Below, piece after piece: positions 1-64,000 of a stretch of 64,000 bases of DNA. The DNA comes from Mycolicibacterium goodii (lineage in GTDB: Bacteria; Actinomycetota; Actinomycetes; Mycobacteriales; Mycobacteriaceae). The first letter of the stretch is position 1; each line of letters begins with the position of its first letter. Where the stretch lies: contig NZ_CP012150.1 in assembly GCF_001187505.1 (NCBI RefSeq), positions 2,418,001 through 2,482,000 of the forward strand. Reading direction: 5' to 3'. The notes under the pieces were generated by a model. That model saw only the letters and a list, made by a program, of their open reading frames with translations. It did no database searches and was not told the origin of the DNA. The translations under genes were made by a program, and so were the position numbers.

Positions 1-396
1 CCGCCGGTGGTGCAACTGCCGCCCGGTGTCGAGCCGGGTCCGGGACCCGCGCCGCACGCGCCGTTCCCGCTGCCGGTGCCGCCGAACACGCAGGGGCCGC
101 AGCCTCCGCCGTGGCCGTATTACGCGCCACCGGACCAGATCGTGCCGCCGTACGGCCGGACGCCACCGCCGCCGCCCGCGGGTGCCCCGGCACCGGCGCA
201 GGCACCGCCTGCGGCGGACGGGTCGCTGCCCGCCGAAGCCCCGCTGGCCGGCCCACCCGGAATCGGCACCTACGATCAGCACAGTGGGGTCTTCGCGGAT
301 GCCGACGGAGGCACCGGTGTGTACGCGTCGGGTGCCGACAAGCTGGCGCCCGCGGAGACCTGGGTAGACCTGATGCTGGACCCTAGGCAGGCTTGA
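1..396 (+). CDS. mce4F: C-terminal part of an Mce-family protein, probably Mce4F (5' end outside window)
   Basis: The frame is open from base 1 to the TGA at 394-396, so only the last 131 residues are present. They form a very proline-rich, low-complexity tail (runs such as PPPWPYYAPP and PPPPPAG) and a short ordered end (TWVDLMLD). Such tails are typical of Mce proteins, the envelope-anchored subunits of mycobacterial lipid importers; Mce4 imports sterols. The identity as the last (F) subunit of mce4 is inferred from context: two Mas genes follow with stop/start overlap, then otsA, the order found at mce4 in M. tuberculosis. The MCE domain itself lies outside the window, so the paralogue could be another late mce gene. 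Confidence 0.7.
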   Translation, partial: PPVVQLPPGVEPGPGPAPHAPFPLPVPPNTQGPQPPPWPYYAPPDQIVPPYGRTPPPPPAGAPAPAQAPPAADGSLPAEAPLAGPPGIGTYDQHSGVFADADGGTGVYASGADKLAPAETWVDLMLDPRQA

Positions 397-1088
397 TGAC
401 CGACAGAACGGCCTTAGACAGTCCGAGGCCGGTACGCCGTCGTGCGTCCCGCCCGGCGGGCCCGGTCAGCGGTGCGGCGCTGGACACGACCACCCCGGGG
501 GCCGAGGCCCGGGTCGAGCCGACGCCGTCGGCGCCCAAGGTGAAACCGGTCAAGGTTCCGCCGCGGCGCAGGCCGCACGCCAAGCTGGTGGCGATCGTCG
601 CGGCGGCGGTGCTCGCGGTCGCGACGGCGGTGCTGGGCGGGCTGACCTATGTCCTGATCGATCAGCAGCGCACCTACGTGGCGGCCCAGGAGCGCGATCA
701 GCGCTTCGTCGACGCCGCCAAGCAGACCGTGGTCAACATGTTCAGCTACACACAGGACACGATCGACGAGAGCGTGAACCGCTTCGTCGACGGCACCAGC
801 GGGCCGTTGCGGGACATGATGAGCCAGGGCAACAACGCCGAGAATCTCAAGGCGCTGTTCCGCGACACCAACGCGAGTTCGGAAGCCGTCGTCAACGGCG
901 CGGCGCTGGAGAAGATCGACGAGGTCGCCAAGAACGCCTCGGTGCTGGTGTCGGTGTGGGTGACCGTGACCGATCTCGACGGGGTCAACTCGCCCACCCG
1001 GCCGTACCGGTTGCGGGTGATCGTGCACGAGGACGACAACGGCCACATGACCGGGTACGACCTGAAGTATCCCGACGGGGGTAACTGA
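396..1088 (+). CDS. Mce-associated membrane (Mas) protein, first of two
   Basis: 230 residues. A basic, proline-rich cytoplasmic segment (residues 1-62, with an RRRP patch before the membrane) leads into one membrane helix at about residues 64-88, then an extracytoplasmic domain of the Mas/VirB8-like type (YTQDTIDESVNRFVDGTSG). Mas proteins help stabilise and assemble Mce transporters. The ATG at 396-398 overlaps the upstream stop as TGATG; a TTG one codon earlier is less likely. It is co-transcribed with the mce operon and the next gene, to which it is again joined by TGATG. Confidence 0.85.
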   Translation: MTDRTALDSPRPVRRRASRPAGPVSGAALDTTTPGAEARVEPTPSAPKVKPVKVPPRRRPHAKLVAIVAAAVLAVATAVLGGLTYVLIDQQRTYVAAQERDQRFVDAAKQTVVNMFSYTQDTIDESVNRFVDGTSGPLRDMMSQGNNAENLKALFRDTNASSEAVVNGAALEKIDEVAKNASVLVSVWVTVTDLDGVNSPTRPYRLRVIVHEDDNGHMTGYDLKYPDGGN

Positions 1089-1573
1089 TGCGCTCCAAGC
1101 TCATCGGGGCGCTCGTCGGTGTCCTGGCCGTCGCCTTCGTCGCACTGTCGGGTGTCGGCGGCGCGATGTACTGGAACCGCGTGCTGCAACGGGCCCAGGA
1201 GGCGACCCGGTCAGAGCTGCCGTCGCTGGCGTTCGAGCAGATCCCCAAGGTGTTCGGGTACGACTATCAGACCGTCGAACGCAGCCTCATGGAGACCTAC
1301 CCGCTGCTGGCGCCCGGTTTCCGGCAGCAGTTCGAGGCCGACGCCCAGCAGAAGGTGATCCCGGAGGCCCGTGAGCGTCAACTCGTGGTGCAGATCAACA
1401 TCGTCGGCGTCGGGGTCGAGGCCGCGCAGCGCGACACCGGATCGGTGCTGGTGTACATGAACCGGACCGTCACCGACAAATCTCGGCAGCCCCTCTACGA
1501 CGGCAGCCGGCTGCGGGTCGAGTACCGCAAGGTCGACGGCAAGTGGCTGATCGACGCGATCAAGGTGATCTAG
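1088..1573 (+). CDS. Mce-associated membrane (Mas) protein, second of two
   Basis: 161 residues with a single N-terminal membrane helix (about residues 5-27, ending GGAMYW) and an extracytoplasmic NTF2/VirB8-like domain. The C-terminal pattern [16 protein letters not shown] is typical of this family. The ATG shares its A with the upstream TGA. It is the last gene of the mce operon, and its TAG stop lies inside the tetranucleotide CTAG (1570-1573), which also supplies the stop codon of convergent otsA. The probable role is assembly or stability of the Mce importer. The family call rests on domain layout and position. Confidence 0.85.
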
Positions 1574-3051
1574 AAGGGTTCCGGTTCGGCCTCGGTGTGG
1601 CCGGTGTCGCCGGAGGATGTGAGTGCGTCGAGGAACGAGCGGGCCCACCGGTCGACGTCGTGCGCCAGCACCTGGCGGCGCAGTGCACGCATCCGGCGCT
1701 TGCCCTCCTCGGGATTCTGGTTGACCGCGGCCTCGATCTTGTCCTTGACGCCTTCCAGGTCGTGCGGGTTCACCAAGTAGGCCTGGCGCAGTTCGGCCGC
1801 GGCGCCGGTGAACTCGCTGAGCACCAACGCACCGCCGAGGTCGCTGCGGCACGCCACATACTCCTTGGCCACCAGGTTCATGCCGTCCCGCAGCGGGGTC
1901 ACGAGCATGACGTCGGCAGCGACGAAGAACGCGATCAGCTCGTCGCGGGGGACCGGCCGGTGGATGTAGTGCACGATCGGGTGCCCGACCTCGCCGTACT
2001 CCCCGTTGATGTGGCCGACCTGGCGTTCGATGTCCTCGCGCATCGCGATGTAACTCTCGACGCGTTCCCGGCTGGGCGTCGCCAGTTGCACCAGCACGGT
2101 GTCGTCGCGCTTGATGCGCGTCTCTTCGAGCAGTTCGGACAGCGCCCGCAGTCGGACGTCGATGCCCTTGGTGTAGTCGAGGCGGTCGACGCCGAGCATG
2201 ATCTTGCGCGGGTTGCCCAGCTCGGCGCGGATCTGGCGGGCCCGCTGGCGGATGGCGCGGTCACGTGCCTTGCCGTCGAGTTCGGCCGAGTCGATCGAGA
2301 TGGGGAAGGCGCCGACCTTGACGGTCCGGAAGCCCACCTGGACCTCGCCGAACCGGGAGCGCACGCCGATGCTGGCGCGCGACGTGTTGGCCCCGACCAG
2401 CCTTCGGGACAACACCAGGAAGTTCTGTGCGCCGCCGGGCAGGTGGAAGCCCACCAGGTCGGCGCCGAGCAGACCTTCGACGATCTCGGTGCGCCACGGC
2501 ATCTGCATGAACAGCTCGACCGGCGGGAAGGGGATGTGCAGGAAGAAGCCGATGGTGACATCGGGGCGCAGCATCCGCAGCATCTTGGGTACCAGCTGCA
2601 GCTGGTAGTCCTGGATCCAGACCGTGGCGCCCTCGGCGGCGGCGTTTGCCGTGGCCTCGGCGAACCGGCGGTTCACCTCGACGTAGCGGTCCCACCATTC
2701 GCGGTGGTACTCGGGTTTGACGATCAGGTCGTGGTAGAGCGGCCACAACGTCGCGTTGGAGAAGCCTTCGTAGTACTTTGCGACGTCGTCGGCCGACAAC
2801 CGCACGGGATGCAGTTGCAGACCGTCCTGGACGATCGGCTCCTCGTCACTGTCGGCGACGCCGGCCCAGCCGATCCAGGAGCCGCGGCGCTTGCGCAGCA
2901 GCGGCTCCAGCGCGGTCACCAGGCCGCCCGGGCTCCGTTTCCACCGGGTGGAGCCATCGGGCAGCCGCTCCAGGTCGACCGGTAGCCGGTTGGCGACCAC
3001 CACGAAGTCCGAGTTCCCGGAGATGGGTTCGTGGCCGCTCTCCGGTGACAT
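1570..3051 (-). CDS. otsA: Trehalose-6-phosphate synthase (GT20)
   Basis: 493 residues, the usual length for mycobacterial OtsA. It makes trehalose 6-phosphate from a nucleotide-activated glucose and glucose 6-phosphate. Family signatures are visible: the N-terminal VVANRLPV and [18 protein letters not shown] and GFFLHIPFP for the active-site cleft, [11 protein letters not shown], and the C-terminal donor-binding [12 protein letters not shown]. Trehalose serves both as osmolyte and as carrier of mycolates. The start codon directly abuts the stop of a 54-residue upstream gene, which suggests co-transcription. The last 20 or so residues are acidic and variable. Confidence 0.97.
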
Positions 3052-3216
3052 CTAGACCTCGGACTTCGACGGTCCAATACCGAGCATCGACAGGAACATC
3101 CGGCACTCGTCGGCGTCGACGGCGTAGGTGGCCACCACCCGGCGCGCCTGGCTGGCGGTGTCGTCGGTCAGCGGCTCCACGTCGCCGAGATCGGCGGGAT
3201 CAGTTTTCGCAGGCAT
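3052..3216 (-). CDS. Conserved 54-residue protein upstream of otsA (Rv3489-like)
   Basis: A small frame reading from ATG at 3216 to TAG at 3052-3054, ending DADECRMFLSMLGIGPSKSEV-like. It is acidic in its N-terminal half and has one cysteine. M. tuberculosis carries a small gene of the same size and position (Rv3489) upstream of otsA, which supports it being real. The TAG stop is followed without any gap by the otsA ATG, so the two are probably translated from one mRNA. There is no clear Shine-Dalgarno sequence. Function is unknown; no membrane segment or signal peptide is seen. Confidence 0.7.
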   Translation of the reverse strand: MPAKTDPADLGDVEPLTDDTASQARRVVATYAVDADECRMFLSMLGIGPSKSEV

Positions 3217-3264
3217 AGGAACAACTGTAGGCGACCGGGCAAACCCCGGTCGCCCCAGCGCTGG

Positions 3265-3654
3265 TCAGCCGATGGAGCCGTGGACCGTCGGGCTGCTGCC
3301 GACGGTGGACTCCGGGTTCACCCCGGGTCCCTGGGACTGGGCCTCCTCGGCCAGGCCGATGCACTGACCGCTGTTGGCGCCGGTGCACGGAATGGCTCCG
3401 CCACCGCCGGGCACGTTGACGGCAGGCAGGTTCGGGTTACCGGCGATCGGGCTGAAAGCGCCACCCGAGTTGGGGACGGTGTGCGGGACGCACACGCCGG
3501 TGTACAGGTCCTCTTCCTCACCGGTCGGGCACGCCGCGGTGGGCAGGGACGAATCGGGCACGGCGAACACTGTGATCGCCGGAGCGGCGGCCGCAGCGAC
3601 TACGAATCCGCCGGCAAGGATCAGTCGTCGCAATGAATACGGGAAGGTCGCCAT
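3265..3654 (-). CDS. Small secreted four-cysteine protein, paralogue 1 of 3
   Basis: 129 residues: signal peptide (basic LRR, then a long Ala-rich hydrophobic stretch to about residue 33), then a mature protein of about 95 residues. The mature part has the pattern C-x2-GEEEDxYTxxC, a VPNS motif, LPAVNVPGGGGAIPC and GxCIGLAEE, so four conserved cysteines and glycine/proline-rich loops. This matches a mycobacterial exported family often labelled 'intersectin-EH binding protein Ibp1', a name with little functional support. ATG at 3654 is preferred; a GTG two codons upstream (3660) is possible. It is followed in tandem by two homologues on the same strand. Confidence 0.8.
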   Translation of the reverse strand: MATFPYSLRRLILAGGFVVAAAAAPAITVFAVPDSSLPTAACPTGEEEDLYTGVCVPHTVPNSGGAFSPIAGNPNLPAVNVPGGGGAIPCTGANSGQCIGLAEEAQSQGPGVNPESTVGSSPTVHGSIG

Positions 3655-3791
3655 CGTCACGCTTTCTGTAGTTGTCTGACTGGTTCGTCGGTGAGGATTC
3701 TAAGGAAGCTGAGAACAATCTGCATCAGTTCTTCGAGCTGCCTGAAAAGCTGTGTTCAACTGCCCGTCCGCGGATCGGCGCACCGATCGGC

Positions 3792-4124
3792 TCACGGGCT
3801 GGCGCTGATGGTCGACCGCGGTTGGGCCATCGGGCCCTCGGCGGCATCCTCCTCGGCAAGGCCTATGCATTCGCCCGCGTTGTGCCCGGTGCACGGGATG
3901 GCCCCGCCGCCGCCCGGCAGGTTCACGGCAGGGAGATCCGGGTTACCCGGGATGCCGCCGAACGGCGACGGTGAATTGGGCACCATGAACGGAGTGCACA
4001 CCATCGTGTAGGTGTCTTCTTCTTCCCCGTTGTGGCACGCCGCCGACGCGGTCGGTGCGGGGAGCAGGGTGAGGGCCATCGCGCCGACAGCACCTGCTGC
4101 CGCTACAAGGACAGTGCGGATCAC
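3792..4124 (-). CDS. Small secreted four-cysteine protein, paralogue 2 of 3
   Basis: 110 residues from a GTG start. A short signal peptide (cleavage expected after TASA, about residue 28) precedes a mature domain that keeps the same order as its neighbours: C-x2-GEEEDTYTMVC, VPNS, LPAVNLPGGGGAIPC, and ECIGLAEE. It is closer to paralogue 1 (shared GGGGAIPCTG block) than to paralogue 3. The acidic EEED and the four cysteines suggest an extracellular, disulfide-stabilised fold. No enzymatic motif was recognised. Confidence 0.8.
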   Translation of the reverse strand: MIRTVLVAAAGAVGAMALTLLPAPTASAACHNGEEEDTYTMVCTPFMVPNSPSPFGGIPGNPDLPAVNLPGGGGAIPCTGHNAGECIGLAEEDAAEGPMAQPRSTISASP

Positions 4125-4196
4125 CCCAGCAGTTTATGGCCGTTGGGGGCGAAATCGGGCCGTATCGCGATCAGCCCGCGTATGTGATTTGCGTCG

Positions 4197-4235
4197 GTGT
4201 CAGTTCGAGGGTGTCAGTTCGAGGGTGTCAGTTCG
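4197..4235. repeat. 14-bp tandem repeat, about 2.8 copies, at the 3' end of paralogue 3
   Basis: The unit gtgtcagttcgagg occurs at 4197-4210 and 4211-4224, followed by a partial third copy at 4225-4235. On the minus strand each unit contains the TGA that ends paralogue 3, so the stop-codon region of the gene has been duplicated. It may reflect slippage. Confidence 0.85.
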
Positions 4236-4593
4236 TGTGGCCGGTGACCGTCGGGCTGCTGCCCACCGACGACCGTGGGGCGGCCGCCGGGCCCTGCGCC
4301 TGCTGCTCCTCGGCCAAGCCGATGCACTGGCCGGTGTTGGCGCCGGTGCACGGGACGCCGTCGATCTGCGGCAGTTGGTTCGGCGCCGAGGCGAACGTGG
4401 GCGAGTTGGGCACCAGGTCCGGCACGCACTGGTTGGTGTAGGTGTCCTCGGTCTCGCCGTTGGAGCATGCCGCCAGCGCCGGGGTGGGTGCGGACAGCGC
4501 GGAGATCACCGGTGCGACAGCGACCGCGGCGGCCGCACACGCCATGCCGACGGCAAGCGGCAGCCGACGGGCCGTGAACTGGGAGATGGTCAT
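4228..4593 (-). CDS. Small secreted four-cysteine protein, paralogue 3 of 3
   Basis: 121 residues. The signal peptide runs to about residue 41 (ALA before ACSNGETEDTYT). The mature part retains C-x2-GETEDTYTNQC, VPNSP, a shortened middle lacking the Gly run, GVPCTGANTGQCIGLAEE and a C-terminal SSVGSSPTV. It is the most diverged of the three. It is first in the tandem array on the minus strand, so a promoter for the group probably lies in 4594-4858. That 265-bp gap to the divergent crotonase gene holds no other gene that I can support. Confidence 0.8.
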   Translation of the reverse strand: MTISQFTARRLPLAVGMACAAAAVAVAPVISALSAPTPALAACSNGETEDTYTNQCVPDLVPNSPTFASAPNQLPQIDGVPCTGANTGQCIGLAEEQQAQGPAAAPRSSVGSSPTVTGHTN

Positions 4594-4858
4594 TACGCGT
4601 GCCCTTTTCTGAAGTGCCCTATATGTTTGCTGACTACGGTTGTCCGGTGCCGGGTCCGAACCGTCAACGGAGTTGGTCAGCGTACGACATCATACGCGCC
4701 GCAACGGAAAAGCGCTCCGCGGCGGACTAGCCGAATAGCGTATGGGCGTCCGCTGTGACCAGTCTGGACAATTGCTGTGATCCCGGTGTGAGACGGCTGC
4801 GGTGATACACGTATGGTGCATTTTGTTACGTGCCAATCTGCTGAAGAGGTGGTTCGAC

Positions 4859-5776
4859 ATGACCCGTTCCGACGGCGCAGGTGAGCAGTCCCGCCAGATC
4901 GAGTACGAGACGCTCGACGACGGGCGGATCGCCAGGATCTGGCTCAACCGACCGGACGCACAGAATGCGCAGTCGCGCACCCTGTTGGTGCAACTCGACG
5001 AGGCGTTCGCGCGCGCCGAGGCCGACGATACGGTGCGTGTGGTCATCCTGGCCGCGCGCGGGAAGAACTTCTCGGCGGGTCACGACCTCGGTTCGGAGGA
5101 GGCGCTCGCCGAGCGTCAACCCGGTCCCGGGCAGCATCCGACGTTCCAGGGATACGGCGCCACCGCGGCGGGTGTCGTCGAGCGCACCTACCGGCAGGAA
5201 TGGCACTTCTACTTCGAGAACACCAAGCGCTGGCGCGACCTGCGCAAGATCACCATCGCCCAGGTGCAGGGCAACGCGATCTCGGCGGCCCTGATGCTGA
5301 TCTGGGCGTGCGATCTGATCGTGGCGGCCGACGACGCCAAGTTCAGCGACGTGGTCGCGGTGCGCATGGGCATGCCCGGCGTCGAGTATTACGCGCACCC
5401 ATGGGAATTCGGGCCGCGCAAGGCCAAAGAACTGCTGCTGACCGGCGATTCGATCGACGCCGACGAGGCCCACCGGCTCGGCATGGTGTCGAAGGTGTTC
5501 CCGCGCGCCGAACTGGAGGACAAGACCCTGGAGTTCGCGCGCCGGATCGCCGAACGGCCCACGATGGCCGCGCTGCTGGTGAAGGATTCGGTGAACGCCG
5601 CGAGCGACGCCATGGGTTTCGCCGAGGCGCTGCAGCACGCGTTCCACATCCACGAGCTCGGGCATGCGCACTGGGCGGCCGTCAACGAGAACCGCTGGCC
5701 GGTCGGTATGCCGCCCGATGTCCCGGATTGGCGCACATTGGGGGCTCCCAAGCCCGCCCGGCGTGATACACCTTGA
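4859..5776 (+). CDS. Enoyl-CoA hydratase/isomerase (crotonase) family protein
   Basis: 305 residues from ATG 4859 (AAGAGG lies upstream; an upstream in-frame GTG-type start at 4802 is less likely). Crotonase features: the oxyanion-hole segments FSAGHDLGSEE (about residues 70-80) and QGNAISAALMLIWACDLIVAADD (two segments around residues 138-160), then MGMPGVEYYAHPWEFGPRKAKELL. It probably hydrates or isomerises an acyl-CoA in lipid or sterol catabolism. The glutamates of classical enoyl-CoA hydratase are not clearly placed, so the exact reaction is uncertain. An SDR gene follows 35 bp downstream, likely in the same operon. Confidence 0.85.
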   Translation: MTRSDGAGEQSRQIEYETLDDGRIARIWLNRPDAQNAQSRTLLVQLDEAFARAEADDTVRVVILAARGKNFSAGHDLGSEEALAERQPGPGQHPTFQGYGATAAGVVERTYRQEWHFYFENTKRWRDLRKITIAQVQGNAISAALMLIWACDLIVAADDAKFSDVVAVRMGMPGVEYYAHPWEFGPRKAKELLLTGDSIDADEAHRLGMVSKVFPRAELEDKTLEFARRIAERPTMAALLVKDSVNAASDAMGFAEALQHAFHIHELGHAHWAAVNENRWPVGMPPDVPDWRTLGAPKPARRDTP

Positions 5777-5811
5777 CGCGGAATCGTTTCCACGAGACGA
5801 GGGGCACCGCA

Positions 5812-6648
5812 GTGCAGCTGTCGTTGGCGCAACGTACGTACCTGGTGACCGGCGGCGGAAGTGGCATCGGCAAGGGCGCCGCCGCCGCGATCGCGGCCGC
5901 GGGTGGCGACGTCATGCTGATCGGTCGCAACGCCGACAAGCTCGGCGCCGCCGCCGACGAGATCGGTGGCCTCGGGGGCGGTTCGGTGCGCTACGAACCC
6001 GCCGACGTGACCGACGAGGACGAGGTGCGCCGCGCGGTCGACGCCGCGACCGCATGGCACGGGCGCCTGCACGGCGTCGTGCACAGTGCGGGCGGATCGC
6101 AGACCATCGGGCCGATCACCCAGACCGACTCCGAATCGTGGCGCAGGACCATCGATCTGAACATCAACGGCACGATGTATCTGCTCAAGCACGCCGGTCG
6201 CGAACTGGTCCGCGGCGGCGGGGGATCGTTCGTCGGGATCTCGTCGATCGCGTCGAGCAACATCCACCGCTGGTTCGGCGCCTACGGCGTCAGCAAGGCC
6301 GCGCTGGACCATCTGCTGCAACTCGCGGCCGACGAACTCGGGCCGTCGTGGGTGCGGGTCAACAGCATCCGGCCGGGTTTGACCCGCACGGAGATGGTCG
6401 AGCCGATCCTGAACGTGCCCGCCGTCACCGACGACTACGCGGCCTGCACGCCGCTGCCGAGGTTCGGTGAGGTGCAGGACATCGCGAACCTCGCGGTGTT
6501 CCTGCTGAGCGACGCGTCGAGTTGGATCACCGGTCAGGCCATCAACGTCGACGGCGGTCACGGGTTGCGTCGGGGACCCGACATCTCCGGCATGCTCGAG
6601 CCGCTGTTCGGCGCCGACGGCCTGCGCGGCGTCGTCGCGGAGGGATGA
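5812..6648 (+). CDS. Short-chain dehydrogenase/reductase
   Basis: 278 residues. The Rossmann start TGGGSGIGKG, the NAG-equivalent HSAGGS, the catalytic Ser in GISSIASS, YGVSKAA (Tyr-x3-Lys), and the late DGGHG identify a classical SDR, NAD(P)H-dependent. GTG 5812 is chosen because GAGGGG lies about 8 bases upstream and the Rossmann fold begins soon after; a TTG at 5773 overlapping the crotonase stop would add 13 residues. Together with the crotonase it suggests a beta-oxidation-like step (hydratase plus hydroxyacyl dehydrogenase). The substrate is unknown. Confidence 0.9.
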   Translation: MQLSLAQRTYLVTGGGSGIGKGAAAAIAAAGGDVMLIGRNADKLGAAADEIGGLGGGSVRYEPADVTDEDEVRRAVDAATAWHGRLHGVVHSAGGSQTIGPITQTDSESWRRTIDLNINGTMYLLKHAGRELVRGGGGSFVGISSIASSNIHRWFGAYGVSKAALDHLLQLAADELGPSWVRVNSIRPGLTRTEMVEPILNVPAVTDDYAACTPLPRFGEVQDIANLAVFLLSDASSWITGQAINVDGGHGLRRGPDISGMLEPLFGADGLRGVVAEG

Positions 6649-6651
6649 CGT

Positions 6652-6892
6652 TCAGGCCGGGCGCGGTGCTCCGGCCTCCCACGCGCTGAGCGCACCGAGC
6701 GCCGACCAGTCCAGCTCTCCGCCCTGCGCGACCGGTTCCTCACGCTGCTCGCCACCGGGTCGCGCCCTGCTCGGCCAGCGCGGCGACCTTCTGCGGTGAC
6801 CGGTTGTAGGCGACGACCTGATGTCCGGCCTTGAGCAGATTGGCGGCCATCGCCGCGCCCATGTTGCCCAGCCCGATGAATCCGATTCTCAT
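6652..6892 (-). pseudogene. Remnant of a 6-phosphogluconate/3-hydroxyisobutyrate dehydrogenase-like gene, internally deleted and partly inverted
   Basis: From ATG 6892 on the minus strand the first 45 codons encode a normal NAD-binding start (MRIGFIGLGNMGAAMAANLL) and then run into a stop. The far end (6652-6720, minus strand) encodes a typical family C-terminus (GELDWSALGAL... to TGA). The segment that should join just before it, ALRDRFLTLLATG, is present but on the plus strand at 6721-6758, that is, inverted. About 200 codons of the middle are missing. The locus is therefore a decayed gene made by a deletion with a roughly 40-bp inversion. Confidence 0.85.
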
Positions 6893-6924
6893 CGTTTCAC
6901 TGTCACCGCTGACGCGCGGTGGCG

Positions 6925-7437
6925 CTACTGCTGCGCGGGTACCTCCAGGTCACCCGCCGGATCAGCCGCCGACAGTTCGGCCGCGCGGTGCACGGCGTTG
7001 ATGATGCCCTGGTACCCCGTGCAGCGGCAGAAGTTCCCCGACAGACCTTCGCGGACCTCCTCGTCGGTGGGTGTGGGGTTGTCGCGCAGCAGCGCGGTGA
7101 TCGAGGTGACGAACCCGGGGGTGCAGAACCCGCACTGCAAACCGTGGCATTCCTTGAGCGCGGCCTGCACCGGCGACAGCCGCCCGTCGGGTTCGGCGAT
7201 GCCCTCGACGGTGGTGACCTCCTGACCGTCCACCTGCACCGCGAAGATCAGGCACGAACGCACCGCCTGGCCGTCCAGCAGAACCGTGCAGGCGCCGCAC
7301 GCGCCGTGCTCGCACCCGAGGTGCGTGCCGGTCAGGGCGCAGTTCTCCCGCAGGAAGTCCGCGAGGGTGACCCGTGGTTCCACCCGACCGCGGTAGGTCC
7401 GGCCGTTGACCGAGACCTCGACCGGCAGTTCATGCAT
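6925..7437 (-). CDS. Molybdenum hydroxylase, 2Fe-2S small subunit (CoxS-like)
   Basis: 170 residues. Plant-type ferredoxin cluster motif CEHGACGACTVLLDGQAVRSC (cysteines around residues 43-63) and the second cluster motif CGFCTPG...NFCRCTGY are both complete. This subunit passes electrons from the molybdenum site of the large subunit to FAD. The ATG at 7437 overlaps the end of the FAD-subunit gene by 8 bases, indicating translational coupling. The C-terminus has a short extension after the CRCTGY helix (residues about 150-170) rich in Ala/Asp. Confidence 0.93.
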   Translation of the reverse strand: MHELPVEVSVNGRTYRGRVEPRVTLADFLRENCALTGTHLGCEHGACGACTVLLDGQAVRSCLIFAVQVDGQEVTTVEGIAEPDGRLSPVQAALKECHGLQCGFCTPGFVTSITALLRDNPTPTDEEVREGLSGNFCRCTGYQGIINAVHRAAELSAADPAGDLEVPAQQ

Positions 7438-8317
7438 CGATTGCCCCTCCGGTGGCTTGCGTACGTGCTTGTTTGAAGGCCCTGGCCACCATGGTGGCGC
7501 CGACCCGGGCGCGGTACTGCGCCGTGCCCTGCAGATCGGCGGGAACGTCGGTGAGCTCACTGAGTGCGAGCCTGCCGACCTCTTCGGCGGCGACGGCGTC
7601 GACGGGTTGCCCGAGCACCGCGGCCTCGGCAGGCGTGGCGCGCAACGGTGTGGAGCCGAGGCCCAGCAGGCCGATACCGCAGCGGGCCACCCGATCGTCG
7701 TCGTCGAGCTGGATGCCGACCACGGCGCCGGCGATCGCGAAATCGCCGTGGCGGCGCGCGAATTCCTGCACGGCGAAGCCGCGGCGGCCCGACCAGACGG
7801 GAAACCGCACCGCGGTGAGGATCTCGTCGGCGGCCAGCGCCGTCTCCCACAGGCCGGTGAAGAACTCGGTCGCGGGAATCTCGCGGACCCCGCGCGCCGA
7901 GGTGGCCTCGATGGTCGCGTCGAGCGCGAGTGCGACGGCCGCGTACTCGGCGGCCGGATCGGCGTGTGCGATCGCGCCACCCAACGTGCCGCGCGTGCGG
8001 ATCTGGAAATGCCCGATGTGCGGCGTGGCCAGCGTGAGCAACGGAACCGACTCGGCCACTTCGTCGTCCAGGCCGACGTATGCGTGCGGCGTGGCGGCGC
8101 CGATCCGGACCTGATCGCCGACCCGGTCGATGTCGTTGAGTTCGGACATGCGCGAGATGTCGATGAGGTTGTCGAAATGCGTGAGCCGCATCGCGAGCAT
8201 CGGCACCAGGCTCTGCCCGCCCGCGAGGATCTTGGCGTCGTCGCCGTACTCACCGAGTAGCGCCACCGCGTCGGCGACCGACGCGGGCCGGTGGTAGGCG
8301 AACGGGGCGGCCTTCAC
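7430..8317 (-). CDS. Molybdenum hydroxylase, FAD-binding medium subunit (CoxM-like)
   Basis: 295 residues from GTG 8317. The FAD-binding motif AGGQSLVPMLAMR (about residues 33-45) and the second motif RGTLGGAIAHADPAAE (TLGG and AHADP) are intact, followed by the C-terminal CO dehydrogenase flavoprotein domain. The start codon overlaps the stop of the CoxG-like gene as GTGA, so translation is coupled. Family role: it accepts electrons from the 2Fe-2S subunit and passes them to the respiratory chain or oxygen. Confidence 0.93.
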   Translation of the reverse strand: MKAAPFAYHRPASVADAVALLGEYGDDAKILAGGQSLVPMLAMRLTHFDNLIDISRMSELNDIDRVGDQVRIGAATPHAYVGLDDEVAESVPLLTLATPHIGHFQIRTRGTLGGAIAHADPAAEYAAVALALDATIEATSARGVREIPATEFFTGLWETALAADEILTAVRFPVWSGRRGFAVQEFARRHGDFAIAGAVVGIQLDDDDRVARCGIGLLGLGSTPLRATPAEAAVLGQPVDAVAAEEVGRLALSELTDVPADLQGTAQYRARVGATMVARAFKQARTQATGGAIDA

Positions 8318-9015
8318 GACACCAACCGCGCCAGCGCCGCCTGCAGGTCCTCGGGGCGCAGACTCGGCTGCCTGCCGGGTTTGCGGCGGCCCAGCAGGAA
8401 GCCGAGCACACCGGCGGCGGCCACGGCCCCGATCGCCGGGGCGAACCGCTTGGCCAACGGCAGGGCCATGACCTTCGCCAGAGCCAGGGCGTTGATCGGA
8501 GCAGCCTGCTGTGGCTGTCCGGAAGCGGTTGTGTCCGAGGAGGTTCCGTCGGTGGCGGTGGGCGTGGCACTGCCGAGCAACTCGCCCTCGAGGCTGCCGG
8601 CGAACTGGTCGATCAGTGTCGAGGCGACATCGGCGAGCACGCCGCGGCCGAACTGTGCGGCCTTGCCCGAGATCTGCAGGTCGGTGGTGACCACCACGAG
8701 CGTGGAGTCGGCGGCCTCCTCCTTGAGTTGCGCGGTGACGACGGCCGCGGCTGTGCCGTTGCCCCTGGTCTCCTTGCCGCTGGCCTTGAGCACGACCCGT
8801 CTGGCGCCTGCGTCCTTCTCCTGGAAGGCGGCTTCGCCCTTGTAGGACACCGTGATCGGGCCGACCTTGACCTTCACCGCGCCGGTGAACTCGTCGCCGT
8901 CGACGTCGAGCAGCGTGGCTCCGGGCAGGCAGGGCGCCACCCGTCGGACGTCGGTGAGCACCTCCCAGGTTTTCGCTGCAGGTACCGCGACCCGGAATTC
9001 GTTGTTGAGCTCCAC
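8314..9015 (-). CDS. CoxG-like SRPBCC-domain protein with C-terminal membrane anchor
   Basis: 233 residues from GTG 9015, three bases after the stop of the large subunit. Residues 1-150 match the CoxG/SRPBCC fold (VELNNEFRVAVPAAKTWEVL start, CLPGATL, ISGKAAQFGRGV). A linker rich in Ser, Thr, Ala and Gln follows, and then a hydrophobic helix (IGAVAAAGVLGFLLGRRKPGR) followed by basic residues, which suggests membrane attachment. In carboxydotrophs CoxG helps recruit CO dehydrogenase to the membrane; here it probably tethers this molybdoenzyme. Confidence 0.88.
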   Translation of the reverse strand: MELNNEFRVAVPAAKTWEVLTDVRRVAPCLPGATLLDVDGDEFTGAVKVKVGPITVSYKGEAAFQEKDAGARRVVLKASGKETRGNGTAAAVVTAQLKEEAADSTLVVVTTDLQISGKAAQFGRGVLADVASTLIDQFAGSLEGELLGSATPTATDGTSSDTTASGQPQQAAPINALALAKVMALPLAKRFAPAIGAVAAAGVLGFLLGRRKPGRQPSLRPEDLQAALARLVS

Positions 9016-9017
9016 GG

Positions 9018-11375
9018 TCAGTCGTCCTTCCCTTCCGAACGTTGTGCGGCGGCCTCGATTGCCGCACTGATGGCGGCGGGGCTCGCGGGCAGCGTGGTCA
9101 ACGTGACCCCGAGCGGTGCCAGTGCGTCGTTGATGGCGTTGATGACGGCGGGGGTGGAACCGATCGCGCCGCCCTCTCCGGCGCCCTTGTATCCGCCCAC
9201 GCCAGGGCCGGGGATCTCGATGTGGCCGTACTCGATAGCGGGGACCTCGGTGGCCGTGGGCAGCAGGTAGTCGACGAAGGTGGAGGACAGCGGGTTTCCG
9301 GCGTCGTCGTATGCGAGTTGTTCGAGCAGCGCGCCGCCGATGCCCTGCACGGTGCCGCCGGCGATCTGGCCCTCGACCACGTTGGGGTTGATCATCGGGC
9401 CGACGTCCTCGCTGACGATGTAGCGCGTGAGTTCGACCTGCCCGGTCTCGATGTCGACCTCGCACGTGCAGGCGTGGGTGGCATTGGCCCAGTGGATCGG
9501 TGCGGTGGGAGGTGCGGTGTAGCGCGCGGTGGCCTCCAGCGAGGCCGACAGACCGGGCGGCAACTGCTGCGGGTCGTAGTAGGCGCGGTAGGCGAGTTCG
9601 CCGAACGTCACGCTCCTGTCCGGATCGGAGCGCACCGTGGCCCTTGACCCGCCGAGTTCGATCTCGGACTGTTCCACCCCGAGCCACGCCGCGGCCATCG
9701 CGACGATCTGGTTGCGCAGAATTGTGCCGGCCTCGTTGACCGCTCCCGCGGTCATCGGCGCGCTGCGGCTGCCCTGGGTTCCCGCGCCGTAGGGTGTGAC
9801 GGCGGTGTCGCCCTGGATGGTCGCGACGTCGTCGATGTCGGCGCCGAGCGCATCGGCCGTGAGCTGAATGACCGTGGTCTCCAGGCTGTTTCCGGTCGAT
9901 CCGCCGTTGACGTACACATTGATCTTTCCGGTCGGCTCCATCCGGATCGTCGCACCCTCGCCGGCGAGGTGGCCGGTCGCCGCGCCCGTCGGCTCGATGT
10001 AGGCCGAGAACCCGAGCCCGATGTAGCGGCCCCGCGCGAGCGCCTCGGCCTGCTCCTTGCGGAAGCCCTCGTGGTCGAGGATCTTGACGGCCTGCTCGAA
10101 CGTCTCGGCCGGGGCCACGTGGTCGTACGGCATGCCGTTGGGGTTGAAGTACGGCATCTCGTCGCGGCGCAACAGGTTTCGGCGACGCAGTTCGACCGGG
10201 TCGATGCCGATCTTGCGCGCCGCGATGTCGAGCAGGATCTCGCGGCTGAGCGTCTCGTACTGCCACGGCCCGCGGTAGGCGTGCAGACCCGCGGTGTTGG
10301 AGAACACGGTCTTGTAGTTGAAGCTGGCCTTGGGAACCCGGTACGGGCCGGGGAAGAACATGCCGATCGCGGCGGTGGTGAGCACCGGGTACGGCGTCGG
10401 GTAGGCGCCGATGTCCTGCACGAAGTCGATGTCGGCGGCCAGGATGTTGCCGTCCTCGTCGAACGCCATGCGGACGTCGCCGTCGACGTGGCGGGCCTGC
10501 CCGGCCGACATCAGGTTCTCGCGCCGGTCCTCGATCCACTTGAGCGCACCCGTGACCTTGCGCGCGGCGAGCATGATGCACATGTCCTCGCGCATCGGCA
10601 CGACCTTCTGCCCGAAGCCGCCTCCGGTGTCGCGCATGATCACGCGCACGTGCTGAGCCGGGATGCCGAGCAGGCGCGCGGCGAACGCGCGCAGTTCGTG
10701 CGGGGTCTGCGTGGAGGCCCAGATGGTGAGTTCGCCTGGGCCGGCCTGCCATTCGACCACCACGCCGCGCGTCTCGATCGGCACCGGGACGTAGGCCTGT
10801 TGATGGACGTGCGCTCCGACCACATGCGCCGCGGAGTCGAACGTCTCCTCGTCCGGCGGTACGCCCGCCATACCGCCCGCGTTGTTGTCCGGGTAGGCGT
10901 CATGGACGGCGACGGGGGAGTCGAGCGCGGTGCGGAAGTCCACGACAGCGGGCAGCGGTCGGTAGTCGACCTCGACGAGGTCGACGGCGTCCTCGGCGAT
11001 GTAGCGGGACTCGGCGATCGCGATGGCGACCGGATCGCCGACGAACTTGACCTCACCTTCGGCCAGCGGCGGGCGCGGGGTGTCGGGCATGTCCTTGCCC
11101 GCGACGGCGTGCCAGGCCTCCTTGACGTCGGGGTTGATGTCGGCGGCGGTGAGGACCGCGCGCACGCCCGGCACCGCAAGGGCGGCGGTCGCGTCGATGC
11201 CGTTGATCTCGGCGCGGGCGAACGGGCTGCGGACGAAGCACGCGTGCAGCATGCCGGGGCGCACGATGTCGTCGACGAACGTTCCGCGGCCGGTGAGCAG
11301 GCGGGTGTCCTCGACGCGCTCGACCCGCCGTCCCGCGTACCGCGTCGTCACGGTTGCCGGTGCGGCTGACGCCAT
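9018..11375 (-). CDS. Molybdenum hydroxylase, large molybdopterin-binding subunit (xanthine dehydrogenase family, not form I CO dehydrogenase)
   Basis: 785 residues, the full family length. N-terminal ald_xan_dh_C domain (RRVERVEDTRLLTGRGTF), then the molybdopterin domain with GGGFGQK and the active-site loop AYRGPWQYE. Form I CO dehydrogenase has AYRCSFR there with the catalytic cysteine, and it is absent, so CO oxidation is unlikely. The C-terminal GPGVGGYKGAGEGGAIG contains the expected glutamate for a hydroxylase of aldehydes or heterocycles. It is first in a four-gene minus-strand operon (large, CoxG, FAD, 2Fe-2S). Maturation genes are not present in the window. Confidence 0.92.
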   Translation of the reverse strand: MASAAPATVTTRYAGRRVERVEDTRLLTGRGTFVDDIVRPGMLHACFVRSPFARAEINGIDATAALAVPGVRAVLTAADINPDVKEAWHAVAGKDMPDTPRPPLAEGEVKFVGDPVAIAIAESRYIAEDAVDLVEVDYRPLPAVVDFRTALDSPVAVHDAYPDNNAGGMAGVPPDEETFDSAAHVVGAHVHQQAYVPVPIETRGVVVEWQAGPGELTIWASTQTPHELRAFAARLLGIPAQHVRVIMRDTGGGFGQKVVPMREDMCIMLAARKVTGALKWIEDRRENLMSAGQARHVDGDVRMAFDEDGNILAADIDFVQDIGAYPTPYPVLTTAAIGMFFPGPYRVPKASFNYKTVFSNTAGLHAYRGPWQYETLSREILLDIAARKIGIDPVELRRRNLLRRDEMPYFNPNGMPYDHVAPAETFEQAVKILDHEGFRKEQAEALARGRYIGLGFSAYIEPTGAATGHLAGEGATIRMEPTGKINVYVNGGSTGNSLETTVIQLTADALGADIDDVATIQGDTAVTPYGAGTQGSRSAPMTAGAVNEAGTILRNQIVAMAAAWLGVEQSEIELGGSRATVRSDPDRSVTFGELAYRAYYDPQQLPPGLSASLEATARYTAPPTAPIHWANATHACTCEVDIETGQVELTRYIVSEDVGPMINPNVVEGQIAGGTVQGIGGALLEQLAYDDAGNPLSSTFVDYLLPTATEVPAIEYGHIEIPGPGVGGYKGAGEGGAIGSTPAVINAINDALAPLGVTLTTLPASPAAISAAIEAAAQRSEGKDD

Positions 11376-11475
11376 AGGATTCGCTCCAATCGGTCGGTTA
11401 CTTCTGCGCGTAAGTAGGGCCGGCGACCGCCGACGTCATGATCAAGAGTGCGGTTATCGTACAACGGAAAGAAAC

Positions 11476-12132
11476 ATGCCTGAAGAAGAGAGTGTCATTT
11501 CCATAACGAGTACCAGGTCGGCGCGGCTGTGCGCGGTGATGAGCGGGCTCGCGTGCCTGGCAACCCTGTCAGCCCCGGTAGCGGCCGCCGATCCGGCGTC
11601 GGCCGCAGGCCTGGTCGACGTGCGCACCGTCGTGCCGGACGCGGTGATCGACCTGCGGTACGCGACCACCGACAACTTCGTGGGCGAACAGCTGTACCCG
11701 ACCGGCTCGCGGTGCCTGGTGCACGAATCGCTCGCGCCCGGGCTCGCGGCCGCCGCGGCGCTCCTGCGGCCCGAGCGGCTCGTGTTCTGGGACTGCTACC
11801 GCCCGTACGAGGTGCAGGTCCGGATGTTCGAGGTGGTGCCCAACCCGGCATGGGTGGCCCGCCCCGGATCCGCGGCGCGCAGCCACGAGGCCGGGCGGTC
11901 GGTCGACGTGACGATCGCGGGCGCCGACATGGGCACCGGCTTCGACGACTTCAGCCCACGCAGCGGCGCCTACGCCACCGACGGGGTGAGCCCGGCGGCG
12001 CGGGCCAACCGGGCGCGGTTACGTGCGGCGATGCAGACCGGCGGGCTGAGCGCGTACTCCGGGGAGTGGTGGCACTTCGACGGACCGGGCGCAGCCGAGC
12101 CGCGGCCGTTCCTGAGAGTTCCGCTGCCGTAG
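11476..12132 (+). CDS. Exported D-alanyl-D-alanine dipeptidase (VanX/DdpX family)
   Basis: 218 residues. A signal peptide (SARLCAVMSGLACLATL, cleavage near AAA-DPAS about residue 39) is followed by the dipeptidase domain. The zinc site motifs of VanX are recognisable: SHEAGRSVDV (the H-x6-D pair) and EWWHF (catalytic Glu and third zinc His); RPYEVQVRMF is the conserved substrate loop. It probably cleaves D-Ala-D-Ala or related cell-wall dipeptides outside the membrane for peptidoglycan turnover. Start ATG 11476 is 5 bases from GGAAAG. It diverges from the molybdenum hydroxylase operon across a 100-bp gap. Confidence 0.88.
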   Translation: MPEEESVISITSTRSARLCAVMSGLACLATLSAPVAAADPASAAGLVDVRTVVPDAVIDLRYATTDNFVGEQLYPTGSRCLVHESLAPGLAAAAALLRPERLVFWDCYRPYEVQVRMFEVVPNPAWVARPGSAARSHEAGRSVDVTIAGADMGTGFDDFSPRSGAYATDGVSPAARANRARLRAAMQTGGLSAYSGEWWHFDGPGAAEPRPFLRVPLP

Positions 12133-12222
12133 CGGTTGTCGATCTTCACGGGTTTTCGTCGTGCCGGTATGTCAGCATGGTGAACGGCAAGGACGGCACG
12201 ACCCGACGCCCGTGGAGTCGAC

Positions 12223-12933
12223 ATGAACGTTCTCAAACTCGTCCTCAAACTGTCAGGTGCCGCGCTCGTGGCGCTGTGCACCCTGCCGGTCACCCCCGCC
12301 TCGCCCGCATCGGCCCAACCGTGTCCCGACGTGGAGGTGGTGTTCGCGCGGGGGACGTTCGAACCACCCGGGGTCGGCATGACGGGACAGTCCTTCGTGG
12401 ACACGCTGCGTGCGCAGGCCGCGCCCCGATCGGTGGACGCCTACCCGGTGAACTATCCGGCCAGCGGCGACTTCGGTGACCGCATCGCGTTCGCGCGGAC
12501 CGTGGTCGACGGCATCGCCGACGCCGCGTCGCACGTCGAGGCCACAGCCAACAACTGTCCGAACACCCGCATCGTCGTCGGCGGTTACTCGCAGGGTGCG
12601 GTGGTCGCCGGCTTCGTCACCGCGGCCGACATCCCCGCCGAGGTCCCAGCCGAGTACCGGCAGTTCATTCCCGACCCGATGCCACCGGAGGTGTCCGATC
12701 ACGTCGCCGCCGTGGTGCTGATCGGCAAGCCGTCGGATCAGTTCATGCGCGACATCGGCGCACCGCCCATCGTGATCGGGCCCCGCTACGCCGACAAGAC
12801 GCTCAACCTGTGCGCGCCCGGCGACACGATCTGCGACGGCGCACCGGCGGGCGGGCCCAGCTTTGCGCACACGCTGTACAACGTGAACGGCATGATGAGC
12901 CAGGCCGCGACCTACGTGATCGAGCGGCTGTGA
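12223..12933 (+). CDS. Secreted cutinase-family serine esterase
   Basis: 236 residues. Signal peptide to about residue 31 (ASA-QPCPD), then the cutinase fold: the oxyanion motif VVFARGTFEP, the nucleophile elbow GGYSQGAVV (Ser about residue 127), the disulfide cysteines, and the C-terminal CAPGDTICDG...HTLY carrying the catalytic Asp and His. Mycobacterial members hydrolyse esters such as cell-envelope mycolates, phospholipids or polyesters. The substrate here cannot be told from sequence. It lies downstream of the dipeptidase and upstream of a glycosidase, a run of exported hydrolases. Confidence 0.93.
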   Translation: MNVLKLVLKLSGAALVALCTLPVTPASPASAQPCPDVEVVFARGTFEPPGVGMTGQSFVDTLRAQAAPRSVDAYPVNYPASGDFGDRIAFARTVVDGIADAASHVEATANNCPNTRIVVGGYSQGAVVAGFVTAADIPAEVPAEYRQFIPDPMPPEVSDHVAAVVLIGKPSDQFMRDIGAPPIVIGPRYADKTLNLCAPGDTICDGAPAGGPSFAHTLYNVNGMMSQAATYVIERL

Positions 12934-13027
12934 CCGCTTCGGGGGGCGTGGCAATAACAATTTGAAACCTCAATGGTTGCAATGTGATACGCGCAGCCAT
13001 CTGGCTCGTCGTGCCCACTATGTTCAC

Positions 13028-14167
13028 GTGGTGCACCGTCGAACGGCCCTCAAGATCCCGCTGGTCCTGGCAGCGTCAGCGGCAGTGACTCCGCTGTTGG
13101 CCACGGCCCCGCGGGCGAGCGCCGCGCCGGGACAGTGGCCCGTGGAACGCGCGAACGCCTGGTATCAGGCGCAGGGCTGGCTGGTCGGCACGAACTTCAT
13201 CACGTCGAACGCGATCAACCAGATCGAGATGTTCTCGCCGGGCACCTACGACCCACGGCGCATCGACAGCGAACTGGGGGCGTGCCGGTTGCTCGGGTTC
13301 AACACCGTGCGAGTGTTCCTGCACGACCTGCTGTGGGCACAGGACCGCGCGGGCTTCCAGAACCGGCTCGCACAGTTCGTCTCGATCGCCGCGCGCCAGG
13401 GCATCAAACCACTGTTCGTGTTCTTCGACTCGTGCTGGGATCCGCTGCCGCGGCCGGGCGCCCAGCGCGCACCGACACCCGGCGTGCACAACTCGGGGTG
13501 GGTACAGAGCCCGGGCGCACAGCGCATCGACGATCCGCGCTACCGGCCCGTGCTGCACGACTACGTCGTCGGCGTCATGAGCCAGTTCCGCAACGATCAG
13601 CGCGTGCTGGGCTGGGATCTGTGGAACGAACCGGACAACCCCGCCAAGCAGTACCGCAAGGTCGAGCGCAGCGACAAGATCGACGCCGTCGGATCGCTGC
13701 TGCCGCAGGTGTTCGGCTGGGCGCGTTCGGTCAACGCGTCGCAACCGCTGACCAGCGCCGTGTGGCAGGGGAGTTGGGAGCAGGGCAGGCGCAGCGAGAT
13801 GGCGAACTTCCAACTCGACAACTCCGATGTCATCTCCTTCCACTCCTATGCGGGCCCCGACGAGTTCGAGGCCCGCATCGCCGAGTTGGAGCCACTGGGT
13901 CGGCCCATCCTGTGCACCGAGTACCTTGCGCGCAGCGAGGGCAGCACGCTGGAGGGCGTGCTGCCGGTCGCCAAACGCCACAACGTCGGCGCATACAGCT
14001 GGGGCCTGGTGGCGGGAAAGACCCAGACCTACTTCCCGTGGGATTCCTGGGACAAGCCCTACACCAAGGTGCCCAACGTCTGGTTCCACGACCTGCTGCG
14101 CCCCGACGGGCGGCCCTACAAGGACAGCGAGTACGCGACGCTGCGCAAGCTGACCTCACGCGTGTAG
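13028..14167 (+). CDS. Exported clan-A glycoside hydrolase (GH5-like), Tat-type signal
   Basis: About 379 residues from GTG 13028 (or 13031). These starts give a compact twin-arginine leader (HRRTALKIPLVLA...ASAAPG, cleavage near residue 33), whereas the longer frame from 12962 hides it behind an unlikely N-terminus. The TIM-barrel glycosidase signature is clear: GWDLWNEPDN (acid/base Glu in NEP) and PILCTEYLARS (nucleophile Glu). Residues in between (FNTVRVFLHDLLW, ISFHSYAG) fit GH5 or close relatives. The substrate is unknown; an arabinan, mannan or glucan of the envelope is plausible. Export in folded form by Tat is inferred. Confidence 0.85.
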   Translation: MVHRRTALKIPLVLAASAAVTPLLATAPRASAAPGQWPVERANAWYQAQGWLVGTNFITSNAINQIEMFSPGTYDPRRIDSELGACRLLGFNTVRVFLHDLLWAQDRAGFQNRLAQFVSIAARQGIKPLFVFFDSCWDPLPRPGAQRAPTPGVHNSGWVQSPGAQRIDDPRYRPVLHDYVVGVMSQFRNDQRVLGWDLWNEPDNPAKQYRKVERSDKIDAVGSLLPQVFGWARSVNASQPLTSAVWQGSWEQGRRSEMANFQLDNSDVISFHSYAGPDEFEARIAELEPLGRPILCTEYLARSEGSTLEGVLPVAKRHNVGAYSWGLVAGKTQTYFPWDSWDKPYTKVPNVWFHDLLRPDGRPYKDSEYATLRKLTSRV

Positions 14168-14207
14168 TCGGGTTTGGGGCGGTGCCCGCGCGGTGATCCT
14201 GTGCACC

Positions 14208-14363
14208 ATGGATTCACACGCAGACGGCAGGCCCATACCGGAGGATGCCCGGCAGACCACCGAGCAACAGGAAGAACTGCAGGACGAGTTCGACCGTCAG
14301 GGTGAGGATCCCGAGGCGCCCGGGCGGCACGAGAGCCGACGGCAGATCGCCGACGAGACGTGA
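14208..14363 (+). CDS. Small hydrophilic hypothetical protein, 51 residues
   Basis: ATG 14208 to TGA 14361-14363. The product is highly charged and without hydrophobic segments (TEQQEELQDEFDRQG core, ending RRQIADET). It looks like the small acidic, probably disordered proteins common in mycobacteria. Codon use is normal for the region. Function unknown. It converges with the broken HNH gene, leaving one base between their stop codons. Confidence 0.5.
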   Translation: MDSHADGRPIPEDARQTTEQQEELQDEFDRQGEDPEAPGRHESRRQIADET

Positions 14364-14364
14364 C

Positions 14365-14768
14365 CTAGTACGACTTGCCCTCGGCGTACCGCTGCCTGCG
14401 GAAGTGGCGTCCCTTCCCGCGATTGCGGCTCTTGTACGTGGGCAGTTGGGAGTCGCAGTTCGGGCATACCAGGCGCAGGTTGTCCCGCCGGTTGTTCGTC
14501 GGGTCCCCGTCGATGTGGTCCAGCACCAGGGTCAGCGGCAGGCCCTGCCATGTGGTGGCGCCACCGCAGATCGCACACTGTTGATTCTGTGCGGTCGCGA
14601 GATACTGGCGGATGTAGTGATCGCGAATGGTGCCGACGGTTGCCTCGCCGGATTCGAGCCAGCGTCTGGTGCTGCCTCACGACGGGCTGACCCCTGACAT
14701 GCATTGCTGCAGTACACCTTTTGGCTGCGCTTCGACAACGGTGAACCACAACCGCGACAGAGCCTCAT
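14365..14768 (-). pseudogene. HNH endonuclease gene with a frameshift
   Basis: The N-terminal frame (ATG 14768) has a zinc-ribbon-like start (CRGCGSPL...KVYCSNACQ). The C-terminal frame, to TAG at 14365-14367, has a complete HNH domain: CAICGG, LVLDHIDGDPTNNRRDNLRLVCPNC, then basic KSRNRGKGRHFRR. The two halves are one base out of phase; the break lies near 14664-14669, where one base seems to be missing before RWLESGEA. Either the gene is inactivated or the base was missed in sequencing. The GC content is slightly lower than its neighbours. Both halves are otherwise well preserved, so the lesion is recent or artefactual. Confidence 0.8.
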
Positions 14769-14811
14769 GCGAAAAAGTTACTGGCCGGCACCGACAACGA
14801 GGCGGTGCACG

Positions 14812-14886
14812 TGGAGCCCCCGGTCGGGATTGAACCGACGGCCGCCCGCTTACAAGGCGGGTGCTCTACCACTGAGCTACGGAGGC
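14812..14886 (-). tRNA. tRNA-Thr (anticodon UGU)
   Basis: On the minus strand the sequence folds into a full cloverleaf: acceptor GCCTCCG/CGGGGGC with one G-U pair, D stem GCTC/GAGC, anticodon stem CCCGC/GCGGG with loop CTTGTAA (anticodon TGT), T stem GTCGG/CCGAC with loop TTCAATC, discriminator T and an encoded CCA. Length 75 including CCA. Confidence 0.97.
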
Positions 14887-14911
14887 AGGTGGAACGCACC
14901 TAGCTTACGGG

Positions 14912-15730
14912 TCACTCCTCGGCGTCGACAATTCGCTGCGACACCACGGGTGTGGGTGTGGTGGCGCGCCGGCCGTAGCGCCGCGGGAGCGGGATGCGGT
15001 CGGCGATGTTCGACAGCGGGTTGACCACCTGGCTGAGTGTGATGACCGCGTCGTGCAGCGCGTCGATGGTCGGCGCGAGGGCCTCGAGCCCCGGTGCGAG
15101 ACGGTTGAGGGTGTCGGCGACGTCGGCGAGTTTGAGCAGCGGGCCGTCGGGATCGGTCAGGGTGTCGAGCAGGCCGCCCTCGGCGAGCAGGCGGTCGGCC
15201 ACGCCGTCCTCGCGCAGCACGCGCTCGACCAGGCCGTCGTGCGCGAGCAGTTGATCGGCGAGCCCGCCCGGGGCGATCACCCGCGACAGCGCGCCGTCCT
15301 CGGTCGTGAGGCGGTCCAGCAGCCCGCCCTCCATGGTGATCTGGTCGATCAGCCCGCCGGGCGCAACGGCGCGGGTGACCGGACCGTTCTCGGCGGTCAA
15401 CCGGTCGAGGAGACCGCCCTGCGCGGTCAGTTGGTCGACGAGTCCGCCCGGGCGCAGCAACCGGTTGAGCGGTCCGTCCGGCGCGAGTGCCCGGCCCAGT
15501 GGGGCGTCGTCGTCCATGAGCCGTGCCAGGCGGTTGGCGCGCTCGACGGCGTCGTCCAGACCGAGCATCTGTGCCAGCGAAGACCTGCTGGTCAACGGGC
15601 TCGCATCGGTCACTGTCCGCCCTACCGCGTTGAGTGTCTCCCCGGCGATGCCGAGGCCCGCGTCGGCGATGGCCATGCCGATGCGAACCGGGGCCGTGGC
15701 AACCTGGACGAGGGTCTTGCCGAGGTTCAT
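14912..15730 (-). CDS. Repeat-containing protein divergent from phoP (Rv0756c-like)
   Basis: 272 residues from ATG 15730. Residues about 75-205 consist of degenerate tandem repeats of roughly 15-17 residues with the core PGGL(V/I/A)DQL and GGLLDRLTxEDGP, at least eight in number. The N-terminus (VATAPVRIGMAIADAGLG) is amphipathic; the C-terminal part (ALHDAVITLSQVVNPLSNIADRIPLP) is helical and ends in a basic tail. There is no signal peptide. M. tuberculosis has a counterpart next to phoP (Rv0756c). Function is unknown; the repeats suggest a helical scaffold or membrane-surface protein. It is divergently transcribed from phoP. Confidence 0.85.
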   Translation of the reverse strand: MNLGKTLVQVATAPVRIGMAIADAGLGIAGETLNAVGRTVTDASPLTSRSSLAQMLGLDDAVERANRLARLMDDDAPLGRALAPDGPLNRLLRPGGLVDQLTAQGGLLDRLTAENGPVTRAVAPGGLIDQITMEGGLLDRLTTEDGALSRVIAPGGLADQLLAHDGLVERVLREDGVADRLLAEGGLLDTLTDPDGPLLKLADVADTLNRLAPGLEALAPTIDALHDAVITLSQVVNPLSNIADRIPLPRRYGRRATTPTPVVSQRIVDAEE

Positions 15731-15797
15731 GGCAGCCAGTGTAGGGCGGTACCTCACATGGTTTCGGGGGCTTTCGGTCGGGGTATTTCGCCGACAT

Positions 15798-15815
15798 TCA
15801 CAGGAACCACACAGG
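15798..15815 (+). promoter_or_regulatory. Candidate PhoP box upstream of phoP
   Basis: Two direct heptamers, TCACAGG and ACACAGG, are separated by four bases (AACC). This fits the PhoP consensus TCACAGC-N4-TCACAGC at 11 of 14 positions and has the exact spacing. It lies 44 bases upstream of the phoP ATG and between the divergent repeat-protein gene and phoP, so it could autoregulate phoPR and control the divergent gene. Confidence 0.6.
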
Positions 15816-15858
15816 TAGTGTGCAGGAATAGTCCAATCGGCAGCGACAACATTGGGTA

Positions 15859-16578
15859 ATGGCCATGCCCGCTCTCCCTGAAAACGTGCCAGAAGCTCGC
15901 GTCCTCGTGGTGGACGACGAGGCGAACATCGTCGAGTTGCTCTCGGTGAGTCTGAAGTTCCAGGGCTTCGAGGTGCACACCGCGTCCAACGGCGCGGCCG
16001 CGCTCGACAAAGCCCGGGAGGTCCGGCCCGACGCGGTGATCCTCGATGTGATGATGCCCGGCATGGACGGCTTCGGACTGCTGCGCCGGCTACGCGCGGA
16101 CGGTATCGACGCGCCCGCCCTGTTCCTGACCGCGCGCGACAGCCTGCAGGACAAGATCGCCGGCCTGACCCTTGGCGGCGACGACTACGTGACCAAGCCG
16201 TTCAGCCTCGAAGAGGTGGTGGCCCGGTTGCGGGTGATCCTGCGCCGCTCGGGTCGTGGCGTCGAGGAGACCCGCAACGCGCGGCTCACGTTCGCCGACA
16301 TCGAACTCGACGAGGACACCCACGAGGTGTGGAAGGCAGGCGAGCCGGTCTCCCTGTCGCCGACGGAGTTCACGCTGCTGCGCTACTTCATCATCAACGC
16401 GGGCACGGTGCTGTCGAAGCCGAAGATCCTCGACCACGTGTGGCGCTACGACTTCGGCGGCGACGTCAACGTCGTCGAGTCCTACGTGTCCTACCTGCGG
16501 CGCAAGATCGACACCGGCGAGAAGCGACTGCTGCACACGCTGCGCGGCGTCGGTTACGTTTTGCGCGAGCCACGCTGA
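15859..16578 (+). CDS. phoP: Response regulator PhoP
   Basis: 239 residues. Receiver domain: acidic pocket VVDDEAN, phosphoacceptor Asp in VILDVMMPGMDG (about residue 64), Thr in FLTARDS, Lys in DYVTKPFS. An OmpR-type winged helix follows (LSPTEFTLLRYFIINAGTVLSK, VESYVSYLRRKID, TLRGVGYVLR). The sequence is nearly that of M. tuberculosis PhoP, which controls acid response, sulfolipid/acyltrehalose synthesis and secretion genes. Cotranscription with phoR is likely (29-bp gap). Confidence 0.98.
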   Translation: MAMPALPENVPEARVLVVDDEANIVELLSVSLKFQGFEVHTASNGAAALDKAREVRPDAVILDVMMPGMDGFGLLRRLRADGIDAPALFLTARDSLQDKIAGLTLGGDDYVTKPFSLEEVVARLRVILRRSGRGVEETRNARLTFADIELDEDTHEVWKAGEPVSLSPTEFTLLRYFIINAGTVLSKPKILDHVWRYDFGGDVNVVESYVSYLRRKIDTGEKRLLHTLRGVGYVLREPR

Positions 16579-16607
16579 CCCGCGCGCGTCAGCGGCATAC
16601 TTCATAG

Positions 16608-18047
16608 GTGTTTGACCGGGTGAACCGTGGTCGACGCGGGGTTCCGCTACGGGTGGGGTTGGTGGCCGCCGCGTTGGTGCTGGTGGCGTGCGGGCTGTTG
16701 GCGTCGGGCATCGCGGTCACGTCGATCATGCGGCACACCGAGGTCAGCCGTATCGACCAGACCCTTCTCGACGCGTCCCGCAGCTGGGCGCAGGCGCCGC
16801 GCCGCGCACCCGCCACGCCGCTGGAAGGCCCCAACCCGGCCCGGCCGCCGTCGAACTTCTATGTGCGCGGCGTCGACGAGGACGGACGGACCTGGATCGC
16901 GGTCAACGACCGCGAGGCCGAACCGGCGCTTCCCGAGAGCAACGACGTCGGCCCGGTGCCGGTGACCGTCGGCTCGATCGACAAGTCGAACGTCGAGTGG
17001 CGGGCGATGACGGTACGCGGCCCCAACGGCGAATTGACCACTGTCGCAATCGATCTGTCCGAGGTGCAGTCATCGGTGCGGGCGCTGGTGTGGTCGCAGA
17101 TCGGCATCGGCGCCGCGGTGCTGCTGGTGCTCGGCGTCGTCGGCTACGTCGTCGTCCACCGGAGTCTGCGGCCCCTCGTCGAGGTCGAACGCACGGCCGC
17201 GGCGATCGCCGCGGGTCAGCTGGATCGTCGTGTGCCGGAACGGGATCCGCGCACCGAGGTGGGACGGCTGTCCTCGGCGCTCAACGGCATGCTCGCGCAG
17301 ATCCAGCGCGCGGTGGCGGCGTCGGAGGCCTCGGCGGAACAGGCCCGCTCGTCGGAGGACCGCATGCGGCGCTTCATCACCGACGCCAGCCACGAACTGC
17401 GCACACCGTTGACGACGATCCGCGGCTTCGCCGAGCTGTACCGGCAGGGCGCCGCGCGCGACATCGAGATGCTGATGGGACGCATCGAGAGCGAATCCCG
17501 CCGCATGGGGCTGCTGGTCGAGGATCTGCTGCTGCTCGCGCGCCTGGACGCGCAGCGTCCGCTCGAACGCCGCCGGGTCGATCTGCTCGCGCTGGCGACC
17601 GATGCCGTGCACGACGCGCAGTCGATCGCGCCGAAACGCAAGGTGACGATGGAGGTTTTCGACGGCCCCGGCACGCCGGAGGTACTGGGTGACGAGGCCC
17701 GGTTGCGTCAGGTGATCGGCAACCTCGTGGCCAACGCCGTGCAGCACACACCGGAGACCGCGGGCATCACGGTGCGCGTGGGCACCGACGGGGACAACGC
17801 CGTGCTGGAGGTGTGCGACGAGGGTCCGGGTATGAGCCAGGAGGACGCGCGCCGGGTGTTCGAGCGGTTCTACCGCGCGGACTCGTCCCGCACCCGCGCC
17901 AGCGGCGGCACGGGGCTGGGACTGTCCATCGTCGACTCACTGGTGTACGCACACGGCGGCACCGTGAAGGTGACGACGGCGCTCGGGAAGGGCTCCCGGT
18001 TCACCGTCAGCCTGCCGCGGATTGCAGATCTGCCAGCGCGGCTTTGA
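16608..18047 (+). CDS. phoR: Sensor histidine kinase PhoR
   Basis: 479 residues from GTG 16608. Two membrane helices (about residues 14-38 and 163-185) flank an extracytoplasmic sensor of about 125 residues. Then come a HAMP linker ([19 protein letters not shown]), the H box [17 protein letters not shown] with the phospho-His, N box [10 protein letters not shown], and ATP motifs DEGPGMS and GGTGLGLSI. It phosphorylates PhoP. Its 3' end overlaps the convergent HIT gene by 41 bases, so the transcripts are mutually antisense there. Confidence 0.97.
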
Positions 18048-18423
18048 TCTTCGCCTGAGCCTCGTCGAGCGACTCCGGCGACGGGTTCCGGTCGACGTTC
18101 GCGAAGCCGAAGTCCGACAGGTTGCGTGCGGGGAAGACGTGCACGTGCAGGTGCGGCACCTCCAGGCCCGCGATGATCAGGCCCGAGCGCTCGGTGTCGA
18201 AGGCCTTGCAGACCGCCTTGCCGATCAGCTGTGAGACCTCCATGACCCGGTTGAACAGCGCGGGTTCGACGTCCTGCCAGTTGTCGACCTCGGCGCGCGG
18301 CACCACGAGCGTGTGGCCCTGCGTCATGGGCTCGATCGTCAGGAACGCCACGAGGTCGTCGTCTTCGTAGACGAATCGGCCGGGCAGTTCTCCGTTGATG
18401 ATCTTCGTGAAGACGGTCGCCAT
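18007..18423 (-). CDS. HIT-family nucleotide hydrolase/transferase
   Basis: 138 residues from ATG 18423; two upstream in-frame ATGs at 18429 and 18435 exist. It carries the histidine triad HLHVHVF (about residues 99-105), the N-terminal IFxKII-like start ([12 protein letters not shown]) and [10 protein letters not shown]. The family hydrolyses purine nucleotide phosphoramidates or dinucleoside polyphosphates. It corresponds to Rv0759c, also convergent with phoR in M. tuberculosis. The last 13 codons are antisense to the end of phoR. A perfect 14-bp palindrome lies 24 bases upstream of the start. Confidence 0.93.
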
Positions 18424-18447
18424 GGACATGAGCATAGTGAGCCGGAT

Positions 18448-18461
18448 GAGACGGCCGTCTC
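18448..18461. promoter_or_regulatory. Perfect 14-bp palindrome upstream of the HIT gene
   Basis: GAGACGGCCGTCTC is a perfect inverted repeat (7+7) located 25-38 bases upstream of the HIT start codon. Its size and symmetry fit a TetR-type operator. The cognate regulator is not evident. Confidence 0.4.
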
Positions 18462-18485
18462 GTTGCGTCCGCGCCGATCGAGGAG

Positions 18486-18839
18486 TTGGATAGAGGGGCT
18501 TATCAATCGGGTGAAGGAGATGACGGGCTCGTGGCCGACGCGGTCAAGTGGGGAGCAGGCGGTGAGGAACCGGCGGCCCCGAACGAACGAGATGACCGCT
18601 TCGAGTGGATGGACCTCGACGTCCCCGCCGCCAGGTGGTGGGAGATCGCCGGCCATCCCGAGTTGATCCGCCGCGGCGTCGACGGCTGGGTGTTCTACTC
18701 CTGCACCGACTCACCTGCGGGCGACGACCACGTCGTGCTGACGTACTACCGCCCGTTGAAGGTGCCGGTCTCGCACGGGGTGCGTCCGGTGCGTCGGGGC
18801 CGACGCTTCGAACGCGGGGTGTGCGCTACCCGCCGTTGA
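18486..18839 (+). CDS. Doubtful 117-residue ORF in the phoR/HIT to SnoaL gap
   Basis: Between 18424 and 18885 no firm gene is visible. This frame has coding-like third positions from about 18595 to 18790 ([20 protein letters not shown] ... [10 protein letters not shown] ... [19 protein letters not shown]), while its N-terminus and its Arg-rich C-terminus look like random frame. It may be a fragment of a degraded gene. I recognise no family. On the minus strand just beyond it, a short frame ending [15 protein letters not shown] runs to a stop near 18835, perhaps debris of another gene. Confidence 0.3.
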
Positions 18840-18885
18840 TCATCCGGTGCAGCTCGTCGAGGCTCCGGGGCCGGTCAGCGGACCG

Positions 18886-19338
18886 CTACTCGGTGGGGCC
18901 CTCCTGCTGGCCGAACTTCATGGCGTCCATGTTCCAGTAGCCCCGCAGGTTGGTGATCAGGCCCGCGTCGTCGACCTTGTATGTGAAAACGCCACGCACC
19001 GTCGCGGTGAAGCCGTTGGGAAATTCGGTGTGCAGCACCAGGATGTAGGCGATCTCGGTCGGCGAGCTGGACGGGAACGTCTCCTCGCACGTGACCGTCA
19101 GCTGGTTGGGGCCGATGTTCTGGTCGAAGAAGGACGCGACGGCGTCCTTACCCCGCACACCGGTGCCGTCGGGGTTGGTGACGGCCTGGCCGATCGGGTC
19201 CTCGATGACGACGTCGTCGGCCATGAGGGCCAGCCAGCCCTCGCGGTCACCGGACTGCACGCAGCGCCACGACGCCCGTGACGCGGTCACCACGGGTGAT
19301 TCGGTGCTGGTCTCGGTCGCTTCGGTCGCTTCGGTCAC
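18886..19338 (-). CDS. SnoaL/ketosteroid-isomerase-like protein (Rv0760c-like)
   Basis: 150 residues from GTG 19338, preceded by a strong GGAGG five bases away. After a Thr/Glu-rich start (TEATEATETST) comes an NTF2-like cone fold: SSWRCVQ-like SRASWRCVQSGDREGWLALMAD (split here), DPIGQAVTNPDG, CEETFPSSSP, RGVFTYKVDDAGLITNLRGYW. The M. tuberculosis relative Rv0760c binds steroids and resembles ketosteroid isomerase. It is the last gene of the tetR-cyp51-adh operon, separated from adh by a long hairpin, so its expression may be attenuated relative to the upstream genes. Confidence 0.88.
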   Translation of the reverse strand: MTEATEATETSTESPVVTASRASWRCVQSGDREGWLALMADDVVIEDPIGQAVTNPDGTGVRGKDAVASFFDQNIGPNQLTVTCEETFPSSSPTEIAYILVLHTEFPNGFTATVRGVFTYKVDDAGLITNLRGYWNMDAMKFGQQEGPTE

Positions 19339-19358
19339 GGGTTCCTCCGTTCTGTTCG

Positions 19359-19419
19359 GCCGAAACCGCATTCCAGCAGGCGTCTACTCGCAGTTTGCCT
19401 GCCGGAATGCGGTTTCGGC
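19359..19419. terminator. Long hairpin between adh and the SnoaL-like gene
   Basis: Arms 19359-19381 and 19397-19419 pair over 23 positions with one mismatch (the outer 16 bases, GCCGAAACCGCATTCC, are perfect), with a 15-base loop. No U tract follows. It lies in the 92-bp gap after the adh stop (minus strand) and ends 20 bases before the SnoaL GTG. A terminator, attenuator or mRNA-processing structure is plausible. Confidence 0.7.
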
Positions 19420-19430
19420 GCAAAGGGGGG

Positions 19431-20558
19431 TCAGCGGTCGGCGTCGGTGAAGCGGATGACGCCGCGGATGTTGCGGCCTTCCATCATGTCCTTGTAGCCG
19501 TCGTTGATCTGCTCCAGCTTGTACTGGCGCGTGACCATGTCGTCGAGATTGAGCTTGCCCGCCTTGTACATGCTCAGCAGCAGAGGGATGTCGTGGTGCG
19601 GGTTGCCGCCGCCGAAGATGGTGCCCTGCAGGTTCTTCTGCATCAGGGTCAACATCGCCAGGTTGATGTTGGCGTTCGTGTCGAGCATGCTGCCGATGGC
19701 CGTCAACACGCACGTGCCACCCTTGCTGGTCACGTTGAGGTAGTTGTCGACGTCCTCACCGTGCAGCTCGCCGACCGTCACGATGACCTTCTTGGCCATG
19801 CCACCCGCGGTGACCTCGGCGATACCCGCCATGGCCGAGAAGACGTCGGGGTAGACGTGGGTGGCGCCGAACTTGAGCGCCTGATCGCGCTTCCACTCGA
19901 CCGGGTCGATCGCGAAGATGTAGCGTGCACCGGCGTTGACCGCGCCCTGCAGCGCGCCCATGCCCACACCGCCGATGCCGAAGATCGCGACGTCGTCGCC
20001 GGGACGGATGTCGCCGCTGCGCACCGCCGAGCCGTAACCCGTGGTGACACCGCAGCCGACGAGGCAGGCGACCTCGAACGGGATCGACTTGTCGATCTTC
20101 ACCACCGAGCTCTTGTGCACGACCATGTACGGCGAGAAGGTTCCGAGCAGGGTCATCGGGAACACCGGCTTGCCGTTGGCGTGGATGCGGTGGGTGCCGT
20201 CGGAGACGGCGGTTCCGCCGAGCAGACCGGCGCCCAGATCGCACAGGTTGCGCATCCCGGCCTGGCACGACGGGCAGGAACCGCACGACGGGATGAACGA
20301 CAGCACGACGTGGTCACCGGGCTCGAGGCCCTCCACCCCCGGGCCCACCTCGGTGACGACGCCCGCGCCCTCGTGGCCGCCGAGGACCGGGAACCCACCC
20401 ATCGGGATGCCGCCGGTCACCAGGTGGTGATCAGAGTGGCACATGCCGGACGCTTCCATCTGGATCTTGACCTCGTCCTTGACGGGGTCACCGATTTCGA
20501 TCTCCTCGATCGACCACGGTTGGTTGAACTCCCAGATGAGAGCACCTTTTGTCTTCAT
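19431..20558 (-). CDS. Zinc alcohol dehydrogenase, NDMA-dependent/mycothiol-type family
   Basis: 375 residues. Catalytic zinc ligands in GMCHSDHH and GGHEGAG; structural zinc cysteines in CGSCPSCQAGMRNLC; Rossmann motif FGIGGVGMGALQG; the C-terminal TIFGGGNP is typical of the mycobacterial NDMA-type alcohol dehydrogenases. It corresponds in position to Rv0761c (adhB). It probably oxidises an alcohol made by the upstream P450s, often with a tightly bound nicotinamide cofactor reoxidised by an external acceptor. AGGAG lies 5 bases before the ATG. Confidence 0.93.
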   Translation of the reverse strand: MKTKGALIWEFNQPWSIEEIEIGDPVKDEVKIQMEASGMCHSDHHLVTGGIPMGGFPVLGGHEGAGVVTEVGPGVEGLEPGDHVVLSFIPSCGSCPSCQAGMRNLCDLGAGLLGGTAVSDGTHRIHANGKPVFPMTLLGTFSPYMVVHKSSVVKIDKSIPFEVACLVGCGVTTGYGSAVRSGDIRPGDDVAIFGIGGVGMGALQGAVNAGARYIFAIDPVEWKRDQALKFGATHVYPDVFSAMAGIAEVTAGGMAKKVIVTVGELHGEDVDNYLNVTSKGGTCVLTAIGSMLDTNANINLAMLTLMQKNLQGTIFGGGNPHHDIPLLLSMYKAGKLNLDDMVTRQYKLEQINDGYKDMMEGRNIRGVIRFTDADR

Positions 20559-20657
20559 GAAGCTCCTGCCTTCGAAAGAAGTGGTCGGTTGGCGTCGAAG
20601 ACCAGCCTAGTTACCCAGGTCACAATAGACCCAACCGGGCGGTCGGTTGGTCGGACC

Positions 20658-21197
20658 TCACCAGATCGGCACCGGACTGGTCCCGATCGGGTAGTAGCCC
20701 GGCAGCTTTTCACCCGCCAGCGACCGCTCGATGCGCTTCTGCATCGTGGGGGTCAGATCACCGGACTCGATGAGCTTCATGAACGCCTTCTGCACGTGCC
20801 CGAAGTCGAAGAAGTCCCGCTGCCACTCGATGAGCAACCCGTCGTTGAGTCGGAACCAGCTGCCGCCGATGCCGTAGATCTCGTCGCGCGCACCGTCGCT
20901 CTTGTTGGCGATCTGCTTCCAGAAGCCCACGATCTCGCCCTGCTTGTCGTCGATCAGCACCTTCTGGTACTCGTAGACCCAGTTCTCCAGGCCCTCCATC
21001 TCCAGACCCAGTGCCACATCACGGATCTCGTCACGGCCGATGCACATGACGTCTTCCTTGGGGCCGATGTTCCAGCCGTATGTGGCGTCCTCGGCGTAGA
21101 ACTCCGCCAACGGTTTCCAGTCGCCGGCCCGCTCGGCATCCCGGTTGGCCTTGAGCCACCGGTCAACCCACTCTTCCAGCTGTTCGCGTGACGCCAT
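20658..21197 (-). CDS. NTF2-like protein of the cyp51 operon (Rv0762c-like)
   Basis: 179 residues from ATG 21197 with AAGGAG 5 bases upstream, within the end of the ferredoxin gene. The N-terminal VDRWLKANRDAERAGDWKPLAEFYAEDATYGW (seen in pieces), then GRDEIRD and WQRDFFDFG, fit a SnoaL/NTF2-like alpha+beta cone. There is no signal peptide. Position between ferredoxin and alcohol dehydrogenase suggests handling of a hydrophobic intermediate of the same pathway. Function not established. Confidence 0.8.
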   Translation of the reverse strand: MASREQLEEWVDRWLKANRDAERAGDWKPLAEFYAEDATYGWNIGPKEDVMCIGRDEIRDVALGLEMEGLENWVYEYQKVLIDDKQGEIVGFWKQIANKSDGARDEIYGIGGSWFRLNDGLLIEWQRDFFDFGHVQKAFMKLIESGDLTPTMQKRIERSLAGEKLPGYYPIGTSPVPIW

Positions 21198-21199
21198 AC

Positions 21200-21418
<219 letters not shown>

Positions 21419-22777
21419 TCAGCCCTTCACCCGCCTGCGGTAGCGCACCCTGGCAGGCCGAGCCAGCTGGACCACCATCTTCGAATGGTCGTTGCGGTAA
21501 CTGTCCGGCGGCTGCGCCATCTGAAACTCGTAGTCGCGCAACAGTACCGAGAAGATCGCCTTGATCTGCATCTGCGCGAACGCCGCGCCGACGCAGCGGT
21601 GCTTACCCGCGCCGAATGGGATCCACGTCCACCGGTTGACCAGGTCTTCCTGGCGCGGCTTGTGGTAACGGTCGGGGTCGAAGGTGTCCGGGTCGGGGAA
21701 GTCCTGCGGGATCCGGTTGGAGATCGCCGGTGAGGCCGCGACCATCTGGCCCTTGTGGATCGGGCGCCCGGCGACCTCGAACTCGTCCTGCGCGACGCGC
21801 ATCAGGATGATCAGCGGCGGGTGCAGGCGCAGCGTCTCCTTGAGCGCGTTGTCCAGGTTCGGGATCTGGCGCAGCGCATGGAAACTCACCTCCTGGCCGT
21901 CGGCGTACAGCTCGTCGAGCTCGGCCTGTACCTTCGCGTAGAACTCGGGGTGGCGCAGCAGTTCGATCAGCGTCCACGACGCGGTGCCCGAGCTGGTGTG
22001 GTGCCCGGCGAACATCAGCGAGATGAACATGCCGGTCACCTCGTTGGCCGAGAACCGCGGATTGCCGTCCTCGTCCTTGATCGACACCAGCACGTCGAGC
22101 AGATCCCGCTCGCTCTTGTCCTTGGGCGGGTTGGCGATTCGGCCGTTCATGACCTCCTGCACGAGATCGACCAGGTTCGCCCGCGCCTGGTCGCGGACCC
22201 GGAAGCTCTCGATGGGCAGGTACGGGTCGACGTAGCACAGCGGATCGGTGCCGCGTTCGAGCAGGTGGTAATAGTCCGCGAAGCGTTTGTCCAACTGGTT
22301 GCGGAACTTCACCCCGATCAGGCAGGCCGTCGAGGTGTAGATGGTGAGCTCGGCGAAGAACTCGAGCAGGTCGATCTCGCCTTCGTCGCCCCAGTGCTCG
22401 ACCATCCGCCTGACCTCGTTCTCGATGGTCGAGGCGTGCCCTTTCATCTGTTCACCGCGAAGTGCGGTGTTGTGCAGCATCTCCGCGCGCCGCTGAGGAT
22501 CGGCGTCGAATACGACACCCTCGCCGAAGATCGGCGTCATGAACGGGTAGGCCTCGGCCTGGTTGAGTTCGCTGTCGCTGGAACGGAAGAAGAACTCGTT
22601 GGCCTGCGCGCCGGACAACAACACCACCTGCTTGTCCGCGAGCTGGAACCAGCCGACATCCCCACATTCCAGCCGCAGTCTCCGCATCAAACCGATCGGA
22701 TCGGTGCGGAATTCCTCGAGGTGGCCGTGTTCTTCCTCGCCACCGGAGACCCGCGGTACATCGTGGTGCGTGGTCAC
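21419..22777 (-). CDS. cyp51: Sterol 14-alpha-demethylase CYP51
   Basis: 452 residues from GTG 22777. P450 landmarks: I-helix AGHHTSSGT, ETLRLHPP (K helix), and heme loop FGAGKHRCVG near residue 390; the B'/C region YPFMTPIFGEGVVFD is characteristic of CYP51. In mycobacteria it demethylates sterols such as lanosterol and obtusifoliol in vitro, although no complete sterol synthesis is known there. GTGA overlap with the upstream SDR stop and close ferredoxin show a tight operon. Confidence 0.97.
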   Translation of the reverse strand: MTTHHDVPRVSGGEEEHGHLEEFRTDPIGLMRRLRLECGDVGWFQLADKQVVLLSGAQANEFFFRSSDSELNQAEAYPFMTPIFGEGVVFDADPQRRAEMLHNTALRGEQMKGHASTIENEVRRMVEHWGDEGEIDLLEFFAELTIYTSTACLIGVKFRNQLDKRFADYYHLLERGTDPLCYVDPYLPIESFRVRDQARANLVDLVQEVMNGRIANPPKDKSERDLLDVLVSIKDEDGNPRFSANEVTGMFISLMFAGHHTSSGTASWTLIELLRHPEFYAKVQAELDELYADGQEVSFHALRQIPNLDNALKETLRLHPPLIILMRVAQDEFEVAGRPIHKGQMVAASPAISNRIPQDFPDPDTFDPDRYHKPRQEDLVNRWTWIPFGAGKHRCVGAAFAQMQIKAIFSVLLRDYEFQMAQPPDSYRNDHSKMVVQLARPARVRYRRRVKG

Positions 22778-23601
22778 TTCTTCGGCATCCCTTCGTCACC
22801 GAGGGCGAGTTTCTGACGGTCCTTCACCTCGGCCAGCGGCGCCTCCGGCTGGATCTCCAGGTTCGCGATGAACCCGCCGCGCGGGGTTTCCGCGACGAAC
22901 GTGATCGCCCTGGCCAGGTCCGCGGCCCGCAGGAAGTAGTCGTGACGTGCCTGTCCCCACCTGGCCCAATCCTCAAGCGCCGGACCGATCTTCTCGGCGG
23001 GCAGGCTCCAACCCATGGACGTGCGGGTGGGTCCGGGATGCACGATCGACGCGCGCACGCCCGTGCCCTCGAGCTCCATCTGCAGGTTGTTGACCATGGC
23101 CAGCAGGCCGGCCTTCGCGGCGCCGTAGGCGCCCATGTGCGGGCGTTGCCGCAGTGACACGTCGGAGCCGACGAAGATGACGTCGCCGCGCCGCCGCTCG
23201 ACCATGGCCGGAAGCACCGCGGTGGCCATCCGGTTCGCGCCGATCAGATGGATCTGGACCTGCTGCTCGAATTCCTCGGTGCTGATCTCGTGCAGGCGAC
23301 CGAAGTCGGTGTCGCCGGCTCCGGCCACCAGAACTTCGATGTCGCCGAGCGCCTCGGTCGCGGTGTGCACGAAGGACTTCACCGAATCCGCGTCGGTGAC
23401 GTCGAGTGGCAGTGCGACGGCCTCACCGCCACGGGTGGTGATCTGTTCGACGAGTTCCTGGCATTTCTCGACCCGACGCGCACCGAGCGCGACCGGGAAA
23501 CCGTGCGCCGCCAACTCGACCGCGGTGGCGGCGCCGATCCCGGACGATGCGCCTGCGACGATCGCGGGCCTGCGGGCGGGATGGGGTTCAAAACGGGCCA
23601 T
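22774..23601 (-). CDS. Short-chain dehydrogenase of the cyp51 operon (Rv0765c-like)
   Basis: 275 residues. Rossmann motif AGASSGIGAATA, catalytic Ser in FVGSDVS, YGAAKAG (Tyr-x3-Lys), and HPGPTRTSMGW. It is placed between CYP123 (directly adjacent, stop next to start) and CYP51 (GTGA overlap). It likely oxidises or reduces a hydroxyl or keto group on the P450 substrate. In M. tuberculosis the same order is kept (Rv0764c-Rv0766c). Confidence 0.9.
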   Translation of the reverse strand: MARFEPHPARRPAIVAGASSGIGAATAVELAAHGFPVALGARRVEKCQELVEQITTRGGEAVALPLDVTDADSVKSFVHTATEALGDIEVLVAGAGDTDFGRLHEISTEEFEQQVQIHLIGANRMATAVLPAMVERRRGDVIFVGSDVSLRQRPHMGAYGAAKAGLLAMVNNLQMELEGTGVRASIVHPGPTRTSMGWSLPAEKIGPALEDWARWGQARHDYFLRAADLARAITFVAETPRGGFIANLEIQPEAPLAEVKDRQKLALGDEGMPKK

Positions 23602-24804
23602 TTAGCGTTTCTCCACTGTGATCGGAAGGTGAGCGAAACCGCGGACGCTGCTGGAATGCACCCGCACGGCCGCGGATTCGTCCACCTCGTATCCGCGGAT
23701 TCGCTTGAACAACTCGGTCAGTGCGACCCTGGCCTCCATCCGGGCCAGATGTGCGCCGAGGCAGAAATGCGCACCGCTGCCGAAGCTGACGAGCTTGGAG
23801 CCGATCTCACGGCCGATGCGGTACTCGTCGGGGTTGTCGAACGCCCGCTCGTCACGGTTGGCCGAACCGGCCAGCAGCACCAGCACATCACCCGCGGGCA
23901 CCGTGATGTCGTAGAACGTGATGTCCTCGGCGACCGCGCGCGCCAGGATCTGGCTGGAGGTGTCGTAGCGCAGCGTCTCCTCGACCCACAACGGGATCCG
24001 GTCGTGGTCGTCGAACACCGGTGCCAGCTGTTCGGGGAACTTGAACCCCCAATATGCAGCATTGGCAAGAAGTTTGGTGGTGGTCTCGTTGCCCGCGACG
24101 ACCATGAGGAACAGGAACGCCATGATCTCGTCGTCGGTGAGCTTGTCGCCGTCGATCTCGGCCTCGACCAGGGCCGAGGTCAGGTCGTCGCTGACGTTGC
24201 GGCGGCGAGAAGAGACCATCTCGGCGTAGTAGACCAGCAGTTCGCCCGACGCCGCGATCGCCGATTCGGGCACGTCGGCCACACCGTCCTCGCGGTGCAT
24301 GACACCGTCGGCGAGTGCGCGGATGCGTACCCGGTCCTCCTCGGGGACGCCCATCAGTTCGGAGATGACGTCCATCGGGAGCTTGCCCGCGAAGTCGTCG
24401 ACGAAGTCGAAAGTGTCTGACCCGAGGGCATTGTCGAGATGCTGCACGGCGATCTCGGTGACCCGGCCCTCCAGTTCGCGGATGCGGCGCGGCGTGAACC
24501 CCTTGGACACCAGCGTGCGCAACCGCAGGTGGGCCGGGTCGTCGAGGGCCAGAAACGACATCACACGGTGCGCCTCGTCGTTGCGCGACACCGGGTCCAG
24601 CGACACGCCGTGCTTGTTGGACAGCGCGGTGCTGTTGCGGAAACCCCTGAGCACGTCCTCGTGGCGTGACAGCGCCCAGAAGTTCCGCTCGTCGTTGCGG
24701 TACAACGGAGCCTCGTCGCGAAGCCGCTTGTAGTACGGATACGGATCCTCGTGGAAGTCGTAGTCGTACGGGTCGAGTATCGGTTCGGCGGTTCGCAAAC
24801 TCAT
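23602..24804 (-). CDS. Cytochrome P450, CYP123-like
   Basis: 400 residues. I helix VVAGNETTTKL, K helix EETLRYD, heme loop FGSGAHFCLGAHLARME around residue 345. The family assignment to CYP123 rests on synteny with Rv0766c and on general resemblance. The ATG overlaps the TetR stop as ATGA. It probably uses the ferredoxin encoded downstream. The substrate is unknown. Confidence 0.88.
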   Translation of the reverse strand: MSLRTAEPILDPYDYDFHEDPYPYYKRLRDEAPLYRNDERNFWALSRHEDVLRGFRNSTALSNKHGVSLDPVSRNDEAHRVMSFLALDDPAHLRLRTLVSKGFTPRRIRELEGRVTEIAVQHLDNALGSDTFDFVDDFAGKLPMDVISELMGVPEEDRVRIRALADGVMHREDGVADVPESAIAASGELLVYYAEMVSSRRRNVSDDLTSALVEAEIDGDKLTDDEIMAFLFLMVVAGNETTTKLLANAAYWGFKFPEQLAPVFDDHDRIPLWVEETLRYDTSSQILARAVAEDITFYDITVPAGDVLVLLAGSANRDERAFDNPDEYRIGREIGSKLVSFGSGAHFCLGAHLARMEARVALTELFKRIRGYEVDESAAVRVHSSSVRGFAHLPITVEKR

Positions 24805-25400
24805 CGATCCTCTCCCAGGATGAGCCCGACCACGTACGTGAGGCGGTCGGCGATCTGGTGGTAGGTGAAGGCGCCGCTGCCTGCATTGACCAGCGCGCCG
24901 AAGAACGTCATCTCCAGGGCCGACACGGTGCGCGGATCGGCATCCGGCCCCACGGCCGAACGGATCCGCTTGTGGATCTCGGCGCCGATGCGGTCGCGCA
25001 CGGCGCGGACCGCCTCATCGCCACCCCCGCCCAGCAGTGCGGTGGTGCAGGCCGCGGCCACCTCGGGCTCGTCGGCGACGACGAGCGTCAACGCCCGCAA
25101 CGCCTTGTCGACGCGGGTCTTCATGGAGTCGTTGACGTCGGTGAAGTACGGCACCTGGCGCACCAGGTCCAGATACACCTCCGCGATCAGATGATTCTTG
25201 GAGGAGAAGTAGGTGTACGCCGTGGCCGGGGCCACCTTGGCGCGTGCCGCGACGGCCCGCACCGTGAGGTCGGCGTACGACGACTCCCGCAGCATCTCGA
25301 TCCCCGCGCTGAGCACCTTGCGGAAGGTCTCTTCCTGGCGACGGTTACGCGGTGTCTCGCCACCGGTTGGTGTGATTGCAGCCACTGCATCGCTGGACAC
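24801..25400 (-). CDS. TetR-family regulator heading the cyp123-cyp51 operon
   Basis: 199 residues from GTG 25400. N-terminal helix-turn-helix: VRAVAARAKVAPATAYTYFSSK (two helices around residues 42-64). The ligand domain is unclassified. It is the first gene of the operon, so it probably represses its own promoter; an inverted repeat (TGGACA-N2-TGTCCA) overlaps its start codon and a second, weaker copy lies before the divergent aldehyde dehydrogenase. It corresponds to Rv0767c. Confidence 0.92.
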   Translation of the reverse strand: MSSDAVAAITPTGGETPRNRRQEETFRKVLSAGIEMLRESSYADLTVRAVAARAKVAPATAYTYFSSKNHLIAEVYLDLVRQVPYFTDVNDSMKTRVDKALRALTLVVADEPEVAAACTTALLGGGGDEAVRAVRDRIGAEIHKRIRSAVGPDADPRTVSALEMTFFGALVNAGSGAFTYHQIADRLTYVVGLILGEDR

Positions 25401-25407
25401 ATGTCCA
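25394..25407. promoter_or_regulatory. Inverted repeat at the tetR start codon, candidate operator
   Basis: TGGACA-CA-TGTCCA has perfect six-base arms and covers the GTG start of the TetR gene. Binding there would block transcription or translation initiation of the cyp51 operon. Confidence 0.5.
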
Positions 25408-25550
25408 AGTTAACCGAGCGCGGTGGCGTCGAGCAAGTGCCGGCATCGAAACCGCAGTTAGACAGGGTCATTGTGCGCGGTACGGGTCGCTCCAGCATCA
25501 CACCCTTGCGGCTGTGCAGCCGCTGCGACTATCGTTCGGGACCAGACAGC

Positions 25551-25564
25551 CAGACAGTTGTCCA
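25551..25564. promoter_or_regulatory. Second copy of the inverted repeat, upstream of aldA
   Basis: CAGACA-GT-TGTCCA shares the GACA-N2-TGTC core with the site at 25394. It ends 23 bases before the aldA ATG. The two copies bracket the 187-bp divergent intergenic region, as expected for one TetR protein controlling both operons. Confidence 0.4.
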
Positions 25565-25587
25565 GAATTGCGAAGTGGAGTTCAGCG

Positions 25588-27057
25588 ATGCCGCTACTGG
25601 CCGATCGCCGCAGTCAACTGCTCATCGACGGCAAGCTCGTCGCCGGCCGAGGGGGCGTGTTCGACACCGTCAACCCCGCCACCGAAGAAGTGCTCGGCGT
25701 GGCCGCCGACGCGACCGCCGACGACATGGGTGACGCCATCGAGGCGGCCCGCCGCGCATTCGACGACACCGACTGGTCGACGAACACCGCACTGCGGGTC
25801 CGGTGCCTGCGGCAGTTGCGCGACGCGCTGCGGGAAAATGTCGAGGAACTACGCGAACTGACGATCGCCGAGGTCGGTGCGCCGCACATGCTCACAGCGG
25901 GCGCCCAGTTGGAGGGCCCGATCGACGATCTCGCGTTCTCGGCCGACACCGCCGAGAACTACCGGTGGCGAACCGATCTCGGGCACGCCACACCGCAGGG
26001 CATCCCGACGAACCGGGTGATCGCGCGGGAAGCCGTCGGCGTCGTCGGCGCCATCACGCCGTGGAACTTCCCGCACCAGATCAACCTCGCCAAGGTGGGC
26101 CCGGCGCTGGCCGCGGGTAACACGCTGATCCTCAAACCGGCCCCCGATACGCCGTGGGCAGCGGCCGTTGTGGGCCAGATCATCACCGAGTACACCGATT
26201 TCCCTCCTGGCGTCGTCAACATCGTCACCTCCAGCGAGCACTCCGTCGGCGCACTGTTGGCCAAAGACCCACGCGTGGACGTGGTTTCGTTCACCGGTTC
26301 CACCGCGACCGGTCGCGCGGTGATGACCGACGCCGCGCTGACCATCAAGAAGGTGTTCCTGGAACTCGGCGGCAAGTCCGCGTTCCTGGTGCTCGACGAC
26401 GCCGACCTGGCGGGTGCGTGCTCGATGGCGGCGTTCACCGTCGCGATGCACGCCGGGCAGGGCTGCGCGATCACCACCCGCCTGGTGGTGCCCCGCGCCC
26501 GCTACCACGAGGCCGTCGAGATCTCCGCGGCCACACTGGGTTCCATCAAGCCGGGCGATCCCACCAGCAAACGCACGGTGTGCGGGCCGCTGATCTCGGC
26601 GCGCCAACGCGACCGGGTGCAGTCCTATCTGGACCTCGCCATCGCCGAGGGTGGCCGGTTCGCCTGCGGCGGCGGACGACCCGCCGATCTGGACAGGGGC
26701 TTCTGGATCGAACCCACCGTGATCGCCGGCCTGGACAACAACGCCCGCGTGGCGCGGGAGGAGATCTTCGGACCGGTGCTCACCGTCATCGCCCACGACG
26801 GCGACGAGGACGCCGTGCGCATCGCCAACGACTCACCGTACGGACTGTCCGGCACCGTCTTCAGCGGCGACGACACCCGCGCACAAGCCGTCGCGTCGCG
26901 CATGCGCGTCGGCACCGTCAACGTCAACGGCGGCGTCTGGTACTCGGCCGACGCACCCTTCGGCGGCTACAAGCAATCCGGAATCGGCAGGGAGATGGGT
27001 CTGGCCGGCTTCGAGGAATACACCGAGATCAAACTCATTGCCACGTCGGCTGGTTAA
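25588..27057 (+). CDS. aldA: NAD(P)-dependent aldehyde dehydrogenase (AldA, Rv0768-like)
   Basis: 489 residues from ATG 25588 (GTGGAG 9 bases upstream). Landmarks: TPWNFPHQ and KPAPDTP for cofactor binding, FTGSTATGR, general base Glu in LELGGKS, nucleophile Cys in HAGQGCAI (about residue 291), and EEIFGPV. It probably oxidises the aldehyde made by the alcohol dehydrogenase across the divergent promoter, or by downstream dehydrogenases. First of a five-gene operon. Confidence 0.93.
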   Translation: MPLLADRRSQLLIDGKLVAGRGGVFDTVNPATEEVLGVAADATADDMGDAIEAARRAFDDTDWSTNTALRVRCLRQLRDALRENVEELRELTIAEVGAPHMLTAGAQLEGPIDDLAFSADTAENYRWRTDLGHATPQGIPTNRVIAREAVGVVGAITPWNFPHQINLAKVGPALAAGNTLILKPAPDTPWAAAVVGQIITEYTDFPPGVVNIVTSSEHSVGALLAKDPRVDVVSFTGSTATGRAVMTDAALTIKKVFLELGGKSAFLVLDDADLAGACSMAAFTVAMHAGQGCAITTRLVVPRARYHEAVEISAATLGSIKPGDPTSKRTVCGPLISARQRDRVQSYLDLAIAEGGRFACGGGRPADLDRGFWIEPTVIAGLDNNARVAREEIFGPVLTVIAHDGDEDAVRIANDSPYGLSGTVFSGDDTRAQAVASRMRVGTVNVNGGVWYSADAPFGGYKQSGIGREMGLAGFEEYTEIKLIATSAG

Positions 27058-27067
27058 GGAGAGCTCA

Positions 27068-27832
27068 ATGGGACAGTTCGGGACGAACTTCGAGGACAAG
27101 GTGGCCATCGTCACCGGCGCCGGCGGTGGCATCGGCCAGGCGTACGCAGAGGCGCTCGCACGTGAGGGCGCCGCGGTGGTGGTGGCAGACATCAATGTCG
27201 AAGGCGCGCAGAAGGTCGCCGACGCGATCGTGGGCGAGGGCGGCAACGCGCTCGCGGTGCGGGTCGACGTCTCCGACATCGACTCCGCGAAAGACATGGC
27301 GGCGCAGACTCTCTCGGAGTTCGGCGGGATCGACTACCTGGTGAACAACGCCGCGATCTTCGGCGGCATGAAGCTCGACTTCCTGCTCACGGTCGACTGG
27401 GACTACTACAAGAAGTTCATGAGCGTGAACCTCGACGGCGCGCTGGTGTGTACGCGGGCGGTGTACCGCAAGATGGCCAAGCGCGGCGGCGGCGCGATCG
27501 TGAACCAGTCCTCGACCGCGGCGTGGCTGTACTCGAACTTCTACGGTCTGGCCAAGGTCGGCATCAACGGGCTCACCCAGCAGTTGTCGCGGGAACTCGG
27601 CGGGCAGAACATCCGCATCAACGCGATCGCGCCGGGGCCGATCGACACCGAGGCCAACCGGACCACCACGCCCAAGGAGATGGTGGACGACATCGTCAAA
27701 CAGATCCCGTTGTCGCGCATGGGTCAGCCAGAGGATCTGGTGGGCATGTGCCTGTTCCTGCTGAGCGACCAGGCCAAGTGGATCACCGGCCAGATCTTCA
27801 ACGTCGACGGCGGACAGATCATCCGCTCATGA
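27068..27832 (+). CDS. Short-chain dehydrogenase (Rv0769-like)
   Basis: 254 residues from ATG 27068, with AAGGAG 7 bases upstream and inside the end of aldA. Classical SDR: TGAGGGIGQAYA, NNAAIF, catalytic Ser in NQSSTAAW, then a Tyr of SNFYGLAKVG (Tyr-x3-Lys), and VDGGQIIRS C-terminus. Oxidises a secondary alcohol or CoA-linked substrate; specificity unknown. Next gene overlaps by ATGA. Confidence 0.93.
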   Translation: MGQFGTNFEDKVAIVTGAGGGIGQAYAEALAREGAAVVVADINVEGAQKVADAIVGEGGNALAVRVDVSDIDSAKDMAAQTLSEFGGIDYLVNNAAIFGGMKLDFLLTVDWDYYKKFMSVNLDGALVCTRAVYRKMAKRGGGAIVNQSSTAAWLYSNFYGLAKVGINGLTQQLSRELGGQNIRINAIAPGPIDTEANRTTTPKEMVDDIVKQIPLSRMGQPEDLVGMCLFLLSDQAKWITGQIFNVDGGQIIRS

Positions 27833-28686
27833 GTGGTGATGTGAAGCTCGGCTACATCGGTCTGGGCAACCAGGGCGCACCGATGGCCAGACGTCTGGTC
27901 GACTGGCCCGGCGGGCTCACGGTTTTCGACGTCCGCTCCGAGGCGATGGCGCCCCTGGTGCAACTGGGTGCGACGGGCGCCGAGGATGTCGCCGGGGTGG
28001 CAGGTGCCGACGTCATCAGTGTCACGGTGCTCAACGACGCGCAGGTCCGCGACGTGGTGGGGCAGCTCGCCGAGTACGCCGAGCCGGGGACTGTCGTCGC
28101 GATCCACTCGACCATCGAACCCGAAACCGCACCCATGCTCGCCGAGCAGCTGCGCCCCAAGGGTATTCACATCGTCGACGCACCCGTGAGCGGTGGCGCG
28201 GGCGCCGCCGACAAGGGTGAGCTTGCGGTGATGGTCGGTGCCGACGACGACGCGTACGCCACGGTCAAGCCGGTGTTCAAGAAGTGGGCCTCGCTGGTGG
28301 TGCGGGCCGGTGAACCCGGGGCAGGCACCCGCATGAAGCTGGCCAGGAACATGTTGACCTTCATCGGTTTCGCGGCGTCGTGTGAGGCCATGAATCTGGC
28401 CGAGGCGGCGGGTATCGATCTGCAGAAGCTCGGTCGGGTGGTCCGGCACAGCGATGCGCAGAGCGGCGGCCCCGGTGCGATCATGGTGCGCGACGACACC
28501 AAGCCGCTGACCCCTGACCACTGGTTGTACGACATGTTCGTCCACACCCGCGGGCTCGCCGAAAAGGACCTGACGCTCGCCCTCGGGCTGGGAGAGTCGG
28601 TGGGCGTGGACCTTCCGCTGGCGCACATCGCGCTGGAACGCCTCGCCGACGGTCTCGGTGTACCGCATTCGAAGGATCAGGAGTGA
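27829..28686 (+). CDS. 3-hydroxyisobutyrate/6-phosphogluconate dehydrogenase-like protein (Rv0770-like)
   Basis: 285 residues. NAD-binding GYIGLGNQGAPMARRL at the N-terminus, substrate loop DAPVSGGAGAADKG, and the catalytic-Lys region GTRMKLARNM. Oxidises a beta-hydroxyacid. ATG overlaps the preceding stop (ATGA) and its own stop overlaps the next gene (GTGA), so the operon is tightly coupled. The intact gene shows what the decayed homologue at 6652-6892 once contained. Confidence 0.92.
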   Translation: MSGDVKLGYIGLGNQGAPMARRLVDWPGGLTVFDVRSEAMAPLVQLGATGAEDVAGVAGADVISVTVLNDAQVRDVVGQLAEYAEPGTVVAIHSTIEPETAPMLAEQLRPKGIHIVDAPVSGGAGAADKGELAVMVGADDDAYATVKPVFKKWASLVVRAGEPGAGTRMKLARNMLTFIGFAASCEAMNLAEAAGIDLQKLGRVVRHSDAQSGGPGAIMVRDDTKPLTPDHWLYDMFVHTRGLAEKDLTLALGLGESVGVDLPLAHIALERLADGLGVPHSKDQE

Positions 28687-29132
28687 CGATGGACGAGCTG
28701 CGCCGCAAGGGCCTGGAGAAGATGAACGAGGTCTACGGCTGGGAGATGCCCAACATCGAAGGGGATCCGTACTTCGATCTCACCGTCGACCACCTGTTCG
28801 GCACCATCTGGACCCGGCCCGGTCTGTCGATGCGCGACAAACGCCTTCTCACACTCGCGGCCGTGACCGCCGTCGGCAACTCGGACCTCGCCGAGATCCA
28901 GGTCAACGCCGCACTGCACAACGAGGAATTCACGGTGGACGAACTCAAGGAGGTGGCGGTCTTTCTGACCCACTACCTCGGGTTCCCGTTGGGCTCCAAG
29001 CTCGACGGCGCGGTCAGCAAGGTTGCGCGCAACCGGAAGAAGGCCGAGGAGAAGGGCGCAGGGGAAGACAAGAGAGCCAATGTCAATGCCGCGGTCAAGA
29101 TGCACTCGGGACGCGGGCTCGATGACCAGTAG
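28683..29132 (+). CDS. Carboxymuconolactone decarboxylase/AhpD-like family protein (Rv0771-like)
   Basis: 149 residues from GTG 28683; an ATG two codons later (28689) is an alternative start. The CMD fold is seen in PYFDLTVDHLFGTIWTRPG, SMRDKRLLTLAAVTAVG and AALHNEEFTVDELKEV. The catalytic C-x-x-C of AhpD is absent, so a decarboxylase or unknown role is likelier than a peroxidase role. A lysine-rich C-terminal tail (RNRKKAEEKGAGEDKRAN) is probably disordered. Confidence 0.88.
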   Translation: MTMDELRRKGLEKMNEVYGWEMPNIEGDPYFDLTVDHLFGTIWTRPGLSMRDKRLLTLAAVTAVGNSDLAEIQVNAALHNEEFTVDELKEVAVFLTHYLGFPLGSKLDGAVSKVARNRKKAEEKGAGEDKRANVNAAVKMHSGRGLDDQ

Positions 29133-30348
29133 GTACGCTGCGCTCACGCGCGACGAACTGGCCGTCCTGGTCCCCGAGCTGCTGCTCATGGGCCAGATGA
29201 TCGACCGCTCCGGGATGGCCTGGTGCATCAGCAATTTCGGTCGCGAAGAGATGGTGCAGATCGCGATCGAGGAGTGGGCGGCGTCCAGCCCCATATACAC
29301 CAGGCGCATGCAGCGGGCGCTGAACTTCGAAGGCGTCGACGTCGTCACGATCTTCAAGGGCATGCAGCTCGACATCGGTGCGCCGCCACAGTTCATGGAC
29401 TTCCGCTACACCATCCACGACCGCTGGCACGGCGAGTTCCATCTCGACCATTGCGGCGCGCTGCTCGACGTCGAACCCATGGGCGACGAATATGTGCGCG
29501 GCATGTGCCACGACATCGAGGATCCCACGTTCGACGCGACCGCGCTGGCCACCAACCGGCGCTGCCAGGTGCGGCCCATCCACCGTCCGCCCCGCACGCC
29601 CGCCGACCGGCATCCGCACTGCGCGTGGACGGTGACCATCGACGAGTCGTTCCCTGAGGTCGACGACATCCCCGCGCTCGACGTGATCCGCCGGACCCGC
29701 GCGGCGCAGGTCGACCTCGACCCGATCGACACCGGCGACGAGGGCCAGGCCGACTATTCGGGCCCGCTCGTCTCGGATCTGGACTTCTCGAAATTCTCGC
29801 ACTCGGCGCTCGTGCGGATCGCCGATGAGGTGTGCCTGCAGATGCACCTGCTGAACCTGTCGTTCGCGCTCGCCGTCGGTGCACGCGCAGGCACCGATAC
29901 GGCACTGGCCACCCAGATCTGCACCAGACAACTCATCGGTGTGGCCGGCCTCGGGGCCGAAAGGATCCATCGCGCAGTGGATCTGCCCGCTGGTATCGAA
30001 GGCGCGGTGCGCGTGCTCGAGCTGCATCCGATGTTCAACCCGGCCGCCTACGTCAGCGCCGAGTTCGGCCCGGACACCGTGTCGGTACAGCGCTGCGCGG
30101 CGCACCGGGACGGGGCGTGGATCGCCCTGACCGGCCCTGCCGAGACCCGGCCGCTGCAGGCTGTCGTCGCCGCGATCGACCCGCACCTCGACGTCGAGGT
30201 CGTCGGCACCGATGCGGAATGGACCGCCCGCGTCGTTGAAACCGACACTGCGGCAGAGGAATTTGGTGAGGTCGCGGTCGCCAAGATCAGCGGCGGTGCG
30301 TCCTTCGAGTTCCAGCCGCGCAAATCACTGCCGCTGACGGTGGTGTGA
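29122..30348 (+). CDS. Uncharacterised 408-residue protein at the end of the aldA operon
   Basis: ATG 29122 lies inside the CMD gene (11-base overlap). No signal peptide or membrane segment. The N-terminal third is helical (ALTRDELAVLVPELLLMG, GREEMVQIAIEEW); a central block is rich in His, Cys and Asp (HDRWHGEFHLDHCGALLDVE, MCHDIEDPTFD) and could bind a metal; the C-terminal third is alpha/beta. The central block faintly resembles L-2-amino-thiazoline-4-carboxylate hydrolase-type proteins, but I would not assign it. Strict overlap with the operon suggests a catalytic partner of the dehydrogenases. Confidence 0.75.
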   Translation: MTSRYAALTRDELAVLVPELLLMGQMIDRSGMAWCISNFGREEMVQIAIEEWAASSPIYTRRMQRALNFEGVDVVTIFKGMQLDIGAPPQFMDFRYTIHDRWHGEFHLDHCGALLDVEPMGDEYVRGMCHDIEDPTFDATALATNRRCQVRPIHRPPRTPADRHPHCAWTVTIDESFPEVDDIPALDVIRRTRAAQVDLDPIDTGDEGQADYSGPLVSDLDFSKFSHSALVRIADEVCLQMHLLNLSFALAVGARAGTDTALATQICTRQLIGVAGLGAERIHRAVDLPAGIEGAVRVLELHPMFNPAAYVSAEFGPDTVSVQRCAAHRDGAWIALTGPAETRPLQAVVAAIDPHLDVEVVGTDAEWTARVVETDTAAEEFGEVAVAKISGGASFEFQPRKSLPLTVV

Positions 30349-30408
30349 GGACCACCCGTCACGAGTGTGAAACGTCTGCGAGAAAACTGCGATTCTTTCG
30401 CTGAGGAT

Positions 30409-31032
30409 TCACAGTCGCGGGGTCTGCACGGAAGTGGGCGCGCCGACCACGGCGGCACCGACCCAGCGGCGTAGATAGCTGCGCAGTGCCGCACCCGTCC
30501 TCGGCGGGCGGCCCGGGTCGATGATGAACGACTGGATGATCCGCAGCAGATGCTCGGCGAGCTCGTCGAGGTCGGCGTCGGTGAACCCGAGGCCGGCCCA
30601 GTCGACGTCGAACTTGCGCAGCATGGTGCGGGCGAAGTCGACCGCGACGTCGGAGGTCACGGATTCGGTGTGGGCGTCGGCGCGGCCGGGGGAGATGAGC
30701 AGGCCGAGGTGTTTGTCCTGCGGGACCCATTCCAACGCGGTGGCGATGCCCTCGGTGACGGCGTCGACGGGATCGGTGATGCCGCTCAGATGAGTGGCGA
30801 GCCGGTCGAGGAAACCGCTCGCGGCGTGCACGGCCGCGGCCACCAGCAGGGCGTCGGTGCTGGGGAAGTAGCGGTACACGGTCTGACGGGTGACACCGAG
30901 GGTGCGGGCCACGTCGGCGATGCTGAAGTCGGCGCCGCGTTCGTCGATCGCCTGACCCGCCGCGCCCAGGATGCGGGCGATCGCCTCCTCGTCGGTGGCG
31001 GGCGCCGACCCGGACCACCCGTGCGTACGCAT
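30409..31032 (-). CDS. TetR-family regulator, downstream of a CYP125-like P450
   Basis: 207 residues. DNA-binding domain FSIADVARTLGVTRQTVYRYF (residues about 36-56) follows an acidic start. It sits 27 bases after the P450 stop on the same strand, so both are probably one transcription unit and the regulator is autoregulated through the P450 promoter, where an inverted repeat occurs (32348-32372). Confidence 0.92.
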   Translation of the reverse strand: MRTHGWSGSAPATDEEAIARILGAAGQAIDERGADFSIADVARTLGVTRQTVYRYFPSTDALLVAAAVHAASGFLDRLATHLSGITDPVDAVTEGIATALEWVPQDKHLGLLISPGRADAHTESVTSDVAVDFARTMLRKFDVDWAGLGFTDADLDELAEHLLRIIQSFIIDPGRPPRTGAALRSYLRRWVGAAVVGAPTSVQTPRL

Positions 31033-31059
31033 GCGCGAATACTAGAACAGCCCGCCCGG

Positions 31060-32295
31060 TCAGCCGGTGTAGGAGACCTGCAGGTCCTTGACGCCGTTGA
31101 TCCAGCCCGACCGGAGCCGTTGCGGTTCGCCGACTTTGGTGATGTCGGGAATCTGGTTGGCGATCTCGTCGAACATGAGCCGGATCTCCATGCGGGCCAG
31201 GTTGGCCCCGATGCAGTAGTGCGCACCGTTGCCGCCGAACCCCAGGTGCGGGTTGGGCTCACGCAGGATGTCGAAGCGGAACGGGTCGGTGAACACATCC
31301 TCGTCGTAGTTGGCCGAGCTGTAGAACAGCCCGGCGCGCTGACCGGCCTTGATCGGCACGCCGCCGATCTCGGTGTCGACGACGGCCGTGCGCTGGAAGC
31401 AGTGCACGGGCGTGGCCCAGCGGACGATCTCGTCGACCGCGGTGATCGGCCGCTCGCGCTTGAAAAGCTCCCACTGGTCGGGGTTTTCGAAGAACGCGTT
31501 CATGCCGTGGGTGATGGCGTTGCGGGTGGTCTCGTTACCCGCGACGGCCAGCAGGATCACGAAGAACGCGAACTCGACCTCGCCCAGGGAATCACCGCCG
31601 CCCTCTTTGGGATCGGCCTGCACCAGCCGCGTCACGATGTCGTCGGCCGGGCACTTCCTGCGCTCCTCGGCCATGGTGTACGCGTAGCCCATCAGCTCGG
31701 CATTGGCCGTGGTGGGATCGGCGTCGAAGTCCGGATCGTCGGTGTTCATGATCGCGTTGGACCACCTGAACAGCTTTTCGCGGTCCTGCTCGGGCACACC
31801 GATCAGGTCGGCGATGGCCAGCAGCGGCAGTTTCATCGCGATGTCGTCCACGAAGTTTCCGCTGCCCTTGGCCTTCGCCTCGGCCACGATGTCGCGGGCC
31901 GCGACCGCCAGTTTCTCCTCCAGCGCGGCCACCGCGCGCGGCGTGAACAGCCGTGAGACGAGCTTGCGCAGGCGGGTGTGCTCGGGCGCGTCGTGGTTGA
32001 TCAACAGCGCCTTGGTGAGGTCGAGTTGCTCGGCGGTCACCCCGTCGGGCAGTCGCATGACCGCGCCCTTGGCGTTGGTGGACCACACCGCTCCGCCGTC
32101 GCGCGAGATGGTCTTGATGTCCTCGTGGCGGCTGATCACCCAGTAGCCGCCGTCGTCGAAGATCGTGTCGCCCTGCCCGTTCCACCACACCGGGGCGGTC
32201 TTGCGCAGCAGGGCGAATTCCTCGACCGGGATGCCCCGGAGCAGAACGTCGGGATCGGTGAAGTCGTACCCGCTACCGAACGGGCAGGTGTTCAT
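31060..32295 (-). CDS. Cytochrome P450, CYP125-like
   Basis: 411 residues from ATG 32295 (a TTG at 32304 is possible). It shares long stretches with CYP125, the cholesterol C26/27 hydroxylase: the N-terminal [10 protein letters not shown] and [34 protein letters not shown], and the heme loop [18 protein letters not shown], ending [17 protein letters not shown]. It is thus probably a steroid or branched-lipid terminal hydroxylase. It lies far from the main cholesterol catabolic cluster and forms a unit with its own TetR gene. Confidence 0.88.
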
Positions 32296-32347
32296 GGTCG
32301 TCAAGCCGGACCATCCCCTCGTGTGACGGCGAACACGTTTTCTCGAC

Positions 32348-32372
32348 CATACACCTAAGTGTCAAGTGTATG
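32348..32372. promoter_or_regulatory. Inverted repeat between the CYP125-like gene and purD
   Basis: CATACAC and GTGTATG are perfect seven-base arms separated by 11 bases, which themselves contain a second GTGT (CTAAGTGTCAA). The site lies 53 bases upstream of the P450 ATG and 31 bases before the purD GTG. The TetR encoded downstream of the P450 is the likely ligand. Confidence 0.5.
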
Positions 32373-32402
32373 CCCGGAGTGTTGGGACTAGTCTTGAGGA
32401 TC

Positions 32403-33680
32403 GTGCGCGTCCTCGTGATCGGATCCGGTGCCCGTGAACACGCCCTGCTCCTGGCTCTGCGAAGAGACCCCGAAGTCGAGGAGTTGGCAGTGGCTCCCGG
32501 CAATGCGGGGACCTCGTCGATCGCCGACCAGTACGACGTCGACGTCACCTCCGGTGAGGCCGTGGTCAAACTGGCCCAGCGCATCGGCGCCGACCTCGTC
32601 GTGATCGGTCCCGAGGTGCCGCTGGTCCTCGGTGTCGCCGACGCCGTGCGCGAGGCGGGCATCGCCTGCTTCGGCCCCACCAAGGACGCCGCACGCATCG
32701 AGGGCTCCAAGGCGTTCGCCAAGGACGTCATGTCCGCCGCCGGGGTCCGCACCGCAACCTCCGAGGTCGTCGACAACCCCGGTCATCTGGACGCCGCGCT
32801 CGACCGGTTCGGTCCGCCCGCCGGCCAGGCCGCCTGGGTGGTAAAGGACGACGGCCTGGCCGCAGGCAAGGGTGTGGTGGTCACGGCCGACCGCGACGCC
32901 GCCCGCGCACATGCCGCGAGCCTGCTCGACTCGGGGCACCCGGTGCTGCTCGAGTCGTTCCTCGACGGCCCCGAGGTCTCGCTGTTCTGCATCGTCGACG
33001 GCGAGACGGTGGTCCCGTTGCTGCCCGCGCAGGATTTCAAACGCGTCGGCGACAACGATTCCGGGCCCAACACGGGCGGCATGGGCGCCTACTCGCCGCT
33101 GCCCTGGCTGCCCGGGTCGGTGACCACCCAGATCGTCGACGAGATCGTCAAACCCGTTGCGGCAGAACTCGTCAGGCGTGGCAGCTCGTTCTCCGGCCTG
33201 CTCTACGCGGGGCTGGCGATCACGTCGAACGGCCCCGCGGTGGTCGAATTCAACTGCCGCTTCGGCGATCCCGAGACGCAGGCGGTGCTCGCGCTGCTCG
33301 AATCCCCGCTCGGCGGGTTGCTGCGCGCGGCAGCGACGGGTGAACTCGCGTCGTTCGGTGAGCTGCAGTGGCACGACGGCTACGCCGTGACCGTGGTGAT
33401 GGCCGCCGAGAACTACCCGGGACGTCCCCGCGTCGGTGATCCGATCCAGGGTGCCGAGGCCGACGGTGTCCTGCACGCGGGCACGGCGCGCCGCGAGGAC
33501 GGCACGATCGTCTCCTCGGGAGGCCGCGTGCTCTCCGTCGTCGGCACCGGTGCCGATCTGTCCGTTGCGCGCGACGCGGCCTACGCACTGACGAAGTCGA
33601 TCCGGTTGCCCGGCAGCCACTTCCGCTCCGACATCGGCCTGGCGGCCGCCGAGGGCCGGATCAGCGTCCAGAGTCGCTAG
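32403..33680 (+). CDS. purD: Phosphoribosylamine-glycine ligase (GAR synthetase)
   Basis: 425 residues from GTG 32403, after GAGGA. ATP-grasp enzyme: N-terminal [47 protein letters not shown] (in parts), and [14 protein letters not shown]. It catalyses the second step of de novo purine synthesis, phosphoribosylamine plus glycine and ATP to GAR. The stop codon shares CTAG with the convergent esterase gene. First of five purine loci in the window. Confidence 0.97.
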
Positions 33681-34561
33681 GCGACCAGCAGCGGGGCCAG
33701 CCAGGTCAGCTCCGCGGGCAATTGCGCACTCCAGAACGCACCGTCATGACCGCCAGGTGAGAACCCGCCCGCAGGCGGGTTGGGCAGTTGGGCGATGAAC
33801 TGCTTGGTCGCCGAATAGAACGGATCGCTGGTGCCGCAATCGATCCGGATCGGTATCGACCCCAGCGTGGGCTGCCCCCAGACGCTGTTGGCGTTGTAGT
33901 CCGCCGCGCTGTCGAACGCTCCCGGCGCCGCGGCACCCGGCGACGTCCACAGTGCCGGGCTCACCGCACAGATCGCGGCGGTGCGTCCCGGCCCGAGGCG
34001 CGACCCGAGCAGCAACGCCCCGTAGCCGCCCATCGACCAGCCGAGGAACGCCACCCGCGACGTGTCCAGACCTTGCTCGCCGAGCATCGGGATCAACTCG
34101 TCGAGCACCATGGCGCCGGAATCCTCGCCGGATGCGCGCTTGTGCCAATAGCTCCCGCCGCCGTCGACCGCCACGACAGCGAACGGGGGCAGGCCCGCGG
34201 CGACGGCTTCGGCGAGTCCCTGCTGCACTCCGCCCGCCATCACCCCTGCGGCGTCCTGGCCCTTGCCGTGCAGCGCGATGACCGGTCGCAGCGGCGCGGT
34301 CTGTCCAGGTGGGCGCGCGATCGCCCAGTTGGTGTTGACGCCGCCGCGGGCCGCGGACACGAACGCACCCGAGACGAAAGTGGGTGCTGCCGTGGCGGGA
34401 GGTTCCAGCGGGACAGGTGGTGCGTGCGGTGCGGGAGGTGTTTGCGGAGCGGGCGGGTTCGGCGACGCGGTGGCAGCGACCCCGAAGGCGCAGGCGCCTG
34501 CCGCGCCTGCGGCCGCACCGACGCCGAGACGCAGCACGGCCCGACGGCTCAACGTTGGCAT
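33677..34561 (-). CDS. Exported esterase/feruloyl esterase-like protein (Rv0774c-like)
   Basis: 294 residues from ATG 34561. Twin-arginine leader ([23 protein letters not shown]), then a Pro/Ala-rich linker (residues about 32-55), then an alpha/beta-hydrolase of the esterase D/PHB-depolymerase type with nucleophile GWSMGGYG and a C-terminal GGHDG containing the catalytic His. A cysteine in the leader (AGACAF) could allow lipidation but the lipobox is imperfect. M. tuberculosis Rv0774c at this position is an extracellular esterase. Confidence 0.87.
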
Positions 34562-34677
34562 GACGGCCATCTTGCCATCGGCGCGACAAGCAACCCACGG
34601 CACCGTGCGGCGCGCAAACCTGAGTAAAGACTGATGATTGGTCAAAAGCCCGATGTGAGACGGGCCTTGCTGGCAGC

Positions 34678-35307
34678 ATGCTAAACGTGACGGCAGCGGT
34701 CACTCCCAAAGGCGAGCGTCGGCGGTACGCCCTCATCAGGGCGGCCGCAGAATTGCTGTGCGAGGGCGGCTTCGACGCTGTGCGCCACCGCGCGGTGGCA
34801 CGGCGGGCGGGTTTGCCGCTCGCGTCGACCACATACTATTTCTCATCCCTCGACGACCTCATCGCCAAGGCGGTCGAGTACATCGGCATGCGGGAGGCGA
34901 ACCAGCTCCGCGAGAGCGTGGCGTCGTTGTCGCGGCGCAGGCGCGGCGCCGAGTCGACCGCCGAGATCCTCGTCGATCTCCTCGTCGGCGAGGCGCCAGG
35001 CACCCGTGTCACCGAGGAACTCATCTCCCGCTATGAGCGGTACATCGCATGCGCGCGTCAACCGGGCCTGCGGGACATCCAGCGGCGCATACTGCAACAG
35101 CGCACCGACGCAGTCGTCGAGGCGGTGGAGAGATCGGGTCGCTCGGTGCGGGCCGAACTCGTCACCGCTCTCGTGTGCGCAGTCGACGGTGCCGTGGTTG
35201 CATCACTGGTGGACGAGGGGGACGGGCCGAGAGCCAGTGCCCGCGCGACGCTCATCGACGTGATCGACGTGCTCGCCCCGGTCGACGACAGGGCGGTGCG
35301 GGTCTGA
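34678..35307 (+). CDS. TetR-family regulator (Rv0775-like)
   Basis: 209 residues. HTH: HRAVARRAGLPLASTTYYFSS (about residues 38-58) preceded by the usual helix RRYALIRAAAELLCEGGF. It is divergent from the esterase across 116 bases and precedes the amino-acid permease by 18 bases, so it may control either or both. No perfect operator was found in the gap. Confidence 0.9.
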   Translation: MLNVTAAVTPKGERRRYALIRAAAELLCEGGFDAVRHRAVARRAGLPLASTTYYFSSLDDLIAKAVEYIGMREANQLRESVASLSRRRRGAESTAEILVDLLVGEAPGTRVTEELISRYERYIACARQPGLRDIQRRILQQRTDAVVEAVERSGRSVRAELVTALVCAVDGAVVASLVDEGDGPRASARATLIDVIDVLAPVDDRAVRV

Positions 35308-35325
35308 CGGAGTGGAGGAGGGGGA

Positions 35326-36750
35326 ATGACGAAACCCGAACGGGTCGAAGAACAGCCGCAGTTGCGGCGGGTGATGGGCCCCGGCCTTCTGTTGTTGTTC
35401 ATCGTCGGAGACATCCTCGGCACGGGCGTGTACGCCCTGACCGGTCAGGTCGCCAAAGAAGTGGGCGGCGCGGCCTGGCTCCCCTTCCTGGTGGCGTTTG
35501 CGGTCGCGACGATCACGGCGTTCAGCTACCTGGAACTGGTGACCAAGTATCCGCAGGCCGCAGGTGCTGCGCTGTACGTGCACAAGGCTTTCGGCATCCA
35601 CTTCGTCACGTTCCTGGTGGCGTTCGTGGTGATGTGCTCCGGAATCACATCGGCCTCAACGGCTTCGCGGTTCTTCGCGGCCAATTTCTTCACGGCGTTC
35701 GACTTCAGCTGGGGCAAGGCCGGCGTGGTCCTGTTCGCGCTGCTGTTCATGGCCCTCATCGCCGCGGTGAACTACCGCGGCGTCAGTGAGAGCGTCAAGC
35801 TCAACGTCTTCCTCACCTTCGTCGAGATCACCGGTCTGGCGCTGGTGATCCTGGTGGGGCTCTGGGCTTTCACCGGCGGCAACGCCGACATCGACTTCGC
35901 CCGTGTTGTCGCCTTCGACACCCCGTCGGACAAGGGCGTGTTCCTCGCGGTCACCACCGCGACATCGCTGGCGTTCTTCGCGATGGTCGGGTTCGAGGAC
36001 TCGGTCAACATGGCCGAGGAGACCAAGGATCCGGTGCGCATCTTCCCGAAGGTGCTGTTGACGGGCCTCGGCATCGCCGGACTCGTCTACGTCATCGTGT
36101 CCATCGTCGCGGTGGCGCTGGTGCCCGTCGGTGAGCTTGCCGGCAGCGAAACCCCGCTCGTCGAGGTGGTCAAGGCCGGTGCGCCCGGGCTGCCGATCGA
36201 GACCATCCTGCCGTTCATCTCGATGTTCGCGGTGTCCAACACCGCACTGATCAACATGCTGATGGCCAGTCGCCTGATCTATGGCATGTCGCGTCAACAC
36301 GTGCTGCCGCCCGTGCTCGGCGTCGTGCATCCGCGCCGGCTCACCCCGTGGGTGGCCATCGTGTTCACCACGCTGATCGCGTTCGGCCTCATCTTCTACG
36401 TGTCGGCCTTCGCCAACAGCAGCGCCATCGCGGTGCTCGGCGGCACGACATCGCTGTTGCTGCTCGCGGTGTTCGCGATGGTCAACATCGCGGTCCTGGT
36501 GCTGCGGCGCGACGTCCGCGAGCCCGGCACGCACTTCAAGACCCCGACGGTGCTGCCGGTCATCGGCTTCATCACCTCGGCATATCTGGTGCTGCCGCTG
36601 TCGGGACGCCCGGTGCAGCAGTACATCCTGGCGGGCATCCTGATCGCGATCGGCATCGTGCTGTTCGGCGTCAACACGCTCATCAACCGACGCATCGGCA
36701 TCACAGGTGCGGGCACCATCGACCCGACGCACCTGACCGACGCCCCCTAG
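35326..36750 (+). CDS. APC-family amino acid permease
   Basis: 474 residues with about 12 membrane helices. The first helix has the unwound APC signature FIVGDILGTGVYALTG (about residues 26-41); FFAMVGFEDSVNMAEETKDP is the conserved helix 6 to loop region. It transports an unknown amino acid or amine with protons. GGAGGGGG precedes the ATG by 4 bases. Its TAG stop shares CTAG with convergent relZ. Confidence 0.93.
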   Translation: MTKPERVEEQPQLRRVMGPGLLLLFIVGDILGTGVYALTGQVAKEVGGAAWLPFLVAFAVATITAFSYLELVTKYPQAAGAALYVHKAFGIHFVTFLVAFVVMCSGITSASTASRFFAANFFTAFDFSWGKAGVVLFALLFMALIAAVNYRGVSESVKLNVFLTFVEITGLALVILVGLWAFTGGNADIDFARVVAFDTPSDKGVFLAVTTATSLAFFAMVGFEDSVNMAEETKDPVRIFPKVLLTGLGIAGLVYVIVSIVAVALVPVGELAGSETPLVEVVKAGAPGLPIETILPFISMFAVSNTALINMLMASRLIYGMSRQHVLPPVLGVVHPRRLTPWVAIVFTTLIAFGLIFYVSAFANSSAIAVLGGTTSLLLLAVFAMVNIAVLVLRRDVREPGTHFKTPTVLPVIGFITSAYLVLPLSGRPVQQYILAGILIAIGIVLFGVNTLINRRIGITGAGTIDPTHLTDAP

Positions 36751-38471
36751 CCGCGCAGCTTCTCGAATCGGTTGCGCAGCAACGCAACCCGATGGGTGTT
36801 GCCCTGCAGGCCGATGTAGCGGTCGCCGAAGACCGCGAGCAGTGCGTCATCGAGGCGACGCACCGCGCCCGGCGGATACCGGTAGTCCATCAGCCGGTTG
36901 ATCTCGTCGGTGTCGACCGAGTCCAGCACGGCCGCAAGCGCATCGAGGGAAGTGATGCCGAGCTCGAGCAGCAGCCCCGAGATCCAGCCATAGTGGTCGG
37001 TGCGCGACCAACCGGCGTCGGCGTAGCGGTTGCCCAGGTAGGTCGCGAGCACCGGGCCGGGGATGCGCGAGTCCGGCGAGAACTCGGTCTCCCCCTCGGT
37101 CATGGTGGTGCGCAACCGGTTCCGGATCTCGGAGAACTCGCGGTCGGCCAGCTCGAGCAGCCCGGCGGCCAGGGTGAACCGGCGATCGAGTTCGGTGACG
37201 TGCGCGGCAGGGATCGAACCCTTGTAGCGGATATCGTGTTCGAACTCGGCCCACGCGTGCTGCAGCACCGTGCGCACCTGGATCGACGCGGGCTGCTGCT
37301 CGCCTTCCATGCCGACCAGCAGATGCCTGCTGGCATAACCCCACCGGCCCTCGCGCGCGGTCTCGGCGCCCATGTCGCGGTCGTCGAGCAGACGCATCTC
37401 GTCGGCCAGCAGATTGGCCACCGCGTCGACATCCTCACGCAGGTAGGTGATGACGCGCAGCCCCACCTGATCGGTGATCTCCACGAGCGGGTCGGTGTAC
37501 AACGGTTCGCCGCCTGCGGTCCGCACCGCCTTCTCCGCGAACGACTCCACGGTCTTGGTGCGGGCCGTGATGCTCAGGTAGTTGATGCCCGCGTCGTCGA
37601 GCAGACCCGTCACGTGCTCGTGGTAGCGCGCCGTGGCACTGACCAGGGCGGGCCGCCGCGCGGCGTACTCGGCCACCGCGGGCGGCAACGCCGCGTGCGG
37701 GGTCAGGTCCTGCGGCAGCGTCGGCGTCAGGATGTAGCCGGTCTCGATGTCGCCGTAGATCGTGATGTCGTCGGGCCTGCGGGTGGCATACAGCGCGATG
37801 TACGCGCACAGCACCGCGTCCACGGGATCCTCGGCGCGGCGCAGCTCACTCTTGGTCGACGCGCCCTCCACCGCGGTGTACAGCTGTTGCCACTGCTCGC
37901 TGGTCGACACCTTGAGCGGCACCTCCGCGTGGCGCAGCCCCGCGATCAGCTCCATCAACCGCAGCAACTCCGAACGCAGCAGTTCGAAACTGCGGCCCGG
38001 CTTGGCCTTGTATTTCAGCGTTCGACCCAGCCGGAACAGCGCCACCGACGCGGCGTGCGGATAGATCTCCAGCGCGCGGCGCGGCCGCTCCGACCGCGGG
38101 TCGAGATCCAAATCGAGCGCCGTCGCCAACCGCGCGCCGCGCGGGGTGCCCGCGAACTCGGGCTTGCCGGTGTTCGACGGGTGCGCACCGGCCTCGTACG
38201 GACGGAAGTCCCGGTTGAGCGCGGCCTCGGCCGGGCGGTTGCCGGTCGGGTTCTCCACGATCAGCGGGGCGTCGATACCTGCCACACACTCCGCACCCAC
38301 GAACGGCTCGAGCGCGGCGATGATGCTGTCGTCATCGGTCGCGGCCGACAGGTGCACGAGTTGGCCGTCGGCGTCGACGACCGCGACGCCGGTGGGCTTG
38401 CGCTCTCCCCAGGCGAGGTCGATGCCGAGGAAGTACGGGGGGTGGTGCATGTCTCCAGCCTGCCTCATCAA
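36747..38471 (-). CDS. relZ: RelZ: RNase HII-like domain fused to a (p)ppGpp synthetase domain
   Basis: 574 residues from ATG 38471 (ATG 38450 would give 567). Residues about 8-250 form a DUF429/RNase-H-like domain with GIDLAWGERKPTG and AGIDAPL carrying acidic active-site candidates. Residues about 290-420 are a RelA/SpoT synthetase: RTKTVESFAEK, ITDQVGLRVI, GYASRHLLV, and IQVRTVLQHAWAEFEHD. No HD hydrolase, TGS or ACT domain is present, so it should only synthesise alarmone. This architecture is that of M. smegmatis MS_RHII-RSD (RelZ), reported to combine RNase HII and (p)ppGpp/pGpp synthesis. A helical C-terminal domain follows. Confidence 0.93.
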   Translation of the reverse strand: MMRQAGDMHHPPYFLGIDLAWGERKPTGVAVVDADGQLVHLSAATDDDSIIAALEPFVGAECVAGIDAPLIVENPTGNRPAEAALNRDFRPYEAGAHPSNTGKPEFAGTPRGARLATALDLDLDPRSERPRRALEIYPHAASVALFRLGRTLKYKAKPGRSFELLRSELLRLMELIAGLRHAEVPLKVSTSEQWQQLYTAVEGASTKSELRRAEDPVDAVLCAYIALYATRRPDDITIYGDIETGYILTPTLPQDLTPHAALPPAVAEYAARRPALVSATARYHEHVTGLLDDAGINYLSITARTKTVESFAEKAVRTAGGEPLYTDPLVEITDQVGLRVITYLREDVDAVANLLADEMRLLDDRDMGAETAREGRWGYASRHLLVGMEGEQQPASIQVRTVLQHAWAEFEHDIRYKGSIPAAHVTELDRRFTLAAGLLELADREFSEIRNRLRTTMTEGETEFSPDSRIPGPVLATYLGNRYADAGWSRTDHYGWISGLLLELGITSLDALAAVLDSVDTDEINRLMDYRYPPGAVRRLDDALLAVFGDRYIGLQGNTHRVALLRNRFEKLRG

Positions 38472-38489
38472 CCCCTAAGCTGGTTGTTC

Positions 38490-39908
38490 GTGACGATTCC
38501 GAATGTTCTGGCCAGCCGCTACGCCAGCGACGAGATGGTTGCCATCTGGTCGCCGGAAGCCAAGATCATCGCCGAGCGGCGGTTGTGGCTGGCCGTGGTG
38601 CGCGCCCAGGCCGAGCTGGGCGTCCCGGTGCCCGACGGCGTCGTCGACGACTACGAGCGGGTGCTGGACAACGTCGACCTGGAGTCCATCGCCGCACGTG
38701 AGCGCATCACCCGGCACGACGTCAAGGCGCGCATCGAGGAGTTCAACGCGCTCGCCGGGCACGAGCACGTGCACAAGGGCATGACGAGCCGCGACCTCAC
38801 CGAGAACGTCGAGCAACTGCAGATCCGCCAGTCGCTCGAGCTGGTGTTCTCCCACGGCGTCGCGGTGGTGGCCCGCCTGGCCGAACGCGCCGTCGTGTAC
38901 CGCGACCTGGTGATGGCGGGCCGCAGCCACAACGTCGCGGCCCAGGCCACCACGCTGGGCAAGCGCTTCGCGTCGGCCGCCGAGGAGACCCTGCTGGCGC
39001 TGACCCGGCTGCGCGAGCTGATCGACCGCTACCCGCTGCGCGGCATCAAGGGCCCCATGGGCACCGGTCAGGACATGCTCGACCTGTTCGGCGGCGACGC
39101 AGGCAAACTCGCCGACCTGGAGCGGCGGGTCGCCGAATTCCTGGGATTCACCGAGGTTTTCACCAGCGTCGGGCAGGTCTACCCGCGTTCGCTCGACCAC
39201 GACGTGCTGTCGGCGCTGGTGCAGGTGGGCGCAGGCCCGTCGTCGCTGGCGCACACCATCCGGCTGATGGCGGGCCATGAACTGGTCACCGAGGGCTTCG
39301 CGCCCGGCCAGGTCGGCTCGTCGGCCATGCCGCACAAGATGAACACCCGCTCATGTGAGCGCGTCAACGGCCTGCAGGTGGTGCTGCGCGGATACGCGTC
39401 GATGGCCGCCGAACTCGCAGGCGCCCAGTGGAACGAGGGCGACGTGTTCTGCTCGGTGGTGCGCCGCGTCGCACTGCCCGACGCGTTCTTCGCGATCGAC
39501 GGGCAGATCGAGACGTTCCTGACCGTGCTCGACGAGTTCGGCGCCTACCCGGCGGTGATCCACCGCGAACTCGACCGCTACCTGCCGTTCTTGGCCACCA
39601 CCCGCATCCTGATGGCCGCGGTGCGCGCCGGTGTCGGACGCGAGGCCGCCCACGAGGTGATCAAGGAACACGCCGTCGCCGTCGCGCTGGCGATGCGTGA
39701 GCAGGGCAAGGAACCCGATCTCATCGACCGGCTGGCCAACGACCCGCGGCTGCCGCTGGACCGGGTGGCCCTTGAGGCCGCGCTCGAAGACAAGCAGGCG
39801 TTCACCGGTGCGGCGGGCGATCAGGTCGACGGTGTGGTCGCCGCGGTCGGTGAACTCGTGAGTCGTTATCCCGAAGCCGCGAAATACACCTCGGGCGCAA
39901 TATTGTGA
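38490..39908 (+). CDS. purB: Adenylosuccinate lyase
   Basis: 472 residues from GTG 38490, divergent from relZ with 18 bases between. Fumarase/aspartase superfamily signature [14 protein letters not shown] (Ser of the flexible loop in GSSAMPHK), plus the helices with [12 protein letters not shown] and [14 protein letters not shown]. It acts twice in purine synthesis: SAICAR to AICAR and adenylosuccinate to AMP. The frame is open far upstream into relZ, but that extension is opposite-strand shadow. Length matches mycobacterial PurB. Confidence 0.97.
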
Positions 39909-39912
39909 TCTG

Positions 39913-41130
39913 ATGCGGGCCGACCTCACCGACCTCGACAACTTCGCCGACGGGTTCCCGCACGCGCTGTTCGAGGCCCACCGGCGTGAGGCACCCGTGT
40001 ACCGGCACGAACCGACCGAGCACACCCCAGGCGGCGAGGGGTTCTGGTCGGTGGCGACCTACGCCGAAACCCTTGCGGTACTGCGTGACCCGGCGACGTT
40101 CTCGTCGGTGACCGGCGGGTCGCGCCCGTTCGGGGGAACCCTGTTGCAGGACCTGGCCATCGCCGGTCAGGTGCTCAACATGATGGACGATCCCCGCCAC
40201 GCCCAGATCCGGCGCCTGGTGAGCTCGGGGCTCACCCCGCGCATGATCGCCCGTGTCGAGGACGACCTGCGGGCCCGTGCGCGACGCCTGCTCGATGCCG
40301 TCGTGCCGGGCGAGCCGTTGGACTTCCTGGTGGAGGTGGCCGCCGAGCTGCCCATGCAGATGATCTGCATCCTGCTGGGAGTGCCCGAATCCGAACGGCA
40401 TTGGCTTTTCGAGGCGATCGAGCCGCAGTTCGACTTCGGTGGTTCACGAACTGCGTCAGTGGGGCAGTTGACACCGGAAGAGGCCGGCAACCGCATGTAC
40501 ACCTACGGTCGGGAGCTCATCGCCGCCAAGCGTGCGGCGCCGACCGACGACATGTTGTCGGTGGTGGCGAACGCAACTCTGGACGACGCGCTGGCTCCCA
40601 TTTCCGACGTGGAGCTGTACCTGTTCTTCAGCCTGCTGTTCAGCGCCGGCGCCGAGACCACCCGCAACGCCGTGGCGGGCGGGTTGCTCGCGTTGATCGA
40701 GCATCCGGCGCAGTTGGAGCTGCTGCGCTCGGATCTGGGGCTGTTGCCGACCGCGATCGAGGAGATGGTGCGCTGGACCTCGCCGTCACCGTCGAAGCGG
40801 CGCACCGCGACCCGCGACGTCACGCTGGGTGGTTGTGAGATCGCCGCGGGCGACAAGGTGCAGATCTGGGAGGGCTCGGCGAACCGCGACGCGCTCGTCT
40901 TCACCGATCCCGACGTCTTCGACATCACGCGAAAACCCAACCCCCACCTCGGTTTCGGGCAGGGGGTGCACTACTGCCTGGGGGCCAACCTCGCGCGCCT
41001 GGAACTGCGGGTGCTGTTCGAGGAACTGCTCACCCGGTTCTCCGCGGCGCGGCTGGTCAAGCCGGTCGAGTGGACGCGCAGCAACCGGCACACCGGCATC
41101 CGCCACCTGGTGGTCGAGTTCGACGCGTGA
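39913..41130 (+). CDS. Cytochrome P450, CYP126-like
   Basis: 405 residues, starting 4 bases after the purB stop. I helix [15 protein letters not shown] helix [10 protein letters not shown], heme loop [17 protein letters not shown]. Linkage to purB is the same as for CYP126 (Rv0778), an azole-binding P450 of unknown function. No ferredoxin gene is adjacent. The next gene overlaps by GTGA. Confidence 0.88.
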
Positions 41131-42002
41131 AACCCAATGTGTTCGCCGTGGTCATGTCGTCCGGCATCGTGTCCATCGCCGCGGCCGACCACGGCCTCGA
41201 CGTCGTCAGCGTTGCGCTCGCGGTGTTGGCGCTGGTGGCGTTGCCGGTGCTGATGTACCTGGCCGCGGCGCGCTGGTCCACCTTCGACATGGGTGACATC
41301 GACACCGTGATGGCGCTGTACACCTACGTGGCGGCGTGTTCGGTGCTCACCGCGCGGTTCGCCGGATACCCGTGGAGCGTATGGGTGTTCGGCCCGCTCG
41401 CGCTGTCGGGATGGCTGGCCCTGGCCCCGATCGTGGTGCGGCGGATGAAGCGACTCGGGCTGACCGGTATGCGTGACCGCGCCCGCGGGTTGTGGGAACT
41501 CGCCAGCGTCGCGACATCAGGGCTGGCCGTCGTGACCCTGGCAGGTGGAATTCTGTTCTGGGCGTTCGTCTTCTGGGTGCTGGCACTGTGTGTGTACGTG
41601 ATGATCACCAGCCTGGTCGCGTGGCGGGCGTTCGTGGAACCCGCTGTGCGGCGCAACGTGCCCTCCGATCACTGGATCCTCATGGGCGGCGCCGCGATCG
41701 CCACGGTGGCCGGTGAACACATCCACTCCACGCTTGATCCTGGCCCGATCGCGCACGCCGTGCTCGTCGTCACCGTCGTCACGTTGGGCGTCGCGACGGT
41801 GCAGCTCGTGCCGTTGGCGATCACCGGGTGGCGACAACTCAACGACTGGCCCGCGGTGTTCCCGCTCGGGATGTACTCGGCCGCGTCGTTCGCCGTCGCC
41901 GTCGAAACCGGTTGGCACGCACTGGTGATCGTGTCGCAGGTGTTCCTCGGTATCGCGGTGGCGGCGTGGCTGCTGACCGCGGCAACGCGGGTGCGTCGCT
42001 AG
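41127..42002 (+). CDS. TDT/SLAC1-like membrane transporter
   Basis: 291 residues from GTG 41127, with nine or ten membrane helices. Features such as [14 protein letters not shown] at the first helix, [10 protein letters not shown] and [15 protein letters not shown] near the end fit the tellurite-resistance/dicarboxylate transporter family (SLAC1 fold), whose members conduct small anions or dicarboxylates. The GTGA overlap with CYP126 implies cotranscription; why they are paired is unclear. Confidence 0.75.
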
Positions 42003-42022
42003 ATCACCTACCCTTGGGGAAC

Positions 42023-42535
42023 ATGGACTCGGTCTCAGGTGACAATCTGCGAGTCTCGGATGCCGAACGTGCCCACGTCAGACAGCTCCTGGAACGGGCC
42101 GTCGGCGCGGGCATGCTCACGCTCGACGAGTACACCGAACGGGTCGACATCGCGCTGGCCGCCCGGACGCGTGGGGAACTCAACGCGGTGCTCGCCGATC
42201 TGCCGGACCCGCACCCGGGGGCGCCGACGGTGCAGCATGAGCCGGAGGAACTGCGGGGCTGGATGTCGACGATCGAGCGTCGCGGGCAGTGGACCGTCGC
42301 GCCGAACCTGCACCTGACAACCCGACTGTGCAGCACCACGCTGATCGTGCCCGCCGATGCCACGGCCGATCTCAACGGTGTCCACGCGGTCGCGGGCAGC
42401 GCCACGGTGAAGGTGCGCACCAGCCCGCCGTCGGATCACCTGCATCTCGTCGTGCGCGGCAGGGTACGCATGGGTTCGGTCACCGTGCGGCATTCGTATA
42501 CGAGATGGCTGCGGCGGCTGTCCTCGAGTCGATAG
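42023..42535 (+). CDS. DUF1707 domain protein
   Basis: 170 residues. The N-terminal 55 residues are the DUF1707 (SHOCT-related) domain: LRVSDAERAHVRQLLERAVGAGMLTLDEYTERV with spacing typical of this family (cited here in parts), then ALAARTRGELNAVLADLP. The C-terminal half resembles a beta-rich cell-wall-stress domain (VPADATADLNGVHAVAGSATVKV). No membrane helix. The role is unknown; family members often accompany membrane or envelope-stress genes. Confidence 0.8.
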   Translation: MDSVSGDNLRVSDAERAHVRQLLERAVGAGMLTLDEYTERVDIALAARTRGELNAVLADLPDPHPGAPTVQHEPEELRGWMSTIERRGQWTVAPNLHLTTRLCSTTLIVPADATADLNGVHAVAGSATVKVRTSPPSDHLHLVVRGRVRMGSVTVRHSYTRWLRRLSSSR

Positions 42536-42585
42536 CGAAGCGGATCTCGGCTGACGTGTCGGTGGGTGGTGGCATACTCGAACAC

Positions 42586-43863
42586 ATGTTCGATGGAACG
42601 AGTGATGCGGGTCTGATCGACACCATCGCTGAGGCCAAGCGGCAGGAGAACACCGCGACCGCTCGGCGTCTGCTCGCGATCGCCGAGTTGGACACCCGTC
42701 GCACCATCGAACTGGTCGAATCCATCTTCTGGCGCACCGACCCCTTCGAAGAGGTCTGCGCCGAGGTTTCCGCCGCCCTGCGCGTCTCCCGGTCCCGGGC
42801 CGGGTGGCAGGTCCGGCTGTCGCGGGTGCTGCGCGATCGGATCCCCAACGTCGCCGCCGTGTTCGCCCAAGGTGACATCGACCTGCGCGTCGTCACCAAG
42901 ATCGCCACCCGCACCGAACTGGTCGACCGCGCCGCCATGGCTGCCCTCGACGAGGTGCTGGCCCGCCGCGCGCCGGGCTGGATGCGCCTGTCGGAGCCCA
43001 AACTGCAAGAACGCATCGACCAGTGCATCCTGCGCCTGGACCCCGAGGGGCAACGCGTCACCAAGAGATCCGCAGAGAGCCGGTTCTTCGAGATCCAGCC
43101 CGCCGACACCCCCGGCATGGCCCTCGCCCAGGGCTATCTGCCCGCCGACGATGCCGCCGGCTTCGACAAACGCCTCGAGGCCATCGCCGCCACGGTGTGC
43201 CCCAACGACCCGCGCACCCTGGATCAACGCCGCAGCGACGCCGTCGGGGCGCTGGGCCGCTACCGCGACACCCTGGACTGCCAATGCGGGCGCCAGGACT
43301 GCACCGCGGTGGCCGAACGCCAGGCCGTCACCAACGCGATGGTCCACGTGCTGGCCGAACAATCCACCCTCGAAGGCGGTAACGAGCCGGGGTATCTGCT
43401 CGGCTTCGGCATGGTGCCCGCTGACATGGTGCGCACAATCGCCGAAACCGCGCTCACCACACCGGTCACCATCCCCGCCGACGCGGCCCAGCCCGGCTAC
43501 CGGCCCAATGCCGAACTCGCCGAGTTCATCCGCTGGCGCGACCTGACCTGCCGCTTCCCCGGCTGTGACGCCCCGGCGATGGTGGCCGACATCGACCACA
43601 CCCGCCCCTACCCGCAGGGCCCGACGCATCCGTCGAACACCAAGCTCTACTGCCGCACCCATCACCTGATCAAGACGTTCTACACCGGCCCGAACGGGTG
43701 GACCGACCGGCAACTGCCCGACGGCACCATCGAATTCACCGCCCCCACCGGGCACACCTACACCACCGAACCCCAAGGCGCGGCACTGTTCCCGATCCTG
43801 GGCACCCCCACCGGCGAACTGGACCTGCCACCCGAGCAGCAACCCCACCCCACCGCGCGGTGA
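42586..43863 (+). CDS. DUF222/HNH endonuclease, 13E12 repeat family
   Basis: 425 residues from ATG 42586 (MFDGTSDAGLIDTI). Residues 1-280 are the helical DUF222 region; a C-terminal HNH site follows with CRFPGCDAPAMVADIDHTRPYP and TKLYCRTHHLIKT. This is the REP13E12-type family, multicopy in mycobacteria and sometimes a phage integration target; a role in mobility is suspected, not proven. The frame could extend upstream, but the family begins at this Met. It interrupts the otherwise conserved cyp126-purC region. Confidence 0.88.
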   Translation: MFDGTSDAGLIDTIAEAKRQENTATARRLLAIAELDTRRTIELVESIFWRTDPFEEVCAEVSAALRVSRSRAGWQVRLSRVLRDRIPNVAAVFAQGDIDLRVVTKIATRTELVDRAAMAALDEVLARRAPGWMRLSEPKLQERIDQCILRLDPEGQRVTKRSAESRFFEIQPADTPGMALAQGYLPADDAAGFDKRLEAIAATVCPNDPRTLDQRRSDAVGALGRYRDTLDCQCGRQDCTAVAERQAVTNAMVHVLAEQSTLEGGNEPGYLLGFGMVPADMVRTIAETALTTPVTIPADAAQPGYRPNAELAEFIRWRDLTCRFPGCDAPAMVADIDHTRPYPQGPTHPSNTKLYCRTHHLIKTFYTGPNGWTDRQLPDGTIEFTAPTGHTYTTEPQGAALFPILGTPTGELDLPPEQQPHPTAR

Positions 43864-44009
43864 TGATGCCCAAACGCCGCCAAACCCGCGAACAAGACCG
43901 CGCCGACCGCATCAACGCCGAACGCCGCGAACGCGCCGAACTCAACGCCGAACAACAACGCCAACACCAAGCCTGGCTCGCCGAAAACTACGAACCCCCA
44001 CCCTTCTGA
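43863..44009 (+). CDS. Small highly charged protein following the DUF222/HNH gene
   Basis: 48 residues, starting in the TGATG that ends the HNH gene (a second ATG follows directly). Composition is extreme: Arg, Glu, Gln and Asn dominate (RRQTREQDRADRINAERRER), forming one predicted charged helix, ending WLAENYEPPPF. It probably travels and is translated together with the HNH gene. Function unknown; nucleic-acid binding or an accessory to the nuclease are guesses. Confidence 0.55.
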   Translation: MMPKRRQTREQDRADRINAERRERAELNAEQQRQHQAWLAENYEPPPF

Positions 44010-44026
44010 GGCCAAGCGCTCACAAA

Positions 44027-44653
44027 TCACCCGCTGATGCGGCGCAGGCGCATGCCCGCCGAGCGCAGTTCCAGGGCCGCGAGCCCACGGATGGCGGCCT
44101 GATCCTGGCGCTGCCACGCGCCGACCGGATCGTCGGAGACCGCGGTGAGCTTGCTCAGCGGGCGGTTGGCCAGCGCGCGCAGCGCCAGCAGCTGCTCGCC
44201 CGCGGCCGTGGAGGCCAGCGTGATCGCGGTCCACTTGCGTCGGAAGAACCGCACGCGCAGGTACAGCCATGGCATGACGACGAACAGGATGGGCGCCGCC
44301 GCGACGGCCAGCGCCAGCACCCACGCGAGCCAGCTCGCGGTGCTGTCGAGGTTGTGCCCGGCGCCGGCGATGTCGAGAGCCGCATCACTGGCGGCGCGCA
44401 GCGGCTTGCTCAACGTGTCGCCGATCAACGGCACGTCGTCCGTGCTGTCCCCGGCTGAGCTGAGGTTTTCCGATACGCCGTTGGCTCCGGTCTCCACCTG
44501 CCTGCCGACCTCGGCGATGGTGGACACCGCGGCATGAACGGCCATGCCCACCAGGACCCATATCGCGGTCCACAGCATCACCGCCACATCGCTGAACAAC
44601 TGGGCGAGCAATCGGCCCGGTCTGCTGGCATAGGGCAGGTACCGCGATCTCAT
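44027..44653 (-). CDS. Conserved membrane protein divergent from purC (Rv0779c-like)
   Basis: 208 residues from ATG 44653. Two membrane helices (about residues 18-45 and 105-130) flank an external loop with many Asp, Gly and Ser residues. The C-terminal half is cytoplasmic, basic near the membrane (RVRFFRRKW) and helical (AAGEQLLALRALANRPLSKL). Only 30 bases separate its start from purC, so the promoters must overlap. Function unknown. Confidence 0.85.
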   Translation of the reverse strand: MRSRYLPYASRPGRLLAQLFSDVAVMLWTAIWVLVGMAVHAAVSTIAEVGRQVETGANGVSENLSSAGDSTDDVPLIGDTLSKPLRAASDAALDIAGAGHNLDSTASWLAWVLALAVAAAPILFVVMPWLYLRVRFFRRKWTAITLASTAAGEQLLALRALANRPLSKLTAVSDDPVGAWQRQDQAAIRGLAALELRSAGMRLRRISG

Positions 44654-44683
44654 GGACCCGATCCCAACACATAGGCTGGCCGA

Positions 44684-45583
44684 ATGCGCCCTGCTCTGTC
44701 CGACTACCAACACCTGGCCAGCGGCAAAGTCCGCGAGATCTACCGCATCGACGACGAGCACCTGCTCTTCGTGGCCAGTGACCGGATCTCGGCATACGAC
44801 CACATCCTGGATTCCCAGATCCCGGACAAGGGCCGGATCCTGACCGCGATGAGCGTGTTCTTCTTCGACTACCTGCTCCGATCGGCGGGTGTGCCGAACC
44901 ACCTCGCCGGTCCGCCCGACGACGAGCGCATCCCCGCCGACGTGCTGGGCCGTGCGCTCGTGGTGCGTCGGCTGCGGATGCTGCCGGTGGAGTGCGTGGC
45001 GCGCGGGTACCTGACAGGTTCGGGCCTGATCGACTACCAGCAGACCGGCACGGTGTGCGGGATCGCGCTGCCACCCGGCCTGGGGGAGGCGAGCAAGTTC
45101 GACGAGCCGCTGTTCACCCCGGCCACCAAGGCCGAGATCGGCGAGCACGACGAGAACATCTCGTTCACGAAGGTGATCGAGCTGGTGGGTGCGGAGCTCG
45201 CCAACCAGTTGCGCGACCGCACGTTGCAGACCTACACCGCCGGCGCCGACCATGCGCTGAGCAAGGGGATCATCATCGCCGACACCAAGTTCGAGTTCGG
45301 TGTCGACAAGGACGGCACGGTGGTGCTGGCCGACGAGGTGTTCACGCCGGACTCGTCGCGGTACTGGCGTGCCGACAGCTACCAGCCGGGTGTGGTGCAG
45401 AACAGCTTCGACAAGCAGTTCGTGCGCAACTGGCTCACCGGCCCGGAGTCGGGCTGGGACCGCCACGGCAACACCGCGCCTCCCGCGTTGCCGGACGACA
45501 TCGTCGCGGCCACGCGTGCGAGGTACATCGAGGCCTACGAACGTATCTCGGGTCTGAAGTTCGACGATTGGATCGGTGCATGA
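44684..45583 (+). CDS. purC: SAICAR synthetase
   Basis: 299 residues. Conserved start [48 protein letters not shown] (in parts), and [10 protein letters not shown]. It joins aspartate to CAIR with ATP in purine synthesis. Its stop overlaps the oligopeptidase start as ATGA. Length and motifs are normal for the family. Confidence 0.97.
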
Positions 45584-47763
45584 CCGAACAGCAGCATGTC
45601 GCGCCGCCCGTGGCCAAGCGACTCAACCACCGTCGCGAGCACCACGGCGATGTATTCATCGATCCCTACGAGTGGTTGCGCGACAAGGAAAACCCGGAGG
45701 TGATCGGCTACCTGGAGGCCGAGAACGCCTACACCGCGTACGCCACCGCGCAGCTGGAACCGTTGCGGCAGCGAATCTTCGACGAGATCAAGGCCCGCAC
45801 CAAGGAAACCGATCTGTCGGTGCCCATGCGGCGCGGCCCGTGGTGGTACTACGCGCGCAGCTTCGAGGGCAAGCAGTACGCCGTGCACTGTCGCTGTCCT
45901 GTCACCGATCCCGACGACTGGACGCCCCCCACCTTCGACGAGCACACCGAGGTGGCGGGCGAGCAGATCCTGCTCGACGAGAACATCGAGGCCGACGGGC
46001 ACGAGTACTTCGCGCTCGGCGCGGCGACCGTGAGCCTGGACGGCGACACCCTGGCGTACTCGGTCGATGTCCTGGGTGACGAGCGGTACACGTTGCGGTT
46101 CAAGGACCTTCGCACCGGTGAGCTGTACGACGACACGATCACCGGGATCGGTTCCGGCGGGATCTGGGCGGCTGACAGCCGGACGTTCTACTACACGACG
46201 GTCGACGACGCGTGGCGTCCGGACACCGTGTGGCGGCACCGCCTCGCCGCGGGTCTGCCGGGCGAGAAGGTGTATCACGAACCCGACCACCGGTTCTGGG
46301 TCGGCATCGGCCGCAGCCGCAGCGACAAGTACGTGTTCATCGCCGCGGGCAGCGCCGTCACCTCCGAGGTGCGCTACGGCGACGCGGCCGATCCGCATGC
46401 CGAGTTCACTTCCGTGTGGGGACGCCGTGATTCGGTGGAGTACTCCGTCGAGCATGCGGTGGTCGGCGGTGAGGACCGGTTCCTGATCCTGCACAACGAC
46501 GGTGCCGAGAACTTCGCCCTGGTCGACGCTCCGGTCAGTGATCCCACCGACTTCCGCACCCTGATCGCGCACCGCGACGATGTCCGGCTCGATGCGGTCG
46601 ACGCGTTCGACGGGTTCCTGGTGGTGAGCTACCGCAGCGAGGCACTGCCGAAGATCCAGCTGTGGCCGGTCACCGCCGACGGCGAGTACGGTCGGGCGCA
46701 GGAGCTCACCTTCGAATCCGAGCTCACCGCGGCGGGGCTGGCGGGCAACCCCAACTGGTCGACGCCGAAGCTGCGTATCGCGGCGACGTCGTTCATCACT
46801 CCCGCGCGGGTGTACGACCTCGATCTGGCCAAACCCGAAGGTGCTCCTCACGTGCGTGTCGGTGAGCGGACGCTGCTGCGCGAGCAGCCCGTGCTCGGCG
46901 GCTACCGCCCCGAGGACTATGTGGAGCGTCGCGACTGGGCGATCGCCGAAGACGGTGCACGCGTGCCGATCTCGATCGTGCACCGGGCCGGGGTGCAGTT
47001 CCCGGCCCCGACGCTGCTCTACGGGTACGGCGCCTACGAGTCGTGCGAGGATCCGCGGTTCTCGATCGCGCGGCTGTCCCTGTTGGACCGCGGCATGGTT
47101 TTCGCGGTCGCGCACGTCCGTGGCGGCGGTGAGCTGGGCCGGTCCTGGTACGAGCACGGCAAGCTGCTGGAGAAGAAGAACACCTTCACCGACTTCATCA
47201 CGGCTGCACGCCATCTCATCGACGAGGGGGTGACTCGCCCGCAGAATCTCGTCGCACTCGGCGGTAGCGCGGGCGGCCTGCTCATGGGTGCGGTGGCCAA
47301 CATGGCGCCGAAGTTGTTCGCCGGGATCCTGGCGCAGGTGCCGTTCGTCGACGCGCTCACCACGATCCTCGACCCGTCGCTGCCGTTGACCGTCACCGAG
47401 TGGGACGAGTGGGGCAACCCGCTGGAGGACCCCGAGGTGTACCGGTACATGAAGTCCTACTCGCCGTACGAGAACGTCGCGGCGCAGGACTATCCGCCCA
47501 TCCTGGCGATGACGTCGCTCAACGACACCAGGGTGTACTACGTCGAGCCCGCGAAATGGGTTGCGGCCCTTCGTCACACCAAGACCGACAGCAATCCGGT
47601 GCTGCTCAAGACCGAGATGGTGGCCGGTCACGGCGGTTTGAGCGGACGCTACGAGCGGTGGCGTGAGGCCGCGTTCCAGTACGCGTGGCTACTGGCCGCC
47701 GCCGATCGCGACCACTACGGCAGCGGCCAGGTAGACCCCCTCTTCGACGGTCCGCAGACCTAG
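45580..47763 (+). CDS. ptrB: Oligopeptidase B (S9A serine peptidase)
   Basis: 727 residues, complete. N-terminal seven-bladed beta-propeller (residues about 70-430) and C-terminal alpha/beta-hydrolase with the triad Ser563 (GGSAGG), Asp649 (SLNDTRV) and His684 (VAGHGG). It cleaves short peptides after basic residues in the cytoplasm. In M. tuberculosis the corresponding locus is annotated as two pieces (ptrBa/ptrBb); here it is uninterrupted. The last 25 codons overlap the convergent DoxX-like gene by 75 bases. Confidence 0.95.
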
Positions 47764-48138
47764 CTTCGACGACATCGACTTCGGCGGGTCGGGCATCCGC
47801 GCGGCGTGGATGTTGGCCGGGAACATGGCCAGCATCAGCGCGAACAGGCACACTGCCGCAGTGGTGCGCGTCGGGGGATACAGCAGGCCGACCGCGCCGA
47901 GGAGTTCGAGCACACCCGTGACGGTGACGAGCAGTCCCGGTGCGGGCAGGCGCGGGGGCACGATTGCGATCATGTCGCGCCGCAACGGGTTGACGAAGTG
48001 CGCGATCCCGGTCAGCACGAACATCGCGGCCAGGCCGATGGCCGTCGCCGACGGCCACGTGTCGAGATGGGCCACGCCGAACAGGCCGATGATCCGGGCG
48101 ATGACGGTGCCGAGCACCAGCGTCGCGAATACCGCCAT
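47689..48138 (-). CDS. DoxX-like membrane protein
   Basis: 149 residues with four membrane helices (starts at about residues 4, 30, 65 and 90, and a last at 133), containing GLAAMFVLTGIAHF and ALMLAMFPANIHAA. This fits the DoxX/DoxD-like group, often linked to redox or thiol stress in mycobacteria. Its 3' end runs 75 bases into ptrB on the other strand. It is divergent from a TetR gene, and a near-perfect inverted repeat lies between. Confidence 0.88.
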   Translation of the reverse strand: MAVFATLVLGTVIARIIGLFGVAHLDTWPSATAIGLAAMFVLTGIAHFVNPLRRDMIAIVPPRLPAPGLLVTVTGVLELLGAVGLLYPPTRTTAAVCLFALMLAMFPANIHAARMPDPPKSMSSKLGLRTVEEGVYLAAAVVVAIGGGQ

Positions 48139-48149
48139 GATGTACCACC

Positions 48150-48207
48150 AATCTTGTCGGTGACTAGATCAATCATTCTGCGTGCTGATGTAGTCACTGT
48201 CAAGATT
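48150..48207. promoter_or_regulatory. Large inverted repeat between doxX-like gene and tetR, candidate operator
   Basis: Arms 48150-48166 and 48191-48207 match at 15 of 17 positions in inverted orientation, consensus TAGTCACYGWCAAGATT read outward, with 24 bases between. It fills the 89-bp divergent region. TetR binding would repress both genes. The TAAGAT at 48215-48220 ends 7 bases before the tetR GTG, so that mRNA may be leaderless. Confidence 0.65.
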
Positions 48208-48227
48208 GCTCGGATAAGATCTTGGGC

Positions 48228-48773
48228 GTGGCGTATCACCACGGCGACCTCAGGGCCGTGATCCTGCGGCACGCGGCGGAGTTGGTGGCCGAGCGCGGCG
48301 CCGACGGCATCTCACTGCGTGAACTGGCGCGCACCGCGGGTGTCTCGCACGCCGCGCCCGCACACCATTTCACCGACCGGCGGGGACTGTTCACCGCGTT
48401 GGCCACCGAGGGGTATCAGCTCCTGGCCGACGCGCTGGCCGATGTGCGCGGGCAGTTCATCGACGCCGCCAAGGCCTACGTGCGCTTCGCGCTCGACCAT
48501 CCCGGGCACTATGCGGTGATGTTCGACAAGTCGCTCTACGACGACACCGACCCCGACCTCGTCGCGGCGTCGTCGGCGGCGGGGGCCGAACTCAACCGCG
48601 GCGTCGGCACCCTCGGCGACCCCAAGGCCAAGGCCGACCCGGCGGGAGCCGCGCTCGCGGCATGGTCACTGGTGCACGGCTTTTCGCTGCTGTGGCTCAA
48701 CGACGCGATCGACACCGACCGGGACCCGATCGCCACCGTCGAGCGGCTCGCAGCGATCCTGTTCGACGGCTGA
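48228..48773 (+). CDS. TetR-family regulator divergent from the DoxX-like gene
   Basis: 181 residues from GTG 48228 (TTG 48222 is possible). HTH ISLRELARTAGVSHAAPAHHF (residues about 27-47) with the motif YHHGDLR at the start that marks the TetR subgroup with a C-terminal WHG domain (AAWSLVHGFSLLWL). Local regulation of the DoxX-like gene through the shared inverted repeat is the obvious hypothesis. Confidence 0.9.
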   Translation: MAYHHGDLRAVILRHAAELVAERGADGISLRELARTAGVSHAAPAHHFTDRRGLFTALATEGYQLLADALADVRGQFIDAAKAYVRFALDHPGHYAVMFDKSLYDDTDPDLVAASSAAGAELNRGVGTLGDPKAKADPAGAALAAWSLVHGFSLLWLNDAIDTDRDPIATVERLAAILFDG

Positions 48774-48792
48774 TTGCGGTACCGTCGCACCG

Positions 48793-49290
48793 GTGAGCTC
48801 CCAAGACTGCCTCAAAGATGTTGCACTGACCACCCTCGACGGCAGGCAGACCACGCTCGGTGACCTGGCTCCAGGTGCCGCACTGGTGGTCAACGTCGCG
48901 TCGGAATGCGGTCTGACACCGCAGTACAGCGCGCTGGAGAAACTCGCGCAGCAATACCGCGAAAGCGGACTCACCGTGATCGGTGTGCCCTGCAACCAGT
49001 TCATGGGGCAGGAACCGGGCACGGCCGAGGAGATCCAGACGTTCTGCTCGACCACCTACGGCGTGACGTTCCCGCTGCTGGCCAAGACCGACGTCAACGG
49101 CGCCGACCGGCACCCGCTGTACGCCGAGTTGACGAAGACCCCCGACGCCGGCGGCGAAGCCGGCGACATCCAGTGGAACTTCGAGAAGTTCCTGCTGTCC
49201 GCCGACGGCACCGTCGTCAACCGGTTCCGGCCCCGCACCGAACCGGATGCCCCCGAGGTCATCGCCGCGATCGAGAAGGTGCTGTCCTGA
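48793..49290 (+). CDS. Glutathione-peroxidase-family thiol peroxidase
   Basis: 165 residues from GTG 48793. Peroxidatic Cys in NVASECGLTPQY (about residue 38), resolving Cys candidate in PCNQFMGQEPG, and the WNF motif (IQWNFEKFLL) complete the GPx tetrad. Cys replaces selenocysteine, and as mycobacteria lack glutathione, the reductant is probably thioredoxin. Reduces hydrogen or lipid peroxides in the cytoplasm. Confidence 0.93.
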   Translation: MSSQDCLKDVALTTLDGRQTTLGDLAPGAALVVNVASECGLTPQYSALEKLAQQYRESGLTVIGVPCNQFMGQEPGTAEEIQTFCSTTYGVTFPLLAKTDVNGADRHPLYAELTKTPDAGGEAGDIQWNFEKFLLSADGTVVNRFRPRTEPDAPEVIAAIEKVLS

Positions 49291-49355
49291 AGCCGGCCAT
49301 TTGCCGTCCGCGTGTTCGCAACCGTCGCGCCATGTGACGTTGCCACACTGGCAGC

Positions 49356-50071
49356 GTGACCGGACAACTCATCGTCTCGATCTCCCAGATCAGCGATCGC
49401 ACGCTGGCCGACGTCGCGTCGTTCAGCGCCGAACTCGACGCCCTGGGGTGTCGGCGTCGCTGTTGGTGGCGCCGCGGCTCAAGGGCGGCTACCGGCTCGA
49501 GGGTGACGCGCCCACGGTGCAGTGGCTCGCCGCCCGGCGCGCGGCAGGCGATGCCGTGGTGCTGCACGGCTACGACGAGGCCGCGACGAAGAAGCGCCGC
49601 GGCGAGTTCGCCGGACTGCCCGCCCACGAGGCCAATCTGCGGTTGCTCGGCGCCGACCGGATCCTCGAGCACCTGGGCCTGCGGACCAGGCTGTTCGCGG
49701 CCCCGGGCTGGAATGTGTCGGCGGGCACGGTGACGGCATTGCCGCGCAACGGCTTTCGATTGCTGGCCGATCTGCACGGGATCACCGACCTGGTCCGCCG
49801 GACCACGACGCGCGCCAGGGTGGTCGGTATCGGCGAGGGCTTCCTCAACGAACCGTGGTGGTGTCGCACGCTGGTGCTCACGGCCGAGCGCACCGCACGC
49901 CGCGGCGGGGTGGTGCGGGTGGCCGTCGCCGCGCGCCACCTGCGCGCGCCCGGTCCTCGACAGGCCATGCTCGACGCGGTCGATCTGGCTTTGCTGCACG
50001 GCTGCGCGCCCACGGTGTATCGGTGGCAGCCGGAAACTGCACTGACATCTGCACTGACCAAGGCCGCCTGA
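49356..50071 (+). pseudogene. DUF2334 (polysaccharide-deacetylase-like) gene with a one-base frameshift
   Basis: GTG 49356 opens a frame reading TGQLIVSISQISDRTLADV...ELDAL, then shifts; the next frame continues GVSASLLVAPRLKGGYRLEG and runs to TGA 50071. The break is in the GGGG run at 49445-49448, where five Gs would restore one protein of about 239 residues. Later motifs (LHGYDEA, GPAPGWN-like AAPGWNVS) fit DUF2334, a family related to polysaccharide deacetylases, as in Rv0784. A homopolymer error in the sequence or a true mutation are both possible. Confidence 0.8.
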
Positions 50072-50092
50072 CTCGCGCTATGGTGACGTCTC

Positions 50093-51736
50093 ATGGCAGA
50101 CGCCGACGTCATCGTCGTGGGAGCAGGTCTGGCCGGACTGGTCGCCGCATGCGAGCTCGTCGAACGCGGGCACAGCGTGATCATCGTCGATCAGGAGAAC
50201 GCGGCCAACGTAGGTGGGCAGGCCTTCTGGTCGTTCGGGGGGCTGTTCTTCGTCAACAGTCCCGAGCAGCGCAGGCTCGGGATCCACGACAGTCAGGAAC
50301 TCGCACTGCAGGACTGGCTGGGCACCGCGGGCTTCGACCGGCCCGAGGACCACTGGCCGCGTGAGTGGGCCCACGCCTACGTCGACTTCGCGGCGGGGGA
50401 GAAGCGCAGCTGGCTGAGGGCGCGCGGGCTGCAGACCTTCCCCCTGGTCGGCTGGGCCGAGCGCGGCGGGTACGACGCGCTCGGGCACGGCAATTCGGTG
50501 CCGCGGTTCCACATCACCTGGGGCACCGGTCCCGCGCTCGTCGAGATCTTCGCACGACGGATCCGCGACAGCGTGCGGGTGCGGTTCGCCCACCGGCACC
50601 GCGTCGACGAACTCATCGTCAACGAGGGCCTGGTGGCCGGCGTCCGCGGCTCGATCCTGGAGCCGAGCAACGCACCGCGCGGTGTCGCGTCGTCACGGAA
50701 CGTGGTCGGCGACTTCGAGTTTCGCGCATCGGCGGTGATCGTCGCCAGCGGCGGGATCGGCGGCAACCTCGATCTGGTGCGCAAGAACTGGCCGCCCCGG
50801 CTCGGCCGGGTGCCCGATCAGTTGATCTGCGGCGTGCCTGCCCACGTCGACGGCCGCATGATCGGGATCGCCGAATCCGCCGGCGCCCACGTGATCAACG
50901 GCGACCGCATGTGGCACTACACCGAGGGCATCACCAACTACGACCCGGTCTGGCCCAACCACGGCATCCGGATCCTGCCCGGTCCGTCGTCATTGTGGTT
51001 GGACGCCAACGGTGATCGGCTGCCAGTGCCGCTGTATCCCGGGTTCGACACGCTCGGCACCCTCGAGCACATCTGCCGCAGCGGGCAGGACTACACGTGG
51101 TTCATCCTCAACGCGCGCATCATCGCCAAGGAATTCGCGCTGTCGGGGCAGGAACAGAACCCCGACCTGACCTCGCGTGACGTGCGTGAACTGCTGCACC
51201 GGGTCAAGGCGGGGGCGCCCGCCCCGGTGCAGGCGTTCGTCGACCACGGTGTCGACTTCGTGAGCGCCGACTCGCTGCGGGATCTGGTGGCGGGCATGAA
51301 CGATCTGCCCGACGTGGTGGCGTTGGACTACGCCAAGGTGGCGGCCGAGGTGACCGCCCGCGACCGCGAGGTGAGCAACCGCTTCACCAAGGACGGTCAG
51401 ATCACCGCGATCCGCGCCGCACGCAACTACCTCGGCGACCGGTTCACCCGCGTCGTCGCGCCGCACCGCCTGACCGATCCGAAGGCGGGCCCGCTGATCG
51501 CGGTGAAACTGCACATCCTCACGCGAAAGTCATTGGGCGGACTGGAAACCGATCTGGACTCGCGCGTACTCAAACAGGACGGCAGCACGTTCGGCGGGCT
51601 GTACGCAGCCGGGGAGGCCGCCGGGTTCGGCGGCGGGGGCGTGCACGGATACCGGTCGCTGGAGGGCACGTTCCTCGGCGGCTGCATCTTCTCCGGGCGG
51701 GCCGCCGGCCGCGGCGCGGCCGCCGACATCGCCTGA
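50093..51736 (+). CDS. FAD-dependent dehydrogenase of the fumarate reductase/3-ketosteroid dehydrogenase type (Rv0785-like)
   Basis: 547 residues. Dinucleotide motif VVGAGLAGLVAACEL at the start, the second FAD region IVASGGIGGN, and the C-terminal GGLYAAGEAAGFGGGGVHGYRSLEGTF that closes the flavin site. It resembles KstD-like flavoproteins but the catalytic tyrosines of delta1-ketosteroid dehydrogenase could not be confirmed by eye. Substrate unknown, possibly a steroid or other cyclic ketone. Confidence 0.88.
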   Translation: MADADVIVVGAGLAGLVAACELVERGHSVIIVDQENAANVGGQAFWSFGGLFFVNSPEQRRLGIHDSQELALQDWLGTAGFDRPEDHWPREWAHAYVDFAAGEKRSWLRARGLQTFPLVGWAERGGYDALGHGNSVPRFHITWGTGPALVEIFARRIRDSVRVRFAHRHRVDELIVNEGLVAGVRGSILEPSNAPRGVASSRNVVGDFEFRASAVIVASGGIGGNLDLVRKNWPPRLGRVPDQLICGVPAHVDGRMIGIAESAGAHVINGDRMWHYTEGITNYDPVWPNHGIRILPGPSSLWLDANGDRLPVPLYPGFDTLGTLEHICRSGQDYTWFILNARIIAKEFALSGQEQNPDLTSRDVRELLHRVKAGAPAPVQAFVDHGVDFVSADSLRDLVAGMNDLPDVVALDYAKVAAEVTARDREVSNRFTKDGQITAIRAARNYLGDRFTRVVAPHRLTDPKAGPLIAVKLHILTRKSLGGLETDLDSRVLKQDGSTFGGLYAAGEAAGFGGGGVHGYRSLEGTFLGGCIFSGRAAGRGAAADIA

Positions 51737-51754
51737 GGGGCACCTCAGAACATC

Positions 51755-52393
51755 TCAGAACTCGGTGCCGTTCTCCTCCTGCAGCACCTGGAAGTCCGTC
51801 GTCGTCATCTCCGAAAGGCGCCCGTAGAAGATGCCGCGCGCATCCGGGGCGATGATGCCCTGGTGGATCGGCACCGCGCGCTGCGGCGCCACCGCACGCA
51901 GATACTCCACGGCCTCAGAGACTTTCATCCACGGCGCGGCCGCGGGAGTGGCGAGCACGTCGACCGGTTCACCGGGTGTGAACAACGCATCACCCGGATG
52001 CATCAACCGGGCCGGATGCCCGTCGTCGCCGAGAAGGTACGAGATGTTGTCGATGACAGGGATTTCCGGGTGGATCACGGCGTGCCTGCCGCCCACACCG
52101 CGGACGTTGATCGAGCCGATCGTGAACTCGTCACCCACGTGCACAGCGGTCCACGGCTCACCCAGCTGGGCCGCGGTCTGCGGATCGGCGTACAACTTCG
52201 CCTGCGGGTTCGCGTCGATCAGCGCGGGCAGCCGCGTCGTATCGGCGTGATCGGGGTGCTGGTGGGTGATGAGGATCGCCGACAACCCGGTGATGCCCTC
52301 GAATCCGTGCGAGAAGTTGCCCGGGTCGAACAACACCGTCGTCTCGGAAATGGTGGCCAGTAGGCACGAATGTCCGAAATGCGTCAGTTGCAT
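51755..52393 (-). CDS. Metallo-beta-lactamase-fold hydrolase (Rv0786c-like)
   Basis: 212 residues from ATG 52393. Metal motif THQHPDHAD (HxHxDH, about residues 43-51), the start MQLTHFGHSCLL and later MHPGDALF are typical of the UlaG/L-ascorbate-lactonase-like MBL branch. Soluble, with no signal peptide. It is divergent from the secreted protein gene by 31 bases. Substrate unknown. Confidence 0.88.
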   Translation of the reverse strand: MQLTHFGHSCLLATISETTVLFDPGNFSHGFEGITGLSAILITHQHPDHADTTRLPALIDANPQAKLYADPQTAAQLGEPWTAVHVGDEFTIGSINVRGVGGRHAVIHPEIPVIDNISYLLGDDGHPARLMHPGDALFTPGEPVDVLATPAAAPWMKVSEAVEYLRAVAPQRAVPIHQGIIAPDARGIFYGRLSEMTTTDFQVLQEENGTEF

Positions 52394-52424
52394 GGCTATA
52401 TTGTTGCCCTCGGTGGGAGGATTC

Positions 52425-53087
52425 ATGCGGCTGATCTGGGCAGTGTTGCTCGCCGCGGCGGGTTTGACCGCCTCGGTCACCGGCCCGGCCTGGGCCGCAC
52501 CCATGAACTGCCCGCCGATGTGCGACCGCATCCCGGATTCGGCCTGGATCGACGCCACCGAGATCCCGCTGTACCGCGAATACCGCTGGCCGCAGTTGGC
52601 CGGTTTGGCCGTGACGACGGTGTCGCCGCGGTTCCGGTTCGAAGAGGACTGCGCGTTGCCGCTGCTGCCCGACGACCCGCGGCACTATGCGGTGAGCGCA
52701 CGGGTCGAGGTGGACCGGCCGGTGGGGCACTGGCAGCTGCAGGTGCAGGTCATCCACTGGCGCGGGGAGACCTGGCAGGGTGGGCAGCACGCCACGGCGG
52801 CCGTGCGTGCGTCCGACGCTGCGATCCGGGCGTGCCAGCTGCTGGTGCCCGCCAGCTCGCCGTCGATCACGACCGGCGAGCCGGGGCGGCTGGCCGCGGT
52901 GATCAGCTTCCCCGACCGGGTGCTGCGCCAGTATCTGCTGGCCGATCCGAACAGCAGCACCGTCGTGGAGCTCGCGATGTGGTCGACGACGCCGCCGCGG
53001 CTGCCATGGCCGTCGGTCGCCGACAGCCAGGTGCTCGATGCGCTGGCCGCGCCACTGTGTGACGCCTACCTGGGATCGTGCCGGTAG
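52425..53087 (+). CDS. Secreted protein of unknown function upstream of purS (Rv0787-like)
   Basis: 220 residues from ATG 52425 with GGGAGG 5 bases upstream. Signal peptide to about residue 24 (AWA-APMNC). The mature protein has six cysteines (CPPMC near the start, a central DCALPL and ACQLL, CDAYLGSC at the end) and alternating beta-like segments (HWQLQVQVIHW). No known catalytic motif. Ends 10 bases before purS but is probably exported, so co-location is not functional evidence. Confidence 0.75.
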   Translation: MRLIWAVLLAAAGLTASVTGPAWAAPMNCPPMCDRIPDSAWIDATEIPLYREYRWPQLAGLAVTTVSPRFRFEEDCALPLLPDDPRHYAVSARVEVDRPVGHWQLQVQVIHWRGETWQGGQHATAAVRASDAAIRACQLLVPASSPSITTGEPGRLAAVISFPDRVLRQYLLADPNSSTVVELAMWSTTPPRLPWPSVADSQVLDALAAPLCDAYLGSCR

Positions 53088-53097
53088 AGTGGGCGCC

Positions 53098-53337
53098 GTG
53101 GCAAAGGTGGTTGTGCACGTCATGCCCAAGGCTGAGATCCTCGACCCGCAAGGCCAGGCCATCGTGGGAGCGCTTGGCCGGCTCGGGCATACCGGTATAT
53201 CAGACGTTCGGCAGGGCAAGCGTTTTGAGCTTGAGGTCGACGGTTCCGTCTCCGACGAGACACTCAACGAGATCGCGGAATCGCTCCTGGCGAACACCGT
53301 CATCGAGGACTTCACGGTGAGCCGGGAGGACCTATGA
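53098..53337 (+). CDS. purS: FGAM synthetase subunit PurS
   Basis: 79 residues from GTG 53098. Typical Pur[21 protein letters not shown] start, IEDFTVS near the end. It bridges PurQ and PurL in the three-part FGAM synthetase. Overlap with purQ (ATGA) indicates coupled translation. Confidence 0.97.
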
Positions 53338-54008
53338 CCGCTCGCGTGGGCGTGATCACATTCCCCGGCACGCTGGATGACGTCGACGCCGCCCGTGCGG
53401 TGCGGCTGGCCGGCGGTGAGGCCGTGAGCCTGTGGCACGCCGACGCCGACCTGCACGGCGTCGACGCGGTCGTGGTGCCCGGCGGCTTCTCCTACGGCGA
53501 CTACCTGCGGTGCGGCGCGATCGCGAAGTTCGCACCGGTGATGGGTTCGGTGATCGAGGCCGCCGACAAGGGCATGCCGGTGCTCGGCATCTGCAACGGT
53601 TTCCAGGTGCTGTGTGAGGCGGGCCTGCTGCCCGGAGCGTTGACCCGCAACGCCGGGCTGCACTTCGTGTGCCGCGACGTCTGGCTGGAAGTGGCCTCCA
53701 ACACCACGGCATGGACGACGCGCTACGAGGCCGGCGCCGACCTGTTGATCCCGCTGAAGTCCGGTGAGGGGCGCTACGTGGCGTCGGAGTCCGTGCTCGA
53801 CGAACTCGAAGGTGAGGACCGCGTCGTCTTCCGCTACCGGGAGAACCTCAACGGGTCGATGCGCGACATCGCCGGCATCTGCTCACCGAACCGTCGCGTC
53901 GTCGGCCTCATGCCGCATCCCGAACACGCCACCGAGGCGCTGACCGGTCCGTCCGACGACGGGCTCGGCCTGCTCTACTCCGCGCTCGACGCGGTGCTGT
54001 CGGTCTAG
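53334..54008 (+). CDS. purQ: FGAM synthetase glutaminase subunit PurQ
   Basis: 224 residues. Class I glutamine amidotransferase: oxyanion loop [11 protein letters not shown], nucleophile Cys in GICNGFQVL (about residue 86), and the His-Glu pair in MPHPEHATE. It supplies ammonia from glutamine to PurL. The partner purL is 7 kb downstream rather than adjacent. Confidence 0.97.
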
Positions 54009-54024
54009 CACCAGATTTGGAAGT

Positions 54025-54069
54025 ATCACGTGCGTTTGCCGCGCAGGTAGAGCTCGTCGGCAACGTGAT
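54025..54069. terminator. Imperfect hairpin downstream of purQ
   Basis: ATCACGT (54025-54031) pairs with ACGTGAT (54063-54069), and the nested CGTTTGCCG (54033-54041) with CGGCAACG (54058-54065) form alternative stems. It ends directly before the next start codon, so it could terminate purSQ transcription or mask that start. Confidence 0.4.
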
Positions 54070-54804
54070 GTGTGGGCCATGAAACTGTCGATTGCCACCG
54101 CGTACGTCTGTGTGGTGTTCGGCCCCTTCGGATTGTTCTGCCTCGTGTGGACCTTCCTGTTCGTCGGACGCGCGGAATTTCTCTCAGCGGTTGTGGCTCT
54201 GGGATTCTCTGCCTTCACGCTGGGTCTGGTGGCAATGGTGGCGGTTGTCGCGTCTCGTAAGGTGAAGCCGCGCATCAGTCGTCACGATGGTGGGATCACC
54301 CTGCGTCCAGATGTCCGGGTCGACCGCTCCTTGATGGCATCTACGATCGGCGTTTTCCTGGGCATGGTGGTGTATGCCGTGTTTGCGCCCCTTGACATGC
54401 TGACGATTCCGACTCCCGGCGATGACCGGAAGTACTTCATGGTGGCCTGTGCTGCGGGTGCTGTGGTCGGGTTGTTCACTCTTCGCCACGTTGTCAGGCA
54501 ACGCGGAATGAGTCTGCTCCGACTGAGTACGACCGGGATCGAGTTGGGAAGTACGATCTCGACGGCGAAACGTTCATGGGACGACGTTGACGACATCGCA
54601 GACAGGCCACGGAATGGTCGCAAACCCACCGGGGCAACATTCATAACCGGTGCGGACGGACGAACGCTGACAATTCCGTCCGATTGGTACACGCCAGGCG
54701 GTCAGGTATTGCGTGACCTCATGCTCTTGTACTGGCAGCATCCGGACCTGCGTCCCGAGCTTGCCGACGGTCGAGCGGTCGAGCGGCTCAAAGCCAACGT
54801 ATGA
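54070..54804 (+). CDS. Membrane protein of unknown function with lower GC
   Basis: 244 residues from GTG 54070 (ATG 54079 is an alternative). Four membrane helices in two pairs (about residues 8-35, 37-62, and 92-112, 125-142) followed by a soluble beta-rich domain (LRLSTTGIELGSTISTAKRSWDDVDDI) like the PH-type domain of small bacterial membrane proteins. GC is clearly lower than in both neighbours, by roughly ten percentage points by eye. No M. tuberculosis counterpart is expected here; a recent gain is likely. Confidence 0.75.
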   Translation: MWAMKLSIATAYVCVVFGPFGLFCLVWTFLFVGRAEFLSAVVALGFSAFTLGLVAMVAVVASRKVKPRISRHDGGITLRPDVRVDRSLMASTIGVFLGMVVYAVFAPLDMLTIPTPGDDRKYFMVACAAGAVVGLFTLRHVVRQRGMSLLRLSTTGIELGSTISTAKRSWDDVDDIADRPRNGRKPTGATFITGADGRTLTIPSDWYTPGGQVLRDLMLLYWQHPDLRPELADGRAVERLKANV

Positions 54805-54831
54805 GGCGCGAAGCGCACCCTCGCCGCCCGT

Positions 54832-54888
54832 GAGCGTGCGCCGACTGCTGCCGAATTGCGGTGTGCCGAGCAGCAGACACGCACGCTC
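54832..54888. terminator. Bidirectional hairpin between the membrane protein gene and encapsulin
   Basis: GAGCGTGCG (54832-54840) pairs with CGCACGCTC (54880-54888), and inside it CTGCTGC (54845-54851) with GCAGCAG (54870-54876). It lies between two convergent genes and probably terminates both. Confidence 0.65.
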
Positions 54889-54898
54889 GCGGTGCAAA

Positions 54899-55696
54899 TT
54901 ACGCGGTGAGGGCGACGGAGGCCTCGGCGGTGTAGCACAGGAAGGTCATGGTCTCCTCCATGTAGAGATGGACCACCTCCGCATCGTGGGACAGGTAGCC
55001 GATGGAGACGTCGGTGCCGAGCTGCAGGTCGAAATCCCCACCGCGGGTGGACAGTACGAACGCGCCGTCGATCGCGGGCGCCCAGATGATGTCACCGTCG
55101 ACGAGCCTGTTGATGTGTTCGCGGATCGGATATCCGTGTGCGGTGGTCTCGCTGACCTTGGTGTAGGTCTCGGCCGACAACAGCACCGAGTAGGGCCCGT
55201 CCACACCGGCGAGCCGCAGTTCCGACAGCGCCTGGGCGATCACGTCGGGGATCTCACGGGCATCGTCGGGCAGCGCCAGCGCGGGGTTCGAGCTGGAACT
55301 GCGGATACCCTCGATCGACGCGGCCGCGTAACCCTCGAAGATGGCCCGGTCCTCGACGAACGCGAGCTTCTTGGCGGCGTCCTTGACCGGATCCCAGTCG
55401 GAGTCCTGCGATCCGCGCTCGACGTCGTCGATGTCCCTGCGCGCCACCGTGAACGGCACCCGCAGCCGCACCAGCGGTTTGGCGTCGCGCAGATGCGCGA
55501 TGACGCCGTCGCCGGGCGGGCTCACGTCGAGCAGGTGACCGGTGCTCACACTCGCGGTCACCGGACCGTTGGGACCGCTCACGTCGACCACGCGGCGTCC
55601 GGCGATATGGCGCTTGAACGTCCGGGTCGCCTCCAATTCGATCTCGGCCCAAGCGGATTCGGTGATGGGGGCGAGGTCGCGATAGAGGTTGTTCAT
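54899..55696 (-). CDS. enc: Encapsulin nanocompartment shell protein (Cfp29-type)
   Basis: 265 residues, HK97-fold shell protein of family 1 encapsulins. Recognised by the N-terminus MNNLYRDLAPITESAWAEI, FVEDRAIFEGY, and the C-terminal YMEETMTFLCYTAEAS. It self-assembles into a closed protein shell holding the peroxidase encoded just upstream. Its ATG shares bases with the peroxidase stop (TGATG), so shell and cargo are translated together. M. tuberculosis Cfp29 (Rv0798c) is the orthologue. Confidence 0.96.
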   Translation of the reverse strand: MNNLYRDLAPITESAWAEIELEATRTFKRHIAGRRVVDVSGPNGPVTASVSTGHLLDVSPPGDGVIAHLRDAKPLVRLRVPFTVARRDIDDVERGSQDSDWDPVKDAAKKLAFVEDRAIFEGYAAASIEGIRSSSSNPALALPDDAREIPDVIAQALSELRLAGVDGPYSVLLSAETYTKVSETTAHGYPIREHINRLVDGDIIWAPAIDGAFVLSTRGGDFDLQLGTDVSIGYLSHDAEVVHLYMEETMTFLCYTAEASVALTA

Positions 55697-56718
55697 CAGC
55701 GGGTTCCTTTCAGGCTGCCGATTCCGAGTGAGCCGTCACTGTTTGTCGGAGGCACGGCGGCGGGTTCGGCCCGGCCGTCCTCCGACGGGAGAGGCGGTGG
55801 GTCGTCGAGGAAGTCGACGGTGGGGGTGAAGAACAGTCCGCCGGTGATGGCGGTGGAGAAATCCAGGATGCGGTCGGTGTTACCGGGCGGATCACCGATG
55901 AACATGTTGTTCAGCATGCGCTCGGTGACGCTGGGGGTGCGCGAGTAACCGATGTAGTACGTACCGAACTCGCCCTTGCCGATCTCACCGAACGGCATGT
56001 TGTGCCGGATGATCTTGAGCTCGTTGCCGTCCTCGTCCTCGATGACGTTGAGCGCCACATGCGAATTGGCGGGTTTGACGTCGTCGTCCAACTCGATGTC
56101 GTCGAGCTTGGTGCGGCCGATCACGCGTTCCTGTTCCTCGACGGACAACGAGTTCCAGGAAGCCATGTCGTGCAGGTACTTCTGCACGTGCACATAGCAG
56201 CCGCCGGCGAAATCGGGGTCCTCGTCACCGATCTGCGTCGCGACGACCGCGAGGTTGCCGTCCGGGTTCTCGGTGCCGTCGACGAACCCCATCAAATCGC
56301 GGTTGTCGAAGAACTTGAACCCGTGTGTCTCGTCGACGATCGTGATCGCACCGGACATGGCCTCGACGAGTTTGGTGGCGAGTTCGAAGCACACGTCCAT
56401 GGATTCGGCGCGCAGGTGGAACAGCAGATCGCCCGGCGTCGCGGGCGCACGGTGGCGCCCAGCGTCGATCTCGCGGAACGGATGCAGTTCGGCCGGGCGG
56501 GGTCCGCCGAACAACCGGTCCCACGCATCGGATCCGATCGACGTGATCGCCGACAGGCGCTTGGTGGGATCACGGAACCCGATGGCGCGGACCAGACCCG
56601 AGATGTCGGGCAGCGCGTCGTGGACTGTCGCCTCCTGGCCTTCGTCGATCGTCGCAACCAGGAAGACGGCAGCCGGGGTCAGTGGGGCGAGAACCGGCTG
56701 AGGCTGTGGTGCGGGCAC
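55696..56718 (-). CDS. dyp: Dye-decolorising peroxidase, encapsulin cargo
   Basis: 340 residues from GTG 56718. DyP-type heme peroxidase: distal GFVDG motif at residues 144-148 with catalytic Asp147, and a candidate proximal His at 220 in NSHVALN. After residue 310 there is a Pro/Asp-rich linker, and the last residues DGSLGIGSLKGTR form the encapsulin-targeting peptide (GSLxIGSL type) that binds the shell interior. It is the first gene of the two-gene nanocompartment operon. It oxidises aromatic substrates with hydrogen peroxide. Confidence 0.95.
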   Translation of the reverse strand: MPAPQPQPVLAPLTPAAVFLVATIDEGQEATVHDALPDISGLVRAIGFRDPTKRLSAITSIGSDAWDRLFGGPRPAELHPFREIDAGRHRAPATPGDLLFHLRAESMDVCFELATKLVEAMSGAITIVDETHGFKFFDNRDLMGFVDGTENPDGNLAVVATQIGDEDPDFAGGCYVHVQKYLHDMASWNSLSVEEQERVIGRTKLDDIELDDDVKPANSHVALNVIEDEDGNELKIIRHNMPFGEIGKGEFGTYYIGYSRTPSVTERMLNNMFIGDPPGNTDRILDFSTAITGGLFFTPTVDFLDDPPPLPSEDGRAEPAAVPPTNSDGSLGIGSLKGTR

Positions 56719-56767
56719 AAGAGGACCCTAACGCGGCGTGGCGCGAAATCACGGTCAAGATAGAGAG

Positions 56768-58033
56768 ATGGCAGCTAGCCCCCATAGCTTGTGTGAGTTC
56801 ATCGACGCCTCGCCGTCGCCGTTCCATGTGTGCGCCACCGCAGCCGGCCGGTTGCGCGACGCGGGTTACACCGAACTGGCCGAAACCGACAGTTGGCCTG
56901 CGGCGGGGAAGTTCTTCACGGTGCGGGCCGGGTCGCTGGTCGCGTGGCGGGCCGGCGAGAAAACCACGGCGCCGTTCCGCGTCGTCGGGGGCCACACCGA
57001 CAGCCCCAACCTGCGCGTCAAACAACACCCGGACCGTGTCGTCGCGGGCTGGCAGGTGGTGGCGCTGCAGCCCTACGGCGGGGCCTGGCTGAACTCGTGG
57101 CTGGACCGCGATCTCGGTATCAGCGGCAGGCTCTCGCTGCGCAACGACGCCGCGGCCGACGGCATCGAGCACCGCCTGGTGCGGATAGACGATCCGATTC
57201 TGCGGGTGCCGCAGCTGGCCATCCATCTGTCCGACGACCGCAAGGGCGTCAGCCCTGATCCGCAGCGGCACGTCAACGCGGTGTGGGGCCTGGGGGAGCG
57301 GCCCCGGTCGTTCGTCGACTTCGTCGCCGACCGCGCCGGTGTCGACGCCGCCGACCTGCTCGGGTTCGACCTGATGACCCACGACCTGGCACCGTCGGCG
57401 GTCACCGGCGCGGCAGGCGAGTTCGTCAGCGCACCCCGCCTGGACAACCAGGCCACCTGCTACGCGGGTCTGGAGGCGTTCCTGGCGGCCGACGACTCCG
57501 AATACCTGCCCGTGCTGGCGCTGTTCGACCACGAGGAGGTCGGCTCGCAGTCCGATCACGGCGCCCAGTCGGAGCTGCTGCCGACCGTCCTGGAGCGCAT
57601 CGTCCTCGCGGCCGGGCAGAGCCGGGAGGACTTCCTGCGCCGGGTGGCCGGGTCGATGGTGGCCTCGGGCGACATGGCGCACGCGACGCACCCGAACTAC
57701 CCGGAGCGGCACGAACCCGGCCACCTGATCGAGGTCAACGCCGGACCCGTGCTCAAGGTGCAGCCCAACCTGCGGTACGCCACCGACGGGCGCACCGCGG
57801 CCGCCTTCGCGTTGGCCTGCGATCAGGCCGGGGTGCCGCTGCAGCGCTACGAACACCGCGCCGATCTGCCGTGCGGGTCGACGATCGGTCCCATGACCGC
57901 GGCCCGCACCGGCATCCCCACGGTCGACGTGGGCGCGGCGCAGCTCGCGATGCACTCGGCGCGGGAGTTCATGGGGGCGCGGGATGTCGCGGCGTATTCG
58001 GCGGCGCTGCAGGCGTTCTTGTCACCCGGGTGA
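56768..58033 (+). CDS. M18 aspartyl aminopeptidase family protein
   Basis: 421 residues from ATG 56768 (GAGAG just upstream). Zinc-site motifs of family M18: [12 protein letters not shown] (first His and Asp ligand), [13 protein letters not shown] (catalytic Glu and ligand Glu), and the ligand His in the C-terminal [12 protein letters not shown]. Removes N-terminal acidic or other residues from peptides; in M. tuberculosis the orthologue is Rv0800. It is divergent from the peroxidase-encapsulin operon by 49 bases. Confidence 0.95.
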
Positions 58034-58047
58034 TCTAGGGTCGCGGC

Positions 58048-58395
58048 ATGGGATTATCCGTGGAAATGGTCACCGTCGACTGTGCCGACCCCGACGCGCT
58101 CGCCGGGTGGTGGTCGCAGGCCCTCGGAGGTGACGTCAACGTGCTCGCACCGGGTGAGTTCGCGGTGCTAGTACGCCCAGGGGGCGTGCGCCTTGGCTTC
58201 CAGAAGGTGCCGGATCCGACACCGGGCAAGAACCGCGTACACCTCGACCTGTCCGCCGGGGACGTCGAGGCCGAGGTTGCGCGGCTCGTCGGGCTCGGTG
58301 CCACCGAGACCGGCAGGCACAGCTTCGGCCCGGAGTTCAGCTGGGTCGTGCTGGCCGATCCCGAGGGAAACGCGTTCTGCATCGGCGGCGAGTGA
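58048..58395 (+). CDS. VOC-family (glyoxalase-like) protein
   Basis: 115 residues, two short beta-alpha-beta modules: VEMVTVDCADPDALAGWWSQALGG and NRVHLDLSAGDVEAEVARLVGLGA, ending ADPEGNAFCIGG (each cited in part). The single-domain form resembles glyoxalase/bleomycin-resistance-like proteins (Rv0801). Metal ligands are not obvious, and the function is unknown. It follows the aminopeptidase by 14 bases. Confidence 0.85.
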   Translation: MGLSVEMVTVDCADPDALAGWWSQALGGDVNVLAPGEFAVLVRPGGVRLGFQKVPDPTPGKNRVHLDLSAGDVEAEVARLVGLGATETGRHSFGPEFSWVVLADPEGNAFCIGGE

Positions 58396-58396
58396 T

Positions 58397-59755
58397 TCAG
58401 CGCCGGTTCGGAAGCAGTTCGGCCGCTTTGTTCTTGGCGATCTCGGCGAACAGGCGCCAACCGTTGGGATCCTTGAGGAACGCCTGGGCGGTGGCCTTCA
58501 TCTGCTCGTAGGTGACGTGCGGCGGGATCGGCGGCACCTCCGGGTCGGTGTGCACGTCGAGCAGCACCGGTTCGTCGGCCGACAGCGCGGCGTCCCAGGC
58601 CGCGCCGATCTGTTCGGGGTCGTCGACGGTGACCGACCGCAGCCCCATCGTGCGGGCCACGTCGGCGTAGGAGACCTCCGGCAGGCTCTGTGAACCCTCG
58701 AATTACGGGGCGCCGCCCATGGCGCGCAGTTCCCACGTCACCTGGGCCAGGTCGTTGTTGTGGAACACGCAGATCACCATGCGCGGATCGACCCATGGTG
58801 AGCAGTTCGGCGAGCCCGTTCATCTGCATCGCGCCGTCACCCACCAGTGCGATCACCGGGCGGTCGGGCTGGGCGAACTTCGCGCCGATCGCGTACGGCA
58901 CCGCCGACCCCATCGTGGCGAGCGTGCCCGACAGTGAACCGCGGATGGTCGACCGGAACTTCAGGCATCGGGCGTACCAGTTGGTCGACGAGCCCGAATC
59001 GCCGGCGATCATCGCGTAATCGGGCAACCGCGAGGACAGTTCCCACACCACGCGCATCGGGTTGACCGGATCGGCCTTGAGCGTCGACTGGCGCTCGACG
59101 GTCTCCCACCACTGTGCGACGCCGTTTTCCAGGCTCTGCTGCCAGGACCGGTCGTCCTTGCGTTCGAGCAGCGGGATCAGTTGCGCCAGTGTGGTTTTCG
59201 CGTCGGCGACGATGTTGACCTCGGTGGGGTAGCGGATGCCGATGTTGGCCCCGTCGATGTCGATCTCGACCCCGCGGGCCTGCCCGTACTCGGGCAGGAA
59301 CTGGCTGTAGGGGAAGTTGGTGCCGACGATCAGCAGCGTGTCGCAGTCACGCATCAGCTCGTAGCTGGGTCGGGTGCCGAGCAGTCCGATCGCGCCGGTG
59401 ACGTACGGCAGGTCATCGGGCAGGACGTCCTTACCGAGCAGGGCCTTGACCACGCCCGCGCCGAGCAGTTCGGCGACCTGCTCGAGCAGGATCGCGACCT
59501 TCGAGCCCGCGTTGAGCACATCGGCACATGCTTGAACGCGTGCGCAGGCGGTTGGTAGGGCTGTTCGGCGTAACCGGTCGCGGCGAACGCGGCCATCTCC
59601 TCGTGCCGCGCCTGCACGAAACGCGGGCCGGCGGACTCGTCCTTGCCGAACGCCGCGATCAGCCCGTTGATGCCGTCACCCGGGTAGCCGAACACCTGCT
59701 CCACACTCCAGTGGCGCAGGCGTTCGAGAACATATTCGGCGACTGTTTGGCTCAT
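58397..59755 (-). pseudogene. Decayed thiamine-diphosphate enzyme (pyruvate oxidase/PoxB-like), several deletions and a stop
   Basis: From ATG 59755 the frame gives a normal start (TVAEYVLERLRHWSVEQVFG, ARHEEMAAFAATGYA with the cofactor Glu). It then jumps to EQPYQPPAHAFKHVP, missing about 120 codons, and shifts frame before VLNAGSKVAIL. That frame carries most of the middle and the C-terminal start (GDGAMQMNGLAELLT), where another deletion shifts again to WVDPRMVICVFHNNDLAQV. An in-frame TAA stands after RAMGGAP, and the tail continues ARTMGLRSVTV to TGA at 58397. Remaining coding length is about 450 codons of roughly 590 expected. The enzyme is certainly inactive. Confidence 0.88.
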
Positions 59756-59816
59756 CTGGCGGTGTTACCCGCGTCGCCACCCGGGAAACCTGGGCGGTCA
59801 CTGCAATGATCTCCTG

Positions 59817-61021
59817 GTGTTGCCGTCCCTGATCGCGATCTCCGTGGTGCTCGCCGGGTGGTCGTTGCTGTCACGTCGACTGCAACAGATGCGGTTGACG
59901 GCGCCGATGGTGCTCGTGCTGGCCGGGATCGCGGTCGGCGTCACGATGCAGGACAAGCTCGACGTCACGCTGAACACCGACAGCGCCGAGCACATCGCCG
60001 AACTCATCCTCGCGGTGCTGTTGTTCGTCGACGCCACCGACGTCCGCGGCGGCTTCCTCGGCGCCGAACCGAAGGCGGCGCTGCGGCTGCTGTTCATCGC
60101 GATGCCGGTCGGCCTGGCGTTGTCGGTGCTGTTCGGGCTGTGGCTGCTGCCTGGGCTGCCGTGGGCGGTGCTGCTCGCGGTCGCCTGCATCGTGGTGCCC
60201 ATCGACTTCGCGCCCAACTCGGCGCTGCTGCGGGACATGCGGATCCCCGGACGCGTGCGCGACCTGCTCAACGTGGAGGCCGGCTACAACGACGGCATCG
60301 TGTCGCCGGTGTTCATCTTCGCGCTCGTGCTCGCCGCCGACCGCGCGCACGCGTCGACGTTCATGGAGGCGCTCGGCGCGGCCGTGCCCGAGGCGGCCAA
60401 GGCCCTCATCGCAGGCGTCGTCGTCGGCGCCGGGCTGGCGCTGGCGACCAACGCCGCCGAACGGCGCGGCCTCATGACCGCACAGGCCAAACGCGTGATC
60501 CTGGTCGCCGCGCCGCTGCTGTCGTTCGGCGCGAGCCTCGCGATCGGCGGCAACGGCTTCGTCGCGGCGTTCGTGTGCGGCATCGCGTTCAACTACCTGC
60601 GCCGCTCCGCGGAGTTCCACACCGAACTCGAACTCGTCGACGATGTGGGCTTCCTGATGACGGCGCTCATGTGGTTCGTGTTCGGCCTCACCGCCGTGCT
60701 GGCGCTGGGGTCGGGCGTGCCGCTGGGCCTGGTGGTGTTCTGCCTGCTGGCGCTGACCGTGGTGCGTATCGTGCCGGTGCTGCTGGCGATGCTGGGCTCG
60801 CCGGTGAGCTGGCCCGAACGCCTGCTGCTGGGATGCCTCGGCCCGCGCGGCACCACCTCGATCGTGTTCGGACTGCTGGCCTTCAACGCGCTCGACGGTG
60901 TGGCGGAGAGCACGGTCGCGATGGTGCTGGTGGTGTCGGTTCTGGGCAGTGTCGTGCTGCACGGCGTCGGCGCACCCGCGGCTGCCCGCGCCTACCAGAG
61001 CCGACAAACTAAACTGTCCTC

Positions 61022-61025
<4 letters not shown>
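59817..61025 (+). CDS. CPA1-type cation/proton antiporter
   Basis: 402 residues from GTG 59817, with about 12 membrane helices. The family signatures are seen in [15 protein letters not shown] (helix 5 region with Asp) and the C-terminal [15 protein letters not shown] (the conserved Gly-Pro-Arg-Gly). It exchanges Na+ or K+ for protons. It ends with overlap to purL (GTGA) on the same strand. Confidence 0.88.
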
Positions 61026-63327
<2,302 letters not shown>

Positions 63328-63331
<4 letters not shown>

Positions 63332-64000
63332 CCGAGGAGAACCTCGACACACTCCGTCATCCTCTGCTGCGCTGGGCCTGGAGCCTGGTGCGGCTTGACT
63401 TCGTCGGCATCGCCGTCGGCGCGGTGTTCTTCTGCCTGTCGCTGACGCCGTCACTGCTGCCTCGCGACTGGTTGTTCGCCGGTCTGATCGGGGGCATCAA
63501 CGCCGCCATCGGATACGGCCTCGGCGTGCTGCTCGGAAAAGGGTTGTACCGCTTCGTGCTCCGCAACCGTGCGTGGTGGCCGCCGCCCGGTTGGGTGCTG
63601 AAGTGGGCCAAGGCGCTGATCGTCGGCGGGTCCGCGGCGGCGTGCGTGCTGATGCTGATTCCCGCGGCGGCGTGGCAACGGCAGGTGTCGGCCCTCATGG
63701 GCATGGAAGGTCCCGCCACGCTGGGATACCTGCGTACCGCGGTTCTCGCGGCGGTCGTCGCGGGCGCGTTGATCGCGGTGGCCCGGGTGCTGCGCGACGC
63801 GGTGCGCCTGGTCGCGAAGGTGTTGATCCGGCGGTTGCACCTGCACCGTGAGGTCGCCCAGTTCATCGGCACGGTGATCGTGGTGGTGCTGGTGGTCACC
63901 CTCGTCAACGGTGTGCTGTACCGGGGGTTCCTGCTCGGGGCCAGCAGTGTGTTCCGGCCGCAGAACTCGACCACCCGGGAAGGCGTGAGCCAACCGACTG
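63328..64000 (+). CDS. N-terminal part of a membrane alpha/beta-hydrolase (Abhydrolase_9 type), continues past window
   Basis: From GTG 63328 (GTGA overlap with purL) the frame runs off the window after 224 codons. Four membrane helices are visible (about residues 26-44, 48-66, 90-108, 128-150, and a further one at 171-190). The sequence [19 protein letters not shown] with GINAAIGYG matches the N-terminal domain of a mycobacterial family of membrane-bound alpha/beta-hydrolases; the catalytic domain would lie beyond the window. Confidence 0.8.

Follow-up and report, generated by a model that had tools for sequence, protein, structure and literature searches.

relZ, its neighbours and its relatives

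The window, a stretch of 64,000 nucleotides of Mycolicibacterium goodii DNA, contains on its minus strand an open reading frame (36747..38471, 574 codons from a TTG at 38471) whose translation matches two Pfam families above their cut-offs, DUF429 at residues 16-241 (E 1.9e-25) and RelA_SpoT at residues 304-418 (E 1.1e-15). As a preliminary description of this DNA had stated, a DUF429 domain and a RelA/SpoT synthetase are joined in one real polypeptide, the motifs RTKTVESF and LQHAWAEFEHD are present in its translation, and the HD hydrolase domain of long Rel, RelA and SpoT proteins is absent, with no HD family matched at E<=1 in Pfam. The reading frame was retained, but the TTG start was replaced by a more probable ATG at 38448-38450, because GGAG, by its sequence a probable ribosome-binding site (minus strand; 38453..38456 in plus-strand numbering), lies ahead of this ATG, because stop codons fall between the TTG and ATG positions in four of nine mycobacterial loci (L004, L006, L023 and L051), and because a length of 567 aa is shared by the two closest relatives in the database. 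The gene, relZ, therefore probably starts at 38450 and occupies 36747..38450 on the minus strand, encoding 567 aa; residue numbers given here count from the TTG, and ATG numbering is obtained by subtracting 7.

Both neighbours named previously, an amino-acid permease gene and purB, were identified. The purB gene (38490..39908, plus strand; TIGR00928, 454.6 bits against a cut-off of 326.2) is divergent from relZ, with 39 bp between their starts, and the permease gene (35326..36750, plus strand) is convergent with relZ and overlaps it by 4 bp, the CTAG at 36747-36750 forming the overlapping stop codons of the two genes. Given these orientations, relZ is operon-linked to neither neighbour. No sigma-70-like promoter or terminator pattern was found. 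The genome contains two RelA_SpoT genes (that of the long Rel and relZ), one DUF429 gene and one RnhB gene.

Judged by its sequence, the product is the chromosomal RelZ, an orthologue of M. smegmatis RelZ (MS_RHII-RSD), a known enzyme that the preliminary description had correctly recognised. The proposed likeness to MS_RHII-RSD is borne out by the domain make-up, the lack of a hydrolase domain and the two nearest database proteins, which are 94% and 92% identical to RelZ; the sequence of MSMEG_5849 itself was not picked out among the database matches, and the likeness rests on published descriptions, in the portions available. In such portions, PMC7591505, PMC3153485, PMC5566576, PMC4300193 and PMC4429107 describe the architecture or activities of RelZ in M. 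smegmatis and some other actinobacteria; the fused form in Marmoricola (PMC5566576), DUF429-synthetase fusions of Actinobacteria (PMC3985635) and an M. tuberculosis DUF429 homologue, MT0800 (PMC4429107, Table 1), are already in print there. Both Pfam domains were present in all of the best 120 of 3435 proteins at E<=1e-20, and both were spanned by all of the best 80 of 522 related stretches in a pattern scan of genome contigs. Fused relatives among these 80 belonged to Nocardioides, Mumia, Ornithinimicrobium, Georgenia, Kineosporia and Nakamurella, so the suggested search of actinobacterial genomes found the same fusion beyond mycobacteria.

The position beside purB had also been read as a purine-nucleotide context for alarmone synthesis. 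We classified 124 loci, comprising 60 with the fused gene and purB, 13 with DUF429 only and purB, 33 fused without purB, 14 with the synthetase only and four with DUF429 only and no purB; left out of this classification were 12 short loci, the copy in the window and 11 that longer versions replaced, and the identical pairs L004/L085, L029/L118, L053/L088, L056/L092 and L061/L093 were kept in the counts of 60 and 33. A purB more than 80% identical adjoined the gene in both groups of mycobacterial type (60 fused and 13 DUF429-only loci), and purB was found in none of the 33 non-mycobacterial fused loci (within flanks of 4-6 kb, or 1.5 kb for L092 and L093). The adjacent and divergent arrangement of relZ and purB in 60 of 60 fused mycobacterial-type loci might suggest a functional link to purine supply, but this class was itself defined by purB, the linkage was found, within these flanks, in none of the 33 fused loci elsewhere, and it persists in 13 loci that have no synthetase. 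Because these 13 loci keep it, we regard the adjacency as an inherited position; the search for purB linkage thus succeeded within mycobacterial-type loci alone, and coupling to purine supply is extremely improbable.

Three of the 60 fused mycobacterial-type loci came from metagenome-assembled genomes titled otherwise (L033, L034 and L038). The relZ-purB-P450 locus in L034, titled Acidobacteria bacterium MAG, has the mycobacterial layout, which makes an error in the bin title or in the contig binning probable. A survey of neighbours that recur outside mycobacteria, recurrence being counted in at least four of 33 fused or 12 synthetase-only loci returned only relZ and apparent antisense ORFs, a weak result given the poor ORF picking.

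Domains of the RelZ chain

The small alarmone synthetase domain (residues 258-457 by fold; 37101..37700, minus strand) is predicted to adopt a RelP-type fold, and nine of ten mapped RelP active-site residues are kept in RelZ. Loss of catalytic residues had been named as evidence against a working synthetase; the active site is largely conserved, but one of its two Mg ligands is not, since the Asp is present as D334 and the Glu found in RelP and RelQ is replaced by Ser396 (codon 37284..37286, minus strand). None of 93 fused relatives has Glu at this position, and Ser also occurs there in 11 of 51 other synthetases. In M. smegmatis RelZ, Mg-independent synthesis is in print; the substitution fits this report, and loss of the Mg-ligand Glu may underlie it, so that a reported oddity becomes directly testable. 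Ser396 was not found described in the portion of the openly licensed literature that was searched, which does not imply its absence from print. The NCBIfam YjbM model scored far below its cut-off (49 bits against 320).

A conserved region that the preliminary description had missed, residues 472-574 (36750..37058, minus strand), follows the synthetase and is helical in the model. Its mean consensus match is 0.74 (residues 476-574) compared with 0.82 for the synthetase core, it is present in 14 of 14 synthetase-only loci (partially in L133), and a profile search found no family name for it. The full-length RelZ model has a pTM of 0.50, too low for the domain arrangement to be read.

For the front domain (DUF429, residues 13-245; 37737..38435, minus strand), an RNase H-like fold is predicted that lies nearest to RuvC-type resolvases, the match being moderate and the identity about 14%; in Foldseek alone, TEFM ranked first and TM-scores were no higher than 0.45. 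The Pfam RuvC family (PF02075) did not match RelZ. Seven acidic residues (D18, D67, E82, E135, E214, D215 and D218) are kept in 110 of 110 relatives, including those with a solo DUF429, and the D215xxD218A of RelZ, compared with DAADA in a same-genus RuvC, may be equivalent to the RuvC metal-binding acids, which are four and end in DxxDA. From the predicted fold, the front domain is probably constructed like a junction resolvase, and the available part of PMC3985635 groups DUF429 with RuvC and other resolvases.

The front domain had been described as RNase HII-like, and a name and an activity of that kind are published for MS_RHII-RSD in the portions available, which would favour true membership of the RNase HII family. 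However, PF01351 (RNase_HII) did not match RelZ at E<=1, and DEVGRG, the active-site motif of the genome's own, separate RnhB, is absent from RelZ; the predicted fold and the placement of DUF429 in PMC3985635 both point to RuvC instead. No likeness to RnhB was found by hhalign (26 of 30 loci used), although none was found to RuvC either (23 of 28 used, 30 fetched), and the RNase HII fold did not appear among the 50 structure-match rows listed for DUF429, an absence that does not in itself exclude that fold. Membership of the RNase HII family is thus very unlikely, and "RNase HII", as published, names an activity. Structure prediction of the separate domains, as earlier suggested, accordingly supports the synthetase but not the RNase HII label.

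Probable exchange of the front half and loss of either half

The DUF429 domain of the window is on average 53.9% identical to eight fortuitum-type rows (type B) and 66.5% identical to 44 rows of type A. The order is the opposite for the synthetase (83.7 to B rows versus 76.1 to A rows), the C-terminal region (83.8 versus 67.7) and purB (93.4 versus 88.2), and purD, TetR and P450 also rank B rows above A rows. No A row reaches the B mean for the synthetase, C-terminal region, purB, purD, TetR or P450, and four of 23 A rows are at or above it for the permease. DUF429 is therefore alone among eight segments around relZ in reversing the identity ranking, and the switch falls around residues 255-265, in the linker region (residues 246-265; 37677..37736, minus strand) where solo DUF429 genes end.

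Trees of the two half-genes were built from 50 chosen rows; L133 and L134 were excluded from the synthetase tree on which changes were counted, and the purB tree used rows of more than 300 residues. B-type DUF429 forms one clade in the DUF429 tree (support 100/100), and this clade is rejected by the synthetase and C-terminal data (p_AU 1.5e-4); these data place the window protein, M. wolinskyi and the eight B rows in a clade (97/92) that the DUF429 data reject (p_AU 4.5e-5), both p-values being optimistic because the A and B groups were named after a first look. The purB tree sides with the synthetase tree, and type B requires three changes on the synthetase tree and five (at least four forced) on the purB tree. 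Since the half-gene trees conflict and DUF429 alone reverses the ranking, the N-terminal DUF429 half seems to have been swapped through recombination, with purB on one side and the synthetase on the other serving as the conserved flanks. Such an exchange suggests that whatever the nuclease-like half recognises differs from species to species. This exchange was not found in the openly licensed literature as far as it was searched, without implying that it is absent from print.

Hidden paralogy or uneven rates could also produce an A/B split of DUF429 with no exchange. The long stem of the B clade (0.51) would suit this explanation, as would the occurrence of DUF429 away from purB in two genomes (L107 and L108), which means that a second copy could have existed. 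Against it, A and B types occupy one site next to purB, the genome of the window has a single DUF429 gene, and the synthetase rejects B as a clade with the agreement of purB; rates alone would not unite rows that the synthetase and purB keep apart. We consider a split without exchange distinctly unlikely.

Either half can also be missing. Among 297 same-genus genomes, 252 matched RelZ at E<=1e-10 and 45 had no match; at least about 90 of the 252 are fused (89 nearly whole and one cut by a contig end) among the matches listed, and the non-fused matches listed lie within RelZ residues 2-286, with solo genes mostly stopping just past the DUF429 domain. In 25 genomes searched, a single RelA_SpoT domain was found in 14 of 15 DUF429-only genomes and in three of three no-match genomes, and two in seven of seven fused genomes; one DUF429-only genome, G049, has a second. 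Because 14 of the 15 have no second domain, the synthetase has been lost rather than moved. The nearest named relatives of the A-type solo genes include M. shigaense, M. parmense, M. triplex and M. asiaticum, and those of the B-type include M. flavescens, M. rutilum and M. lehmannii. On the purB tree, one locus without the synthetase (L113) is placed among fused rows and away from the remaining six A-type solos. It is the DUF429 half that is missing outside mycobacteria, the synthetase-only rows being scattered among fused ones with five changes on the synthetase tree, at least three of them forced.

Solo DUF429 is under purifying selection at the purB site in many mycobacteria, with a median dN/dS of 0.20 (A type, L113 excluded) and 0.36 (B type), compared with 0.08-0.19 for fused DUF429, 0.05-0.08 for the synthetase and 0.04-0.09 for purB (median dS 0.35-0.76). 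This constraint suggests that DUF429 functions alone in species without the synthetase; however, the B-type solo form is less constrained than fused DUF429, and the purified halves of M. smegmatis RelZ are inactive when separate, according to the part of PMC7591505 available. A natural solo DUF429 at the same site, present in mycobacteria described as lacking RelZ, makes it possible to test the published view that the halves do not function separately.

Several variants of the solo gene were observed. L102, L103, L105 and relatives of about 285 aa have a conserved C-terminal tail beyond the B-type solo DUF429; the tails of L102 and L105 are similar to a 16-residue stretch in the final helix of the synthetase (none of 300 shuffles scored as high, the best being 1-2 points lower), a likeness too weak for the tail to be accepted as a synthetase remnant. 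L107 (G345) and L108 (G337), of the same genus, carry solo DUF429 genes that are 46-49% identical, lie away from purB and have long unrelated tails. Four proteins of about 245-260 aa (P0179, P0219, P0227 and P0248) are recorded as 'GTP pyrophosphokinase' with only DUF429 found in them, and this name was apparently transferred from the fused protein.

RuvC-type folds bind branched nucleic acids, and DUF429 might accordingly act mainly as a nucleic-acid sensor gating the synthetase, and not as a cellular nuclease, with types A and B recognising different partners. The exchange of the front half with retention of the synthetase is consistent with such a role, as are four residues (G22, L85, E105 and P233) that vary little or not at all among 94 fused rows but are relaxed across 15 solo rows, and that are, from this pattern, candidate contacts between the halves. 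However, the seven conserved acids are all kept, in solo rows too, and for the M. smegmatis enzyme, in the published portions available, hybrids and R-loops are cleaved and an R-loop has no effect on synthesis. A role mainly as a sensor is therefore possible but unlikely.

RelZ as a probable stress enzyme and its relation to known systems

The explanation that we regard as likely is a chromosomal RelZ in which one chain carries a RuvC-type, RNase H-like DUF429 domain, then a small alarmone synthetase and finally a helical region at the C terminus, with activities assigned by orthology and an exchanged front half; the departure of Ser396 from the RelP/RelQ metal site counts against it, though Ser is not confined to RelZ at this position. 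The M. smegmatis enzyme cleaves RNA:DNA hybrids and R-loops and synthesizes pGpp, ppGpp and pppGpp (PMC7591505, in the part available), and by orthology the protein of the window would do the same, so that one protein would both clear a nucleic-acid obstacle and raise the alarmone. A simple R-loop-to-alarmone switch is at odds with the same portion of that source, in which an R-loop left synthesis unaffected and ssRNA inhibited it.

The likeliest reading is a stress enzyme encoded on the chromosome. A bolder one, which we consider improbable, is that RelZ is a modular sensor-effector: the RuvC-like front domain would be traded as an allelic cassette, recognising a nucleic-acid structure that varies or a partner made by an invader, and the synthetase would be optional and repeatedly lost, the front domain then working alone, with a synthesis chemistry unlike that of RelP and RelQ owing to the missing metal ligand.

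The PADLOC model PDC-S44 matches RelZ (E 4.7e-81), but it also matches seven of seven DUF429 proteins tried and is therefore a label of the DUF429 domain; RelZ was rejected as a defence gene on this ground. A definition of PDC-S44 was not found in the portion searched of the openly licensed literature on defence candidates. Among 50,697 phages and 72,556 plasmids, no record matches RelZ over 80% of its length at a single place (16 partial matches in phages and 28, of which 20 are listed, in plasmids), and the matches in 52 IMG/VR loci all begin at or after residue 239 (in the 567 count), the search patterns having been drawn from the synthetase and C-terminal parts. A mobile origin was likewise rejected, the full fusion being absent from all three sets of results. 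Two M. abscessus prophages (MW584157.1 and MW584209.1, 26082-26579) carry a stand-alone synthetase (gene 42, GTP pyrophosphokinase) that is 36% identical to that of RelZ.

The enzyme itself is not new. What is added here is that its front domain is probably resolvase-like, can apparently be replaced and is able to survive on its own, and that one synthetase metal ligand is missing; Ser396 and the evolutionary pattern merit further work. Compared with known systems, RelZ shares the order of DUF429 and synthetase, and the absence of a hydrolase domain, with M. smegmatis RelZ/MS_RHII-RSD (MSMEG_5849) of the DUF429-bearing actRel subgroup, as far as the published portions available describe it. 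RelS of Corynebacterium glutamicum, classed as actRel in the available part of PMC5566576, differs from RelZ in having no DUF429. Two synthetase-only loci, L133 and L134, share the synthetase and C-terminal region with RelZ at 32-44% identity, as family-level relatives, and retain the Glu that is missing from RelZ; we infer that they are RelS orthologues. The front domain resembles RuvC-type resolvases in predicted fold, although the Pfam match is missing and identity is low. RelP and RelQ have the synthetase fold in common with RelZ, which differs in Ser396 and in its extra N- and C-terminal parts, and a chromosomal location, syntenic in mycobacteria, sets RelZ apart from CapRel and the toxic small alarmone synthetases.
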